Assembly (NCBI GenBank): GCA_964036045.1
Contig: OZ038383.1
Span: forward strand, 13,408,430-13,472,429
Reading direction: 5' to 3'
DNA: 64,000 nucleotides
DNA from: Eutreptiella sp. 'Long Island Sound 2002'
Lineage: Eukaryota; Euglenozoa; Euglenophyceae; Eutreptiales; Eutreptiaceae
Shown: positions 1-64,000 of the stretch, piece by piece
How the letters are laid out: every line of letters begins with the position of its first letter
Position numbering within the stretch: the stretch's first letter is position 1
Notes under the pieces: model-generated
Told to the model about the DNA's origin: nothing
Seen by the model: the letters and a program-made list of their open reading frames with translations, nothing else
Databases searched by the model: none
Made by a program: the position numbers and the translations under genes

Positions 1-782
1 GCTTTATGTAGGTTGTGTAAAGGGGTGTTGTCGCAAGACTGCCAAAAGCACCTGAAATCTTCTCCCATTTCCGTTGCTTGCGTTGAATGCTTCTTGCTGT
101 GCAATCAACTCCACAAACGGCCAACTCCTCAATATTGGTACCAATTGTGTGTGGATTGTCACACCCTACACGCTGTGCCTTGGATGTTTTTTTCTTCATT
201 CTGCCCTCCATGCTTCCAGTTTGTGTCCATTGGAGATGTGTAAGATTTTGATAATGTGCAGTGCAAATATCAGCAACAATTGCATTGGCGGCATTGGCTG
301 CAGCGTGGTAGAACCGTCAACAACAATTGGCAAGCCCCCTTCTATCAATGAGGTCCGGCCAACATTGTTGATTCATGGTAAGGAATCACCTCGAAGAGAG
401 GTTGTTAGATCAAGCGCAGGCGCGGGCGTCATATACCCCCCTTTTTTGGGGTCATTCGCGTAGCATACCCCAAGGCATGATATTGGATGTCCAACCCCTT
501 GTAAAATCATTATTTTGCCCAATAAGACCATCCCCCAGTGGATTTTGCACGCACTGACGTGATGAACTTATGGATGTACGACAGGCGGTGGTGGACGTCT
601 GTACGTTTCAGCAAACCACCTTTATGGCCAATGGATTTTTTGATTCTGAGGCCTCTATCCCCTAAAACTGGATATCACTTTTTTGGGGTGTGGGGGTGTG
701 GGGGGGGGGGTGTTGGGGGGGGGGGGGTCAAAAGTTTTTGCTGAGAAGGCTCCAAGCAGTGGGGAAGCATATTGTTAATACA
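1..782. other. No gene recognised
   Basis: The short open frames here (up to 129 codons) show no motif, no compositional bias and no convincing splice structure. A G-rich low-complexity stretch occupies about 684-727. Confidence 0.5.
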
Positions 783-855
783 CAACTGCTGGTCGAATGG
801 TAACACAGCAGACTGCAGAAAGCATGGTCAGCGGTTCGAATCCTGGTCGGCCCAC
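783..855 (+). pseudogene. Degenerate tRNA-Cys-like sequence (forward copy)
   Basis: A perfect Pol III A box (TGGTCGAATGG at 790-800) is followed by a Cys-type anticodon loop CTGCAGA and a perfect B box (GGTTCGAATCC at 833-843), in the order and spacing of a tRNA. The anticodon, T and acceptor stems do not pair, so this is not a functional tRNA; a tRNA-derived SINE head or tRNA pseudogene fits best. It faces a second copy on the other strand about 40 bp away. Confidence 0.45.
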
Positions 856-892
856 TTTTTGCGGCGGCGACGGCGGCATATTCACCGGGCCG

Positions 893-953
893 GGGTTCGG
901 ACCGCCGACCAAAAAGTCTGCAGTCAGCTGCATTACCTTTCGGCCACTGCTTC
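893..953 (-). pseudogene. Degenerate tRNA-Cys-like sequence (reverse copy)
   Basis: Read on the minus strand, an A box (TGGCCGAAAGG, 946-936), a loop CTGCAGA around 922 and a B box (GGTCCGAACCC, 903-893) repeat the tRNA-Cys-like layout of the forward copy. The stems are again broken. The two copies converge, separated by a short GC-rich GGCGGCGACGG spacer, so the pair forms a large imperfect inverted repeat. Confidence 0.4.
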
Positions 954-1510
954 AATACTAAGACAAAGGAGTCCCCACTGTCTGGGGCCGTGTCTGCCAC
1001 TGACAAAAAACCCAAACTGTGTGTTTCTGTCTGACTGACTGCTGGCCTGGCTCAGGGACTGCTTGGCTGACTGTCAACCTCTCTTCGAGGTGCACTGCCG
1101 AAGGCAATAAAATTTCTTCCCAAGTACGCTGCTGGTAGAGTGGAGTATGACAAAAAGATGACTGCGCACCAAGACAGAATGTTCACACGTGTTCTTCGCA
1201 ACATTTGTGAAACTAATCTGTGCAATCTGTGCAATCTGTGCAACCCCACCCCAAAGAGACAAGGGCGGATCTCATCTACAAGTGTGTGGTTTGTAATTTC
1301 ATGTAAAGCACACATGTGCCCACACCTGCTGCATGATGGGGTGCTCTTTACGATCCCAAAACTGGGCTACTAAAGCAGTGCCCTCTGCGGTGGACAGAAT
1401 TTGGTGTTCCTCGTGGGAGCATGCAGGTTGCTGCGAACCGGCTGTGCGAGGCTGGCTTGGTAGGATGCCGAGCCACACGCATCCACTGAGCACCCCTAGA
1501 GCGAGCCCTT

Positions 1511-1843
1511 TTGCGAACCAAAGGTTTCTTGGGTGCATCAGAGGGTGTTGAGGATTTTTTGGGGGCCAATGTGCCTGCTCGCATAGCTGTGCAGCAGGGG
1601 GTTGTGCAAGCTGTACATGCTTCAATTCATGCAGCCAACCGCCCTGCCCCCGTTGGGAATGCCCTTCTTGCAAAGCCACCCCCGCAGTCCCGTGCAAGAG
1701 CACCCCAGAAGGTACGACACCGGGTAGCCTCTTGTGCCTCAGCTTGTGACAACATTGCTGTTGACTCTCGTGACAGTGACCCAAACATTGATTGTGATGC
1801 CGACAGTGTTGCCTCATTAGAAGGCTGGGCATGTTGGTGTTGA
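1511..1843 (+). CDS. Possible coding fragment, unknown protein
   Basis: I do not recognise this. The frame is open for 110 codons, with an Ala/Val/Pro-rich first half and an acidic end (DSRDSDPNIDCDADSV). It stops just before the 226-bp tandem duplication. No start codon with good context and no domain can be named. A 206-codon minus-strand frame overlaps it, so coding status is uncertain. Confidence 0.25.
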   Translation: MRTKGFLGASEGVEDFLGANVPARIAVQQGVVQAVHASIHAANRPAPVGNALLAKPPPQSRARAPQKVRHRVASCASACDNIAVDSRDSDPNIDCDADSVASLEGWACWC

Positions 1844-1872
1844 TATAGATGACTCGGACTGATTTGTGTCTT

Positions 1873-2323
1873 GAAGCAAGTGGCGTGTGCTTGTTATAGG
1901 GTCTGTTGCGCATTGCCATTGTGTTTTGGTGTGTCTGTACAAGGTTTCGTCATCTTGCTGGCCGAAATTTTGCCCGGAACATCCCTGTGTACATACAATG
2001 CACACCCTTTTTTGGACGAAATTTCGGCCAGCTCTTCAACCGGCCGGTTTGGAAGAACAGTTTTCCTTCTAGCAGAGGGGTGGCTGAAATTTCGGCTAGA
2101 AGCAAGTGACGTGTGCTTGTTATAGGGTCTGGTGCGCATTGCCATTGTGTTTTGGTGTGTCTGTACAAGGTTTCGTCATCTTGCTGGCCGAAATTTTGCC
2201 CGGAACATCCCTGTGTACAATGCACACCCTTTTTTGGCCGAAATTTTGGCCAGCTCTTCAACCGGCCGGTTTTGAACAACGGTTTTCCTTCTAGCAGAGG
2301 GGTGGCTGAAATTCCGGCTAGAC
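1873..2323 (+). repeat. Tandem duplication, 226-bp unit, two copies
   Basis: The sequence starting GAAGCAAGTGGCGTGTGC at 1873 recurs at 2099 with few substitutions and one small indel. The two units are directly adjacent, and the second ends near 2323. Each unit holds several copies of a CGAAATTT/GGCCGAAAT motif. The unit is not a multiple of three and is not obviously coding. Confidence 0.9.
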
Positions 2324-2440
2324 CATACCAAGAGTCGTTCAACAATGTGAATTTGGGTAATTTTACATGGAATGATGCATTTTATTAGCAATTTTGTTGG
2401 TTTTATGTCCGTGATTTCCCCTCATGTAGCATCATTTTTA

Positions 2441-2799
2441 ATGGATGACGCTGCAATGGACTCCCAGCAAGTACTGAAGTCCTCTCCAGCCGAGACTGCG
2501 TCTGAAAGTGGGCAATCATAGGATACACAGCAATCTCAAGAGACCACTGCAGCTACACACCTAGGAAAAAAGCAAAACCTGCCCCTGCCAACCCTTATAA
2601 CCCCACTAGCGCCACGCAGTGCACACAGGCCAACCCTGCATCCTCCACTGGTCGTCACATCCCATCTGGAAAGGGTTTGAATACTTTTTTGAACCTTCTT
2701 TCGCCATCACAGGTTGGTGCCACTACCAATGCGCGACCAAAGCTAGTTGCTGTCGCACCTACCAAGAAGGTTCGCGCCTCAGGTCCGCGGAAGCGCTAA
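2441..2799 (+). pseudogene. Broken basic, Pro/Ala/Lys-rich ORF
   Basis: An ATG at 2441 opens a frame rich in Ser/Gln/Glu (MDDAAMDSQQVLKSSPAE...). It meets an in-frame TAG at 2519-2521, continues open, and after a small frame change near 2565 reads on as a Pro/Ala/Asn-rich segment ending at 2799 with a strongly basic tail (PTKKVRASGPRKR) that could be a nuclear localisation signal. The composition is protein-like across the breaks, so this looks like a decayed gene or the last exons of one. No domain recognised. Confidence 0.4.
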
Positions 2800-4274
2800 T
2801 ATTATTACATTTCAATTGTATTGTCTATTAATATGAAGGGTGCCCGAAATTTCGGCCAGCATTTGCATCTCCAGTGGTTTTTGCATATTTTTATTGCTAT
2901 CGCTACACAGCCCCTGCGAGTTCCTACATAATTTGTTCATGTGGCCAATACTTGCTTGCAATTGAGTAAGTATACGAACGGCTGCTTCAAGTGCAACAAC
3001 ACGTTGCGTGAATTTGTCTGCAAACATGGTAGCTGCCTATGGACAAAAAGAGGCAGCAAGCCGCACACACACCGTCCAAAACGGACGAAAATCTCAAACA
3101 TGTTGTCAGTACAGCACTTAATCTTACTCTTTGAGGGTATTTTTCCAGAAAAAAAATTACTCGGTGACAAAAAGCTTGTCTCACTTGGTCTTACATGAAT
3201 CTGACGAAAAATCACATTTTGGGGGGGGGGAATCAATAGTAGGTGGTATTTTTGTTTAAGGGCATATCCCCCCCCACCATGCAGACCCGGGTGTTCCAAA
3301 GAGCCCTTTCCAAGGGCTTTCCGAATATACCCCACATACCCCCCCCATTTGGGACACTCAGCGAGCACAAATGAGGCCACAAAGGCACCAAACCCTGAAA
3401 ACGCTCCGTGTTGGCCGGAAACGTGTCGACCCCGAGAGATATGTGTAAGATGGATTGGCCTTGGTGGAACGTATTTAACCTATGGGGAGCCATGTAGCAC
3501 CAATCAGATCCTCCTATTACTGCCCACCAGAGCTGAAAAGTGCCAAATTGGGCCTGTTTGGTGCTCAAAACTTGGGTGGCCCTAGCGGCCACTATGCATA
3601 TATCCAGACCCTTGCCCTAGTTGACTTTTTTTCCTCTATATGAACCCCCTAAGCAATGGTAGGGGTCCCGCATTTTTTCTTTGGATACCCCCAATAGCCC
3701 CCCCTATGGCGGGCCCATGCACAACCAATACGTGGACCTAATTGGAGCCACATGGCTCCCCATGGGTTTATATATACTTCCGTTATCACAAAATGATAAC
3801 CCAAGCTTGGCCCAAGGCCATTCAGTAGTCATGGAAGGTCAACGCAGAGCCATGACTTTTCACCCGTTTTCAGGCCATTTGCAGGCAATATCAGCCCATG
3901 TATAGATGGTGGTGCATTGTTTGGGGCCAGCCTCTTCGGGGTGGACTTGTGGAAGGTCCTGGAATTTGCAAAACCGACTTTTTTGATATTGTGACCACCC
4001 ACAACGGTGTGTCCCATGTACAGCATGTTTCAGACCTGCCTTGAGCGTTTCACCTGTTTGGCAATTGGATGCGGGGGTTTGGCGAGCATGCCAGCCCATC
4101 CCCCGACGCCCTGGCTCCTGTTCGCCAACAGACTGGCATCTCGCAGTGCAGATGCCATGGGAAGGGGGCAGTCACCTGATCCATCTTTTTGGTTCAAGTC
4201 GGCTGTATCGCTCGTGCTGGTGTCCTTTCTCTCTGTTGTGCTCTGTGTCTTGAATCAATAACCCCCCCCCCTAA
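2800..4274. other. No gene recognised
   Basis: Only overlapping anonymous open frames of up to 147 codons on both strands, several of them created by C- and G-runs. No motif, repeat or splice structure stands out. Confidence 0.5.
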
Positions 4275-4280
4275 AAAAAT

Positions 4281-4350
4281 TTAGTACCCCGGGGTACTAA
4301 ATTTGGCAGGATGCTCAATAAGGCCCGGGGGGGTACTAAATTTGGGAGGT
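4281..4350 (+). repeat. Left flanking direct repeat (GGTACTAAATTT family)
   Basis: An AATTTAGTACCCC / GGGGTACTAAATT perfect palindrome (4281-4306) leads into a unit reading GGGGTACTAAATTTGGCAGG, then TGCTCAATAAGG and a second TACTAAATTT. The same unit recurs at 5003 in the same orientation, on the far side of the PIP-box exon. Confidence 0.8.
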
Positions 4351-4442
4351 GCGTGCCACATGTAATTTTCACATTTCATTCAGCATTGCTTTCTATTGGC
4401 TGCATGTAACACTCAGCTTCTGAATCTGATTTTGAGCTGCAG

Positions 4443-4939
4443 GAGGTGGACCCAAGACTTGATGGCTTGTCTGATGAACCTTCTAAGACATCTTCAGAGG
4501 AACAAGACATTGGGGAACAAGTCAGTGATAACAACGATGGAGACAGTGCAATGACACTGACATTACAGACGATGATGATGTTGATGCTGTACCTCCTGCT
4601 GATGCTCAAACTGATGAAAAATCTACTGGCAAAAAGCGAAAATGCCGAGGACAAACAAATTTGGGTTTCCGCTTCTGTGTGTGTTGTCATTTTCATGCAT
4701 GTAAAAACAAGAAGGCAACTGCTTGTGAGTTTGAAATTCAACCCAAACAAGTACGTGAGTATTTGGCACAGGAGGAAGTGTTGCCAGATTATAAGTTTGA
4801 TCCGGAGGAACATTTTGAAGATGTGTGTGTTACGGGGGCTGATGGAGCTAATGTAGGATCTTCTGCAGCTGTGGCCCATACCTCTGCTGTTGCTTCCAAC
4901 ACAAAAAAGCAAATGAAACTGACTTCATTCTTCAAATGA
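4443..4939 (+). CDS. Terminal exon of an unknown protein ending in a PCNA-interacting (PIP) box
   Basis: The exon follows an AG acceptor at 4441-4442. It starts with an acidic segment (EVDPRLDGLSDEPSKTSSEE), runs through an Asp-rich tract and a basic KKRKCR patch, a Cys/His cluster (FCVCCHFHAC) and a second acidic region, and ends at 4937-4939. The last residues, QMKLTSFF (4910-4933), match the PIP box Q-x-x-L-x-x-F-F exactly, one residue from the C terminus, the usual place for it. Such a motif is known in replication and repair proteins and in some transposases (for example pogo). A one-base frame change near 4545 separates the acidic start from the rest, so the copy may be damaged or the join may be an intron or sequence error. 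The exon sits between two direct repeats and may be mobile cargo. Confidence 0.55.
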
Positions 4940-5002
4940 TGCTTGCAACTCTAAAAAGTGTAACCTCGATTTGGTCGTGTTCCGTTTGCTTGGGAGCCTC
5001 AG

Positions 5003-5090
5003 GGGGTACTAAATTTGGCAGATTGCTCAATAAGGGCAGGGGGGCACTAAATTTTGGGGGGTCCTAAATTTTGGGGGGGTTACTAAAGGG
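5003..5090 (+). repeat. Right flanking direct repeat (GGTACTAAATTT family)
   Basis: GGGGTACTAAATTTGGCAG, TGCTCAATAAGGG and two further CTAAATTTTGGGG copies repeat the 4281-4350 sequence in the same orientation. The pair encloses about 650 bp with the PIP-box exon. The G-rich end extends into a poly-G run at about 5089. Confidence 0.8.
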
Positions 5091-5212
5091 GGGGGGGTGG
5101 ACGAAGTGTTGTAGCGGGGGGATTACGATGGTGCAGATCATCAAGATTCCCAGCTCATCATGCCAGGTTCTATGTGTTGGACACCGCTAGTGCATGAAAC
5201 ATCTCTGTACAG

Positions 5213-8200
5213 GTTATGCGGATCCTCTCCTCCGCGGATGCGGAGCTCAACAAAGTTCTTGCCCTTTGGGCCATCACATTGCGGGCAATGGATCAGGGGG
5301 TGGAGTCGGCAATCACTTTAGAAAATGCGGCGCTGGTGATTGCGTCGTGGCAGGCTTTTGTCAGAAAGGACGCCTCTTTCAGCACAGAATCCGTTATGCA
5401 GCAAGTGGATGCGCTGGCGGCCGAGGTAATGCCCTTTGACGCTCCTCCTGCCCCTCCCCCCCCCCCTTCCTCCTGCTCCCGGTCGTGCATCGCCCTGCAA
5501 CCCCCATCCGTCACTCTCTGATTGCCTCATCGGCAACCATCAACCGGCTCTCTGGGGGTGGCCTCCCTTTCTGCTTTGCTTGACTTCCCAACTGCTGCCA
5601 GGGACCCTCCAACTGACGTTTGGCACCCCTCCAGAAAAAGCATCACACATCCACAATAACCAAATAATCTGCCATGGAACAAACATACAAACATACAAAC
5701 AGCACTACACATAAGCAAAACTAACGTTTTCCAAATCAAACTTCAGCTTCCCTCGTTATAAGCTTGTTTCAAGCTCGTTCTAAACGTGCTCCACCCTCAC
5801 TTGAGCCCTGCAAAGTTCTGAAAAGCCTTGAAAATCGAAGCATGGGCTACCGGGGCGGTTCAAGGCGGTCAGACCCCTGCCCTTTTTCGAACGCATGGGC
5901 ATGACTGGAGCCAGTGCTGGCACGGGAGTGGACGCCACGGGCCTGCAGTGGTGGCCTCCGGGATTCAGGTGTCGAGGCCACTGATGAACGGATCCCGCAT
6001 CCCTATCCGCAACGTTCCATCTCAACACAAGCCGCCGCGACCAACAACAGCAGGTCCTACAATGGACATGGCGCTAGACGCCGGTGGTACACGGAGCACC
6101 CCCTTCCCGAAGGGACATACTGCCCCATGAAACCTCCACGCCCCCAAGGTCACCTCATTGCAGCGCCAGTGCCCGCTTTCAACCCGAATTACCCGCCAAA
6201 AGACTGTTGCACGGACATGCCCGCAGCACTGGTCCGCATGCTGACCCCCACCCCGCTCCATGCCTGGCTGGGGCCATGCGGAGGGCGCCAGTGGCACGGC
6301 TCTGCCCATTCTGTGGAGAACGTTGCACTCTCCTCAGTGACAGGCAACTGGTGTCAATGCGTGGCCACCGCACTGATCTGTACGTTTGTCAGAACGGTGA
6401 GGCTGACGAGCACACGAATCGACGTGCGAGTCATGATACCGGCACGACGCTGCTTTGTTTGGGACACAGGGCCATCATTGAATGCTTTGTTGCGCACTGC
6501 AGCAGACATTCCAGACCAACAACTGAGATGTGTGCGCCACTAAGTTTGTCCCAGCACTCCCATCTGAAGATCCCTGAGACAGAGAATTCTCAGGGGCCGC
6601 CGGATTTGTTTATTTGTTTTCGAGATTCCAGGAGTTGTGATTGTTTCAGCTCTTTTGTTGTGTTTTGCGAAAGTGGGTGTCGTTCTTCGGGCTGTTTTCC
6701 AGGGCGTTCAGCTATTGTTTCCCATCAGGTTGTGTCGCCACCCGTGTGTTGTGTTCAGACATTTGTCTCACTCCATTCCCATTGTGTTTAGACCCTCTCA
6801 GCCCACTCCCTTTCTCACCTCCTCTGCTGCTATGGCCAAGGGGACGGACTGCCCCTTCAGGGGTGCAAAGATACTTCGGGGGGCGGGGGGCGTTCGCCTG
6901 GCACTACTGGAAGGAGGGGGCCGGGGATGTGCAGAGCAGCACCCACGACCCGGCAGGGCCGTCATGGACTGTTGGTATGGGGACAGTTGTAGAGTCAAGC
7001 GGTCGTGTAAAGCCATCCGCCACGGGGTTGTTGGGCGTGCAATTCGACTGCACGAGCACACCGGGATCAGCTCGCCCAGGAGTGGGGATGGATCAAGCAA
7101 CCGACAGTGATCAGGCAATCGACAGTGCTTGGGCCGCCCTGGGATGGGTGTTGCTCATGCTTTGAAAGTTGCCGACAAAAAGTCTCCAAGCGGAGATGGA
7201 ATCCCTACCAATGATGGAGTGGATAATTGGCACCCCAGGTCTTACCCACGCACAGTTGCAGTTTTTTTCGATTGCACAAGAAGTCCACCCCCCTCCCCCA
7301 CACACCACCGACACCTGTACCCACTGGGTTCTTAAACCTAAGGTCCAACATCCGTCCAACGTGGTGCGGGCCGAACGGGGCCAGCAATCAGCACGCACAA
7401 CATGGGACTGACCGCTGACCGGTATGCACGCCTAACCCAATAGAGTCCACGAGTCCAAGGGCCCAGATCTGACCGTAAAGGGCGAGATGACCAGGGAGAG
7501 GGCAGGGAGCGAGCACACAAGACATTGGCTGTGCGGGCGATCGGCGGACATTGGGTCGAACAGTGGACAGTAGGCGGTGAAGGCCGTGGGGAGCAGGCGC
7601 GGCTGGAGCCTAATGCGGACATTGCAACCTGACCCATTGCAGCCACACACCACCGACTGCACATCACCAATTGTGCCCCATCTTTCGCCCTCTTTCCCCC
7701 AAATGCCCCACCCATTTTGCCTCAAATCCTATCTTTCCTGCAGCACGTTGCTGGAGCGTTGCTGGGCCTGGAGAAATATGGGGGACTGCATCCATGAAAA
7801 CGCACCAACTATGAACCAATCCGCACGCTTTTGTCGGTCTCTTCTTGGCCTTCATGACAGCCCCTCCTCCACTCCCCGAAGAATCCACCTCAATCAACAG
7901 CAACAGGTCATACAAAGACATGACACTGGACACCAGTTGAACCGCATGGTAACCTGCCATGCTTTATGGAACCCCCCCCCCCCCGCCGCGGCTCCGACCC
8001 CGCCAAGCCATGGCTCATCCCTTGGGCTGGGGTCTCCTTAGGGCCATCATTCATGACATAGGCAACCCACATCTGCTACACTTGGTCTAGTCCAGTGGAT
8101 GCAGGTGTTTGCACTGGGTGTGCCCTCAGGTTGTGCTGTCTTCACGCTGGCATAAGACGGCCCAAAAGATGTGCTTGTTGCACCACGGCTACAGACCATT

Positions 8201-10092
8201 GTGGGGCTATGGCAGGATTGGGTCATCAGTTTGGGTGACAATATGAGTACATACGAACCCCTGGACGCAAGTTACACCTTCATGGTATCACCCGGCCATT
8301 GGTCCTGATGCTTTGCAGGTGGTCGCCATTAGTGCACATAATGAGAGCTCTTTCATCGAGGCAATGAATACGGTGTTCTTTGCCACGCATTTCTTTCGGG
8401 GCAATACAGTGGACTACTACAACCCGGAAAACTCTTTTCTCGACCAAGTATTGCAGAACAAAAAAGGTGCCACCCGTCTGCAGATTTATGAAGTTGCGTG
8501 CCTCCCAGTGCCAGTCCCCTGTACACGCCGCCCGCCCCTCAAATGTCTGCGCTTCAACCTCCCCCAAATAGAAATACATGCAGCTTATTTCCAGCCACAG
8601 AGGGGGGAGGCTGTATGCAACCAAGAACCACATTGTGAGAGCTGATGATTTTTCGGCAAGCCCCGTCCACAGTTTCAGTTGTTCAGAGGCTCAGTTTGGG
8701 GCTTGGTACCACGGTAATTGGCAACATACGTGCTGCATTGTGTGTGCACACCCTGTGCATGTGCTCCCCATCAGGTAGACTGGTCTGATGCATCGATGAT
8801 GGTGCCTCTTCCACTCAGGGGAAGCAAGTATTAGGGGAGTCCAACATCAAATGTTGCGCCTTGTGTTCAATTCTATGTGTGTTCATGCACCACTCCGTCC
8901 TCTTTTTCATAAAGGAGGGGCTCTGCATGACCGTCTTGTCACAACTGTTGCGATTCTTGGCATTGCACAAAATGTAACATGCATATCACAGTATACACAC
9001 ACACCCAATTCTTATGCTGCACAGGGCAAGGCTGAATCCCCGTTGCACACCAGATCCCTGCATGAGGAGTGATTTCTCTGGGCCCAGGGCTGTCCTTTAG
9101 GAGACTTTTTTTCTTCTTCCAATTTTCCTTAAGGACGGCACCCCTAGGGCCGGGTTACGGTGAAGGTCACCGAGCTGGTGGAAGTAATAAGGTTGTAGAC
9201 CCCTTTTGAGGGTGTAGGGTGGGGCCACCCCTGAGCACAAATATCAACGGTACAGGTGGTGGTGCAGGTGCAAGTACTCCTGCAAGTGCAGGTGGGTTCG
9301 TTCCCACGAAAATGGCAAAATACAGCATGTGTGTGGTGGGTGCATTGAAACCACGCCAGACGATGGGCAAACACTTTGGGTCACCTTTTGGTAGCTTGGG
9401 GACCGAGCCTGAGGCTTTCGTGAACCCTTTTTTGGCTCAAAGATGGCCAAACACCGCCAAATACAATGACCTGCAATGCCTACTTTTTGAAGATCAACAT
9501 ACTCTTGCCCATTGCCTTTTTGGAGCCTTATGGTTATGAATAATGATCAATGGGAACATTGGCAGGCCCTTTGCAGACCACACACCACTTCGTGCACAAC
9601 TACCGGGGGTCACCCGTGGGTCAAAAATTTGCACAATCATTCATCCAACTGTCCACCTGCTCTCCGATGCTTCTTCTGCAGGCAACCCCATTACCCTTTG
9701 TATCTTGTACATGGCAGTTGCACGCCGGGTGGGTCTCCACTTGGACCCAGTGGCGTTGCCCCGCCACGTCATTGTGTATTCGCCCCTGGACCAAACATAT
9801 GTTGACGTGTTCAACCGGGGGACTACCCTTGACACAGAACAGGCCCTGGGCCTGGCCACTGCACTTGCCGGCGAGAAAGTTTCCCCCGGGGTCTTGCTGC
9901 CGGCGGACACGCGGGCAGTGATGCAGCGGATGTTGCGGAATTTGAGTGGAATTTATGCCGAGAAGTCGAACATGGAGCTCCTGAAGCACACGAATGCGCA
10001 GCAGCAAATGATTCTGGACTGGGGATGGGATTTGGAAGCAGACCTGCAAAGGGGAATGCGGGCAGCAGATGGGGGAGGGAGGGCGGAGGAAG
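5213..10092 (+). CDS. FBXO21/SirB1-type transglutaminase-like protein (three exons, partial)
   Basis: Three exons join in phase: 5213-5425 (acceptor TACAG, donor GAG/GTAATG, phase 0), 8319-8466 (acceptor TTTGCAG, donor AAAAG/GTGCCA, phase 1) and 9682-10092 (acceptor TTCTGCAG, donor GAAG/GTAACT). Together they rebuild the Transglut_core2 fold shared by bacterial SirB1 and eukaryotic FBXO21. Exon 1 has the helical LENAALVIASW ... VDALAAE segment. Exon 2 has FRGNTVDYYNPENSFLDQVL. Exon 3 has GNPITLCILYMAVARRVGL, then PRHVIVYSP, DVFNRG (the family's D-P-F-N-G-G) and RMLRNL. In FBXO21 this domain lies between an F-box and a YccV-like hemimethylated-DNA-binding domain; I could not find either here. 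The upstream first exon and 3' exons are missing from the model. FBXO21 is a substrate receptor of SCF ubiquitin ligases; that role here is inference. Domain identity is secure from motif order. Confidence 0.85.
5426..8318 (+). other. Intron 1 of the FBXO21-like gene
   Basis: The intron begins GTAATG and ends TTTGCAG. It holds anonymous open frames; the most protein-like (about 6281-6420, plus strand) carries CPFCGERC and a later Cys, a possible zinc-binding fragment without clear splice sites. An alternative exon within this interval cannot be excluded, but the flanking exons already join in phase. Confidence 0.5.
8467..9681 (+). other. Intron 2 of the FBXO21-like gene
   Basis: The intron starts GTGCCA and ends CTTCTGCAG. 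It splits a glycine codon exactly between the FLDQVLQNKK and NPITLCILY segments, which are contiguous in the protein family. No other feature seen inside. Confidence 0.65.
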
Positions 10093-10700
10093 GTAACTGA
10101 CCCCGAAAGAGTGATTCTGAGGCCCAGGAAAACCACCAAAGTGTCCGATAGGGTTGTCCAAGGCAGGCAGCGGCTGTTGACAGATGAAGAGGGCTGTGGA
10201 GAGTCGTGACTGACACAGCTCTGCCTAACAAATCTCCACCACCCTGGGGAGGGGTGGAGTGGATGCTTGCCCTTGTCTGCAGTGGTCTTGCCTTAAGGAA
10301 GCAAAATTTCTTTGGTGCCATCTGAGGCAAAAGTTGTCCAGTGCCTTTTGACGCAAAAAAGTCGGGGGGGGGGCTGTCCCACAAGGGTTTTTTTGGGAGG
10401 GGGAGGGCGAACCCACCCACCTGAACCCCTGCTATTTACAGTACTGGTTGCAGGGTCGAAGGGGGCAATTTAGGCCAAAATAGTCAAGACCGACCTGACC
10501 CACCCACCCACCCGCCCGCCCCGGACTCCATTTCATGCCTGCATGCACGGCCTTTTCCCCCTTGACTCTTTATTTTTGTTTTCGTCCACTCTGCGTTTCA
10601 TCTTCTACACCTACCCTTTTCACTTCATGCTTGCCGTGGAACCCGTCTATCTTCGGCTGCAGCGCGCCGTTTGTATCTGAACGAGTGCACGCGGGCCCAG

Positions 10701-10858
10701 AACAGTCGGTCGTCATCCCACCAAGTGTATGAAGTGTAACCGGGCAGTGTGGTTCAGGATGCCGTCCGAACCAAGCACCTACAGCCGAAGCATGCTGCTG
10801 CAGCCGGACACTTCTGGGTGCTTCTGCTACAGCTGCACATATATCCCACTGTCCCACA
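10701..10858 (+). CDS. Candidate exon with a CW-like Cys/Trp motif
   Basis: Downstream of the FBXO21-like exons one frame reads KCMKCNRAVWFRMP and then, about 20 residues on, SGCFCYSC before a CCCACAG-type boundary near 10858. The C-x2-C ... W-F-R-x-P ... C-x-C-x2-C order resembles a CW-type zinc finger, but the match is loose. A related TSGCVCYSC segment occurs at about 61787-61815. Whether it belongs to the upstream gene is unknown. Confidence 0.3.
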
Positions 10859-10998
10859 GATTGTCCTTCTTTTTTTAGGTTTTTGTCTTGTTTGGTGTCA
10901 GCCCCTTCTTCCGCCCCCCACGGATGAGGGACCTGAAGCGCATGTCAGGAACTGGAAGACAAGCAGGGCTACTGTAGACTCTCTAGAATGGGCTGTTG

Positions 10999-11080
10999 GG
11001 GAAGGAGGGGGTGCTACGTTGTACTGCCTGCCCCCCAACCTCTGCGAACAAGCACTTCTGCCAGAGTTGTATGGTGGGAG
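10999..11080 (+). CDS. Candidate exon with a C-x2-C / H-F-C-x2-C zinc motif
   Basis: A frame reading LRCTACPPTSANKHFCQSC places Cys at 11020, 11029, 11059 and 11068 and His at 11053, the spacing of a small treble-clef or MYND-like finger. A possible donor (GGGAG/GTGCAC) follows at 11081. It may continue the 10.7-kb exon. No start, end or partner domain can be assigned. Confidence 0.3.
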
Positions 11081-13490
11081 GTGCACTCTGCGGCTTTCTA
11101 TATTATTGTACAGTACCGCTTTCTTTGTCTGCTGCCCTTGCTCTGCATGCCGCTGTGAAAGAGCAGTCAGTTTGCTGGGACAGTTTGACTGATTGTTGTG
11201 TCAATTAAGGGAATGACAATTGTCAACAAAATGCCTGAGGGACGCTTCAGAGGGTGGGGTTTCACATTGGTGTCAATTCCTACCCCATTTGTGGTGCTTT
11301 TGTGGCTTTTGGAGGCCTCTCCTGCAGCATTCTGCCGCGGGTGATCTGGCACCAGTGCAGGTGCTTGGTTTGGGTACCTGCTGTGTGCCCAGACCACCAC
11401 GGGCAGCTTCCCCAGGGTCAGCCAATACCCAGCCTCGCATTACACAGTTCACTGCAAGCCCTCAGCGGCAAACTGCAAATGCAGCGCTGTGAGTAACAGG
11501 CTCAGCCCTCTGCCAACTTGAGTTCAGGGATTTTTTCCTCCGGGTGTGGCATCTCTGTAGGGGATAGCACGTTGGCGTGGGCGCAAGCTCCTCGAATTGA
11601 CTGCTGCTGTAGCGCTGTGATTGTGGTGGTGGGCGGGCCAGTTCAGGAGTGGCCCCAGCTGTTTCTTTGGGACCAATTTCCAGCACTGGATTTACAGCAC
11701 CCTTCAAAATGGCGTCCCCGTGCCAAGGTAGTGCAATCTGCTGCCAGGCTGGGGGGCCAGCCCAGAATACGATCACGGGACGTACAGTACGCCGTTGGCC
11801 CTTCGAGCAATTACTGCATTCTCTCATCGTTTCGTTCAGCCGAGACTGAGGCTCATGGCTTGGGCCTCTGCTGCCAGGCGTGGAGAGCTTATCTATATCG
11901 CATCGTTTTACTTGCCGTGCCTCCTGCATCATACAAAGCTTCCCCTGCAGTGCGCAGGTGCAACTCTTTTGGCACCCTGTGCTTCTTGGCGGTCTTGCAA
12001 CTCCAATGTCTTGTGGACGTCGCTGCATTGACGTAGGCCATAGGCTGCGAAGGAGCAAATGCAGCACCGCACTCCCCTGAGACGCCCTATGAGGCTGTTT
12101 GCAACCCCACCTCAACCCCGGGTTCCCCGCCCCTTTAGTTTCAGAAAGGGCCGGTAACCCCCAACCCCCAGCAGGTTTTTGTAGTGTGCCCAGGAACTAC
12201 CATGACCAAACTTGTGGTTGTATCCTTCGGTGCATTGGAAAGACTGCCACGCGGATGAACACCCATTGTTCTCATTGGCAAACGCCTTCCATCCGGTCCT
12301 TTTTCATTTTCAGACTCAGGGACCTTAGATAACAGGCGCTTGATACCGGATGATAGGAACCCCTCCCCTGGCGTATTCTTGTGTTTGCAAGTGGGTGTTT
12401 GGCAGCCCCTCTGGCAGTACATGGGGCAGTCAAGTGGCCCAGCCCTCTCTAATGATGTTTATTTTGATTGCCAAGGTGTGTGTTCACTGGTGTTCAAGAA
12501 GGAGGAGCTCCATATGCCAGTGTGGGCCCGGATTGTCCTGTGGCCCTACGGTGCCCAAACAGGGAGGGTTTTTGAGAATGATAAGCAGGACGACCTGACA
12601 GCGGAGCATTGCGCATAGCATTTCATGCAATTATGATTCGGTTGCATTTGGGTTTCATTTCTTTTGCTAAAGTTATGCTGGGGTCTTATGCTGTCCCAAG
12701 AAGCAAATCGGCGCACAGGTACACCTCAGGCAGCACCTATGGACATGCCTGCATTGTTGGCAGCGTGCAACCACACACCTATTTCACAGCGAGGGGCCCA
12801 TGATCCGGTCACAGCCCCTTCAGCACAGGATTGCAGACATGATGCACGTGTTGAGCAATGTTCTGGGGTTGGTTTGCACATGATCTTCAAGGCAATTCTG
12901 CAAGTTTCACACATTCTCCTGTCTGTTCGGATCCAGAACCTGGTGCATGAGCTGTTGAGTGTTGGCTGTGAGGCTTGATGATCCCTTGATGATCTATATG
13001 CCTTTGTATGACACCTTCAGTTGGCATCTGCAGACCCATGCTGCCAGTCACACGAGACTGGTCCCAAGCTCAACACAAGGTCTTTTGACATTCTGCTCGT
13101 CACTTTGATTCCTGAGCAGCTTTGAATTACATCTGCGGGGGGACGTTTGTTTCGTCTTGTGTAGATCATCCATGATTTTTCCAGTGCTGCCTGTGCTGCA
13201 AGGGTCTTGCACGTTTGTACCAAGGTAGCTGCCAAGATTGCTGCTACTTGTACACAGCCAAGGCACATTATTCATGGAATTTCCCTTTCTGGAATCAATT
13301 GACAGATTGCAGAAGGCAGACATAGGAGTTTCTGGCGTTGTGCAACATGGATAAGCGACCTGCAAACTTTGTTCGACAATTTTTCCCCATTGCTTACACG
13401 TTTTGTTCTTTAATTGTTTACGATTGTGGTAGTGATTGTTGTCAGGTAGGTTTGTTGGGAATTCTATTGCTGTGGTCAAGGCACTTTGAA
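11081..13490. other. No secure gene
   Basis: Several acceptor-like sites (for example TTTTCAG at 12308-12313) precede open stretches of 70 to 100 codons, but none shows a domain. A 217-codon minus-strand frame (11462-12115) has no recognisable content. Possible 3' exons of the FBXO21-like gene could lie here. Confidence 0.4.
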
Positions 13491-13494
13491 GAGT

Positions 13495-13852
13495 AGGGGG
13501 GAGTATTGGCGTGCCGGGGCATACCGGGCATCTTTTTTTGACCATTTCCCACCCGTACCTGTTTTTGCCCCAACCTCACCAAACAATTTGGAGTACCCTC
13601 TCGCCGTGTCTAAGAATTTGGCCCACCCTTGGCACCCAGTTTATAACGATGGCAAGGGTGGTGGTTGGAAGTGGTGGGAGTGACATTTTGTGTTGTTGAA
13701 CTCTCATATTTCGGCTTATGCAAGGTGCCTTGCAGGGCAGGTTTGCGGTCTAGTGCAGTCTACTTGGGGGACTTCCCTAGGTGAAATAACGTTGGGGCTA
13801 GAGATAAGATACTTAATCCAAAGGTAGCGCGCCGGGCAAACGTTCCCCCTAG
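13495..13852 (+). repeat. GGGGGA-ended dispersed repeat, intact copy (R1)
   Basis: This roughly 360-bp sequence matches, in reverse orientation, the two halves 38,470-38,580 and 31,255-31,514, which are separated by the 6.95-kb transposon. Its ends read GGGGGAGTATTGGCG and, reversed, TAGGGGGAACGTTTGCC, so it looks like a short inverted-repeat (MITE-like) element. Position 13,598-13,599 corresponds to the transposon insertion point, so R1 is a paralogous empty site. Confidence 0.8.
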
Positions 13853-13979
13853 AGGGGAGTCATTGGCACCTCAACCTCCACATGAAGGTGCCAAGACTGG
13901 TCCACTGGGGGGGGGTCGGGTCCAAAGAAGTCGCATTCTTTGCCCTGGGTTTTAAACATGTTCAATTGGCAATCAGAAG

Positions 13980-14420
13980 TGGCTACATCGCCCTACCGTC
14001 TCAGGGTCCCCACAGCTGTGTGGAATTAGTGGCTATGTCTTAGGGTCCCCAAAGTATAGACAAATGAAAAGGGCTATATAAGCTCTGCCATCTCAATGTC
14101 CCCAAAACGGGGAGAAATCAAACTGGCTGCCTAACCCCTCCCGTGTAGGCCCCAGAGCAAGGAGGAATCACACTTGTCTTTACATCACCCTTGCCCTCTT
14201 GGGGGTCCCCAAAGCCGAGAGGAATCAAAAGGGCCATATAATCCTTGTCCCCCGGAAGCCCCATGATGGAGAGGAGTGGCTCCATAATCCCTACCATCTC
14301 AAGTTCTTCAAAGCAGGGAGCAATGATAACTGGCTATGCAACACCCACCTTCGCATGGTCTCCAAAGGGAGAGATATTAGCACGGCTGCATAACCCCTGT
14401 CTCGGAGTCCCATGAGATGC
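13980..14420 (+). repeat. Diverged tandem array, unit roughly 60 bp
   Basis: Imperfect units built on a core like CTCAGGGTCCCCAAAG followed by GAGGAATCAAAAGGGC and CTATATAA recur at least six times with many substitutions and small indels. A TATATAAG element occurs in one unit (about 14,074). No ORF spans it. Confidence 0.55.
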
Positions 14421-15085
14421 CTCAAAAATTCTGTCACCACAAACAACAGTGACAAAAAATGGGGGGGGGTTTGCATCATGAAATGCGCTTAAAACCTCTG
14501 CTCTAGGGACCCATAGCACAACCCTTCTGAAACATTGTGGTGTCTCTTTGGTGTAGAGCAAGGAGGATCAAGCAATTGAGGCACCAAGAAGCATGAAACG
14601 AATAGACAACAGTAGTATCAAGGTCTTCGTTTCAGTGCCATGGCTTTGAACAGAACAAAGCATATGGGGCGATAGTAAGGTTATGCACATTTCAACCCTT
14701 GTAAATTTGTAATTTTTTCACTACTCATGGTGTTTGTGGGACTCGTCATCTCATCATTGCGCTTGCGCCACCAATTTCTGGTGGTTGGTAAGATAGTTGA
14801 AGAAGTTGCATTTGTGCAAGAGGCAAGGATTGGGTAGGGAGACCTTCTCTCACAGCAAGTTTTCTCCTTTCGTGGTGCCATTATTGACTCCTCTTTATGC
14901 AGTTTGAGAGCTTTTGAGGGCACTCCCCTATATGTGGACCATTGTTGTTTTTAGAGAGGGGGCTGCATACCCAGAACATGGGTTTCTAGGGTTGTCCTCA
15001 TCTACAAAAAGATAGGCGCACCGAACAACTGGAAGTATTGGCCCATTTATGTCTCTACAACCACTCAAGAAGATGTCCCCAATGA

Positions 15086-15523
15086 GTGATTGGCCACCGG
15101 CGTGCACCTCCGGGGGTTGGGGGGGTGGACTTTCCGGATCTCCTGTCACCGATAGAGCCGGCGCCCATGTTTGAGGCCTCCTCTCTATCTCCTGCTGCCC
15201 CCCCCTCCTCCTCTCACATGCCCCTCTTTCCCTCTCACCCCATGCGGGTAAGTGATGAATGTGAATGTGCGGGAGTGGATCTGTCTGAGTATGTAGTGTC
15301 AGGTCGGGGCGCCCCTGACTCTAGTGAGCTAGCTGAGTTTCTGAAGTTCAGATGCAAGAATTTATGCCCAGTAACTCAGCCCCCTCGGGTGGGTACGGAT
15401 GACTCACAATGGGTGCGCAGCTGTGTAGAGTTGCTAGGTTATGCCAGGGGGTGGGTCCCCGTGTCTTCTCCATCGCATTCAACCATGCTGTACACTATGA
15501 TGCAAATGAACATGTCCTCTTAG
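15086..15523 (+). CDS. Possible coding fragment, unknown protein
   Basis: An open frame of 145 codons has a Pro/Ser-rich first half and a more ordered second half containing SDECECAGVDLSEYVVSGRG, SSELAEFLKFRCKNLCPV and DDSQWVRSCVELLGYARGW. The second half looks like folded protein. I cannot assign a family. It lies in a region rich in mobile-element debris and may be a Gag-like remnant. Confidence 0.3.
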   Translation: MIGHRRAPPGVGGVDFPDLLSPIEPAPMFEASSLSPAAPPSSSHMPLFPSHPMRVSDECECAGVDLSEYVVSGRGAPDSSELAEFLKFRCKNLCPVTQPPRVGTDDSQWVRSCVELLGYARGWVPVSSPSHSTMLYTMMQMNMSS

Positions 15524-16389
15524 GACCACGTGATTCATGGCAGAGCGTCCACCGAGCAAACATAGTTTGCCTTATGGAAGGAGCCTCTTGTCATGCAGGG
15601 TTGAGCCAGTCTAACCACCATGCTAGCTTGACGCTAATGTCAGGTAGGGTGTAGATAAGGTGATGGCCCCATGGACTATTGCTCCTTAAAATGATTTCCT
15701 TCCTCTCCACAACCACTCAAGGCATCCTAGCTCAGCGGATCCTAAATTGGATAATTTACTCCATGGTCCCATGCCTGTAGCATACAACATAGTGGTATCA
15801 AGGGCAAGACAATTCTTAGCACTAAACTACTCCATGACCGCCGCAATCACAGAGGGATATACCACCCAACCTGACGTCACCAAGGCTCTCCCGTCCCTCA
15901 CCCTCTGGACCCGAGTTCCTACACGTTCGATACCAGGGTACCGGGGACAAGGTTGTGGAGCATGCAACAGCCAAGATCAGTTTTGAAGTGTTATGGTTTG
16001 GTGGTGCAAGGAAGCGTCACTTCGTGACCGTCCACCCCCCTTCGTGGGGGGGGGAACTGTCGCAACATTGGGGCGGAGATTAAAAGGGGAGGGGGGGTGG
16101 CTAGGTGGTAGGATGATGAATCTCGAAATCCCAAAATTTGTAGCACATTAATGTTCGTGACCCCACACAGAAGGGACTTTCTTATAAACCAGAAATGAGC
16201 AACAAAGTCGGCATGCCCCCTCTTGCCCACACTTTTCTAGCTCTACAAAGACATGCTCCTCAACATTGGCTTGTAACCCCTCCACAATATTGTGTGTGTT
16301 TGCGGTCGATATCACAGCGCAAGCTAACCACCCTGGAAAATTGCTTTGACACACCGAACCATTACTAGCACACAGCAAACAAGGGAAAA

Positions 16390-16440
16390 AAGCGTAAGAT
16401 GTAGTTGCAAACAAAAGTCAACACGAGGTTCAACTAGTGC
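16390..16440 (+). repeat. Short conserved segment also found inverted at 22,103-22,148
   Basis: TAAGATGTAGTTGCAAACAAAA followed after a gap by AGGTTCAACTAGTG is shared with the reverse complement of 22,103-22,148. In one frame both copies encode a similar peptide (RCSCKQKSTRGSTSA versus RCSCKQKVKQGSTSV), so a coding origin such as a zinc-finger fragment of a transposase is possible. Confidence 0.5.
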
Positions 16441-16617
16441 AACAATGGAAGCCAAGTTTCTTGACTGTGTGACCACTCACACTAGGCAAATATTAGATCC
16501 AATTTTCCGCATCACTAGGACTCAACATGTTTCGTGCCATTGGCCTGCTTGGGGTCAAAGGAGCTCACAAGGCTCAATGGGAGTGTCCTTGCACTACGCG
16601 TGCAGTGCACACTATTT

Positions 16618-16956
16618 TTAGACTACATTCCCCCTAAAAAGGGCTGCCATCACCCTCATCACTAGGGACATTGGGAGGGATTTCCAAAGATGGCAAGGTG
16701 AATCGAGACTGGAGATACCAAAGGAGGTGGAGTCTATGGGGCATTGACGATTGACGACTGGCACACCATCCTGATGAAACTCCAACTCCACATATCCTTC
16801 GTCAAAATGGCCAACTACCTTCGCACGACCTCGAAGCCTAGTTGACCTGGTGTAGAACACCTTGTCCCCAATGGTCAATTCCACAACCAGTAGCAAAAGA
16901 GGTCTGAGGACACGGGAAGTGAGGGGGGGGGGGGGGGGCAACAAGGGGATGTGCAT
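16618..16956 (-). CDS. Possible transposon-derived C-terminal fragment
   Basis: On the minus strand, after a Pro/Leu stretch encoded by a C-run, the frame reads VELTIGDKVFYTRSTRLRG, then RAKVVGHFDEGYVELEF and a basic/polar tail. The GDKVFY...VVGHFDEGYVELEF pattern resembles the small SH3- or chromo-like barrel near the end of some retroelement polyproteins, but the match is generic. The frame ends at a GGGGGAATGTAGTCTAAAA sequence, one of the repeat ends seen elsewhere in the window. Confidence 0.25.
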   Translation of the reverse strand: MHIPLLPPPPPLTSRVLRPLLLLVVELTIGDKVFYTRSTRLRGRAKVVGHFDEGYVELEFHQDGVPVVNRQCPIDSTSFGISSLDSPCHLWKSLPMSLVMRVMAALFRGNVV

Positions 16957-17873
16957 GGCTGCAATGGCGGCATGACCTGTGCATTACCACCTAACAACCC
17001 AGTCAGTCCAACACTGCAAGAGGGACTAAGTCTCCTCACTATGAGGCTCTATCTTTCCTTTTGCAACCAAAAATGAGCCTAGAAAGGAGAACATGCGGGC
17101 AAGTGAGCAAAAATTGTGTGGAAAAACAGGGTGGATGTGAAACATAGGTGAAATTGGGTGAAATTGGGTGAAAACACACATATGCCATATCCCCAATGGG
17201 GAAGAAGCATCAAAAGTCTGTTGTCAAACAACAATGAAGCCCTCAGTATCACAAAATATGGGTTTCTACCATGGCCAAACGGCCAAATGGTTGCATTGTG
17301 TGTGCATTGCGAGCACATCGTGCGAAGGGTGCCCCCAATTATTCTTTGGTTTTGGCAAGCTTATGAAAATCAAGCTAGGGTCAACAACTTGTACACAACT
17401 CATGATTGGTTCCCCTTGGTTTCCCAAGGTGGCCACTCCGCAAGGAGGATTTCCCATTCAATAGGCCACCATTGTGTTTTGGTACAACCGGGGTGGTTGC
17501 TCTAATTATGGTGTCTCCCATGGAAATCTTAGTACTGCGGTCATCTGGTGACAGTAACACCTGGTAGATTCAATAAAGGATGAGGATCAAGATTACCATC
17601 AATCCATTTAGTAGCAAGGTGTTGTGCGCGGCCAAGGCCTTGAGTAGGTGAGCCAAAGCCATGTTGCAAGCTGTATCCACTCATAATCGATGTGCCCAAC
17701 ATGTCCCCAAGAGGGCGGGTGCGCATGTATGTCTGTGTTTTGTCTGCAACAAAATGAATACCCATGCATTCGGCCCCATTCGTGTAACCACCATGGACGG
17801 TCAACCTCCTATACCCCAGCAGTGGGTGGGAGTCTACAACGGGTAGCCCCACAAGGCTCCCTGAGAAGAGCGC
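16957..17873. other. No gene recognised
   Basis: Short anonymous frames only. A three-fold GTGAAATTGG micro-repeat lies at about 17,147-17,171. Confidence 0.5.
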
Positions 17874-18179
17874 GTGGAGGCGCAGGCCTGGGAAATCTAC
17901 CAGCTTTGGGCCCAGCTCGCACGCGTCACGGTCCGCGACGCCCCGCCATTGCCGGCGCTAAGCGCGCCGGAAATTGACATGGCCGTGCCGAAAGACCGAC
18001 TTGCCCACTGTATGCGAATCACCCTCGCTAACTTGCGAGTGTATGTCGCTTTCAAGGCGGGGGGGGGCATCGGTGAAATTGAGCGCTCAATGGAATTTCA
18101 AGGCCAGCACGACCCAGCCACAATGAACCCTGGGGACCTCTTCCCGTGGCGGACATGGGACTGCTTTCAGCAATCTTAG
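17874..18179 (+). pseudogene. Gag-like fragment of the decayed YR retrotransposon
   Basis: The frame reads EAQAWEIYQLWAQLARVTV, a Pro-rich link, then APEIDMAVPKDRLAHCMRI and helical sequence to a TAG at 18,177. Position upstream of the zinc-knuckle-like motif and recombinase suggests a Gag or N-terminal domain; there is no clear sequence similarity to the Gag-like protein of the intact copy. Confidence 0.35.
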
Positions 18180-18654
18180 TGTGCCTCTACTAGGCGATAC
18201 ACAGGCGCCGGCGGGGCTAGGGCGGCCACGCAGCAGTTCGACACATTGGCGGAGGCACGGGCGGCCCTGGGTGAGAACTTTACATGGCCCACAGCCTGAA
18301 GTTCTGGGAATCGCGAGAGGGGAAATAGATTCCCAGTCACCGTGGAACCCAGTGGAATTTGCCACCAATGTGTGCAGCGAGGGGCACCCATGCCAGCGCG
18401 CCACGGGCACTTCTACTGCCCGCACTAGGCCCAACAAGACCAACTGGACCCCGCCATGGTCATTGTCGGGGTTGGCACCGGTTTGATGAACCAACCACCT
18501 CAAGCCAAGTGCCATAATTTCTTGGCGCCACCGTACGTGCGGCCAGTATGGCAGTTGCAACTTTCGCGCATAGAGAGCGTGCAGTTTCTATCCCGGGGGC
18601 AGTGGCAGGCGTGTTGTCGGAGCATGCGGGCTTCAGTGCCATGGCCTTGGCCCT

Positions 18655-19180
18655 ATGGGGCATTTTCTCCGCCGTGTGGGCGGTGGAAGATCTAGAGTGG
18701 CTTTAGCCTACGGTCACGCAGTTGCATCCGAGGATCGCGGCAGGCACGCCAACTTCAAGCTTGCAACAGTTGCTCCCGCCCTTAGCTGGGTATGTTTCCT
18801 CCGGGTTTCGGAGACGGCTTCCTTGCGCGTCGGGGACTTCGCCAACCCGGGATTCCTCCGGTTTTGGAACTCCAAGACAGGGGAAGAGGGCTGGGTTTTG
18901 TGGCCTCTTGCTTGCTCCGCGGAAAGCATCTGCGCCTGGGTCCACGCGAAGGCCATCAACTCAGGTTTAGGGCGAACAACATGGTCTAGCCCTCCAGGGA
19001 GGCCGGTCTGGAAGCCGCCATGGTGGAGTATCCGGCAGCTTCCCCCTACTCTAAGGTGCGTTGGCACGCCCTGTGGCAAGGGGGGGTAGCAGATTGCTGG
19101 GCCATGCGCCCTGATATCCACTATTTACAATTGGTGGGGCCGGTGGCCGTACTGCAATGGCTATGCAGTATGCTACCAAG
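18655..19180 (+). pseudogene. Tyrosine recombinase fragment
   Basis: Box I appears as SWVCFLRVSETASLRVGDF, carrying the first catalytic Arg in the typical L-R-x-S-E context. Box II appears after a frame change as VRWHALWQGGVADCWAM, where the H-x-x-R Arg is replaced by Trp. The nucleophilic Tyr region cannot be found. The missing Arg and the frame break make this copy inactive. Confidence 0.65.
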
Positions 19181-19653
19181 TGGAGGGATCATCGTTGGGG
19201 TTGTGCTCCTTACATTTGCTAAACGCACTCCACCGGGTTGCCAAGGTAGTCAGACTGGCCTCCACTCCATTTTGGGGGGCGGCCATGTACCCCGAGGTGG
19301 CCAAGGTGTTGCACACGCCTCCCAAGTGCCAAGGATGGCCCCTACCTTGTCTGAAGCCGTCCGTGGCCGCCTCTCTGGAAGCGTTTAGTAACCGCGTGTG
19401 CTCCGTGGGTGATGGTGGTGACTAGGGGCGTGCGGATCCTGCCTTGGAGGTGGAGTGCCGGACTCCGGCCTTGGGGGCTAGCAAGCAGAGCAAACCCCGC
19501 CGGGGTGGGCCCCGATGGGCGAATCGGCAATGCAAGATGGAGTCCATCTCCTTTGCCATCCCAAGTTTAGACTCGCCACCTGACTGCTCTCCATCTCCGC
19601 CGCCCAACACACAGTCAAGTTCCCCCCAAAGGCCTCAAGGTCCCCTCCCATCC

Positions 19654-19768
19654 AGTTTGGGTCGCCTAATTCTAAGGGTGTTTCCAAGGGGCGTGTCTAG
19701 GGGCTCTTCGGGGGGAACATAGTCTAAAAGTAGCCCGCAGTGCGCACGCAGTGCAAGGATTCCCCCTA
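19654..19768 (+). repeat. 115-bp dispersed repeat, copy 1
   Basis: The segment from CAGTTTGGGTC through GGGGGGAACATAGTCTAAAA to GTGCAAGGATTCCCCCTAG is closely matched at 23,538-23,653 in the same orientation. The last 57 bp form a mini-element with GGGGGAA / TTCCCCC ends around a palindromic GCGCAGTGCG-type core. Confidence 0.75.
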
Positions 19769-20579
19769 GGAGCAAAGTTGCCACCTGCGTAAAGGAGCTG
19801 TGGGGAGGACCGAAGGGCGCATGGGGAGACGGCGGAGGAAGGCCATGTGGCAGGTGCCTTCATGGTCGCTGCACACCAGCTGGCAAAGAAGGCACGGGAG
19901 GACGGGGCAGGGGGGGGGGGGGGGGGCTCTGCTCCCCCCGCCCCCTGCGCCCAAGGGTCACGATCGGAGCAATCGAGTAGTCGACGATCCGCTCCTATAT
20001 CTCGCTTTGATGCCGGCCCTCACCCCGAAGCCGCACTGGATGGCGCCGTGCCTTTAGTGCACCTTGTGGCTCCTTGTCAAGCAGTGGCAGCTGGCGCTCG
20101 ACCGGTTCTTTGACACAACGGAGGACTTCCGTACGCCGGAAGCGGTGGCCGCGTTGCTGGCGGCGATATCCACCCTCAGCCCGGAGACATGGGATGTGTG
20201 CCTCCACAACCCGAGTTCACCGGTGCCGAGAGCAATGGGAGTGAGGGAAGATGTGAGGGAGTAGGGGCTTGGCCTTATTAGTTCCCAAGAGTTGGCCCCT
20301 GACCTCTGGAATGAGGTCATCCCCCCCTTTGATTGGGGGGTTGCCCGATTTTGATGCCGAGGACAGCTGGGAGGACGGGGATAGGCCACGTAAAGGGGCC
20401 TCAACGCCTGGTCCAGGTATCGCGGGGGGTTGGGGTCTATCAGGTACCCAAGGATCCCGTCCGGTCCACCTGCTACCCCTTTATCGTCCCAAAGTCCTCT
20501 GAGAAAGATACTTTGATTCATTCCCCCGGCTTTTTGCCTATCTTCTTGGGAGTATTTGTCCCGGGCACTCGTCCCAATC

Positions 20580-21245
20580 CCCCCTGACATGCCGCTCTAC
20601 GGGATGCATATCGACTTCGAGACCGCCTTTTGGTCGTTCCGTTTGCCTGTGAAAGCCCGCCGGGTTTTCCATTTTCGCCCGGCGCTGGGGGCGGCGCCCA
20701 TCCATCTGGGGTGGCTCCCCTTCGGCCGGTAATATAGCCCATACATGTGCCAAACGGCCCTCGCCCGGGTCTTGCGGGGCTGCTTCTTGAAGGGGTCTTG
20801 CTTGTCCACTATTTGGACAATTTCCTCCTAGGTTTTACAGACCCGGAGGTATTGATAAGGGCAGGCGGCAGGGCGCCGGATGCGTTGGTCTAGGCGGGTT
20901 TCCTCCTTAGCCCTAAAAGTGTGTTGCGCCCGGTCTGCTTGCTCTCTTTCCAAGGAAAGTCACTAGCCGGCTCGGTCAGTCTTCGGTTACGGTCTTCAGT
21001 GACAGTGAGGTGGCCATTGCACAAGTCCTGCGCCTCTGGGCTCAAAGCCGTCTGGCCCATCAAAAGTATATCCTCCAGAGCATGACCCGCGTGCTGCGGA
21101 AATCAGGGATTGTGCTTCGACTGGTGTGGGTTCCCTCCCACATGCAGCCGGCCGGTCTGATGTCCCGGGTTGATCAGGATTTTGGCGGTTTGCGGGCTCG
21201 GGTTGAGGCAAAGGCGTGGGCGCACTGGGACTTGCTTTTTCTCAA
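20580..21245 (+). pseudogene. Reverse transcriptase-RNase H fragment with YLDN motif
   Basis: RT motif A reads HIDFETAFWSFRLP; the LPFG region reads LGWLPFGR followed by a stop and YSPYMCQTALARVLRG; motif C reads HYLDNFLLGF (Y at 20,810), so the second Asp of Y-x-D-D is Asn. Several stops follow. RNase H remnants include FSDSEVAIAQVL and WVPSHMQPAGLMSR, the latter equivalent to the N-P-A-D-x-L-S-R end of retroelement RNase H. The D-to-N change matches the intact copy at 30,019 and is therefore probably ancestral rather than decay. Confidence 0.75.
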
Positions 21246-21250
21246 TAACT

Positions 21251-23185
21251 CCCACCGCTCCAAGCACACGTGTCCGTGGCCCGGTGGTTTCACCTTTCTT
21301 CTACTAGCTGCATCGAGGATCTGCCGGTGTATCCCACTAAGCCGCCTCGCCAAATGCACAGCCGCATCGCGGAGAAGCCCGCCGCGTGATTGGAACCAAC
21401 ACATATACCTAGGCTTGGGGCCCCACGGGCACCCTTCGAACCGGCCCTCGGGCCAGCCAGCCCCACGGGCGCAACTGCAGCCGCACCTCAAACCTCGCCC
21501 GCCGCGCCATGGCTGAGGCCGCTGATCGGGCCTTGCTGCGCTTGCCACTTTCCGCCTTCCGGCACGCTTGCCACGGCGCTGAGGCATCACAAAGGCTGCA
21601 CAAATGGCGGCACCACGAGCAACACAAAGCCAAACTCCTCGCACATCACGGCACCCGTAGGCAGACCACTCCGTGGACTACACACAGGCTATGGGTGTTT
21701 GCCTTGGGTACGGTCTTTTTGTTTTGCCCCACTACCGCAAGGTGGCCGGGGAGAGGTTCCCCTACGTTTGCGTTCAGGGGACCCCGCGGGTTGTGGCGGC
21801 AGTGGCGGCGATATTCCGCGCGCAGCGGCGTCTCCGGCCTTTTGCGCTGTTGAGGTGTGTGTTGTGCACGGTGCTAGCGCTTGTCAAGTGTTGTGCCACT
21901 GTTGTATGATTGCTTGCTTTCCCCCCTTTTTACCCATCTCGGTTCTCATCCTACTACGTGGAGCTTTGCGGTTCTCGCTAGCGGGGTTGGCATGCGTGTT
22001 GGGCCGGCTCAGGGGCGTTCCCGGCGGGATGGGGTTGGTGCTGGTTTGAAGCCCAAAATGAACGCCCAAATTATGAAGCGGTTGTTTTCTTATCCTTTCA
22101 CAAACACTAGTTGAACCTTGTTTCACCTTTTGTTTGCAACTACATCTTAGGCAGCTTTCTTTCCTTGCCCACCCGCCCACCCAATCACCGGGTGCTGACC
22201 TATTGCGCCCGGCTTTCACTTGGAGCTTCAGCATGAGGCATTGGGTTTGAGCCCGGGGGGGCGGGGCTATCTTGGGGTCATGCCCCCCGCCCACCCACCC
22301 TACTAGTGTTTGTTGAAACCAACACCACCGCGCGTTCTCAGGCGTTGTCTAACCGAGTTGACACCTGCATTCCTGGGTTTTTTGGTTGTGTCCTTGTCTA
22401 GTGACTGGGTCCCGCGCTATGGAGCAGAATGTCAGCGCACGCGCATGCTACTGCCGGCGATGCCGGTTTTGGGGACGCTTTGCGCCTGTCCCAATTTCTG
22501 AACCAGGTGTCTTCTTGTGCTTTCGCAAATGTTTTGTGTTGTACATATGTAATTGGGACCCCCTTATGGGTCTTCACAATTTTTTCACATCTTTTAATCA
22601 AGTCATGGCCGGCCCAAGTAGGCTTTGGAGGCTTCAAAACACGTCGTGTTGGTTCCAACCATGGGAACATGACCATAATGTTCCCGATCCCACCCCTCTA
22701 GAGGGGTGCTTAATGGCCACTTGGGGCATCGATATGTTCCAATTATTTCCCTTGGAGTAGCCGCACTAAGGGGGCGCCTCAAGCCCAGTGCGCACGCAGT
22801 GCAACTATTTGGGCGTCTGGCCGTACTAGAGACCCATACTTTGAGATACTAGGGGCCCCTAGGGGCATCATGGTGACCCCTAGCGGAGGTTTTGACTTCT
22901 GATTTTGTCCCCTTTTGTTTGGGGAGCCCCAGGAATGCACAGGTGACGCGGCATTTCCGCCCTCTTTTGGGCCCCAACCTTCCGGTGCTATTGAGGAAAC
23001 CGGGACAATCTTTGATTCCACGCTTTGTTGCGTGGAGCAGCATGGTGACCCCTAGCGTAGAGTTGCATGAGTACGTGCCCGTACTCTTGCATTTGCAGCA
23101 ATTTTTGATTCGAAGACAGGTACGGTACCCTCCATATGGTCCGTGGGAACACGTACCTGCACATGTATGGACTGCACCTACACAG
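21251..23185. other. No secure gene
   Basis: Anonymous overlapping frames only. An inverted copy of the 16,390 segment lies at 22,103-22,148, and a CAGTGCGCACGCAGTGCAA motif like the 115-bp repeat core is at about 22,790-22,805. Confidence 0.45.
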
Positions 23186-23350
23186 GAGGACAATGATGAT
23201 GAGGATGTTGTGGGTGATGATGGGGATGTTTGTGCCCTTTGTTGCACCAAGTTTGGCCCTGAAAAGATGTCCATGTGTGACAAGTGTGAACTGCAATATT
23301 GTACGGATCGCATTGACACACACACATGTGACAATGTGACTTTTCTTTGA
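23186..23350 (+). CDS. Candidate terminal exon with a Cys-rich zinc-finger motif
   Basis: After the acceptor CCTACACAG (23,177-23,185) the frame opens in phase 0 with an acidic run (EDNDDEDVVGDDGD), then CALCCTKFGPEKMSMCDKC, ELQYCTDRIDTHTC and a stop at 23,348. The C-x2-C ... C-x2-C-x4-C ... H-x-C layout is that of a small cross-braced zinc finger, but I cannot place the family. Upstream exons are not identified. Confidence 0.45.
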   Translation, partial: EDNDDEDVVGDDGDVCALCCTKFGPEKMSMCDKCELQYCTDRIDTHTCDNVTFL

Positions 23351-23537
23351 TTCTGCAACTGCGTCATGTTGTGCACACAAGTTGCGTATTCTCAACGTGT
23401 ACTTAGTTGACAATGGAACAGAGTGACAATTGTGTGTTCTCGAGGGTGGCGACCAATGCGCCGTTCATGGCTTTTCCAGCTGTGCATGATGTGTGTTATG
23501 TGGAGGGAAGGTAGTTTGCAACTTTCTTGAGTTGGGG

Positions 23538-23653
23538 CAGTTTGGGTCACTTAATTCTAAGGGGGTTTCCAAGGGGTGTGCTTGGGGGCTCTTCGGGGGG
23601 AACATAGTCTAAAAGCCTCGCGCAGTGCGCGCGCAGTGCAAAGATTCCCCCTA
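23538..23653 (+). repeat. 115-bp dispersed repeat, copy 2
   Basis: Direct copy of 19,654-19,768, including the GGGGGGAACATAGTCTAAAA end and a GCGCAGTGCGCGCGCAGTGC palindromic core. The two copies lie 3.9 kb apart and bracket the RT-RNase H remnant, but the recombinase remnant lies outside, so they are probably not terminal repeats of that element. Confidence 0.75.
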
Positions 23654-23659
23654 AGCGTT

Positions 23660-26331
23660 GAAAGTGTACCACTAGGAAATTATGAAAGCATGGTGCCCTG
23701 AGAATCCGCTATTCAATCATTTGGGATTTCGATTTGGGATGCAACAAGCCGCATCTAGGGCCAACCATCGCCAACCTTAAACACAAAATCACTATTTGCA
23801 ATGCAAACTGCAATCTTGGTAACACAAGGGTCAAAAGCCCTTTGAGTTTTGCAAATGTTACAGTGAAATGAAATTGTCCCATGTGCTGCCTGTGGATAGC
23901 TAAGCGAGCCCAACACCTTCGCCAACAATGTCCCAGCGCCAAGAAAACATGCCGCCATCACCTAGCCTAGGCTTACTTGGGAAGCGCCCCTGCACTGACA
24001 CGCATGCATGTGTCAAGCGGCACCAATGTGACGCCGTGGCCATGAAATTCCTCCGGGAAAGCGCTAGCCAGCGCCAATGGGTCTGAGTACCCACATGTGA
24101 TTACCATCGTACCTCCGGATAGGTTTTACCATCATGGCGTGGTGGTTGCCTGCCGCACTAGAGAGCGCCTCATCATTCTTTGTATATGAGCTATATGCAT
24201 GCGCCCTATGCCCTGTCTACCACGAATCCACTGCACCGTATACTTGAGCCACCCAATTTCCAAGAACTATCTTGAGTACTCGTGAACACTTAGAGTGAGC
24301 CCCCCCCCCAAAAAAAAGTACAAATGGGGAATTTGCTCATGCAAGACAGAACCTACCGTATTCAATATCCCCCCCCCCCCACAATTCACAGTAAAAATCT
24401 CCATGAGAAATGCCCCACAATGGCATTTCCGGTCCGCACATGGAATGGGTAAGCTTTTGAACGTCTCAACGGCACCAACGCGCCCCCTGGTGTTGTTTTG
24501 CAATAACTCACAATGATCAAGAACACAAAAATTAACACGCATGAAGCCTGTTCTACCCCCTCTTGTGTTTCACCCGATTTGCCAATTGGGTACTGCCACT
24601 TGCAATCGAGATACAATCCAGCTATCCAGCTACCATCCGCTCATGTAATGCACAAGTGGACCAAGGCTCTGTGTCCATTACGTGCAAAAGACAAAGGGAA
24701 GATTACACAATGATACCACCATGCCGGGTGGGAAAGAGGGGGCATGTTGATGGACTTGTGGTTGTGTACTTCATTGGGCCGAAAGGGTGCTAGGAATGGT
24801 CTTAGGGAGGATGTCCTGCGCATGAACCTTGGAAGAGGGGATAATGCATCGGATCCCTTGCAAAACACCTCGCAAAAGCCCCTTCCCAACACAAAATGCT
24901 GGAGGGTTTACACAAAAGCACCCGCCACCCCGGTATCACGTTTCATAAAACATCTCTTAAAGTTTGGGTAAACATCAACTAGTCCCCGTGGGTGTGTGTG
25001 TGTGTGTGTGTGGGTAGCCCAAAATTCCCAAGGAGGGGGGGTTGCTAGCCAATACCTCTTTGGTTGCACCCCATAGCAAGGTGGAGACCACCTAAGATTA
25101 TGTCCACTATTGAAACGCCAGTTGCATGCACATGTGAACGTGCAGTGGAACAATGTAATCTGAGGCATTCAAAAGCGGAACAAAAGAATGGACCAGGTGT
25201 GAGAACAAGTGTATGACACGATTGTCCCTCGTCTAAAGAATGATATGGGATGGATGCCCTGAGTCTAAAGAATGGTATGGGACGAATGTTCCACATCTGA
25301 TCGAAGTCCCATGTCTAAAGAATGGTATGGGATGAATGTGAAAGAGCATATAATGACATACGGCACACGTACGCCAAGTGACCACATGCTACACACCTGG
25401 TACATACAAAAGGATACCATGGTCCATATTGAAACCCGTGGGAGGAACGGGATGAGGCATGTTGACCACCAACATTGGCAACAAGCGGCAAGAGAAAATG
25501 GGATACAATAGCATTAACATGGTGACACACATAAAAAGCAACCACCCCACCAAACCCTGGAGGCCCACACCCCCAGACACCAAAGAAAGTGCCCCAATGA
25601 CCCTTTGAACCACGCACAACGCAACGAATGCGTGCATGCAAACATGAGCCCATTGAGAAGGAAATTCACGAAAATATACCGCACGGGCAATCGTTAGCGT
25701 AACAAATGGGTCCCATAGCTACACCCAAAGTGGTGCAATTGGAGGAGTTTTGGCAGTGGGAACAACATGCAGCCGTTCCGAGACTAGGCATGTTGCAACA
25801 CAATATGATGACCTTAACAATGGATCAATAAAATGGCAATGTGCCCTCAGTGCCATCAGACGTGGACCATTGATGCCCCCAGTCTCAACCATGTCAACCT
25901 GTTGAAACTTAGTGAGGCAGCACTCTGGGACTTCCCAACACTTCCAACACATTTTCAGAAGACTACCAAGCTCAAGATGACCACGCCACGTTGTTTCCCT
26001 GGACAGGAAATCAGGTAGAAATGGTTGAGGCTATGGGCGTGGAACAAAAGTTGAAAAATTAAGTGTGACACCGCCATTCCACATCTGGGTATGTTCCAAG
26101 GGTATCAGGGGCCTTAGAGGAACCAAAGTACTATCTATGTACAGTTGAACAAATGACACCAAGTGCAACTGTGTGTCGAAAGCAAGCAGTGCGTGTTGTG
26201 TATGACAAGTCTGGGAAGTATCAGAGGGCAGCAAGTCAAGACTCAAGTCGATTTGTGGACGTTGTCAATTTCCAACATTCAGAGGGCAGGCCATTGAGTT
26301 TTCTGCAATTATGCTGAGATTCTGAATCCAG
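23660..26331. other. No gene recognised; minor repeats
   Basis: Anonymous short frames. A (GT)n microsatellite lies at about 24,991-25,013. Three copies of CTAAAGAATGGTATGGGA with variable spacers occur at 25,233, 25,264 and 25,313. Confidence 0.5.
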
Positions 26332-26472
26332 ACTGACACTGTTACTGAAAAACCTGCTACCAAGCCTGCTCCCAAAGCTGCCGAATTTCGTGCGAAACCC
26401 TCAACCAAGAGTGCAGTCAACCTTGCCACCAAGGTGGCAGCCAAGCCTGCAGCCAAACCTGCGGCTGGATAG
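26332..26472 (+). pseudogene. Lys/Pro/Ala-rich tail fragment (linker-histone-like composition)
   Basis: The frame reads VTEKPATKPAPKAAEF, then RAKPSTKSAVNLATKVAAKP and AAKPAAG before a TAG at 26,470. The K-P-A repeats resemble the C-terminal tail of linker histones or other basic chromatin proteins, but no globular domain is present upstream. The frame continues open past the stop for 30 codons. It lies just 5' of the YR retrotransposon and may be part of a disrupted host gene. Confidence 0.35.
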
Positions 26473-26580
26473 CCCATTCCAGTGGCTCCTGTTGAGCATG
26501 TGCAGCCCTCCAAAGTCAAGTACTCGCACCAGAAAAATTGGCATACATTGCCTGTCTCTCAGTAGACCTGAACACACATG

Positions 26581-26609
26581 CCAACAAGTTCCTGGTCATT
26601 TTGTGGATC
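26581..26609 (+). repeat. 29-bp flanking duplication of the YR element, left
   Basis: The 29 bp from CCAACAAGTTCCTGG to TTGTGGATC recur exactly at 31,194-31,222 on the other side of the element. YR elements usually make no target duplication, so this is either part of the insertion site structure or an outer split repeat. Confidence 0.8.
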
Positions 26610-26678
26610 CATAGTTACACAGCCCTCGAAGTAAAGTACGTTCAGCACATACGGCATCCCCTGCACCCCCCCCCCCCC
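26610..26678 (+). repeat. Left terminal direct repeat of the YR element
   Basis: CATAGTTACACAGCCCTCG ... AGCACATACGGCATCCC ending in 13 C matches 31,127-31,195 with three substitutions. Terminal or split direct repeats are a hallmark of YR retroelements, which integrate through a circular intermediate. Confidence 0.8.
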
Positions 26679-26818
26679 TCACTCGCTCATCACTCTCTCC
26701 ATCTCTCCGATAGTCTCCTTTTCCATTAAGGCGGTCAGACCCCCCCGCACAGGCACATGGACGAATTCGATGGGGACGGAGCCTGGGCCTGGGCGGACTA
26801 CTGGCTCACGACGAGTCC

Positions 26819-27814
26819 GTGCTGGACGCGGCATGGGCTGAGCTGATGCAGCAGCACTGGCGGGCAACAGAGGTCCCGCTGGAGCGGCGCGGCACCGTAC
26901 TAGACGTGGGGATCAACAGCTGGGTGCGGACGGCACGCCTCAACACATCCAAGCTGGCGGTCATCTTCAACCTTGGACTGGGAGTATGGCTGGTATGCAA
27001 AAACGTCCCGGCCTATAGAGACGCTTTCCTGTACGGCCTGGGACTCGCGTGGGGCATCGAGGTCCCCAACGTTGAGCTTTGGCAGCCCCAGTCGGAGGCG
27101 GCCTTCGAGCTCTGCGCGTCCCTGCAGGAACTCGAGCGCCGAGCAGGACAAGGAGCGCACGGCGCCGGTGGCGACAACAGCTGCGGCGCGGCGGAACCAT
27201 CGGGCACGCAGCCGGCGTGTAGCCCGGGAGACAACGATGGGCACAACGACAGGGCAAGCGATAAGGTCAAGTGGAACGTCCTGACGGCGTCGGCGGCCCG
27301 CAGCGTGAGGCGGCAGCCGGGGGCCACAAGGTGGACTATCAAATTATGCAGAGCGCTGGAGCAGGAGCTAAAAGGACACGCGGCGGAAGGCGAGGCGGGA
27401 CCCAGCACCTTGGCGCGCAAGGTTTGGAAAATCGTGCTGGACTGCGACGTGACCGGGGCTGACGAGCTGAAGGACAGGGCCCGGGAGCGGCGGAGGAAGG
27501 AGCGGAAGAGAGAGAACCGACAACGCCGGAAGGAACGCAAACGGCGCGGAAAGGGTAAGCGATGCAACTCCAGCTCTGACGACAGCGGCTCGTCGACCTC
27601 CAGCGGCACCAGCAGCAGCAGTTCAGGCTCCTTGTCATCCTCGTCGGGGAGATCATCACGAACGCGAAAGAAGCACGCCAAAAGCATTGCGCGCCGAGCG
27701 AGAAACGACACCGCAGGGCGCAAAGAAGGAGAAATCTGGAGGGGCACGGGATCAGTCGCCAACACAGAGTTCACCCTGCTGGGCGGCCGCCGGCACTTCA
27801 AAAGCAAGCGCTAA
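26819..27814 (+). CDS. Gag-like protein of the YR retrotransposon
   Basis: An open frame of 331 codons (an ATG at 26,757 in another frame may be the original start, with a frame change near 26,800). Residues 1-100 are helical (AAWAELMQQHWRATEV ... LAVIFNLGLGVWLV ... AYRDAFLYGLGLAWGIEVP). The middle is Gly/Ala-rich. From about residue 220 there is a long basic stretch (RARERRRKERKRENRQRRK), then a Ser tract and a basic end. This composition fits a retroelement Gag or nucleocapsid. After the TAA at 27,812 the same frame encodes KCQDCSQAHWYFDRDEWGC (about 27,851-27,907), a zinc-knuckle-like motif that probably belongs to the same polyprotein. Confidence 0.6.
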   Translation: MLDAAWAELMQQHWRATEVPLERRGTVLDVGINSWVRTARLNTSKLAVIFNLGLGVWLVCKNVPAYRDAFLYGLGLAWGIEVPNVELWQPQSEAAFELCASLQELERRAGQGAHGAGGDNSCGAAEPSGTQPACSPGDNDGHNDRASDKVKWNVLTASAARSVRRQPGATRWTIKLCRALEQELKGHAAEGEAGPSTLARKVWKIVLDCDVTGADELKDRARERRRKERKRENRQRRKERKRRGKGKRCNSSSDDSGSSTSSGTSSSSSGSLSSSSGRSSRTRKKHAKSIARRARNDTAGRKEGEIWRGTGSVANTEFTLLGGRRHFKSKR

Positions 27815-27952
27815 GGGGCCTGGGAAGACTGCACGGACCCGCCAAAGTCCAAATGCCAGGACTGCAGCCAGGCACACTGGTACTTCGACAGGGACGAGTG
27901 GGGCTGCGTCAAAGGCAAGGGCACCAAGTGACAGCAGGAGCGCAAACTGCCC

Positions 27953-28920
27953 GTGGCGGAGGCCGTCGAACGCCTCGGGCAGGCAGTGCGGGGCGGCTGG
28001 GGCGCCGGGTACGACGCCAGTGTCGTGGGAGGTCTCAGCAAAACCACGCTGGACGGGTACCTGGGGGCCCTCGCGAAACTTCGAAGGCGCGAGCGCATGC
28101 AGCCGGGATGCGACAGGAGGCGCGTGCTGGAGGACGAGCTCGGCGACATCGCTGCCCAGGACGTGGGGGAGGGCAACATCAAAAAGCTGCTCTCAGGGGT
28201 ACGACTACTCGAGAAGCTGGGATGGATCAAGGGCACAGTGCGGCCTGGAGACTGGTACCTCGTCCTGGGGGTGGAGAAAGAGAGACAGCGGCAGGGGAGG
28301 GGCGCGGTCAAGGAGTGGGCCAGCATGGAAGCGCTGCGGTACATGGCGGGCGTCGTGCACACCAAGGCAGAGTGGGAAATCCTAGCGCTGGCGGCCTTGA
28401 CCTGTGCACAGTGCCTCAGGGCGAGCGAAGCGATCACGGCCCGCGCTGAGGGCAGCGAGCTGGTGTTCCGGGGGACCAAGTCCCGCAGCGGCGAGCAGCG
28501 GCAGGAGATGGGGCAGTGGACGGCAAAGTGGGCCGCATTCTTGGCGCGGCTCAGGGCCAGCCATGGGTACCACCCCGACGTCCCTGCGTGGTTCCAGGGG
28601 ACGGACGGGCTACACAGGTGACTGCACGGCATTCTGGACCGGCCCGGTGGGTCCTTCAAGTATCTGCGCTGGCACTCTTTCCGGAGGTTCGGGGCGACCC
28701 AGCTCCGCGGCCTCGGGCTCCCAGTGCGGTTCATCATGGTTCGGGGGGGGGGGGTGGAAGTCGGCGACAATGGCGGAGATATACTACAAGGCGCCGCCGA
28801 GATGGCAGTTCGAGCGAGGGGGACCCATCCCCCCGCCAGAGTACGGGACAAGCGCAACGACGGCGCGGATGCAGCCTTGGACGACGCTGGGGATGTGGCC
28901 AAGCTGGATCGAGAGTGAGC
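27953..28920 (+). pseudogene. Tyrosine recombinase of the YR retrotransposon, frame-broken
   Basis: The N-terminal SAM-like core-binding region reads LSKTTLDGYLGALAKLRRRE. Box I is TCAQCLRASEAITA with catalytic Arg at 28,418. Box II is WHSFRRFGATQLRGLGLP with His at 28,673 and Arg at 28,682. The tail GGWKSATMAEIYYKAP supplies the nucleophile Tyr (28,782 or 28,785). Two lesions separate these: an in-frame TGA at 28,619 and a frame change in the 12-G run at 28,743-28,754. After the Tyr the sequence goes on with DVVEIEDSPE, a SUMO-interaction-like motif, and a basic patch. With both lesions the copy cannot make the full enzyme unless the G-run length is a sequence error and the TGA is bypassed. 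Confidence 0.75.
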
Positions 28921-29159
28921 TCGAGATCCCCCATGTCCGACTTGCTCGGGCAGAGCCGAGTCCGGAGGGCGGTACTGCCCCAGTGCAAAAGCGATCACGC
29001 ACGGAGTCGCCAAAGAGAGACGTCGTCGAGATCGAGGACTCGCCAGAGGGGCCACCGACCAAGACCGTCAAGCGCCAGAGGGGGGCAACGCCAGGGGCGC
29101 GGAGAAGACTGCCGGCAGACGGCGGGAGCGCAGGCAAGCCGGACGGAGAAGCGGTCGTC

Positions 29160-31086
29160 GGTGCGCCAGCATCACAGGGACGCGGGGGAGGTGACGATCG
29201 AGGACGAGCGCCTGGCGCGTGCGATCAGCGAGCTGCCGGGAGTGAAGCGAGGCCGCAGGGACATGGTCCACAAGGGCGTCCAGGAGCTGATCATGGCGGC
29301 GGCGCAGCTCACGCTGGGCCACGGTGACGCCACTGCGAAGCTGCGGGTCGCGATGCAGGGTGTGCTGGACGACGGGCTGGACGGCGAGGAGGACGGATAT
29401 TACTCATCGGAGGACGAAGACGAGATCGATCCGGAGACGGCGGCAAAAGGACTCGGGTCGGTGGGCCGTGTGCACGTACATGTGCCGCTCTGGAGGAGGC
29501 TGGTGCCACAGGACCTCCTGAGGGCTTACGAGAAACACGCCAAAGCCGGGGGGGCCAACCTAAAGTCGCACTGCACTAAGCTCCCGCTCATGATGCGGGC
29601 CCTGCACGTAGACGCGCGGGGGGTGAAACGCACGCACCTCACGCCCACCTCTCGGGCATTCCTACGCCCCACGAATAGGCAGAAGTGTAGGATGATATTA
29701 GATGCGTCTCCCATCAACGGGGCAGACACCGGACGGCCCCAAAAATTCACCCTCCCGGGCCTGGAACAACTCAGGGACTTGATGCGGGGGGGGGGGGGGG
29801 CCGCGTGGATGGCCAAACTCGACCTGCAGAATGCATTTTGGAGCGTCGTACTCCCGAGGGGTTGGCGCAGGGTTTTTGTTCTGCAAACCGCCGACAGGCG
29901 GTCATACCGCTACACGCGCCTGCCCTTCGGATGGCGCTACTCCCCCCTCATATGCCAGTCCCTTGTCCGTGGCATCGTGGCTGCCGCCCTGCGAGGCGTG
30001 CGGGCCCGGGCGTGGGTGTATATAGACAACATTCTCGTCACCGCTCGCAGTCCATCCGAGGTGCGGTGCGCAGTGCGGCTCATCATCCGGCGCCTGCAGC
30101 GGGCGGGTTTTATAATTAGCCACAAAAGCGAAACAACACCCACAATGGAGCTGCGCTTCATTGGCAAACACATAAACACAGATGCAGGATCCTTTCATAA
30201 CGCCCCAGGCGGGCTGCGCAGTGCGCTCCGCGCGTGGGTAAGAGCCATGGGCCGTCGAACCATCGAGCCCCGCAGGCTCAGGAAGCGGCTTGGGCAGCTG
30301 TGCTGGCTTTTGAGGCCCAATGCAGGGCTCTTCTGCTTTATGGCGGGGAGCTATCAAGCACTGGACTCGAGCACGCGGTGGTTCACACGAAGTATGGCGC
30401 GGGGCCTCGGCACGGTGCTCCTGTTCAGCGCCGTAGCGCAGTCTTACCCGCCGGACGGCCACGAGGGAGGGCTGCAGCAGATGCCAGGCAAGAGAGACCT
30501 CCTGCTGTTTGCCGACGCGACGCCAGATGGAGAGCGGTTCAGGGTAGGGCTAGTGGGCGACAGGCGATTCCGCCGCTCCATACGATGCCCGGCATGGGTC
30601 ACATCGCTACAGCAGGCAGAACTTTTCGGCATATACTATGCATGTAAAGTTCCCGTCTACCGCGGCCACAGGTCCGTGGTGGTCGGCACAGACAGCGACG
30701 CCAGCAGGTTCTAGGTGGCAGGACAAAGGGCCACTGCTTGCTCTCAGGCCCACCAGAGAATTCTCAGGCGCCTATTCTGGCTCCGGCTTTGGAGCCACGT
30801 CAAACTCGGTGTGTTTCGGGTCAATACTGCGGAGAACCCCGCAGACCCGCTCAGCCGCCTGCGTACCTTTCCCAGCAGGCGGCACGCTGTCCAGGACGCC
30901 AATGACAGGCGTCAGCTCTGGGAACGCAGCGCACACAAATTTCTGCATCTCCGTTATCTGCCTCAGGCCCCTTGGAGTTTAGCAAAGGGGGGGGGGGGGG
31001 GTGACAAAGGCCAGCACAGGACCAGCGTGAGTCCGGGGCTCGCATTCGCGAGCACTTTGTGCAGTCGGTCCATGGAGGAATCCTGA
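29160..31086 (+). pseudogene. Reverse transcriptase-RNase H of the YR retrotransposon, YIDN active site
   Basis: The frame (open from 28,516; plausible protein from about 29,160) shows RT motif A AKLDLQNAFWSVVLP, the motif YTRLPFGWRYSPLICQSLV, and motif C VYIDNILV (Y at 30,019) where the second catalytic Asp is Asn. RNase H follows with LLFADATPDG (Asp 30,514), SLQQAELFGI (Glu 30,619) and VVVGTDSDAS (Asp 30,691). A TAG at 30,712-30,714 interrupts it; the same frame continues with HQRILRRLFWLRLWSHVKL and VNTAENPADPLSRL, the usual end of this RNase H type, to a stop at 31,084. The isolated TAG marks this copy as defective, or at most recently inactivated. Confidence 0.85.
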
Positions 31087-31126
31087 TTTGTGCATGTTCA
31101 GGGAGGCAGGGATGCAGGGGCTGAAC

Positions 31127-31195
31127 CATAGTTACGCAGCCCTCGAAGTAAAGTAGGTTCAGCACATACGGCATCCCTTGCACCCCCCCCCCCCC
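31127..31195 (+). repeat. Right terminal direct repeat of the YR element
   Basis: Copy of 26,610-26,678 (CATAGTTACGCAGCCCTCG ... C-run). It is followed directly by the second copy of the 29-bp flank. Confidence 0.8.
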
Positions 31196-31222
31196 AACAA
31201 GTTCCTGGTCATTTTGTGGATC
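31194..31222 (+). repeat. 29-bp flanking duplication of the YR element, right
   Basis: Identical to 26,581-26,609; the sequences diverge right after GGATC on this side (ATACACCC) and at the element boundary on the left side. Confidence 0.8.
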
Positions 31223-31254
31223 ATACACCCTCATGTTTGCATGTCTTGCTTTGT

Positions 31255-31514
31255 GGGGGAATGTTTGCCCTGCAGGCGCCGGTGCATGCCCGGCGTGCTA
31301 CCTTTTTTTTAAGTATCCTATCTCTAGCCCCAAATTTATCCTCACCTAGGGAAGTCCCCCAAATAGACCGCACTAGACCGCAAACCTGCCCTGCAAGGCA
31401 CCTTGCATAAGCCGAAATATGAGAATTCAACAACACAAAATGCCACTACTTCCAACCACCACCCTTACCATCGACCGGGTGCAAAGGATGGGCCAGATTC
31501 TTAGACACGGCAAG
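31255..31514 (-). repeat. GGGGGA-ended repeat R2, part interrupted by the DNA transposon (3' half)
   Basis: The reverse complement matches 13,600-13,852 across the whole segment, including GGCTTATGCAAGGTGCCTTG and GCCCTGCAAGG. The other half lies at 38,470-38,580. An extra 18 bp near the outer end distinguishes it from R1. Confidence 0.8.
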
Positions 31515-31516
31515 AT

Positions 31517-31544
31517 TGTACCCTTCGTGAACCGGCCGTTTGAA
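31517..31544 (+). repeat. Left terminal inverted repeat of the transposon
   Basis: TGTACCCTTCGTGAAC, then CGGCCGTTTGAA. It pairs with 38,431-38,467; the right copy carries an 11-bp internal insertion that repeats the GGCCGTT core. Confidence 0.85.
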
Positions 31545-31704
31545 TCCGAGATTCACGGTACTGTGAATTTCACCCAATTTTGCTGTGTTTTGCTCGTAAC
31601 TTGGTGCTATCGTGTGCTTTTGTCGTGCTACCTTCGCCCAAAGTAAGATGCAACAAATAGGTGCAATTTAGAGGTTTAAAGTCCCCGCATGGTTTAACAC
31701 ATTT

Positions 31705-31850
31705 GGTGAGATTCGCGTGAATGTGAAATTCACGCACCTAAATTCACGCAGAAATTCACGGTAGATTCACAGATTCACGAGAATGTGAAATTCGCACGAA
31801 TTTCGTACGAATTCGTACGAATTTCGCACGAATTTCGCACGAATTTACCC
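31705..31850 (+). repeat. Subterminal palindrome cluster I
   Basis: Repeated GAAATTCACG, TTCGCACGAA and TTCGTACGAA motifs, most of them self-complementary and each containing CpG. It lies just upstream of the first gene, where it could act as transposase binding sites and promoter-proximal DNA (inference). Confidence 0.8.
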
Positions 31851-31911
31851 TCCTTTCCACTCTTTCGCTTTGTTACAGCTCTCAAAGCCCTCGCGTTCTT
31901 CTCTTTTAACA

Positions 31912-34900
31912 ATGTCCCAGCAGACTATGTCCCAACTCGCAAGCCTGGCCTCGCACCCCGACCCCGCAGCCGACACCCTCGCCCACTACCAAGCCCTCCC
32001 CGTTGCCCACCATCAATTGGAGGAGGCAACGTACGAGTCGGGGGCACTGGGGGTGGATGACATCGTGGGCTGGGCAGCCTCCCTCGACCCCTCCCCCGAT
32101 GTCATCCACATCGACATGCGCAGCCCCACCCGCAACAGCTACCTCGGGGGGAGGGGATGGGCCACAACCCTGTGGAGGGAGCTGCGCCGCCAACTCCCCT
32201 CCCTCAAATTTCTCCATCTAACCCCTCTCCCCTCCAGTGTTGACCAGCTCCTCAACTCGATGAGGACTAACCCTGTGGGGAAGCCTAAGGACGCCCACGT
32301 CCAGGTGTACCCCACCACTAACCTCGTCCACACCCCCCCCAATTGCGATATGGTGTGCCTGCAGGATCTTGCTGCAGGTGCACCAGCAGACCACTCTTTT
32401 TTCCCCTTTTCTTGGCACCTTGCCAACCCCCGGTGGTGGGATGATTTGGGCATCGCCCCTTTCCATCCCACCATCCCCCCCCCAGCTGCACGTCCCCGAC
32501 GTCACCCACCCCACCTTCTATAGCACAACTTCTTTGCAATGGTACCGTGGTGCCTCATGCGCCCCCCCCTTCATTTCAAGTGAGCCCCCCGTCCGCACCG
32601 AACCCCTTCCTGACCCCCCTCATGGGGTGATGGGCAGCCCTGACCCCGCCCCCGACAGGGTTGGCCCCTCTCAGCCGCCCCTCAACTTTGTTGATGGGAA
32701 CGGCTACATTGTGCTTTGGGGGCTTGTGGAGGCAAGGAATTGTGAGGTGGGGTGGAACAAGGTGATGAAGGCGTGGGGCAGCGGCGACGAAAAAGTCGTC
32801 GCAAAGAATTTTGAGCTCCTTTTCAACGCCGCGCGGAGTGAGGAGCAGGCCAAGGATCCTACGCTCCCCCGCCGTTGGCAAAGCAAGAGCACCTTGGGGT
32901 CGGGGGTGGGGGGGGGGCCCTCTTCAAGAAGTTCCACCCCCACCTCACCGAAAGTGTCCCTGGGGTTGGGGACCTCCACCCAATGACGCCGGGCAGCGTC
33001 ATTGTGGCCAGTGTGGGGAGTGGGTCGCAGCTCCCCCACACCGACGTGGCCACCCACCCCGAGGTCCTCCCCCCCCACGACAGGGAGGAGGGGGACTGCC
33101 ACCTGAGTAGCTTCCTCTGCTTGTCAGAGGAATACCAGGTGGCTGTGCAGGCGGGGACGGCCCTGGGGGAGGCGGGGGAGGCGCGCCGGGACACCGTTGA
33201 GCTGCATCGGGGTGACATGCTGCTGATGGTGGCCACCAGCCGCCATCATGGGTTGCCTGTCCTCCCCGACTCCAAGGATGGGCTGCAGGGGGCTCTTTTT
33301 AACTTGTGGACCCCCGACGCCCGACACAAACACCACCAGGCCAACACCACACACTTGGACGCCACCCCCCCCAAGGAGGCCCTGGACGTTGCTGGGGATT
33401 TGTCCAGCTGGGACTGCCCCAGCGTGGACCAGGTGTTGTGGGTGGGGAAGGGGGCGGTTGGGAGGGTGGGGTTGTGGGAGGGGGAGGCTGCCCAGGCCCT
33501 CTTCGCCGACCCCCCCCAGACGGTCCCGGCAGGCCCCCCCACCTGCCCCTTCCACCCCACCTTCATCTCCCGGTCGATCCCGGCCTCCGACCTCGCCGTC
33601 ATCGAGGTCAGCGAGCAGTGCATGCTGTTCTTCGTGGGCAGTGTGCACCAGCTGGAGGTCTGCAAGGGGGGCAATGTCGATGCGGAGTCGGAGATCCACT
33701 TCGCCATGTCCGGCATTGCCCCCCCGGGTCGGCCGACCACGCTGTGGCACCTGGTGAACACGGTCCCAGCGTGGCGGTCGCCCAAGTGCGCGAAGACCGG
33801 GGCATGGAGCATCACCTGCCCATGCGAGTGCAAGGTGTGCTGGCTTGTGTGTTTGCTTTGTGTATTGGCAAATTGGACGAAATTCACGTGAAATTCGTAC
33901 GAAATTCGTACGAATTTCGTACGAATTTCACGTGAATAAATTTGTGTGAATATTCTGGAAATGTGAAATTCGTACGAGATTCGTACGAATTTCTGTGAAT
34001 TTCGTCCAATTTGCTCCTTTTGCTCTTGCATTGCCTCGTGTCCACTCCCCCTTTCTCAATTTGTGCCCGGCACACCTCCCCACATCTGTAGGTCCCGTTC
34101 ACCGCTTGGTCGCCGGATATTCGGCACCACACCAAGCGCAAGTACAAGCCCCGGCCCCGATTGCCCGAGGAGCACGCCGAGCCCGCCGAAGGCCCCGGTG
34201 GCGACCAGCCCGCAGGCACCGGCGGTGGACGGGCGCCAAGCGAGGCCGGCAGTGTGCGGAGTGAGGGGTCGCAGCGCTCTCGGCGTTCGGGAGGCAGCGG
34301 GGCCAGCATCGCCAGGGGGCATGTGGCGCGCGAGGTGGTGGTGCCCCAGCCGTCCCGCGACGAGTTGGGCGACGCCCACAACGACCCCCCCCCTGGACCG
34401 GGTCACCCTGGCCGCCAGGCAGCCGGATCCGGCCTGGACCCTGCAGGTGCCGCCCGGGCCGGATGGGCGGCAGCGGCATCTCAGTGCCGTGTGGGACATG
34501 GTGTTGGAGTCGCGGGGGGTGCAGGGCACCCTCCGCATCTCCTTCCCCTGCCCCATTGTGGTCCGGGGGGGGGGCCAACCTGCCTGCGGGGCAGGAGCTG
34601 GTGGGCATGTTTGCCTACCGGCTTGTGAGTGGGCACTGGCGGGTGCAGACGGGGGTGGCGCGGACTGGGGAGGCGGAGACGGTGACGACGGCTGGGGTTT
34701 TTGGGCTGAATGTGCTCACGGGTTGGGAGCAGCGGAGGGCGGAGTGGGTGGACGTGGCATGGCTTGCCATGCGCGTCCATGTGGGGAGGCAGCGGAAGAT
34801 GGGGGTGGCTGACGTCATTGACGTCGAGGAGGACGAACCCCCCCCCACGCGCAAGCGCAAAGGGCGCCCCGAAGGGGACACGCCCCCCCCCCCCCAAAAG

Positions 34901-35482
34901 CCCCGCGTACGGCCACCCCGGCGGAGCGGGCAGTGCGGGCGGAGCAGGCGGAGCCGGTGGGGGGGCGGGGGCAGAGGGGGGTGGTGCAGGAGTGGGTGGA
35001 CCAGCAGCGGGCGGGGGCGTGGGAGGCACGCGCGATTAGCGCGGAGGCCGCCAACCGCGACCTCGAGGCCCGTCTGTCCAGGGCCAACGAGGACAGGTGG
35101 GACTGCGAGTCGCGGTTGGCGGACGTCACCAAGGAGCGTGACCGGCTGGCCACCAAGGTGAAGACTCTTGAGCGCGACGTGGCGACGCTGCGCAAGGCAA
35201 AGCCAGCGGCACAGCCAGCAGAGGCAGTGGAGAGGGCTGAGGGTGCCGAGGCCCCCGCCCCCCCCGGGTGACAACGGGGGGGCCAGTGCTGCCGGTGTCC
35301 GGTACCTCCTGGCCGGCGCACAGGCCTGGCATGCCCAGGCCGAGGCATGTGCCGGCCAGATGTCGGCAGTGTCCACCGGCCTGCGGATGGCCATGATGGC
35401 CAGTGGCCAGCAGGTCGATGTGGACAGCGTGGCCCCCGACGCCCCCAAGGTGACTGCTGCAATGGAGGACGTGCGCCGGTAG
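31912..35482 (+). CDS. Transposon-encoded 2OG-Fe(II) oxygenase-like protein, multi-domain
   Basis: About 1,100 residues if frame changes are accepted; exon 1 31,912-33,834, intron 33,835-34,091 (phase 0, ECK/VPF), exon 2 from 34,092. The first ATG has AACAATGT context. Residues 1-330 are unassigned. The core around residues 360-460 has PHTDV (33,037, the H-x-D Fe pair), RHHGLP (33,244, distal His) and GALFNLWTPDAR, the order of a double-stranded beta-helix dioxygenase of the TET/JBP, AlkB or prolyl-hydroxylase type; the usual Arg of the 2OG site is not obvious. Then come CPCEC, an unassigned domain (GMFAYRLVSGHWRVQ), VADVIDVEEDE (SUMO-interaction-like) with TRKRKGRP (NLS-like), and a coiled coil (35,000-35,220). 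Frame changes fall at homopolymers 32,475, 32,908, 34,385, 34,565, 34,883 and 35,258. Sequence after the TAG at 35,480 stays open to 35,601. Substrate unknown. Confidence 0.6.
33835..34091 (+). other. Intron of the oxygenase-like gene containing palindrome cluster II
   Basis: Donor AAG/GTGTGC at 33,834/33,835 and acceptor CTGTAG at 34,086-34,091 join TGC AAG to GTC CCG without a frame shift. The intron body, 33,877-34,010, is a near-perfect large palindrome: GGACGAAATTCACGTGAA at its start is complemented by TTCTGTGAATTTCGTCC at its end, with TTCGTACGAA units between. Confidence 0.75.
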
Positions 35483-35967
35483 TACCCCCCCCACCGCCTC
35501 ACGTCGGCGGCCATGGACCCCTCCTTTGTGGAGGCGGTGGGGGAGCAGAGCTCCCAGGGCTCCGCTAGCCGGAGCTCTGCTCCAGGGGGTGGGGGTGCGT
35601 AGCTGACCCTTTACCCTCCGGACCACCTATCCTTTCTAACCACCACGAATGTTATCCTGCCCCCCCCCCCCCAAGCATGGGCAGTTTGACCGACATGTGG
35701 GGCACTCCCCCCCCACTGTGCGAAATTTTCTGCAGCACTGTTTGTACATTATTTGGGGTACGCTATGCCCCCTGACCTGTTTGCGATATTTTCTGCGGAA
35801 CTATTTGTATTTTATTTGGGGTATGCTATGCCCCCTGACGTGTTACACTGCTGGCTGAGTGTCAGCCAGAATGACAACCACTGGACTGGGTGTGTGATAA
35901 CCCATGTGCACCATCCTGCGCTTGCTTTGTGAGGGTCAACGAGGGCAGAAGGATGAGGCTTCGGCAG

Positions 35968-36150
35968 AAATTCTGTGAGAGTCATGTGAAATTCGTACGA
36001 AATTCGTGCGAAATTCGTACGAATTTCGTACGAATTTCGTGCGAATTTCACATTTTCAGAATATTCGCACATTTCCGTTCACGTGAAATTCGCACGAAAT
36101 TCGTACGAAATTCGTACGAATTTCGTGCGAATTTATGTGAATTTCTTCCA
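35968..36150 (+). repeat. Palindrome cluster III between the two transposon genes
   Basis: Two back-to-back groups of TTCGTACGAA and TTCGTGCGAA units, with TTCACGTGAA and CATGTGAA flanks, separated by CAGAATATTCGCAC. It sits about 100 bp upstream of the transposase start codon, a natural place for promoter or autoregulatory binding (inference). Confidence 0.85.
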
Positions 36151-36251
36151 ATTGCATGCAAATCACAGTAGAGAGAGTGGTCTGCGGGAGGGGGATGGTA
36201 GAAACCTTGCGATGACTGCCTCCCCATTCAACAAGTCTTGTATCTCACACC

Positions 36252-38015
36252 ATGCCGCGGCCCAAGGAGCCATTCCATCTGCTAGCGGATCGTACACGAC
36301 GGCGGCGCCTGCAAGAGCTCCAGGAGGTTGTTACCAAGGAGCTTGCAGCACCCTACACCGTCAAGTACCTGCCCGACACGGGGCAAATAGTGCTTACCCC
36401 CGAAACAAGAGTTGTAGCCACCGTCCAGCCTGAGCCCACCCAGGAGGAGAGGTTGATTACGGCCGTCTGGAGGATCCGGTCATTGCACCTCTCTAGGACG
36501 GAGTCCCGGTACCTAGTGGGGAGCATGACGTACGGTGTGGTATGGGACCAGGTGTACGGCATGCTTCGGCAGCTAGCATTGCCGGAGTCCCGGGCGTTCA
36601 CCGCCTATACGGGAGACGACACGGCCATCAATGGTGCGGCCTGCTACCTACCTGACCGCATCGGCCACCTATTCAAGTGTCGACCACCCCCACCCTCGGC
36701 CATCATGCAGCCCGGGGACCGACGGCTGCATTGGTTGCCTATTGCGGTGGACGGTACATCGAGGCATGAGGCCTCGTACGTCCATTGCACGCTTGGTGGC
36801 ACCGCCAGCCCCAACCAACTATCTAGTTGGTGGCTACTAGGGGGCAGTGAAAAGTGGGAGACCCTCTACGCGGCCTCCCAGGAAATTGATTTTGATGATG
36901 AGTTGCGCAAGGCCGCAACCGTAAGTTTTAAGGATACGGCAGGGAACGATAGGCAGTCCCTTTTTTTTCTGTGTGCAGATGGTAAAGCACAGGTGCTCAT
37001 GGCGGGCTGCCAAAACTGGAAGGCAGAATCCCCTGGTGCCACTGTGTGTTGGGTCTGCATGCGTAACCGTGCTCTGTGCCTTGCTACCTTTGGCACAGCA
37101 AGTGCGATAGACGGCAACTGGGAACCAGCCGTTGCCATAAATGCTATATATAGGACCATTACGAGTGATAGGCGAGTGCCTGATTATGGCCTCCATGGGG
37201 TCCTTCGTGTCCTGTGGTGTGCAGTCAACGGGACACGGGACCTAGTTGTACAATTGACAGGGAAGGCACCGGCCACTGTGGCACGCACCATGCTGCAACC
37301 GGTTCTAGATGAGGCACGGCTTGCTGCACGAACTTGCACCCGTGCCTCATTAAATAATGACAAGGCAAACAGCAAGGGGAAGGTGAGGATGGAGTGTGCT
37401 GTTGCCATCCATTTCATGCAGAATAGGGGTTGGGAGAAGATAATAGATGCTTGCCTAGAGCAGCCTAGTGTGAGGCAGCATCAAGTAGGGGGAAAAAGTT
37501 GGGAGTCGGTGTGCAAAACGTGGTGGGAGAATTTTGCAAGCATGTGTGTATACGCGTGGCGTTCCGCATGGTTCTCCGGGGCCGACTTGGGGCGGCTCCG
37601 GAACCATAGCATAGCCATGGGCGCTGCCCACAATGAGCTCCAGTGGGGCAAACTTCTGTGGACGCATCTTTGGATCGACCACATGTATTATTTTGCAAAG
37701 AAGTGGAGAATCTTGTCAAAGTTCTCCTGCTTTGCCATGGAGGGAAGTCACCGGAGGCTGAAGCGCATGTTGCGCAACAGCGGGGGCCTAAGCCTCCTCC
37801 GGGGGAGACTAGGGGTGCAAGTGGTTGTGGACAACCACACTATTGACGATAGCCTTTGGTTGCATGGGTGGGATGCGACCAAAAGGGCTCAACATGGGCA
37901 AGGGGCCATAAGTGTACAAACGTATGCAAGCCGCACAAGAAGACGGCTTCTAACCGACATGCAGCACCTTCAGACTCTACAGCGGCGGTTCCGGTGCCGC
38001 AAGAGACGGACATGA
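36252..38015 (+). CDS. DDE transposase candidate with RAG1/Transib-like zinc and acidic layout
   Basis: One uninterrupted frame of 587 codons starting at an ATG after CTCACACC. The N-terminal 150 residues are basic and helical (RTRRRRLQELQEVVTKEL). A first acidic site is in LPIAVDGTSR (D167), a second in FFLCADGKAQVL (D243), followed by CWVC (C266, C269). Later come H472 and H477 (THLWIDHMYYF) and E497 in CFAMEGSHRRLKRMLR. D-D-C-x2-C-H-x4-H-E, with E exactly 20 residues after the second His, reproduces the order and part of the spacing of RAG1 (D600, D708, C727, C730, H937, H942, E962). Overall similarity is too low to name the superfamily; CACTA/Chapaev/Transib relatives or the KDZ group are alternatives. 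It is the only intact large ORF of the transposon and would supply cutting and joining. Confidence 0.7.
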   Translation: MPRPKEPFHLLADRTRRRRLQELQEVVTKELAAPYTVKYLPDTGQIVLTPETRVVATVQPEPTQEERLITAVWRIRSLHLSRTESRYLVGSMTYGVVWDQVYGMLRQLALPESRAFTAYTGDDTAINGAACYLPDRIGHLFKCRPPPPSAIMQPGDRRLHWLPIAVDGTSRHEASYVHCTLGGTASPNQLSSWWLLGGSEKWETLYAASQEIDFDDELRKAATVSFKDTAGNDRQSLFFLCADGKAQVLMAGCQNWKAESPGATVCWVCMRNRALCLATFGTASAIDGNWEPAVAINAIYRTITSDRRVPDYGLHGVLRVLWCAVNGTRDLVVQLTGKAPATVARTMLQPVLDEARLAARTCTRASLNNDKANSKGKVRMECAVAIHFMQNRGWEKIIDACLEQPSVRQHQVGGKSWESVCKTWWENFASMCVYAWRSAWFSGADLGRLRNHSIAMGAAHNELQWGKLLWTHLWIDHMYYFAKKWRILSKFSCFAMEGSHRRLKRMLRNSGGLSLLRGRLGVQVVVDNHTIDDSLWLHGWDATKRAQHGQGAISVQTYASRTRRRLLTDMQHLQTLQRRFRCRKRRT

Positions 38016-38124
38016 GATCACCTTACGAACCCAGACCATTGTTGCCTGTGACCGGGGTGCATGCTGGGGGGCTTACTAGGGGTGTGAGGACAAATCAGGG
38101 GGTGCACACCGGTAACATTTGTGT

Positions 38125-38215
38125 AAATTCACGTGAATTCACGTGAAATTCGTACGAAATTCGTACGAACTTCGTGCGAATTTCGTACGAATTCACGTGA
38201 ATTCACGGCTGTGAA
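38125..38215 (+). repeat. Subterminal palindrome cluster IV
   Basis: TTCACGTGAATTCACGTGAA followed by TTCGTACGAA units and closed by TACGAATTCACGTGAATTCA; mirror-like about its centre. It mirrors cluster I near the opposite end. Confidence 0.85.
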
Positions 38216-38430
38216 TCGGCTACAGGCTTGCCGGGTTCCGGCACCTCTCGTTTTGGGCACGGTTCGGACATGATGGATGCTTTTGGGGCGGGACTTTCAT
38301 TGGATGATGCGTAACAAAGCTAGGGGAGGAATTTTGGCCCCTCAAAGCCCTTGGAATGAACCAAGAATATGGCATTTTCCCCCAAAAACCTCAAAATTTG
38401 GGTAAATTCACGTGAAATTCACGCAATTAT

Positions 38431-38467
38431 TCAAACGGCCACTTAACGGCCGTTCACGAAGGGTACA
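38431..38467 (-). repeat. Right terminal inverted repeat of the transposon
   Basis: TTCAAACGGCC, an 11-bp extra segment, then GTTCACGAAGGGTACA, the complement of the left end. A further GTGAAATTCACG block lies just inside. Confidence 0.85.
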
Positions 38468-38469
38468 AT

Positions 38470-38580
38470 GGTGCTCCAGATTGTGTGGTGAGGGGGGGCA
38501 AAAAGGAGGTGTGGGGAATGGTCCAAAAAAGATGCCCGGCGCGTGCCTGGCGCACTAATACTCCCTGTCCTTTGTGCCCC
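38470..38580 (-). repeat. GGGGGA-ended repeat R2, other half
   Basis: The reverse complement matches 13,495-13,597 (GGTGCTCCAGATTGTGTGG against GGTACTCCAAATTGTTTGG in R1). Together with 31,255-31,514 it makes a complete R copy once the transposon is removed. Confidence 0.8.
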
Positions 38581-38589
38581 CCCCCTCAC

Positions 38590-40399
38590 TTTGGGTGTGT
38601 TCCTACAGCAGTGTGGGGATACCATCTTACACAGCTGGGCATTTCTCAAGGGGTGTTGGGTAGGCTTTTTAGTGCAACCAGAGGCCACATAGGCCACTAG
38701 CATCCAACGGGAGCCCCTACGTAGGTCATGAGCCAGCCATTTTCCAGAGGGTACATGAAGATGTGGTGATGTGATGGCAAATATTGTTGCCCATAAAAGT
38801 ACAGATCAACAACGGTTTCTAAAGGATGTGTTGGAAGGTCGCTCTACTCCTCCAAACAACACATCTTGGAAATTGCCCTCCTGCCATCAGAGTCTCTCTT
38901 CACCAGCACACGCCCTTTCCTCTAGAAAAACCATGCCACCATCTCTGCTCCAATTCTGTCCATCGTGAGTATGCTTTACCTTGCCCTCCATATTTAAGTG
39001 CTTTATGTTTCTCATGCCTGTATTCAGACGCCCAAATGGTCATCACTGGCTGCAGTCTGCAATAGCTCAAGACCATTTCAGCTGTTGTGTGGTACCAGTG
39101 TGACGCAGATCCAACTACCATGAAACAAAATGCCAAAAAAGGCACCGTTGGTAATGTTGAGTTTTGGTTGACTGTCACTGGGCCTCGTGCCATCTACTGC
39201 ATCGAAAAACCATATGCCACATCGAAGAACCAACTACCATCTATGTAACTGGACGGCTGAGTGGTTGCATGGTTGGCAGGATCCTGTTGAACAAAATATG
39301 TTCTTACAATCAGTTTGATGTTCATCATGAGTGGAACTGTCTCAGGGGTGCTCACTGCCTGCTACTGCCACCGACCGCCTACAATTGCACGCGACCCTTG
39401 AGAACAAATATGTACACCTCTTTTACAAGTGCACGCAACGCAGGGCATGCCCTGTTGTGTGTGGGAGTACTTCTCATTGTTTGGTCAATTTTGCTCAACT
39501 GCCTTGCGACCGCCTGCAACTGCCTGCGACCATGGGAACACCCTTGGTACGCCAAAAGGACCAGTTTCAAGTGAGTTTTTCTGTGACTGATTTACATTTA
39601 GTCGTTAAAGGACACAATTCTGCCCGGAGGTCCGCTACCATGGTCCAGTACAAAAACAAGGTACTTCCGGATGTTTTAAACCATCTGTTTTTCAGGAGCT
39701 GTTCTTTGACTGGTGACACATGGTTGCATGCTTTGGGCCTTGCTGAACTCCACCTGGAACCTGGGCTGTCGAGGTGGGAGCTTGCAGGGCTCCGACCACA
39801 GCGCTTACATTTGTGTCGCATCGCCATTTAGCCATTTCCGCCTCCATTTCCACGAGAGAAGGCATCGTGTTGTTCGCCTGCCTCAGCACAGCTGGCAATG
39901 GCGGATGTCATCAGGTATCGGGTTTGGGCTTGTTGGCCATCCTCCTGTTGTACTCCATCACCAGCCTCCTGTTGGCTATGTCACCCAAGTACTATTTCCT
40001 GCACTGGTGATGTACGTGGTATGGGGTCCAGAGGGGTCCTGTCCCAGAGCTTCCCCTGAGATTGTTTTTTTCTGCACCTCCATACTGACAGCCGCCAAGG
40101 GCACAGCTTGTAATGTGCTGCATGGCTTCTCACCCCTGCAGAAGCTGCATAAGTTGCGAGACGGCGGTACAGGCTAAGCTTTGAATCGATTGCATCTACG
40201 TCTAAGTCCATGGTGGTTTGTACCATTCCCGGTGCTGGTGCCGCAATACATCTTCTGGACATGTGGATGTGCTTTGCTTGACCCGGTCTCATCACTCGGC
40301 TTGTGTCACTCTAAGCTCTGCCCTATGGCAGTGTTTGGCTGCCCTTCGTGCCCCCTCATGTTCCCACAACCTGCTTCCGCTTTGCTTCCACCCTTGCAG
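38590..40399. other. No secure gene
   Basis: Anonymous frames up to 166 codons on the plus strand (39,331-39,831) without motifs. Nothing else stands out. Confidence 0.45.
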
Positions 40400-40679
40400 C
40401 AACGTTGAAGCTGGGCCTTTGGTAACCCTCACGGGGCCAGACGGAGATGGCGCTGACATCAATGAGGAGGAAGAACACTTGCTGGAGGAGGGAGAAGACA
40501 AGGCTCACGCAGAGCAGTGGACAGCGTGGAGCGCGGCTGAGAAGGAGGCCTCTACACCTTCTCCATTCAGGCGTCCCGGACGGCGTGACTCACCGTTTTC
40601 ATTTCCAGGTTGGGAGGCTGATTGTGATTGTGCAGTGTTTGTGTTGTCATGCTGTGTCATGTCTGAGACGTGTTTCTGA
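40400..40679 (+). CDS. Candidate acidic exon, unknown protein
   Basis: After the acceptor CACCCTTGCAG the frame reads VEAGPLVTLTGPDGDGADIN, EEEEHLLEEGEDKAHAEQW and then Ser/Pro/Arg-rich sequence, with a second acceptor-like TTTCCAG at 40,607. The composition is that of a disordered acidic region. It ends at a TGA at 40,677. No family assigned. Confidence 0.3.
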
Positions 40680-41013
40680 GCACTTGGTTACTGAATTGGC
40701 CTTTGATCACATCACATCACATGAGGCAACAAATAAACGCCCCCAACGCCGATCTGGTCAGGTGTCTACCAACGCTCCATCCCCCCCCCCCTGGCACAAC
40801 GACCGCCCTGTGCAACGACCACCCCACAGGTACGCGGCGCTTGCTCCTGACACCACATTTTTGACAGAATTGTTTTTGATGGCTGTGGGACGAGTTGTGG
40901 TCGCTGTAGGACATAAATTTAGGCATGTAGGACGAAATTTGATGCATGTTAGAGTGTAATGGAGGCATACAGGAGGAGCTAGGGGTGCTTGGGAGAATAT
41001 TTCTGATGAAGAT

Positions 41014-41385
41014 TTGCGGACGGTTACGATGTGTACCCTCTTCCCTGGAGGTCCGAGGCTTGCTCAGCTTGAAGATGTTGCTTGTTTTCTAGCAAACCCA
41101 ATGGACACTGATTTCTCATTCCATGAAGCCTCATGTTGCTTTGTCAATGTGTTTGCCAGGGAGAAGGGCATTTGGCCCTACCACCCCCGGCGCAATGTGC
41201 CAGAAAGGTTTTCCTGGGCTGCACAAGTGCATGCTCTTGTCCAACGACCACCCCCTGGTCACCCCTGGTTAAACGGCACTTTTCGGCCTGAAAACGCTGT
41301 CAAACCACCTGCTGGTTCTGCGGTGAAACAGTGCTGGTTGGTGTGCAAATTTGGTGGTGCATGGGGGGCCAAAGAACGCCTTTAG
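41014..41385 (+). CDS. Possible coding fragment, unknown protein
   Basis: An open frame of 123 codons with segments such as RLAQLEDVACFLANPMDTDF, SCCFVNVFAREKGIWPYHP and RFSWAAQVHALVQ. Its second half overlaps a repeat-like segment (CAACGACCACC...CTGGTC...AAACAGTGCTGGT) that resembles 63,605-63,705, so at least the end may be repeat-derived. Confidence 0.25.
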   Translation: MRTVTMCTLFPGGPRLAQLEDVACFLANPMDTDFSFHEASCCFVNVFAREKGIWPYHPRRNVPERFSWAAQVHALVQRPPPGHPWLNGTFRPENAVKPPAGSAVKQCWLVCKFGGAWGAKERL

Positions 41386-41390
41386 GGCTT

Positions 41391-41470
41391 AAAGGTAAAA
41401 ATAAAAATGATTTGACAAATAAACCTAAAAATACGACAAATAAAAACAATCATAATAAGAATAACAAGGC
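41391..41470 (+). repeat. A-rich low-complexity stretch
   Basis: Runs of AATAAAA, ACAAATAAA and similar words; no ORF. Confidence 0.7.
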
Positions 41471-41927
41471 AACATTCTTGTGGCAACCTGCTGACATCCT
41501 CTCGCCTCGTGAGCCATTCCGCGGTGATTTTCTGAGGTTCTACCAGATAGGCATTTAATGCATTGCATTGATGCTCATGCAATGTCATTGGCATTGTCAT
41601 TCTGCCGTTCCAAAAAAAAATTGTATCACGTCCCGTTTGCAGTTGATTATATGCGAGAGTGCAAAATCCCGGTGCCCGTCTTGGGTCAAATAGAAACATT
41701 TGGCAATCTGCCCTTCTGACCTTACCCCATGATATCTACCTGTGCAAACCACCAACCACCATACGCCTTGCAGCCTCACGATTCACCCCCACGCACGATA
41801 ACACAATGCTACCATTACAACCACAACACACCACCTCCAGGGTGCTCAATAGCAGGCAATTTGAGGTTTCAAATGTGGGAGAGGATCCAATGGTTTGTCG
41901 CGTATTTGGTTCTACTGGTTCAGTACT

Positions 41928-42012
41928 GCCGCTGCTGCTGCTAATACTGCTGGTGCTGGTGCTGCTGCTGCTCCTCCTCCTGCTGCTGTTGCTGCTGTTG
42001 CTCCTGCTGGGG
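41928..42012 (+). repeat. CTG/CTC trinucleotide repeat
   Basis: About 27 near-consecutive CTG, CTC and TTG triplets. All frames stay open because there are no stops in the triplets: Leu-rich in one frame, Ala-rich in another, Cys-rich in the third. Confidence 0.9.
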
Positions 42013-42174
42013 GGCGGGTACCCGTTGCATCAGCCTGCCCAGTGCTTTTGTATTTGCTTGTCCAAGAACACTTTCAATATCCAACATCCCACTCCCACAA
42101 GGGTACATGAGAGACGCAGTATCGTGGTCATGGTTTTGCTAACCGTTAGTGCATGATCCATATGTGCTTAGATT

Positions 42175-42795
42175 ATGGTAAAATTGTCTGAATCTCCTTC
42201 CTCTAGGAGCAGCATGAGAGAGATTTCGGGGAAGGGGAGACTAGCGGTCCTAACGACCGTGCATACCAAGGTGTCCGCGGGCCGCTACACCAGCACCTGG
42301 CGCATTTGGGCCAGACTGCTGGGAATCGGTAGGAGCAAAAGGGTGTCCACACAGACCACAGCCGGTACTAGCGCTACTACTGATGCTACTGCCGCTACTA
42401 CTGCTGCTACTGTGGCTACTGCTACCACCCCTACTACCACTATGACTACTACTGTGGCCACCACTACCACTGCCGCTGCTGCTGATGCAGCTGCTACCAT
42501 CACTAAAGCTGCCACCAAAGCCAGCACTAACAAAGCCACCACCGCCAGACCCACCACCACAAAGCATGTACCAATGACCACACACATGTGCCATTCATGC
42601 GCTACTTTTCCTGTGCATAACAATTTGTCATTTCAGCGCTTCAAAGAAGACTCAGTCAGTACTCGTCAGGTATCTTGCGCTTCCGCACCCACCCCATTGC
42701 TAGGCCATCTCCCCACGACTGCTATGGCGAGCCTGATGTGCATGATTCGCGTTGACATGCCGGGGAAATGTGCTTTGGGAAAACAGTTGATCTGA
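42175..42795 (+). CDS. Doubtful ORF over a Thr/Ala-coding trinucleotide repeat
   Basis: A 206-codon frame whose middle (42,358-42,570) is a degenerate ACT/GCT triplet array encoding Thr/Ala runs. The flanks (MVKLSESPSSRSSMREISGK... and the last 60 residues) lack motifs. The repeat also opens long minus-strand frames, so length alone is not evidence of coding. Confidence 0.2.
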   Translation: MVKLSESPSSRSSMREISGKGRLAVLTTVHTKVSAGRYTSTWRIWARLLGIGRSKRVSTQTTAGTSATTDATAATTAATVATATTPTTTMTTTVATTTTAAAADAAATITKAATKASTNKATTARPTTTKHVPMTTHMCHSCATFPVHNNLSFQRFKEDSVSTRQVSCASAPTPLLGHLPTTAMASLMCMIRVDMPGKCALGKQLI

Positions 42796-42799
42796 GGCT

Positions 42800-45755
42800 C
42801 CACTAAAGTTGAAGATCAGGAAACGCAAAAAAAAGGAGTACACAAATAGAAATTAGTTAGTGAGTTTGAGAGGGCAAACGTGAATAACACTGCATAAAAC
42901 AACAAAATGAACAACAGTGTCTGTAGTGTGCAAGGTATTGGGACGTGATGTCTTTGCATTGTGGTATGTCTGTGTCCCCCATTTTCTCCATTTTGTTGTG
43001 AGGCAGGAATTGCCCACCATGCAGCATTTTTTTCCTACTCTTCCATCGAAGGAGGCCACTGAGTAGCGGAGGCAACTATTTGCCATGGCTGATGCTGAGG
43101 GCTCCTGCCGCAGAATTGTTTTGCAGTCTGCGGAATGCTGTGAGTGAGCCCTCTGTGCCCCTCAGGTGGTGCCCTGGTCAATTGCTGTCTTTTGAGTGCT
43201 CCAGTGGCCGTTTGATGCAATTTGCATCTTCCAAATTCAAATCCAAATGCAATGCAATCGTTCATATACATGTGGGATAGAGCATGTGTTTGGGTGTGGG
43301 CAAGGACATGGGGGTGCTTCCGTTGTCTCCAAAAGGCTTGCAAGTGTGAAGGGAGTGTGCAGAAAAGGATTCCTCCAGAAACAGGTTTTTCGCAAACATT
43401 AATCATGAAAAGCATCATAATGTAGTAGCCTTCCATGATAGAATTGGTCTGCAACTTGAACATTTCAGGAAAAAATCACATTCTTTGGGTGAAAACAATA
43501 ATCTTGCAAAAGGTTGATTGCTTTTAAATTCTGCAAAATTTCCGATCTAAAATTATCGGATTTCTCCAGTGACTGACAGGCATGCAACACTCGCTTTGGC
43601 AACTGCACAAGCCCTGTGGTATTGAATGCTTTAGCTTTGTGTTGTTGTCCCCCCAGGATCGATCTGCGCTTGTATTGCAAGTCGCAGTAACACTGTGGAC
43701 AGTTATCTGTGCGAGGAATTCTTGCAGAGGCTCTGTCAGTTTTCACTGTTCGAACGGAGCGTGGATTGCCCCACAGTGGCTGGGCAGTTCTCCCAACACC
43801 GACACTGGGCGTCCCGATCTGTGGAATGTGTTCCCATCTGAGGCTCGAACTTAGGACAACATATCGGAAATATAACCAGGCCCCCTCCCCGTTGTCCAAG
43901 AACAGACCTCGAGCTGAGGCTCCGCCGAACATTGGCAGATTGGACAGATGGCGATGACAGCTGTGGGGCAGGCGCAGCCAGAGCCAAATGCGGACACTGC
44001 AACCTGACCATTTGAGGCCCGTTGTCCAAGATGCGCTGAGGTCTCAAATCCCTTGTGGCTTTGGTGATGACAATACCCCCTTGTCTCAGATATAGGATGT
44101 CCAGGAAGTGGATGGACTGTATGGACCACATTCATCGGCACCTATTTGTTTCGGTCCATAGGCCAGGCTCTTCTGCCACATGCAAGATGCACCCTGTCTA
44201 AGATACATGTGTGCATGAACCTATGGATCCCTAGGAGCAGGGGTGGAGCAGTGAGAGCTGCATTGCACTCATGCGGGGCCACAGATCTGTGGGCAACGTG
44301 AGAACTGAACTTGCCATGCCCGCGGATTTGTCCAGGCCCTCAATCCCCCGAGGTGCACTTTACAAATTGCCCGCGGTGCGTGTCATCACAACTGCACTGA
44401 CAACCCATTGAAACAGGTGAAGAACAATAGGAGAATCCGCCGGCTACACCATTTATGTATTGCACTATTGAGCATTTTTCACTTTTGGGTTCGAAAGCTG
44501 GGGGCTGGGCTTTTGGACAATATCATGGAATACCAGTTTCTTTGTGATCTTTTGCTTTGTGCTGATCTGCACCGCATCTGTGCACGGTCCAGTACTTGCA
44601 TCTGGTTCGCATAGCGGCGCTTGCAGCGCACCCCACAGGCCACCATCTTGTTTCCTTGTCATCTTCGTCCCTGTTGACGGTGCCATTGCTTTCGCAGGTT
44701 CTCCAATGTCACCAACGTCATCGCGGAGCGGCTCCCTTTTGGTGGTGTGTGATGCTCTTTCGCAACTCTCTGCTCTGAGCCCCTCTCACCACACACCTGA
44801 GGCCAATCCAGGATTGCCATCGCTGGTTTCAGGGTGACCTCAGCGGCCTTCCTCACCCATTCTACCCCTGTTCGGGGACACAGCGTGAATGGAACAGATA
44901 AGGCATCTGCTGTTTATCATCCCCCATCCCTCGCTCGGCCTGCTGGGGTTGGTTCTCTGATTCTCTGATCTGAGCCCACTATTATTCCCGGTTTTGGATT
45001 TCAGCACAGGCCACGCCCGTCTACCTGCGTGCACTGCTGAGGCTCCACATAGGCATACTCCACTTGCTGAAACCTACTGCCGACCCCAATACAGCTGTCG
45101 TGCCATTGGTATTTGGCATTTACTTCCGTTCCTGTCATTGTAGGCCTCCAGCCGGCCCCACCACTCCCCTCCCCAACCGCCACTCCCCCTCTTCTCGCTC
45201 CTTTTCTTTGGGCATCTCTGGCCGCCTCTCCCAACGCACTCCAGACTGTGAACCCGCTCGTACGCTGGTGTGGCATGACGAATGGATGGCTGGTACAGCA
45301 CATGCTCCATCGGCGTGGACCGGGACTGAAGTTGATTTACAATTGGTTTCTTTTCGATATAATCATGACATGAAATTGCCTCCTGCATTTCGTGCAGCGG
45401 ATGCACACACCACCGCACACAGACCTCTTGCAGCTGCCGATTGATCCATGGGACTGGCGCGCCTCTTGTACCTTCCGATGTCACAGCCGCAGGCGCAGCT
45501 CAGTCTCCTCCGTTCAGTATCCTGCACTTCGTTCAAGGACTACACGCACCCGCCTCCAGCCCCTGCCCCCCTCTGGCCCCTCAGCCCCTCAACCCTCAGC
45601 CCCCCTGTTCTGCCATGGGAGTGTCCCGTTGCATTTGGCACGCAAGCCTCAGCGGCCACACCGTCGTATACCCGTCATGCCACTGCCCCCACACTCCACA
45701 AGTGACGATTCGATTCATGGAAGTGGAATGAGGCTTCGGCTCTCATTTGTCTCAG
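42800..45755. other. No secure gene
   Basis: Anonymous frames on both strands. On the minus strand 43,736-44,131 includes IHFLDILYLRQGGIVITKAT, faintly like a Penelope-type RT segment, but the rest does not support that. Pro/Ser-rich frames at 45,440-45,750 may be exons of the gene that follows. Confidence 0.4.
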
Positions 45756-46661
45756 GCCACCGATGAAAGGCGTGGCAGTGGTCTGCAGAGATTCTTTAAG
45801 GCGACCGGTGACTTCATCCGCCGCAGATCATCCGCAGAGCCCCCAAAGAGCCCTCAAAGAGAGGAGTCCATCCGGAGTTGGACCGTGGTGACGGCCCAGG
45901 TATCTGTTCCCAAGCCCGGGGCTGGTGAAACACTAAGGGGGCACCCATCCAGAGGCACGGAGCCCGACCGGCTAAAACATCGGGTAGAATGTCCATTGGC
46001 AGGGGGAAGGGGAATTGAGGGCCGGAGTTTTCCGCAATTTTCCGCATTTTTTTCGCAATTGCTTCTGGGTTGTCCATCCTGTGTGCGTGTTGGTGCCCTT
46101 TGCTGTCACCATTTCTGGCGAGAACAAGGATTATTTATTTGGCACCGACACACGCATACACACACGGACACACACTCTGCTGACGCATGCACGACCTGCA
46201 AGAGACTTCGGCGCACAGCTGAAGCATGCTGTGCGCTGGGACATCACGCTGATGACCACATAGCACGCAGACCGCAACTGCAACTGTGCCCACTGCATGG
46301 CCTGCCACCGTGCCCGAGGTGCACACTCAAGCAAAGGGGAGTGCGCCACTGCTGTCAGCGGGGACACCATAAAGTGTGCACCCCAGTGCCTGCGCGCCGG
46401 AAGCGCCCACTTGCTGCACATGCACAACTGCCCCACAAACGACCACGCCTGCAAGGGCCTGCACGTATCTCTACGGGTCTGCTGAGGTCCCCACACCAAC
46501 CCCCCACCCCTCCAGCCCCCAAACGCAGGAGGCCGAAAACACCCCCCCCTCCGTCCCCACCAGCCCCAGTTCCACGGGGGCTGGAGGAGACCGTGGCCGA
46601 GGATGTCGCCCGCCCGCTTTTCGTGACGAGGCACGGGAGAGCGAACACTCTGGATACCTAG
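45756..46661 (+). CDS. Candidate two-exon gene with a Cys/His motif
   Basis: Exon 45,756-45,899 has clean boundaries (TTTGTCTCAG/GCC and CCAG/GTATCT), is 48 codons long in phase 0, and encodes a basic, Ser-rich helix (SGLQRFFKATGDFIRRRSSA). A second region in the same frame, about 46,270-46,661, encodes LPPCPRCTLKQRGVRHCCQR, a basic stretch (RRKRPLAAHAQLPHKRPRLQ), a Pro-rich linker and an acidic end with a stop at 46,659. The CPRC...HCCQR motif recurs near 62,377. The splice join between the two parts is not resolved. Function unknown. Confidence 0.4.
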   Translation, partial: ATDERRGSGLQRFFKATGDFIRRRSSAEPPKSPQREESIRSWTVVTAQVSVPKPGAGETLRGHPSRGTEPDRLKHRVECPLAGGRGIEGRSFPQFSAFFSQLLLGCPSCVRVGALCCHHFWREQGLFIWHRHTHTHTDTHSADACTTCKRLRRTAEACCALGHHADDHIARRPQLQLCPLHGLPPCPRCTLKQRGVRHCCQRGHHKVCTPVPARRKRPLAAHAQLPHKRPRLQGPARISTGLLRSPHQPPTPPAPKRRRPKTPPPPSPPAPVPRGLEETVAEDVARPLFVTRHGRANTLDT

Positions 46662-46789
46662 CCAGCAAAATACAGAGGTTCTGATTCCGCAGAAGGGAGG
46701 GAAACAACGTCACAAAGAGGCCTCAGCAGACCTGAGCCAAATGAGGCGTCCAGCCCAACGCTGCACAAGGATCCACCTCTAAAAGTACA

Positions 46790-46842
46790 GATCACACACG
46801 GACACACACACGCACACACACATATACACACGCACGCACGCC
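46790..46842 (+). repeat. (CA)n/(ACGC)n microsatellite
   Basis: Interrupted CACACA and CACGCACG runs. Confidence 0.8.
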
Positions 46843-47588
46843 ATGTGGCCTGCACTTTTCACCGATTTTTCAGGGTGTGGCTTGTGCTCTGCGCTCGGAT
46901 AGGCACCAAGACACACCCACCTGGAGGGCCTTCCACCACCTCTGCCTCCCCGCCGAAAGATTTGGATTTTATCTATGTTTGCCAGTGGAAGAAACTGGCA
47001 GTGGGGAAACACTTGCACCACATTTTTCCCTCCATCCCATCCACCTGCCCCATCGATGGGGCAGTGGAGGATATGTATCACAAAGTCAAGGCGTGCCCTT
47101 GGTTAGTTACCCCTGCTCGTATTTTGCAATGCACATTTCGTGATGTTGTAGCTGCTACAAGGCGGGTCCCGATGACCCACCTCTGCAGTGATTTCCTTGA
47201 ACTTTCTCTCATTAGGGCCCCTGGGCTCGTGCTTTGGAAGACTTGCAAAGTCTTGTGGAACCGCCGGTGCTGTGTGGCCTTTCGGTGAGAGGCGCCGGAC
47301 AGGCATGCATTCTAAACTGGCACAGTGGCTCGAAACGCCAGCGCTGTCTCTCGCGCATGAGGCGGTGCACCTGTATATGCAGGGCATCTAGCGGTGGCTG
47401 GTGGACAGGGACATCCCGGTTCGCCCGGGGCCGGCAGTAGACTCTTTGAAACGGCCAAGTCCGGGAGGGGGGGGGGGTCCCTTGACCCCTACCTCGTCCG
47501 TCCTTTTCGCTGGGACAAAGCGGGGCGCAAACGTGCAAGGGTGGCGGAGGCAGATGGGCCGGAAGTGGGTCCATCACAGCATCTACCT

Positions 47589-48055
47589 CATGTGTATACC
47601 GATGGCTCCTTCGCCAAGGAGGGCCCGGGTATGGGATTCGCAGGGTATGGGGTATGGTTTGGTCCGTTGGACCCGCGAAATTGGGCCCTCCCTCTGGAGG
47701 GCTAGGTGCAGACAAACAATCGGGCGGAATTGACTGCCTGCATTGCCGCCCTAAAGGCGGTACCGTTGACACGGGTAAATATGTCTATGACAGGGCCACC
47801 CGATATCTGAATTGTTGGTTTTTACTGGGGCAACATGCAACCAATCGTGATCTGTGGGAGACATTTCGGGACTCACTCGCGGCCCGCTCAGCCTCTACCA
47901 GCTTTAAGCACGTGTATGGCCATGTGGGCTTACTAGGAAATGAAAGAGCGGACCGCCTGGCTAATCAAGGACGACTGCGGCACCCGGGCCGCCTGCAGTT
48001 TCTCCGTAAGAGGCGTGAGAGACACGGGTTGGCGCCTGCCGTGTTGGCAGCCTAA
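47589..48055 (+). pseudogene. RNase HI pseudogene
   Basis: VYTDGSFAKEG (Asp at 47,601), FAGYGVWFG, then QTNNRAELTACIAALKAV (Glu at 47,727), KYVYDRATRYL (Asp at 47,789) and HVYGHVGLLGNERADRLA carry all four acidic residues and the flexible-loop His of RNase HI, in order. A TAG at 47,703 falls between the first and second motifs, and a frame change near 47,775 separates the second from the third, so the copy cannot encode the full enzyme as it stands. RNase HI removes RNA from RNA-DNA hybrids; such domains also occur in LINE retroelements, and no RT is recognisable upstream. A basic segment (LRHPGRLQFLRKRRERHG) ends the reading. Confidence 0.75.
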
Positions 48056-50143
48056 GTGGTTGTGTGCCTCACCCCTTCTGTTTGTTTGTTTGTTATTGTC
48101 ACATTCCTCGTCTTCGTTGGTTGGATGGCAGGCCCTGCTTGGGGCTGCAGGGGGGGAGTATGACGAGCTCCATGCCCCCCCTCTTGCGCTTAGATCTCTT
48201 GAGTTAGTCCTTTTTTCTGTACCAGCTCTTTTCTGTTCAAGCACTGTGGGCGAACTCCCAGCCCCCAGGACCCCCTCTTCTCCCGCAGGGATGCAAGGGA
48301 TGCATGGGATGGGATGCGGGGAGCGGTAGGGCACACACGCATGCAATGTGTGTCTTGGTTGGTGGCGAGGTGTACATACAATAGCGAGATTGCCCTTGGG
48401 GCGGCCCGTTTGCAAGGCATGGAACTTAGGACATATGGTTCGCAGCGGCAGTAGGATGTAGGCATGTTGAACCTCGCAGCTTGAGCATGACTGGAATTGA
48501 TACCTTGCACACGCACGCACGCACGCACGCACGCAGTGTCGAACAGTGCGTCGTCCTTGGAGTCTAGTCGAGACAGAGGATCAGAGTGCTGAGTAGGAAG
48601 GGAACGGTGAATGGGCCGATGGAGCTGCCGGTCGTGGTAACAGGTTGGGAGCAAGAGTGGGTGACAAGCACCGCAGTCACGTCCGCTCCAGTGCAGGAAT
48701 GATGGTGGAACGAGCAGAAGCCAGAGGGAGGCAGATGTACCTGACAGTGGTTCATGAGGTTTTCGGGGCTGGGCAAACTACAGCGATGTGCACATGCCAG
48801 TACTGAACAGTGGCGTGTGTATTGTGTTGTTTCGTTGTGTTTGTGGATCAATAAGCCTCTCTTGACGGGTTAAACCTGGCGGCTTGAGACGGGGACTGGT
48901 TGAATCTGTTGGGACATTTGCAGGTTTTTCGACCCACGTCATTGCCAATTGATACCACAAAAACACCTCACAAAAACACAAAAACAAGAGCTCGTGAGAT
49001 CAACGGCAGGCATGAGCGACTCGTACCCCCCCCCTTTCTGACTGACCGTGAAGCCTGTCAGCACTGGCAGGGGAGTGGGCACCACGGGGCACATTGCTGC
49101 GATTGTGAGCAGTGTGACACACAGTCCACTCTCCATCACAAAACTGCAGCCTCCCCCCCCGGCCACACACACAAACACTGATCAAGGCGGATTCCAGCCC
49201 AGGCTGCACTTGGAAACATGAGGCCGAACGAAACCAGTGGCAACTGTGAGCAGCGCTGCAGAAGATCCACTCTCACCAACACAACCCTGCACAAGCCCCC
49301 CACCCTCCGCTCGACAGTGCCTTCCTCACATACCAATTCGCATTGTGCCTCCTTCCCACTCCTGCTTTAAAATTATGTGCTTGCAATCTGTCTCACTCAG
49401 TCTCCATGATGGCGTGCTTTATGTAGCCATTTAAGTCCTCTCTGCTTTGGCAACCCCGGTGTGGCAAGGGTTGTGTGTAGCCATTTGAGTCCTCCTCGCT
49501 TTGGAGTGGCTGATATGGCCAGGGTGCCGCTGCCATTTGAGCTCAGTGAAGCATAATTTGCCAACAGAAACCACTCTGATTGTTGCATTGCAAGGCTTCT
49601 AATGTCGCTGCAGCTTCTGCATTGCGATTCGGCTTGTGTGCATGTACGAGGTATTCGTTCTTTGCTCATTGTATTCTACTTCAGGTATGAGCCATAGCAC
49701 CCTAGTCATTTTCTTGGCCATAGTCTGCCTTCCAGCGGTGTGCTAATGGTGGTGTAAATTGTATTGTGCTGCTCACAATGGTATTCGTCTCATGAAGTCA
49801 TCGGTCTGCTTTTATTGCACAATTGTCGGGGTTATGAGTGCTCTTCTTAGGCCAGTCCTTCTTAGGCCACGCAATCTGCCCAGCCTGAAATGGGTTTGAA
49901 AACATTGCACCTGGCACCCATTGCCGTCTCTTGGTCAAAAGCACTCAATACCGGTATTGTCATGTGCTATTGTTGTATCAATGATGACGAAGCTCAAGTT
50001 GCTATGAGCACACAGGATTACTGTTGTGTGATGGTTCCAAAGGGTAGGAACTCCTCCATGCCCCAATGCAGCCACTCTCCGCTATGTCTGCCTGCCCCGA
50101 TTCGTCTTTGTTGCCTTCATGTTCCTTCTTGTTGTGCCTGCAG
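48056..50143. other. No gene recognised
   Basis: Only anonymous frames; an (ACGC)n microsatellite lies at 48,507-48,534. Confidence 0.5.
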
Positions 50144-50275
50144 CGAAAGCAACAGACGTCCCTGCTGAGGCAGGAGGAGGTGCAGAGGGTACTGGCTGAG
50201 GCGGGCAGCGTGCGAGTCGAGTTGGCGGCGAAGCAGGCTATTTTGGCTTCCAGCGTCAGTGCCAATCAAGATGAG
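50144..50275 (+). CDS. Candidate internal exon, coiled-coil
   Basis: Between the acceptor TGTGCCTGCAG and a possible donor GAG/GTTCTC lie 44 codons in phase 0 encoding RKQQTSLLRQEEVQRVLAEA, GSVRVELAAKQAILASSVSA and NQDE, a strong heptad-like helix. The donor is weak. Flanking exons are not identified. Confidence 0.4.
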
Positions 50276-51772
50276 GTTCTCTTTTGTACCGGACAGACCT
50301 GGACATGCGGATGTCAGTCGTGTTGGCAGATTTCTGTTTGATTGATTGGATTGTCGGGCCGGGGGAGAAGCAGTCGTTGCACCACCATTCCTTGGGTTTT
50401 CATTGCTGTTCTTCTCGTTCTGAGATGGATATGCATTTTCATTGACACATATTGCCTGAATTATGCTGTACAACGCAACAATTGCTCAACTATCAGACAA
50501 CAGCTGCGGCTGCAGCTGACAGCCAAGCCCTGTAGCCAGGCGGGCAGGCAGTTCCCCGGCCAATGTGCTCGCAACAGCTTTTCCCAGCAGAGTGGGACCG
50601 CCTTCTGCAGCCCTCGCAGTTGGCACGCCCGTTAGCATGGCCGTTCCAAAGGCCACAGGGTCACTTGGCCGCCCCTTGGTTGCGATGTCTGTAGCAGTGT
50701 CGCTATGGTCAAACTTTCCTTACTGCTGACATTCATAGTCCGGGTCGATGGGTATTCCTAGGGCGAGGGGGGACATGGTCTCAACCATCAGTGTCCCTCA
50801 CCAATTTCGGCCGAGGGGGCCATGTGTCCCGCATGTGGGTGCTCCAACAAAGACATGGACACACTGAGTACCGTATGCAAGGACAACATTGAGGTGTGCT
50901 TATGCACTATTCATCGTTCTACACTGTGCTACAATGTGACCTGTTACAACATGGGGATGACGGGTCACCTGATCGCATGCCATAGCGGTTTCATGACAAT
51001 TGTTGTCAAACAACGAATTTGTAAACGTTTCTTCTATTTTTGCTCCAATCCAGACGTCCAGATGCCCAACAGCTCACGTTGGGCACAGAGGTTGCGTCCG
51101 CCAACTGCGAAATTGCTGGCTACTCCCCTTGGGTACAGATTCAAATTGCCACAGTCCGAGCCATATTAGGACCTGCATCAGCACAGGGGAGACGTGCTTT
51201 TTAATGGTTTTCAATAGTTCACCGACATATTCAGAAAAAAATATTCCTCTGGCATGGTGTCACGCAAGTGCTTCCCTGACAGCTGAAAAAATTTTTCTGC
51301 ACCCTTTCTATTTTTTTGTCATGTAACATTTCCCCCCCATGGGACTTTAAATGCAAAAAATGTGCAGCAGGGAGATCCAACACGCGTAATATGTGAAGCA
51401 CGGTGGTCTGAAATACTTAAAATGAGACATGGGCATGCAGAGTTGTTGCAATGGAGGGGGAAAATTTAGGAAACAATGATCAGAAATGATTGTTTTTGCG
51501 TGTGCTTTTCGCTTGGCTTGGCTTGAGCGTAGGAAGAAATCAATTGCGAGTGGTTGCAGAATTGCATACGCCGATTCGTCAGGGTAGGCAGCCAATGAGC
51601 TTGATGGAAGCCCAAACCCAAAACCTCTCATTCCACAGCCTGCACCCATGCCATCATCCACGGTCAACCAGGTAGGCAGGTCGGCAGCCTGCCAGCGAAC
51701 CACAACGGCAGGTCAGCCAGCATGCAGCCAAACAACCAGGTAGGCAGGCAACGTGCATTGTGGCAATGCGCC

Positions 51773-51808
<36 letters not shown>

Positions 51809-51809
51809 C

Positions 51810-51846
<37 letters not shown>

Positions 51847-53405
51847 CACGCGTGCGGATTTATTCACCGTCTGTTGGACCGGCTTGGAGCATAAAGATCG
51901 TTCATATGGTGGCACATGGAGGTTGAGAATGTCCTCACACACGTCTCAAAGGGGGGAGCAATGAGGAGGTGTAATTCTACTGCATGGCCTCATACCTCCG
52001 AAAGCCAATGGGGCTGGGAAAAGTCCATCACCCATCCGGAATTAGTGCCATGCATGAGGGCCCACAACACTAATAAGCACACCATCTACAAGGTTGCCAG
52101 TCCTAGGCTTGGGCAAGTGCGGCGGTGATTGGGGAAATTTCCACCTTAGAGAAGACCGGACATTGCCTCTCTAGGCGGGTTTTGGCATAATATCCAAATC
52201 ATTCTTATACGGTGTGAGGAAATATTCGATATTGGTAGTGGTACACATGGTGGTGGCCTATACCATTTTCACCCAAAATGGTGAGATGATGGTGCCTTTT
52301 GCCTTCCAATAGTTGTGAGCAAAGCTTGCCGGACAGCCACACAAACCCTTGCTTGGCGGGTAATCCTCTTGCCCTTTTCATCCGATGTGTCATTTTCTGA
52401 TAAACAACAAAATGTGTGCGCTCAGAGCTTTGGCTGGTGTTGATGGTGGAAGGCACTAGGGTCCGAGGTGCCCATTATGTGTAGTGTACAATGCATACGA
52501 ACTTGCATTCCTCCTAAGTGGAGCCATTTACCATGCCTGCAATGTGTGAAGAGCTAGGCAGGTTGGTTGGGCAAGAAGTGCGCCAAATCTGCATTTGGTT
52601 CAGTTTGCAACGGGAGGTGAAGCATGCTCAAGCTTTGATAGTTGGCCAGAGATGACGAATAGGATGGTGGAGAACACAGCGCAAAGATATGCTGTGGTGC
52701 AACGGAGAGTGCGTGTGTTGGGCTAGGAAACGGGATGGAGGGAAGAGGGGGGGGGGAAGAAAAAAGAGAAATAAAAGGGGGGAACGAGAACCCAAAAGAA
52801 AGGACACACACCACACCAAAAGAGGCCCCGGGTGCAAGGAACACAGTATGGAGGGGTGAAAGGAAAAGGAAAAAAAGGAGAAGCCCATGGAAGTATGGAC
52901 CCACCCCATGTATACAACACATCACAAAGGGCAAAGGGCCCTGGAAGCCAGGAAGGTAGCGCGGAGCGGAGGGAAAAAAACGAAAGTGCATGGCACAAGG
53001 CACCCACACGAGTGCCACATCATTTCTTTTCCCCGCCTTTTCGGCTTCCAGGGCAGGTTTACTGCTTTTTTGAGCCTTCATCCTCCCACCTTGGACCGTT
53101 GATGGGCATAGCAATTCTGGCTGCTCCTCCCCTCACTTTAGGAGAGTTGGAGACCCCATGCCTTCTTACTACCCTACGACCCTCCATGGCATCCCTGTGT
53201 AGGTGCCACAGTGTCACCTTCCAGCTAGTCACCGCGTCCTGTGTCCCTCTTTGGGCTACCTTGGCACCGGTGCATGTGCCTTAGTGATGGCTTTGTCTTC
53301 TTTGGTACTAGAGCAGCTAAGCATATGTCTTGCTTTGTTTGGTGGGTGTTCCCGTGGTCTCCGCGTCGTTTTGGCGTGCACGTCACCTTCCCACACAGAC
53401 CGCCA
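50276..53405. other. No secure gene
   Basis: A Cys-rich frame at 50,822-51,169 (MCPACGCSNKDMD...) has no recognisable spacing. A long (GT)n microsatellite lies at 51,775-51,856. The purine-rich plus strand at 52,735-52,990 creates long minus-strand Leu/Phe/Pro frames that look spurious. Confidence 0.45.
51775..51856 (+). repeat. (GT)n microsatellite
   Basis: About 30 GT units interrupted once by GGGCGTA, ending in CGCGCGCACGCG, which is able to form Z-DNA. Confidence 0.95.
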
Positions 53406-53697
53406 AACCCAGCATCGCACCAAGAAGCCAAGAAGGGAAAGCCCGTAGGGGCTGGCAAAACATGGGAGATGTGGACGCGGCGGAGCGAGGGCAAAACACG
53501 TGCCAAGCTAGGGCACAAGGACAAGTGCCAACGGAGCTCCAAGTTCGGGCGATGGGTGCCTAAGCCATGTGCCCTCCACAACCGGCGCTGCAGTGGATAG
53601 GCGCCAGGATAGTCATTTCGTATGTCGCGAGATACACCGAGGCTCGGGAGCGACAACCGACCAGCAGTCGCTCAAAGCAATGGGAAGTGTCGGCAGG
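53406..53697 (+). CDS. Possible basic coding fragment interrupted by a retroposed insertion
   Basis: One frame reads EAKKGKPVGAGKTWEMWTRR, SEGKTRAKLGHKDKCQRSSK and FGRWVPKPCALHNRRCSG to a TAG at 53,598; a second frame continues RIVISYVARYTEARERQPTS up to the insertion at 53,698. The composition is protein-like and basic but no family is recognised. Further protein-like sequence resumes at 54,245 beyond the insertion. Confidence 0.3.
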
Positions 53698-54236
53698 CAA
53701 CAGTGTTCTCAGAAAACGGCACTATGAGAGTATGTGGTATAGGAGGGTGGGCAAGTGGTTACATTATATGGAAAAGACATACCGGGACTGGCTTCATGAG
53801 GTGGAACTATCATATCATATCCTGGGTCTACGGCACACACTTATCCTAAAGGGCCTGCAACGGCGCACGGAAGCACCACACAACACAGCCCCCTCCCCGC
53901 CACAAGCCAAAAGGATGTGTACCACGAGGAAAATAACAGGGCGAACCAGAGCATCCCCAGACGCACCCATGCACATGCCCGACGCAAACAAAACTTGTTA
54001 TAGGTAAGAGGATGAAGGCCAAGCAGAGTCGTGGCAACCCCAAGTCGCACTGTAGGTATACTCAAGGTAGGAATATAAGTAGCTACTTCTTTGTCAACCT
54101 CGACCCCTGTCCTGGACAGGGAAGAAGCTATAGTATGTTCTGAGAGTGTACTTAGACCCCGAGATTGACTCGTAGTGTTGCAGAACTATTGCAGCTTCAT
54201 AAAAAAAAAAACCAAGCAATGGGAAGTGTCGGCAGG
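53675..54236 (+). mobile_element. Retroposed insertion with 23-bp target duplication and poly(A)
   Basis: The 23 bp AAGCAATGGGAAG...CGGCAGG at 53,675-53,697 recur exactly at 54,214-54,236. The 516 bp between them end in an 11-A run plus CC immediately before the second copy, the signature of target-primed retroposition. The insert holds an open frame (NSVLRKRHYESMWYRRVGKW ...) continuing that of the flank. It could be a SINE, a truncated LINE 3' end or a processed pseudogene; no Pol III boxes seen. Confidence 0.65.
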
Positions 54237-54244
54237 TTTCCCCA

Positions 54245-54451
54245 GTAGGACGCCCACAGGGCAAAGGGGGAAGGAGCTAAACGGCACCTGAAGCGGCAGA
54301 TCCCCGGTACCCTAGTGATTAAGGCCCTGTCCAAGGTGGATGTCGCTTTGTTGGGCATGGAGCCGACCAACCGCAGCCTATATGGCCCTGCCCCAGGCTA
54401 CACCTACCTACCTACCTTGGATAGTTGCATGTCCAACTGTCCAATATTGTA
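54245..54451 (+). pseudogene. Protein-like remnant downstream of the insertion
   Basis: A frame reading AKGEGAKRHLKRQIPGTLVI, KALSKVDVALLGMEPTNRSL, YGPAPGYTYLPTLDSC ends at a TAA at 54,449. It looks like the end of a folded protein, perhaps the one interrupted upstream, but I cannot assign a family. Confidence 0.3.
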
Positions 54452-54459
54452 ATCCCAAG

Positions 54460-55407
54460 GCTTCACGGCCATGGTATGCCTTCACTGTTTAGGGCATCCA
54501 CTGGAGCCCACATGGAAATATTAGAGGACTTGAGGACCCACAACTACACATGAAAACGGTGTTCAACCACCACTCCACAAAGAAACCAAGGTATCCCTGA
54601 CAAACAAGAGAGTTAGTTAGCCTAATTACCCTTCTGCCATGCAAGGCATTTAGACATACCAAAATCACACGTGCCAACCATCCACAGTTTCCCTCCTCCT
54701 GGGGTGCATTTCTCTTTTCGGTGCAGAGTAGTCATAACCCCCATGACCATCTGCTGCTTCCCACCTTGTTCCTTTTTGGTTGCTTTTTGATGAGCTATCT
54801 GTGCCATGCCTTCATTGGCTTGCCCACGCTTGGAATCCCCAAAATGTACATGGGACTGAGCTTCACTCATTTCATCTTGCCATGTCACAATGGTGGTCAG
54901 ATCAGTTTTCTTGCATTTTTTTGTGAGATTGAAAAACAAGCACTTTTGTCAGCATCGTGCAATGCTGAGTACAGTGGTAGCTGTCAGATTTGATACATGC
55001 CCCTTTGATGGCCACATGCTCTTTCTTAATTCCAACCAGTGCTTCACACATCTCTCCTCTTTGGCTGCTGGTGGCAGAAGAACGCCACGTGCAAATTTCG
55101 GCCTCGCTTTCACACAAAAAAACGAAGAAAGTGCTTGTGTGACGCTTCACACACCCTGTTGACACTTTACCATGAGGAGTGTAGTGGTGTGATATGTCGA
55201 GCACTATACATGCCGTAGCTTTCCAACCACTTGCACAGTGTTACAATTGCTCTGTATGTACTGTGGGTTTTGATGCCACCTCCCGAGCTGATCCACGTGT
55301 ACAGATGTTAATTGTTCAGAGTCCCAGGTTTGATACCCACCACCAAAACTGATCCTGTCTTAACCAAAAGTAGACAGGGTAGTGTTGGATGCCTCCGTCT
55401 CTCACAG
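54460..55407. other. No gene recognised
   Basis: Anonymous short frames; the last bases (TCTCTCACAG) form the acceptor of the next exon. Confidence 0.5.
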
Positions 55408-58400
55408 GCCATGGCGCAGGGCATCCATGTCTTGGAAGAAGAAGTGCAGCGGCTGCAAGTTGACCTGGCGAAGTTGGAGCAGCGTGTGGAGGAGACGTGC
55501 TCGGATTTGATCCATGATATTGACGATGATGAAGAGGACGATTTCTCCAGCCTAGGAGTATGTTTATCCCCATACCACAACCACCACACATTGTTTTTCA
55601 TCAATGCAACACGTGTACACCCAAACCCATACCCATACTGGTGACCCTCCATAGTATGATAATAGGCAGTTCAACACCTGTACACACAAAAATGACAGGG
55701 TGGCCTCTGAGGAACCCTTTTTTCAAATTTTATTGCTCTTGGCAAGTCCACCTCGTAGAGAATTGGCCTTAACAAGATACCACAACGTTGCCCAACAATG
55801 GAATCCGCGCAGCATTCGCTGGTCGCATGTGGCACATTGTAAAATGACTTCCCTTTATCCTCCCCCCCTCCCTCAGCACCCAATGGCCAAATAAGATGAA
55901 AACACATAAAGAGGGCCTAACTACATGCTTTGTTTGTGATATTTGTCATCGTGACAATCATCACAACAATGTCAAAGGACATCAAGACGCATCACATCAC
56001 ACTTATCAAAAGTGCGGCTTTCGAATTTTCGATTTTTTAGCTATTGAGGCTGAAAAATGCCCAGATGGCTTCTGCACCAGCTCTTTAACCGCCCCCCCCC
56101 CCCCACCATACCCATTTAGGTGTGCACTGTGCGTGGCGTTATACACCCGCTTGCCCCCCCGTGCCTGTATTTTCTGATTCCTTTCTTTACTCTAGCGATT
56201 CTTTGAATCGGTCTTCAAGTGCCCGCAGTGCATGTGTCAGTGTTTTAGGCATCGTCATCTTTGATTTGCATTTGCCTGCTGCACACAGGGCCCTACTACT
56301 GACAGCGGCGAGTGCCAAACTACCGACAGTGGCGAGTGGGCCATGAGCCCCAAGACCGAGAATGGCCATGAGAGGCGATCCACTGCCTCTGAGTCCACCC
56401 CAGGCAGCCCCTTGACTCCACTGCTAGTGCAAACTGGCATCCCGCAGCCTACATGTCAGCTGACAGTGCCGTCTGCAAACCTGCCTTCAGCAATGCTGGG
56501 CACAGAAGAACCCGCGACTCGGATGCAGAAGCATTCACCACAGATGGCACGGCGCATTCATGAGCCTGCCTTGGAGCATGCACTGCAGACCGCCCCGCTG
56601 CCTTCTGGAGAGGAAGAGGGAAGGAGCCAAGAAAGGGAACAAAGGGGAAATGGGGAGAGGAGAGAATGTTTTGAGGCGAAGGACAAAGGCAAGGGAAGAC
56701 AGCCATTGCAGCCCACGGAGTACCCAGATTCTGCTCCGCCATCTACTACACAACACAACATGGGGCCCATTTCAACCCTACATACATCACAACAGCACAC
56801 ACCAGCTGATTGCATGGCAGTTTTGACCAGACTCGGGTTCGATGTATATTTCAACGGTTCACTTGTCAACAACGATTGCGACGTTGTTCGCAATGCACAT
56901 CTTGCACCGAGGCTTGTATTGCAACCTGCACCACGCCCTGCACCACGCCCTGCAGCACAGCCCGCACCGCAGCATGCACGACAGCCTGCATCACACCTTG
57001 CGCAAACCTCGCTCCCACAGCGCGGGGCACAACGTATGTTAGCGCCAACAGTTGCATCTGAGGTGGTCCCACACCCTGCAGATGCTTCACTGCCCCAGCC
57101 CATACAGCAACCTGGGTCAGAGCCAGTGGTTGCATCTGAGGTGGACCAGGACTCCCCGAAGCCCTCATATCCACAACCCACGGGGCAGCCCACATCAGAG
57201 CCAATGATTGCATCTGAGGTGGACCAGCACTCCCCAAAACCCTCATTTCCACAACCCACGGCGCAGCCCACATCAGAGCCAATGACTGCATCTGAGGTGG
57301 ACCAGGACTCCCCAAAACCCTCATTTCCACAACCCACGGGGCAGCCCACATCAGAGCCAATGATTGCATCTGAGGTGGACCAGCACTCCCCAAAACCCTC
57401 ATTTCCACAACCCACGGGGCAGCCCACATCAGAGCCAATGATTGCATCTGAGGTGGACCAGCACTCCCCAAAACCCTCGTTTCCACAACCCACGGGGCAG
57501 CCCACATCAGAGCCAATGACTGCATCTGAGGTGGACCAGGACTCCCCAAAACCCTCATTTCCACAACCCACGGGGCAGCCCACAACAGAGCCAATGACTG
57601 TATCTGAGGTGGACCAGGACTCCCCAAAACCCTCACTTCCACAACCCACGGCGCAGCCCACATCAGAGCCAATGATTGCATCTGAGGTGGACCAACACTC
57701 CCCAAAACCCTCATTTCCACAACCCACGGGGCAGCCCACATCAGAGCCAATGATTGCATCTGAGGTGGACCAGCACTCCCCAAAACCCTCATTTCCACAA
57801 CCCACGGGGCAGCCCACATCAGAGCCAATGATTGCATCTGAGGTGGACCAGCACTCCCCAAAACCCTCATTTCCACAACCCACGGCACAGCCCACAACAG
57901 AGCCAATGACTGCATCTGAGCCGGACCAGCACTCCCCAAAACCCTCATTTCCACAACCCACGGGGCAGCCCACATCAGAGCCAATGATTGCATCTGAGGT
58001 GGACCAGCACTCCCCAAAACCCTCATTTCCACAACCCACGGCGCAGCCCACAACAGAGCCAATGATTGTATCTGAGGTGGACCAGGACTCCCCAAAACCC
58101 TCACTTCCACAACCCACGGCGCAGCCCACATCAGAGCCAATGATTGCATCTGAGGTGGACCAGCACTCCCCAAAACCCTCATTTCCACAACCCACGGCGC
58201 AGCCCACATCAGAGCCAATGATTGCATCTGAGGTGGACCAGGACTCCCCAAAACCCTCATTTCCACAACCCACGGGGCAGCCCACATCAGAGCCAATGAT
58301 TGCATCTGAGGTGGACCAGCACTCCCCAAAACCCTCATTTCCACAACCCACGGGGCAGCCCACATCAGAGCCAATGACTGCATCTGAGGTGGACCAGCAC

Positions 58401-60770
58401 TCCCCAAAACCCTCATTTCCACAACCCACGGGGCATCCCACATCAGAGCCAATGGTTGCCTCTGAGGTGGAACAGCACTCCCCGAAGCCCTCATATCCAG
58501 AGCCGACGGCGCAGCCCACATCAGAGCCAATGATTGCATCTGATGTGGACCAGGACTCCCCAAAACCCTCATATCTACAACCCACGGCACAGCCCACAAC
58601 AGAGCCAATGATTGCATCTGAGGTGGACCAGCAATCCCCGAAACCCTCATTTCCACAATGCACGGGGCAGCCCACATCAGAGCCAATGACTGCATCTGAG
58701 GTGGACCAGGACTCCCCAAAACCCTCATTTCCACAACCCACGGCACAGCCCACAACAGAGCCAATGACTGCATCTGAGCCGGACCAGCACTCCCCAAAAC
58801 CCTCACTTCCTCAACCCACGGGGCAGCCCACATCAGAGCCAATGATTGCATCTGAGGTGGACCAGCACTCCCCAAAACCCTCATTTCCACAACCCACGGC
58901 GCAGCCCACATCAGAGCCAATGACTGCATCTGAGGTGGACCAGCACTCCCCAAAACCCTCATTTCCACAACCCACGGGGCAGCCCACAACAGAGCCAGTG
59001 GTTGCATCTGAGGTGGAACAGCACTCCCCGAAGCCCTCATATCCACAACCCACGGGGCAGCCCACATCAGAGCCAATGATTGCCTCTGAGGTGGATCAGG
59101 ACTCCCCGAAGGTCTCACTTCCAGAACCCACGGGGCAGCCCACATCAGAGCCAATGATTGCATCTGAGGTGGACCAGGACTCCCCAAAACCCTCATTTCC
59201 ACAGCCCGCGGGGCAATACACATCAGAGCCAATGATTGCATCTGAGGTGGACCAGGACTCCCCAAAACCCTCATTTCCACAACCCACGGGGCAGCCCACA
59301 TCAGAGCCAATGATTGCATCTGAGGTGGACCAGCACTCCCCAAAACCCTCACTTCCTCAACCCACGGGGCAGCCCACATCAGAGCCAATGATTGCATCTG
59401 AGGTGGACCAGGACTCCCCAAAACCCTCATTTCCACAACCCACGGGGCAGCCCACATCAGAGCCAATGACTGCATCTGAGGTGGACCAGGACTCCCCAAA
59501 ACCCTCATTTCCACAACCCACGGGGCAGCCCACAACAGAGCCAGTGGTTGCCTCTGAGGTGGAACAGCACTCCCCGAAGCCCTCATATCCAGAGCCGACG
59601 GCACAGCCCACATCAGAGCCAATGATTGCATCTGAGGTGGACCCACACCCTGCTGAATTCGCACTTCCACAACCCACGGCGCAACCAACATCGGAGCCTA
59701 CGATTGCATCCGCGGTGCACCCACCACTCACAGAGGTCTCACTCCGACGGTTCCCACCACAGGCTACACCGCAGCCAACTGAGGTCGACCTACATGCTAC
59801 AGAGGCCTCACTCCCACAGCCCACATTACAACCAACATCAGAGGAAGTCGTTGCATCTGAGGTGCACGCATACTCTGAGCCCGTGAGTTTCATGCACTCC
59901 CAGCCTTCCCCACGTATATCACCATGTTTTGCAGCAATGGACCTGCCAGACCAACACTCATACACGCCACGTACCCCCAAATCCAACCCCACCTCTGTCC
60001 ACGCAGAGGCGCCACATCGGCGTACAGGGACTGCGTTGGAACAAAGGCACAGCTTTGGCGCATGCACTATGCAGTGGCAGAGAGGGAAAAGGAAGTGCGC
60101 CCCACATGCGACCTCATCCTCCAGTCCTGGACAACACCCCAAACCGCAAGACAGAACGCTACGCAGAAGATCGATGTCAATGCCTCTGTCAACACTATGG
60201 CCGACACCTGCATCCGAAGCCCCACCACCCTACCCAGTGGCTGTCACAAAGCCCACCGATGCCCCCGTCCCGTTAGCAATGGCCTCTATCACCCCCACGG
60301 CAGCCCCGCCGCCGTACCCAGTGGCTCTCACAGAGCCCACCGATGCCCCTGTCCCGTTAGCAATGGCCTCCATCACCCCCACGCCCTCCTCACTCCAGAC
60401 AGCCCATCCCGGGACAGACCTTTCCACCGGCCTCAGCTCCCCTGTCCTGCAGCGCCCCCCCCACACGGCGTCCACAGTGTCCATGTCACACAGTCCACAG
60501 GGTGTCGCATGGGCTACATGCGGCGGGGCCCTTGGTGCAGCAATCGAGCGCACATGCAGCACCCCTGTGGCGGCCTCCCACCGCTTTGTCCCACACCCCT
60601 TGCCCGGTCCCCCATGTGCAGATGAGCCTCTGTGGGCCTCCGCCCCCCCACCCCCACCCCCGCCACTGAAATATTACTACCGCTGCTATACAATAAGGCA
60701 CCCTCCACGGTCTCCCCGCAACCCGCCGTTGGGCGCTGGGGAGGCGACCCGACCTCCCCAGCACCGATAA
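55408..60770 (+). CDS. Gene with a coiled-coil exon and a 33-copy Pro/Ser-rich repeat exon
   Basis: Exon 55,408-55,557 (acceptor CTCACAG, donor GGA/GTATGT, 50 codons, phase 0) encodes AMAQGIHVLEEEVQRLQVDL, AKLEQRVEETCSDLIHDIDD and an acidic end: a coiled coil. A large exon from the acceptor GCACACAG at 56,288 is in the same phase and stays open to a TAA at 60,768; its first ATG is 56,343. Counting from that ATG, residues 1-260 are Ser/Pro/Gln-rich with a KxxxRE-rich charged part, residues 261-1118 are 33 tandem 26-residue units (consensus EPMIASEVDQHSPKPSFPQP plus TGQPTS), and the rest is Pro/Ser/Thr-rich with two 28-residue repeats. No signal peptide or transmembrane segment is visible. A small exon near 56,194 (RFFESVFKCPQCMC) may lie between. 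Likely an extended, disordered protein; function unknown. Confidence 0.6.
57123..59696 (+). repeat. Coding minisatellite, 33 units of exactly 78 bp
   Basis: The first unit starts CCAGTGGTTGCATCTGAGG at 57,123 and the thirty-third at 59,619, exactly 32 x 78 bp later, with no indel between. Substitutions are concentrated in a few codons (I/T/V, Q-H versus Q-D, F/Y/L, G/A, S/T), so variants recur in blocks, as expected of unequal exchange or gene conversion. Confidence 0.95.
60231..60398 (+). repeat. Two tandem 84-bp coding repeats
   Basis: TACCCAGTGGCT at 60,231 recurs at 60,315; the 28-residue unit (YPVAVTKPTDAPVPLAMASI TPTAAPPP) is duplicated with two changes. Confidence 0.85.
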
Positions 60771-62359
60771 GTGTAACACGCAACGCTGTGCCCCCTGTAC
60801 CCCCATCCCCCACGCCCCACAAGGGGCAGCGCAAGTGAATTCCATGCCCCCCCCCCCCCCCGCATTACTGTAACGCACTACCAGCAAGTCACACATTGGT
60901 GAGCTAGCACCCATGGCCTTGTGTGACATTCACGTTGCTGGTTGTGGTGAGCACCTCCCAGCCTGGGGTCTTCGTGATGACCGCATACCGGGCACTGATC
61001 AGGCCGTCATGGGCCGCAGTTGCATTCTGGATTCCCATCCAGGAAGGTGGATGCCCGCGGCAGTGCGGGTGCCCGCAGTAGTACGGATGCCTGCTTGTCA
61101 TAGCAGAAGGTTCAAAGGCGAGAGGCCAATAGGCGCCGCCACAGGCTAACAGAGCCAACCACCAAGGCCTTGTGCCAACCCCCCCCGCCCCCGCCGCCGC
61201 ACTTCTGCGGTCCGGACTCGCCCCCTTGACGGAGATCCCTTTGTTGCGCCTCATCAAGCCTCTGTGCCAATGCTGTGCCTCAATGCCAAGAGAGCCCCAG
61301 CCCAGCCCAGACGCCCTATCCTGAGCGCGCCTGGCCGTAGCCCAAGCCCGAGCCGTAGTCACAAGCTCAAGCTCAGCCCCCAGCCCCAAGTGCAGCGGCA
61401 GCCCCGGCAGCCCTGGCCCCAGCCCCGGCAGACGTCCCCCCACTGGTCCCGAGACGCATTGCCGAAGGGCAGCCTTGGCCCCATCACACAGCCTCCGTTG
61501 GGGGGACGAGCCCCGTGCGGATGCGCGATGCGGCTGTGCCTGTGTGTGTTCCTAGGGATTCCTGGTGCCGAGCACTGCACGGAGACCTGATCAGGGTCAC
61601 ACACGGTCCTGTGGAGGTGTTGTGCAGCATACAGAGGGGGTAGGGGGGTCATTTCTTGCCTTCTCTTGTCCTTGGACTAAAGGACGGTGAAGTTGCGGGG
61701 CCGGTACCCGATGGCGCCTCATGACTGGCCAGTGCACTGGGGAGGTCCAGGCGGACCAGAGATGTTGCGGTCAGGACAGCCCCAGACCAGCGGGTGTGTC
61801 TGTTACAGTTGTGCCACGGCAGAGGCAAGGCCCGCGAGACAACAGACCCCCGAATGGGCAGTGCCCTGCCCCACCTCCTCCACCCCCGGCCTACCCCCTC
61901 CCTCTTTGTGAGTCGTCTGACCTAAGTGTTTGTGCGTCCTACCAGCCTCATTTGCCTGGGACAAGGGGCTCTACCGCTCTCCCTCAGGGGGTTGTGTGCC
62001 CCAGGGACCCGCCGGGAGTTGCGCTCGCCAGCGGGATCTGATGGGTGATAGGGAAGGGGAGGGCGGGCAGGGGGCGAGGGCGGCCACAATACACATCCGT
62101 TTGGCCCCTTCCGGATCCCTTTGTCCTACGGATCCAAAACGATGTCCCTTCGTACAATGACCGGCCCCATACCCTCCTCCACATGAGGGACCATGTTGCT
62201 GACAGAGGGACCGTTCCACAGAGGCCCCACTGTCACTCCATATTGCACAGGCACAGCGCAGGGTTTGGAGGGCCGGGTCCCGACCTCCGCAGGTAACCCC
62301 CTTTACGCCGTGCGATTTGGAACGAAGTCGGCGCCCTCCTTCGCGTGAGGGCCACCGGT
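60771..62359. other. No secure gene
   Basis: Pro/Arg/Gly-rich frames on both strands. A plus-strand segment at about 61,787-61,815 reads QTSGCVCYSC and resembles the motif at 10.8 kb. Confidence 0.45.
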
Positions 62360-62490
62360 CCCCGACATGCGCCTCGTGTGCAGCGACGCAGCGTGGGATC
62401 GTGCACTGCTGTCAGCGACGCCGTGTAGGGCACCACGCGCAGAACGGCAGCCTGGCGGCTCACACCGGAGACCTGCCTTACCAAGTGGCG
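62360..62490 (+). CDS. Candidate exon with CASC...HCCQR motif
   Basis: One frame reads SPTCASCAATQRGIVHCCQR, then basic residues, SLAAHTGDLPYQ and a possible boundary near 62,483. The motif and following LAAH segment parallel CPRCTLKQRGVRHCCQR...PLAAHAQLPHK at 46.3 kb, so the two may be paralogous zinc-binding exons. No start or end assigned. Confidence 0.35.
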
Positions 62491-64000
62491 CCTGCGCCGC
62501 AGTCTCCGCCAGCACAGCGACACGCCCGATGGGCACGCCGGCAGTACGTCGGCGACTGCACTCGCCGCGGGCCACGGGGTACAAAGCCCCGGGACCCCCC
62601 AAGCTCCCACGGACCCCCCCCCCCCATTTGTCGCTGTGAGGCTTTGGGAGGAGGGTGTGCAGAGCCTGAGGCAGAGAGCTCATCAGCAGTGGAAATGCGC
62701 TGGGTGGGGAGGGCTGGGCAGCAGAGATGCGGAGGACCTCCAGGACCTCCGCGCAGCCATGTCGCGGGGGGCTCAACGCTTCCACCACCACCGCCTCCTT
62801 CCCATCGCCCGCACAGGCACAGGGATAGTGCAGCATGGCTCAGGCAGGTGGGTGAGGCGGGAGCTGGGGTCTCGGGCAGAGGAGGCAAAGGAGTGCCCCA
62901 CATGCCTGCCCCGCCCCAGTGCCCCACACCCGCAGTACCCAAACCCAATGCCCTTTGTACTAATGGCATGGGGTTGCGTGTTTTGTGTGTAATTTTGGTA
63001 CTGTGCTGCTCTGTTGCCAGCACTTGGTACACCACCCTGGGCTCTGCTTAACCCCCGAACACCCTGTCGTCAGCACAGGCCTCCACAAGTCATCATGTTG
63101 CCGGTCAAGGGCTGTCCCACGTGCACTACGTCACCCCTTGTCTAAGCCCATTCTTCAAGGGTCCAAATTGTCCTGGCGCCTATCTTGGGCCTAGACAAGG
63201 GGCAGGTGGGTGGGCTGGAGGCTTGGAGCTGCGCACAAACTGCCGCATGTCCAAACTGCCGGAGACGCGACTTCCGCAACCCTCGGTCCTTTACCGCGGT
63301 GTCTGCCAAAGGGGGAGGATGAACCCCCCCTACGCACACACATAACACACAGTGCTACGCGTTCTTGATTGCCCCAGGGATCCCGGGACGTCCACCCACC
63401 TGACCCAGCTTAAAGGGGTGATCTGGAAGGGCTTAGTCAGAGCTGCCCGATGTAAATAAAGAACAACGCAGGTGGCCATGTCCCATTTCGTGGTACTACG
63501 ATGTTACAATTGCGTCTCATGGTGTCGGCTGTGCTGTTGCCAGCTGCCATCGAAAAGTGTTAGGTCGTTGCATTGTACTCTGAGGATTACCCCTGCCCTT
63601 GTACAACGACCACCTTGGACCGGTCAAACGGCGCGTTTTTGCTTTAATACATTGTCCAACAACCACCCGCTGGTCAAACGATGAAACATTGCTGGTCGTG
63701 TGCAGAGGGGGAAGGGATATTTTCTGTCTGAGGGATTTCCGCTTCGTTTAGTGCTACATGACAGTGTTCAGCACACAAAAACAAAAGTGCATTTGTGGTG
63801 TTGCCCAACAAACCCTCTGACTGGCCAACCAACCTTCTTCCCACTCCTCTCTTCAGAAATTTTGCCTCAAGCTTGTGCACATGCCAATGGCACATCCCGA
63901 ATATTTTGTCCTTCAAGGCATTCCAAACTTCCAGGGACGAGAGCAAAGCCTTCTGCCTGGAGTTCTGCCAATAATATTTTCGTGCAAAGTGGTGCAATAG
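62491..64000. other. No gene recognised
   Basis: GC-rich anonymous frames up to 63,050, then sparse sequence. The segment 63,605-63,705 (ACCGGTCAAACGGCG...GAAACATTGCTGGTC) resembles 41,245-41,345. Confidence 0.45.

Follow-up and report, generated by a model that had tools for sequence, protein, structure and literature searches.

We find that a 64,000-nucleotide stretch of the Eutreptiella sp. 'Long Island Sound 2002' genome (contig OZ038383.1; called here the window) holds a complete DNA transposon of 6,951 bp (31517..38467, + strand), in which an oxygenase-like gene (gene 1) and a transposase gene (gene 2) travel together. That this is a real mobile element with both genes is practically beyond doubt. 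As the best explanation of its make-up we propose, tentatively, an autonomous cut-and-paste transposon of the CACTA/Plavaka/Transib (CMCT) clade with a protein that may counteract the silencing of its own element. The family is young, and one genome contains its oxygenase-like gene, the sites to which the product probably binds and a sister family in which these sites differ. This coexistence makes self-targeted anti-silencing directly testable; if true, the oxygenases that act on chromatin could gain a new family.

Ends, target duplications and genomic copies

The preliminary description of this DNA had matching inverted termini enclosing two co-oriented genes, which is borne out: the ends are exact, and they are supported by copies and by 2-bp target duplications. 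A 16-bp terminal inverted repeat, TGTACCCTTCGTGAAC, identified by terminus search and in copies, occupies 31517..31532 (+) and 38452..38467 (-), so that the element termini read TGTACCC...GGGTACA. The sequence GTACCCTTCGTGAAC is exact at 31518-31532 (+) and 38452-38466 (-), and these were its sole two matches in the window when up to 3 mismatches were allowed; because 1.17 matches are expected by chance at this tolerance, the terminus pair alone is weak evidence. When the fetched copies were aligned, the alignments ended no more than a few bases from 31517 and 38467, and comparison of the duplications across copies assigned an AT target-site duplication to each side (31515..31516 on the left and 38468..38469 on the right). 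Both termini are retained in 18 elements (the window and 17 fetched copies), of which 17 have an exact 2-bp duplication and none a 3-bp match. Since the flanking dinucleotides vary (CA, TA, GG, GA, AG, AT, TT, CG and TG), the duplication has no fixed sequence.

Across the assembly (2.28 Gb, 2205 contigs), the transposase protein gave at least 74 scored matches, window included, from 8579 first-look candidates. We fetched 20 further copies with their flanks, picked from the 73 other listed transposase places, all free of internal stops in that gene, so transposase intactness among the fetched copies is an optimistic measure. Aligned to the window, 11 of the 20 are end-to-end elements, one (L024) is nearly whole (covering 31575-38370) and the remaining 8 are truncated or internally deleted. 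Identity between whole copies reaches 99.6%, which points to recent movement of the element and to a young family. The copies were also searched for termini that never enclose the oxygenase-like gene, and the association held from both sides: the HxD...H core of gene 1 is kept in 14 of the 20 transposase-centred copies (missing in 6), and the left terminus lies at the expected distance in 12/12 oxygenase-centred loci. These 12 are the best of at least 138 scored core matches genome-wide, a figure that counts the window and derives from 3760 first-look candidates; two of them (the window and L009) were already counted, and the right ends of the 12 lie mostly beyond the fetched stretch. In the deletion copy L035, the oxygenase exon is retained and most of the transposase is gone.

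Gene 2 encodes a probable CMCT-type transposase

Gene 2 (36252..38015, +) encodes a 587-residue protein whose candidacy as a DDE transposase, raised at the outset, was strengthened by alignment of its relatives, which reach down to 36% identity (P0044). The triad consists of D167 (36750-36752), D243 (36978-36980) and E497 (37740-37742), all on the + strand, with C266/C269 and H472/H477 between D243 and E497, so that the motif order is D-D-C(2)C-H(4)H-E. In this alignment of 47 sequences, 28-42 of which cover each motif column, every residue is kept in at least 82%: D167 in 39/42, D243 in 37/42, C266 in 36/42, C269 in 39/42, H472 and H477 each in 28/29, and E497 in 23/28 of the covering sequences. 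Kojima 2025 (PMC12730594) defines the CMCT clade by the motif D-D-C(2)C-H(3-4)H-E, a DDE triad whose second D and E flank the C(2)C and H(3-4)H pairs. Judged by these residues, gene 2 very probably encodes a CMCT-type transposase. Pfam and PDB searches with gene 2 returned chance-level rows only (best E 0.093 and 0.7), as did a PHROGs profile search with both genes; its AlphaFold model was poor (pLDDT 50), and Foldseek gave no match at E<=0.001.

At its ends, the element looks like PlavakaA, for which TGT..ACA termini with 2-bp duplications are the criterion in PMC12730594; both were found here, and the D-D-C(2)C-H-E motif order is common to Plavaka and the present element. The likeness is one of ends and motif order, whereas a TET/JBP gene, reported there for some PlavakaB families (all TET-bearing Plavaka families described in that source are PlavakaB), has no counterpart by Tet_JBP match in gene 1. 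CACTA/EnSpm, characterized in the same source by CAC..GTG termini and 3-bp duplications, was rejected on these two features (TGT..ACA, 2 bp, 3-bp in 0/18). The preliminary description had also suspected a lineage other than KDZ, and we agree: KDZ duplications measure 7 bp in Kyakuja and 8 bp in Dileera and Zisupton (PMC12730594), as against 2 bp (17/18) in the present element, whose transposase also has the C(2)C and H(4)H motifs. The TET-bearing KDZ elements described there are likewise DNA transposons with an oxygenase gene, which in the present element is oxygenase-like only.

Gene 1 is a spliced gene

While the transposase frame stands exactly as first placed, gene 1, initially drawn at 31912-35482, is revised to a spliced gene of about 31912-35602 with an intron predicted at 33835-34091; in the window copy, a stop codon finishes at 35482. 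Exon 1 (31912..33834, +) comprises an N-terminal alpha/beta region and the oxygenase-like region. It is followed by a predicted GT-AG intron in phase 0 (33835..34091, +) and by exon 2 (34092..35602, +; end approximate). The splice sites recur across copies, with the donor GT in 11/11 copies shown and the acceptor AG in 16/16 copies where it was located, the window being in both sets. The spliced product would have about 1,150 residues (640 codons from exon 1, about 500 from exon 2), and L014 (640 + 513 codons) and L023 (640 + 505) have an uninterrupted frame in each exon. Of the 15 copies with both exon ends found, 6 have an open exon 1; in the other 9, which include the window, it is broken. 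In the window both exon frames are disrupted, by six frame changes at poly-C/G runs (near 32475, 32908, 34385, 34565, 34883 and 35258-35282), with a stop in exon 2 at 35480-35482; these breaks may be mutations or homopolymer assembly errors.

Within exon 2 (34092..35602, +) lie a basic GRP stretch, which we take to be AT-hook-like, and a region that is coiled-coil-like as judged by eye. Protein-database searches with gene 1 gave 33 and 125 matches, with no relative outside the element family among the matches listed: all 33, and all of the 120 listed from the 125, are labelled with the source 'ena' and seem to belong to the element family. Scans of viral contigs found no gene 1 relative. One member with the oxygenase-like core, P0047, is the representative of a cluster at 90% that comprises 193 sequences. 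A leucine-rich repeat was considered for the N-terminal part and dropped, the confident part of the model having matched nothing.

An oxygenase-like core in gene 1

The candidate double-stranded beta-helix core (32998..33315, +) was delimited by motif and by conservation among 56 relatives. The H-x-D ... H stretch that first drew attention to this gene is present, with H-x-D at 33037-33045 (H 33037-33039, D 33043-33045) and the later H at 33247-33249, followed by K at 33274-33276, all on the + strand (H375, D377, H445 and K454 in P0047 numbering). Among the 56 relatives the HxD...H iron triad, a short and chance-prone motif, is kept at H375 in 51, at D377 in 51 and at H445 in 55, and position 454 (H+9) is K or R in 53/55. 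H445 ranks 4th of the 130 core columns in conservation; H375 and D377, 0.91 identical against 0.89 for the median core column, rank 50 and 51. Position 458, at which one would place the Arg that commonly binds 2OG, has Q in 46/55 and R in 8, which counts against an oxygenase. The HxD...H, the basic residue at H+9 and a GD-strand are features of TET/JBP, PHD2, P4H and PhyH that gene 1 also has; IPNS, like PHD2, has a basic residue nine positions beyond the final H. The context around the HxD presumably resembles the PhyH-type Q-x-x-H-x-D more than that of TET.

Unlike these enzymes, gene 1 matched no profile or structure of TET/JBP or other 2OG-Fe(II) oxygenases. A Pfam scan of 56 gene 1 members gave no meaningful match (5 families, each in 1/56, best E 0.011), the Tet_JBP profile matched 0/56 at E<=10, and a PDB sequence search with gene 1 had no match. 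Membership in the TET/JBP family is thus not supported at the sequence level. The AlphaFold model of gene 1 was poor (pLDDT 44) and of no use for this domain: it contains four strands at 408-465 (block pLDDT 38-77), leaves the HxD part unmodelled and shows no beta-helix, and Foldseek gave no match at E<=0.001. LH3, a 2OG enzyme, appeared in the Foldseek list at E 0.33-0.58 (ranks 16, 17, 39 and 49) and was not counted, because the model is poor and many unrelated folds stand in the same list. Weighing the motif statistics together with the failure of AlphaFold on this domain, we lean slightly towards a 2OG-type oxygenase in gene 1.

The missing Pfam, PDB and Foldseek support favours another reading, namely that gene 1 is a TnpA-like DNA-binding protein in which HxD...H is a chance motif of a His-rich sequence, and that its binding to the palindrome arrays (see below) aids transposase assembly or chromatin opening. 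CACTA elements classically carry a TnpA protein together with subterminal repeats, and a core pN/pS near 1 points the same way. Moreover, the bare HxD...H...R/K pattern arises in 83% of shuffles of the gene 1 protein, so that without the GD strand it is worthless as evidence. With a GD-hydrophobic strand before the last H, however, the pattern (chosen afterwards) arises in only 0.27% of shuffles. This fuller pattern, the conservation of H445 (55/56) and K/R454 (53/55) among relatives, and a Q-x-x-H-x-D context that fits 2OG enzymes all speak against a chance motif, and we consider the TnpA-like protein a somewhat unlikely solution.

Selection on the two genes

The transposase is clearly under constraint, with a pooled pN/pS of 0.26 (0.16-0.41, 21 copies). 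Constraint on gene 1, taken over its full length, is weak, with a pN/pS of 0.61 in exon 1 (0.43-0.88, 6 intact copies) and 0.76 in exon 2 (0.58-0.99, 7 copies). Within exon 1, there is clear evidence that the constraint sits in the N-terminal part, whose 240 codons give 0.46 (0.29-0.74, 6 copies). For the oxygenase-like core, pN/pS is not clearly below 1, at 0.94 (0.46-2.41) in the 6 copies and 0.64 (0.35-1.12) in a larger set (17/28 loci open, 16 usable; L011, one of the 17 rows, is a wrong match with gaps over the core).

The difference between exon 1 (0.61) and the transposase (0.22 in the same six copies) would suit a true oxygenase domain captured from a host and now either a passenger or active on a non-DNA substrate (histone, RNA or the transposase itself), as would the broken exon 1 in 9/15 copies, window included, and the core missing in 6/20. 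Yet pN/pS of exon 1 is overall below 1 (0.43-0.88), core-bearing versions have spread, as the 193 members of the P0047 cluster indicate, and L035 has retained the oxygenase exon after losing most of its transposase. We therefore regard a passenger or a non-DNA role as unlikely.

Palindrome arrays and a sister family

Palindromes of the TTCGTACGAA type form four arrays, located upstream of gene 1 (array 1, 31712..31843), inside its intron (array 2, 33883..33989), between the genes (array 3, 35992..36131) and at the 3' end (array 4, 38128..38201, with one further site at 38407). TTCGTACGAA itself occurs 14 times in the window, always within the element, as do 30 of the 32 degenerate sites. All 13 aligned copies (the 11 whole fetched copies, L024 and the window) contain 24-35 such palindromes, mostly 11 bp apart; the 11-bp share of within-array steps ranges from 16/23 (L017) to 19/22 (L014), and the 3' array is down to single sites in L014, L015 and L017. 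We infer that the 11-bp step corresponds to one helical turn, as for protein sites on one face of the DNA. The long inverted repeats inside the element are these arrays; taken with a terminal pair near chance level in one window when mismatches are allowed, such repeats could suggest that one element has inserted into another, or that the inverted repeats are fortuitous and the genes between them unrelated. An artefact of this kind has negligible probability and is refuted by the copies, which lie on many contigs and agree in their ends, in gene order and in having 2-bp duplications.

The genome also contains a second, sister family, whose transposase is 59% identical over 76% and gave 93 scored matches (the two lowest of these belong to the first family). 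Two sister copies, L041 and L042, were examined with 1.5-kb flanks, and in both the region upstream of the transposase encodes a relative of the C-terminal half of gene 1. For L042, the alignment shows 29% identity over 355 columns with an uncorrected E of 1e-31, inflated by biased composition; with composition correction and masking, the best segment has 30% over 63 residues (E 2e-5), and L041 gives E 0.002 (corrected, masked), these E values being computed against an 8.7-kb target. Behind the sister transposase, TTCGCGCGAA is found 2 (L041) or 3 (L042) times in 11-bp steps, and TTCGTACGAA is absent. L042 has a TGTACCC-type end. When the best matches listed were inspected by eye, no oxygenase core was paired with a sister transposase at the expected 3-kb spacing. 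A short TTCGCGCGAA array together with a related, putative binder half is what a joint divergence of sites and binding protein would produce, and the array code may have diverged between the two families of one genome (TTCGTACGAA versus TTCGCGCGAA).

A possible self-targeted anti-silencing protein

In the explanation that we prefer, a CMCT transposon with an anti-silencing protein, the gene 2 transposase would act at the TGTACCC...GGGTACA ends and insert with 2-bp duplications. Gene 1 would encode a large accessory protein, with a middle part that is most likely an oxygenase domain of the 2OG-Fe(II) type and a basic, coiled-coil-like C-terminal half predicted to bind DNA. This protein would bind the phased palindrome arrays of its own element and oxidise there a methyl mark on DNA or chromatin, an oxidation through which the transcription machinery and the transposase would retain access to promoter, intron and ends. 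A CACTA-like plan seems the most economical, with a transposase and an array-binding accessory protein to which an oxygenase-like domain would have been added. Plant CACTA/EnSpm elements (TnpA/TnpD) have two genes, subterminal repeat arrays and an accessory protein thought to counter methylation; the two genes and the subterminal arrays are likewise present here, whereas the ends are not CACTA and the accessory gene has an oxygenase-like stretch.

Self-targeted anti-silencing by gene 1 is, in our analysis, possible rather than probable. The idea is prompted by a VANC-like layout, here with an enzyme attached; we know of no oxygenase in VANDAL/VANC. According to PMC10398659, each VANC protein of Arabidopsis binds fast-diverging non-coding tandem repeats in the element that encodes it and clears silent marks. 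VANDAL, a MuDR-type element (PMC12730594), resembles the present element in layout, with an accessory gene and family-specific non-coding repeat regions; binding is established there, whereas binding to the arrays is suggested here by layout. A more specific version, in which a 2OG oxygenase outside TET/JBP and AlkB is joined to a half that reads family-specific, helically phased arrays, such that each family would clear silencing marks from its own copies alone, would be an eraser of a new kind but is quite improbable, and we reduced its weight because the sister array was seen with only 2-3 sites.

TET/JBP-bearing DNA transposons are reported in 11 fungal transposon lineages in PMC12730594, which calls their function unvalidated. 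TET-bearing transposons in fungi are thus already known; the TTCGTACGAA-type arrays are new here. Among the titles and abstract starts listed from the open literature, mostly without subscription papers, we found no DNA transposon with a non-TET oxygenase. Finally, two observations, both indirect, fit a CpG-methylated genome: CpG is depleted in the window (observed/expected 0.61), and among copies CpG transitions (0.0102) are about twice as frequent as other C/G transitions (0.0047).

Frame of gene 1 and related elements in the genome

Gene 1, which carries the oxygenase-like core of the transposon (31517..38467, + strand; exon 1 at 31912..33834), changes frame in the window at six poly-C/G runs, and the frame is uninterrupted at these runs in the copies whose exons are open. 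A sister family was recognised in the same genome at two loci (L041 and L042, on contigs C5 and C17 of the host assembly G000), where the transposase is 59% identical to that of the first family; each locus contains 2-3 TTCGCGCGAA, and the C-terminal half of gene 1 has a relative there.

Transposase copies are also bunched locally, in both orientations, at 20.45-20.53 Mb of contig C15 and 170.96-171.74 Mb of C3, clusters that look as though they arose from local hopping or segmental duplication. Another locus, L035, is a deletion copy in which gene 1 exon 1 and both ends are retained and the transposase is mostly gone.

Other features of the window

A tandem pair of a 63-bp unit (35719-35844, 87% alike) lies between gene 1 and the palindrome array at 35992..36131. 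Upstream, a 732-aa ORF on the + strand (28516-30714) with an RVT_1 reverse transcriptase domain (Pfam, E 1.2e-17) stops 0.8 kb short of the transposon start. Further away, a 78-bp unit is repeated in 33.5 copies (57117-59729) within a 1475-aa open frame (56343-60770), which matched nothing in Pfam at E<=1. An ORF on the + strand (9543-10100) with a Transglut_core2 domain (E 2.7e-20) is probably a piece of a host gene.
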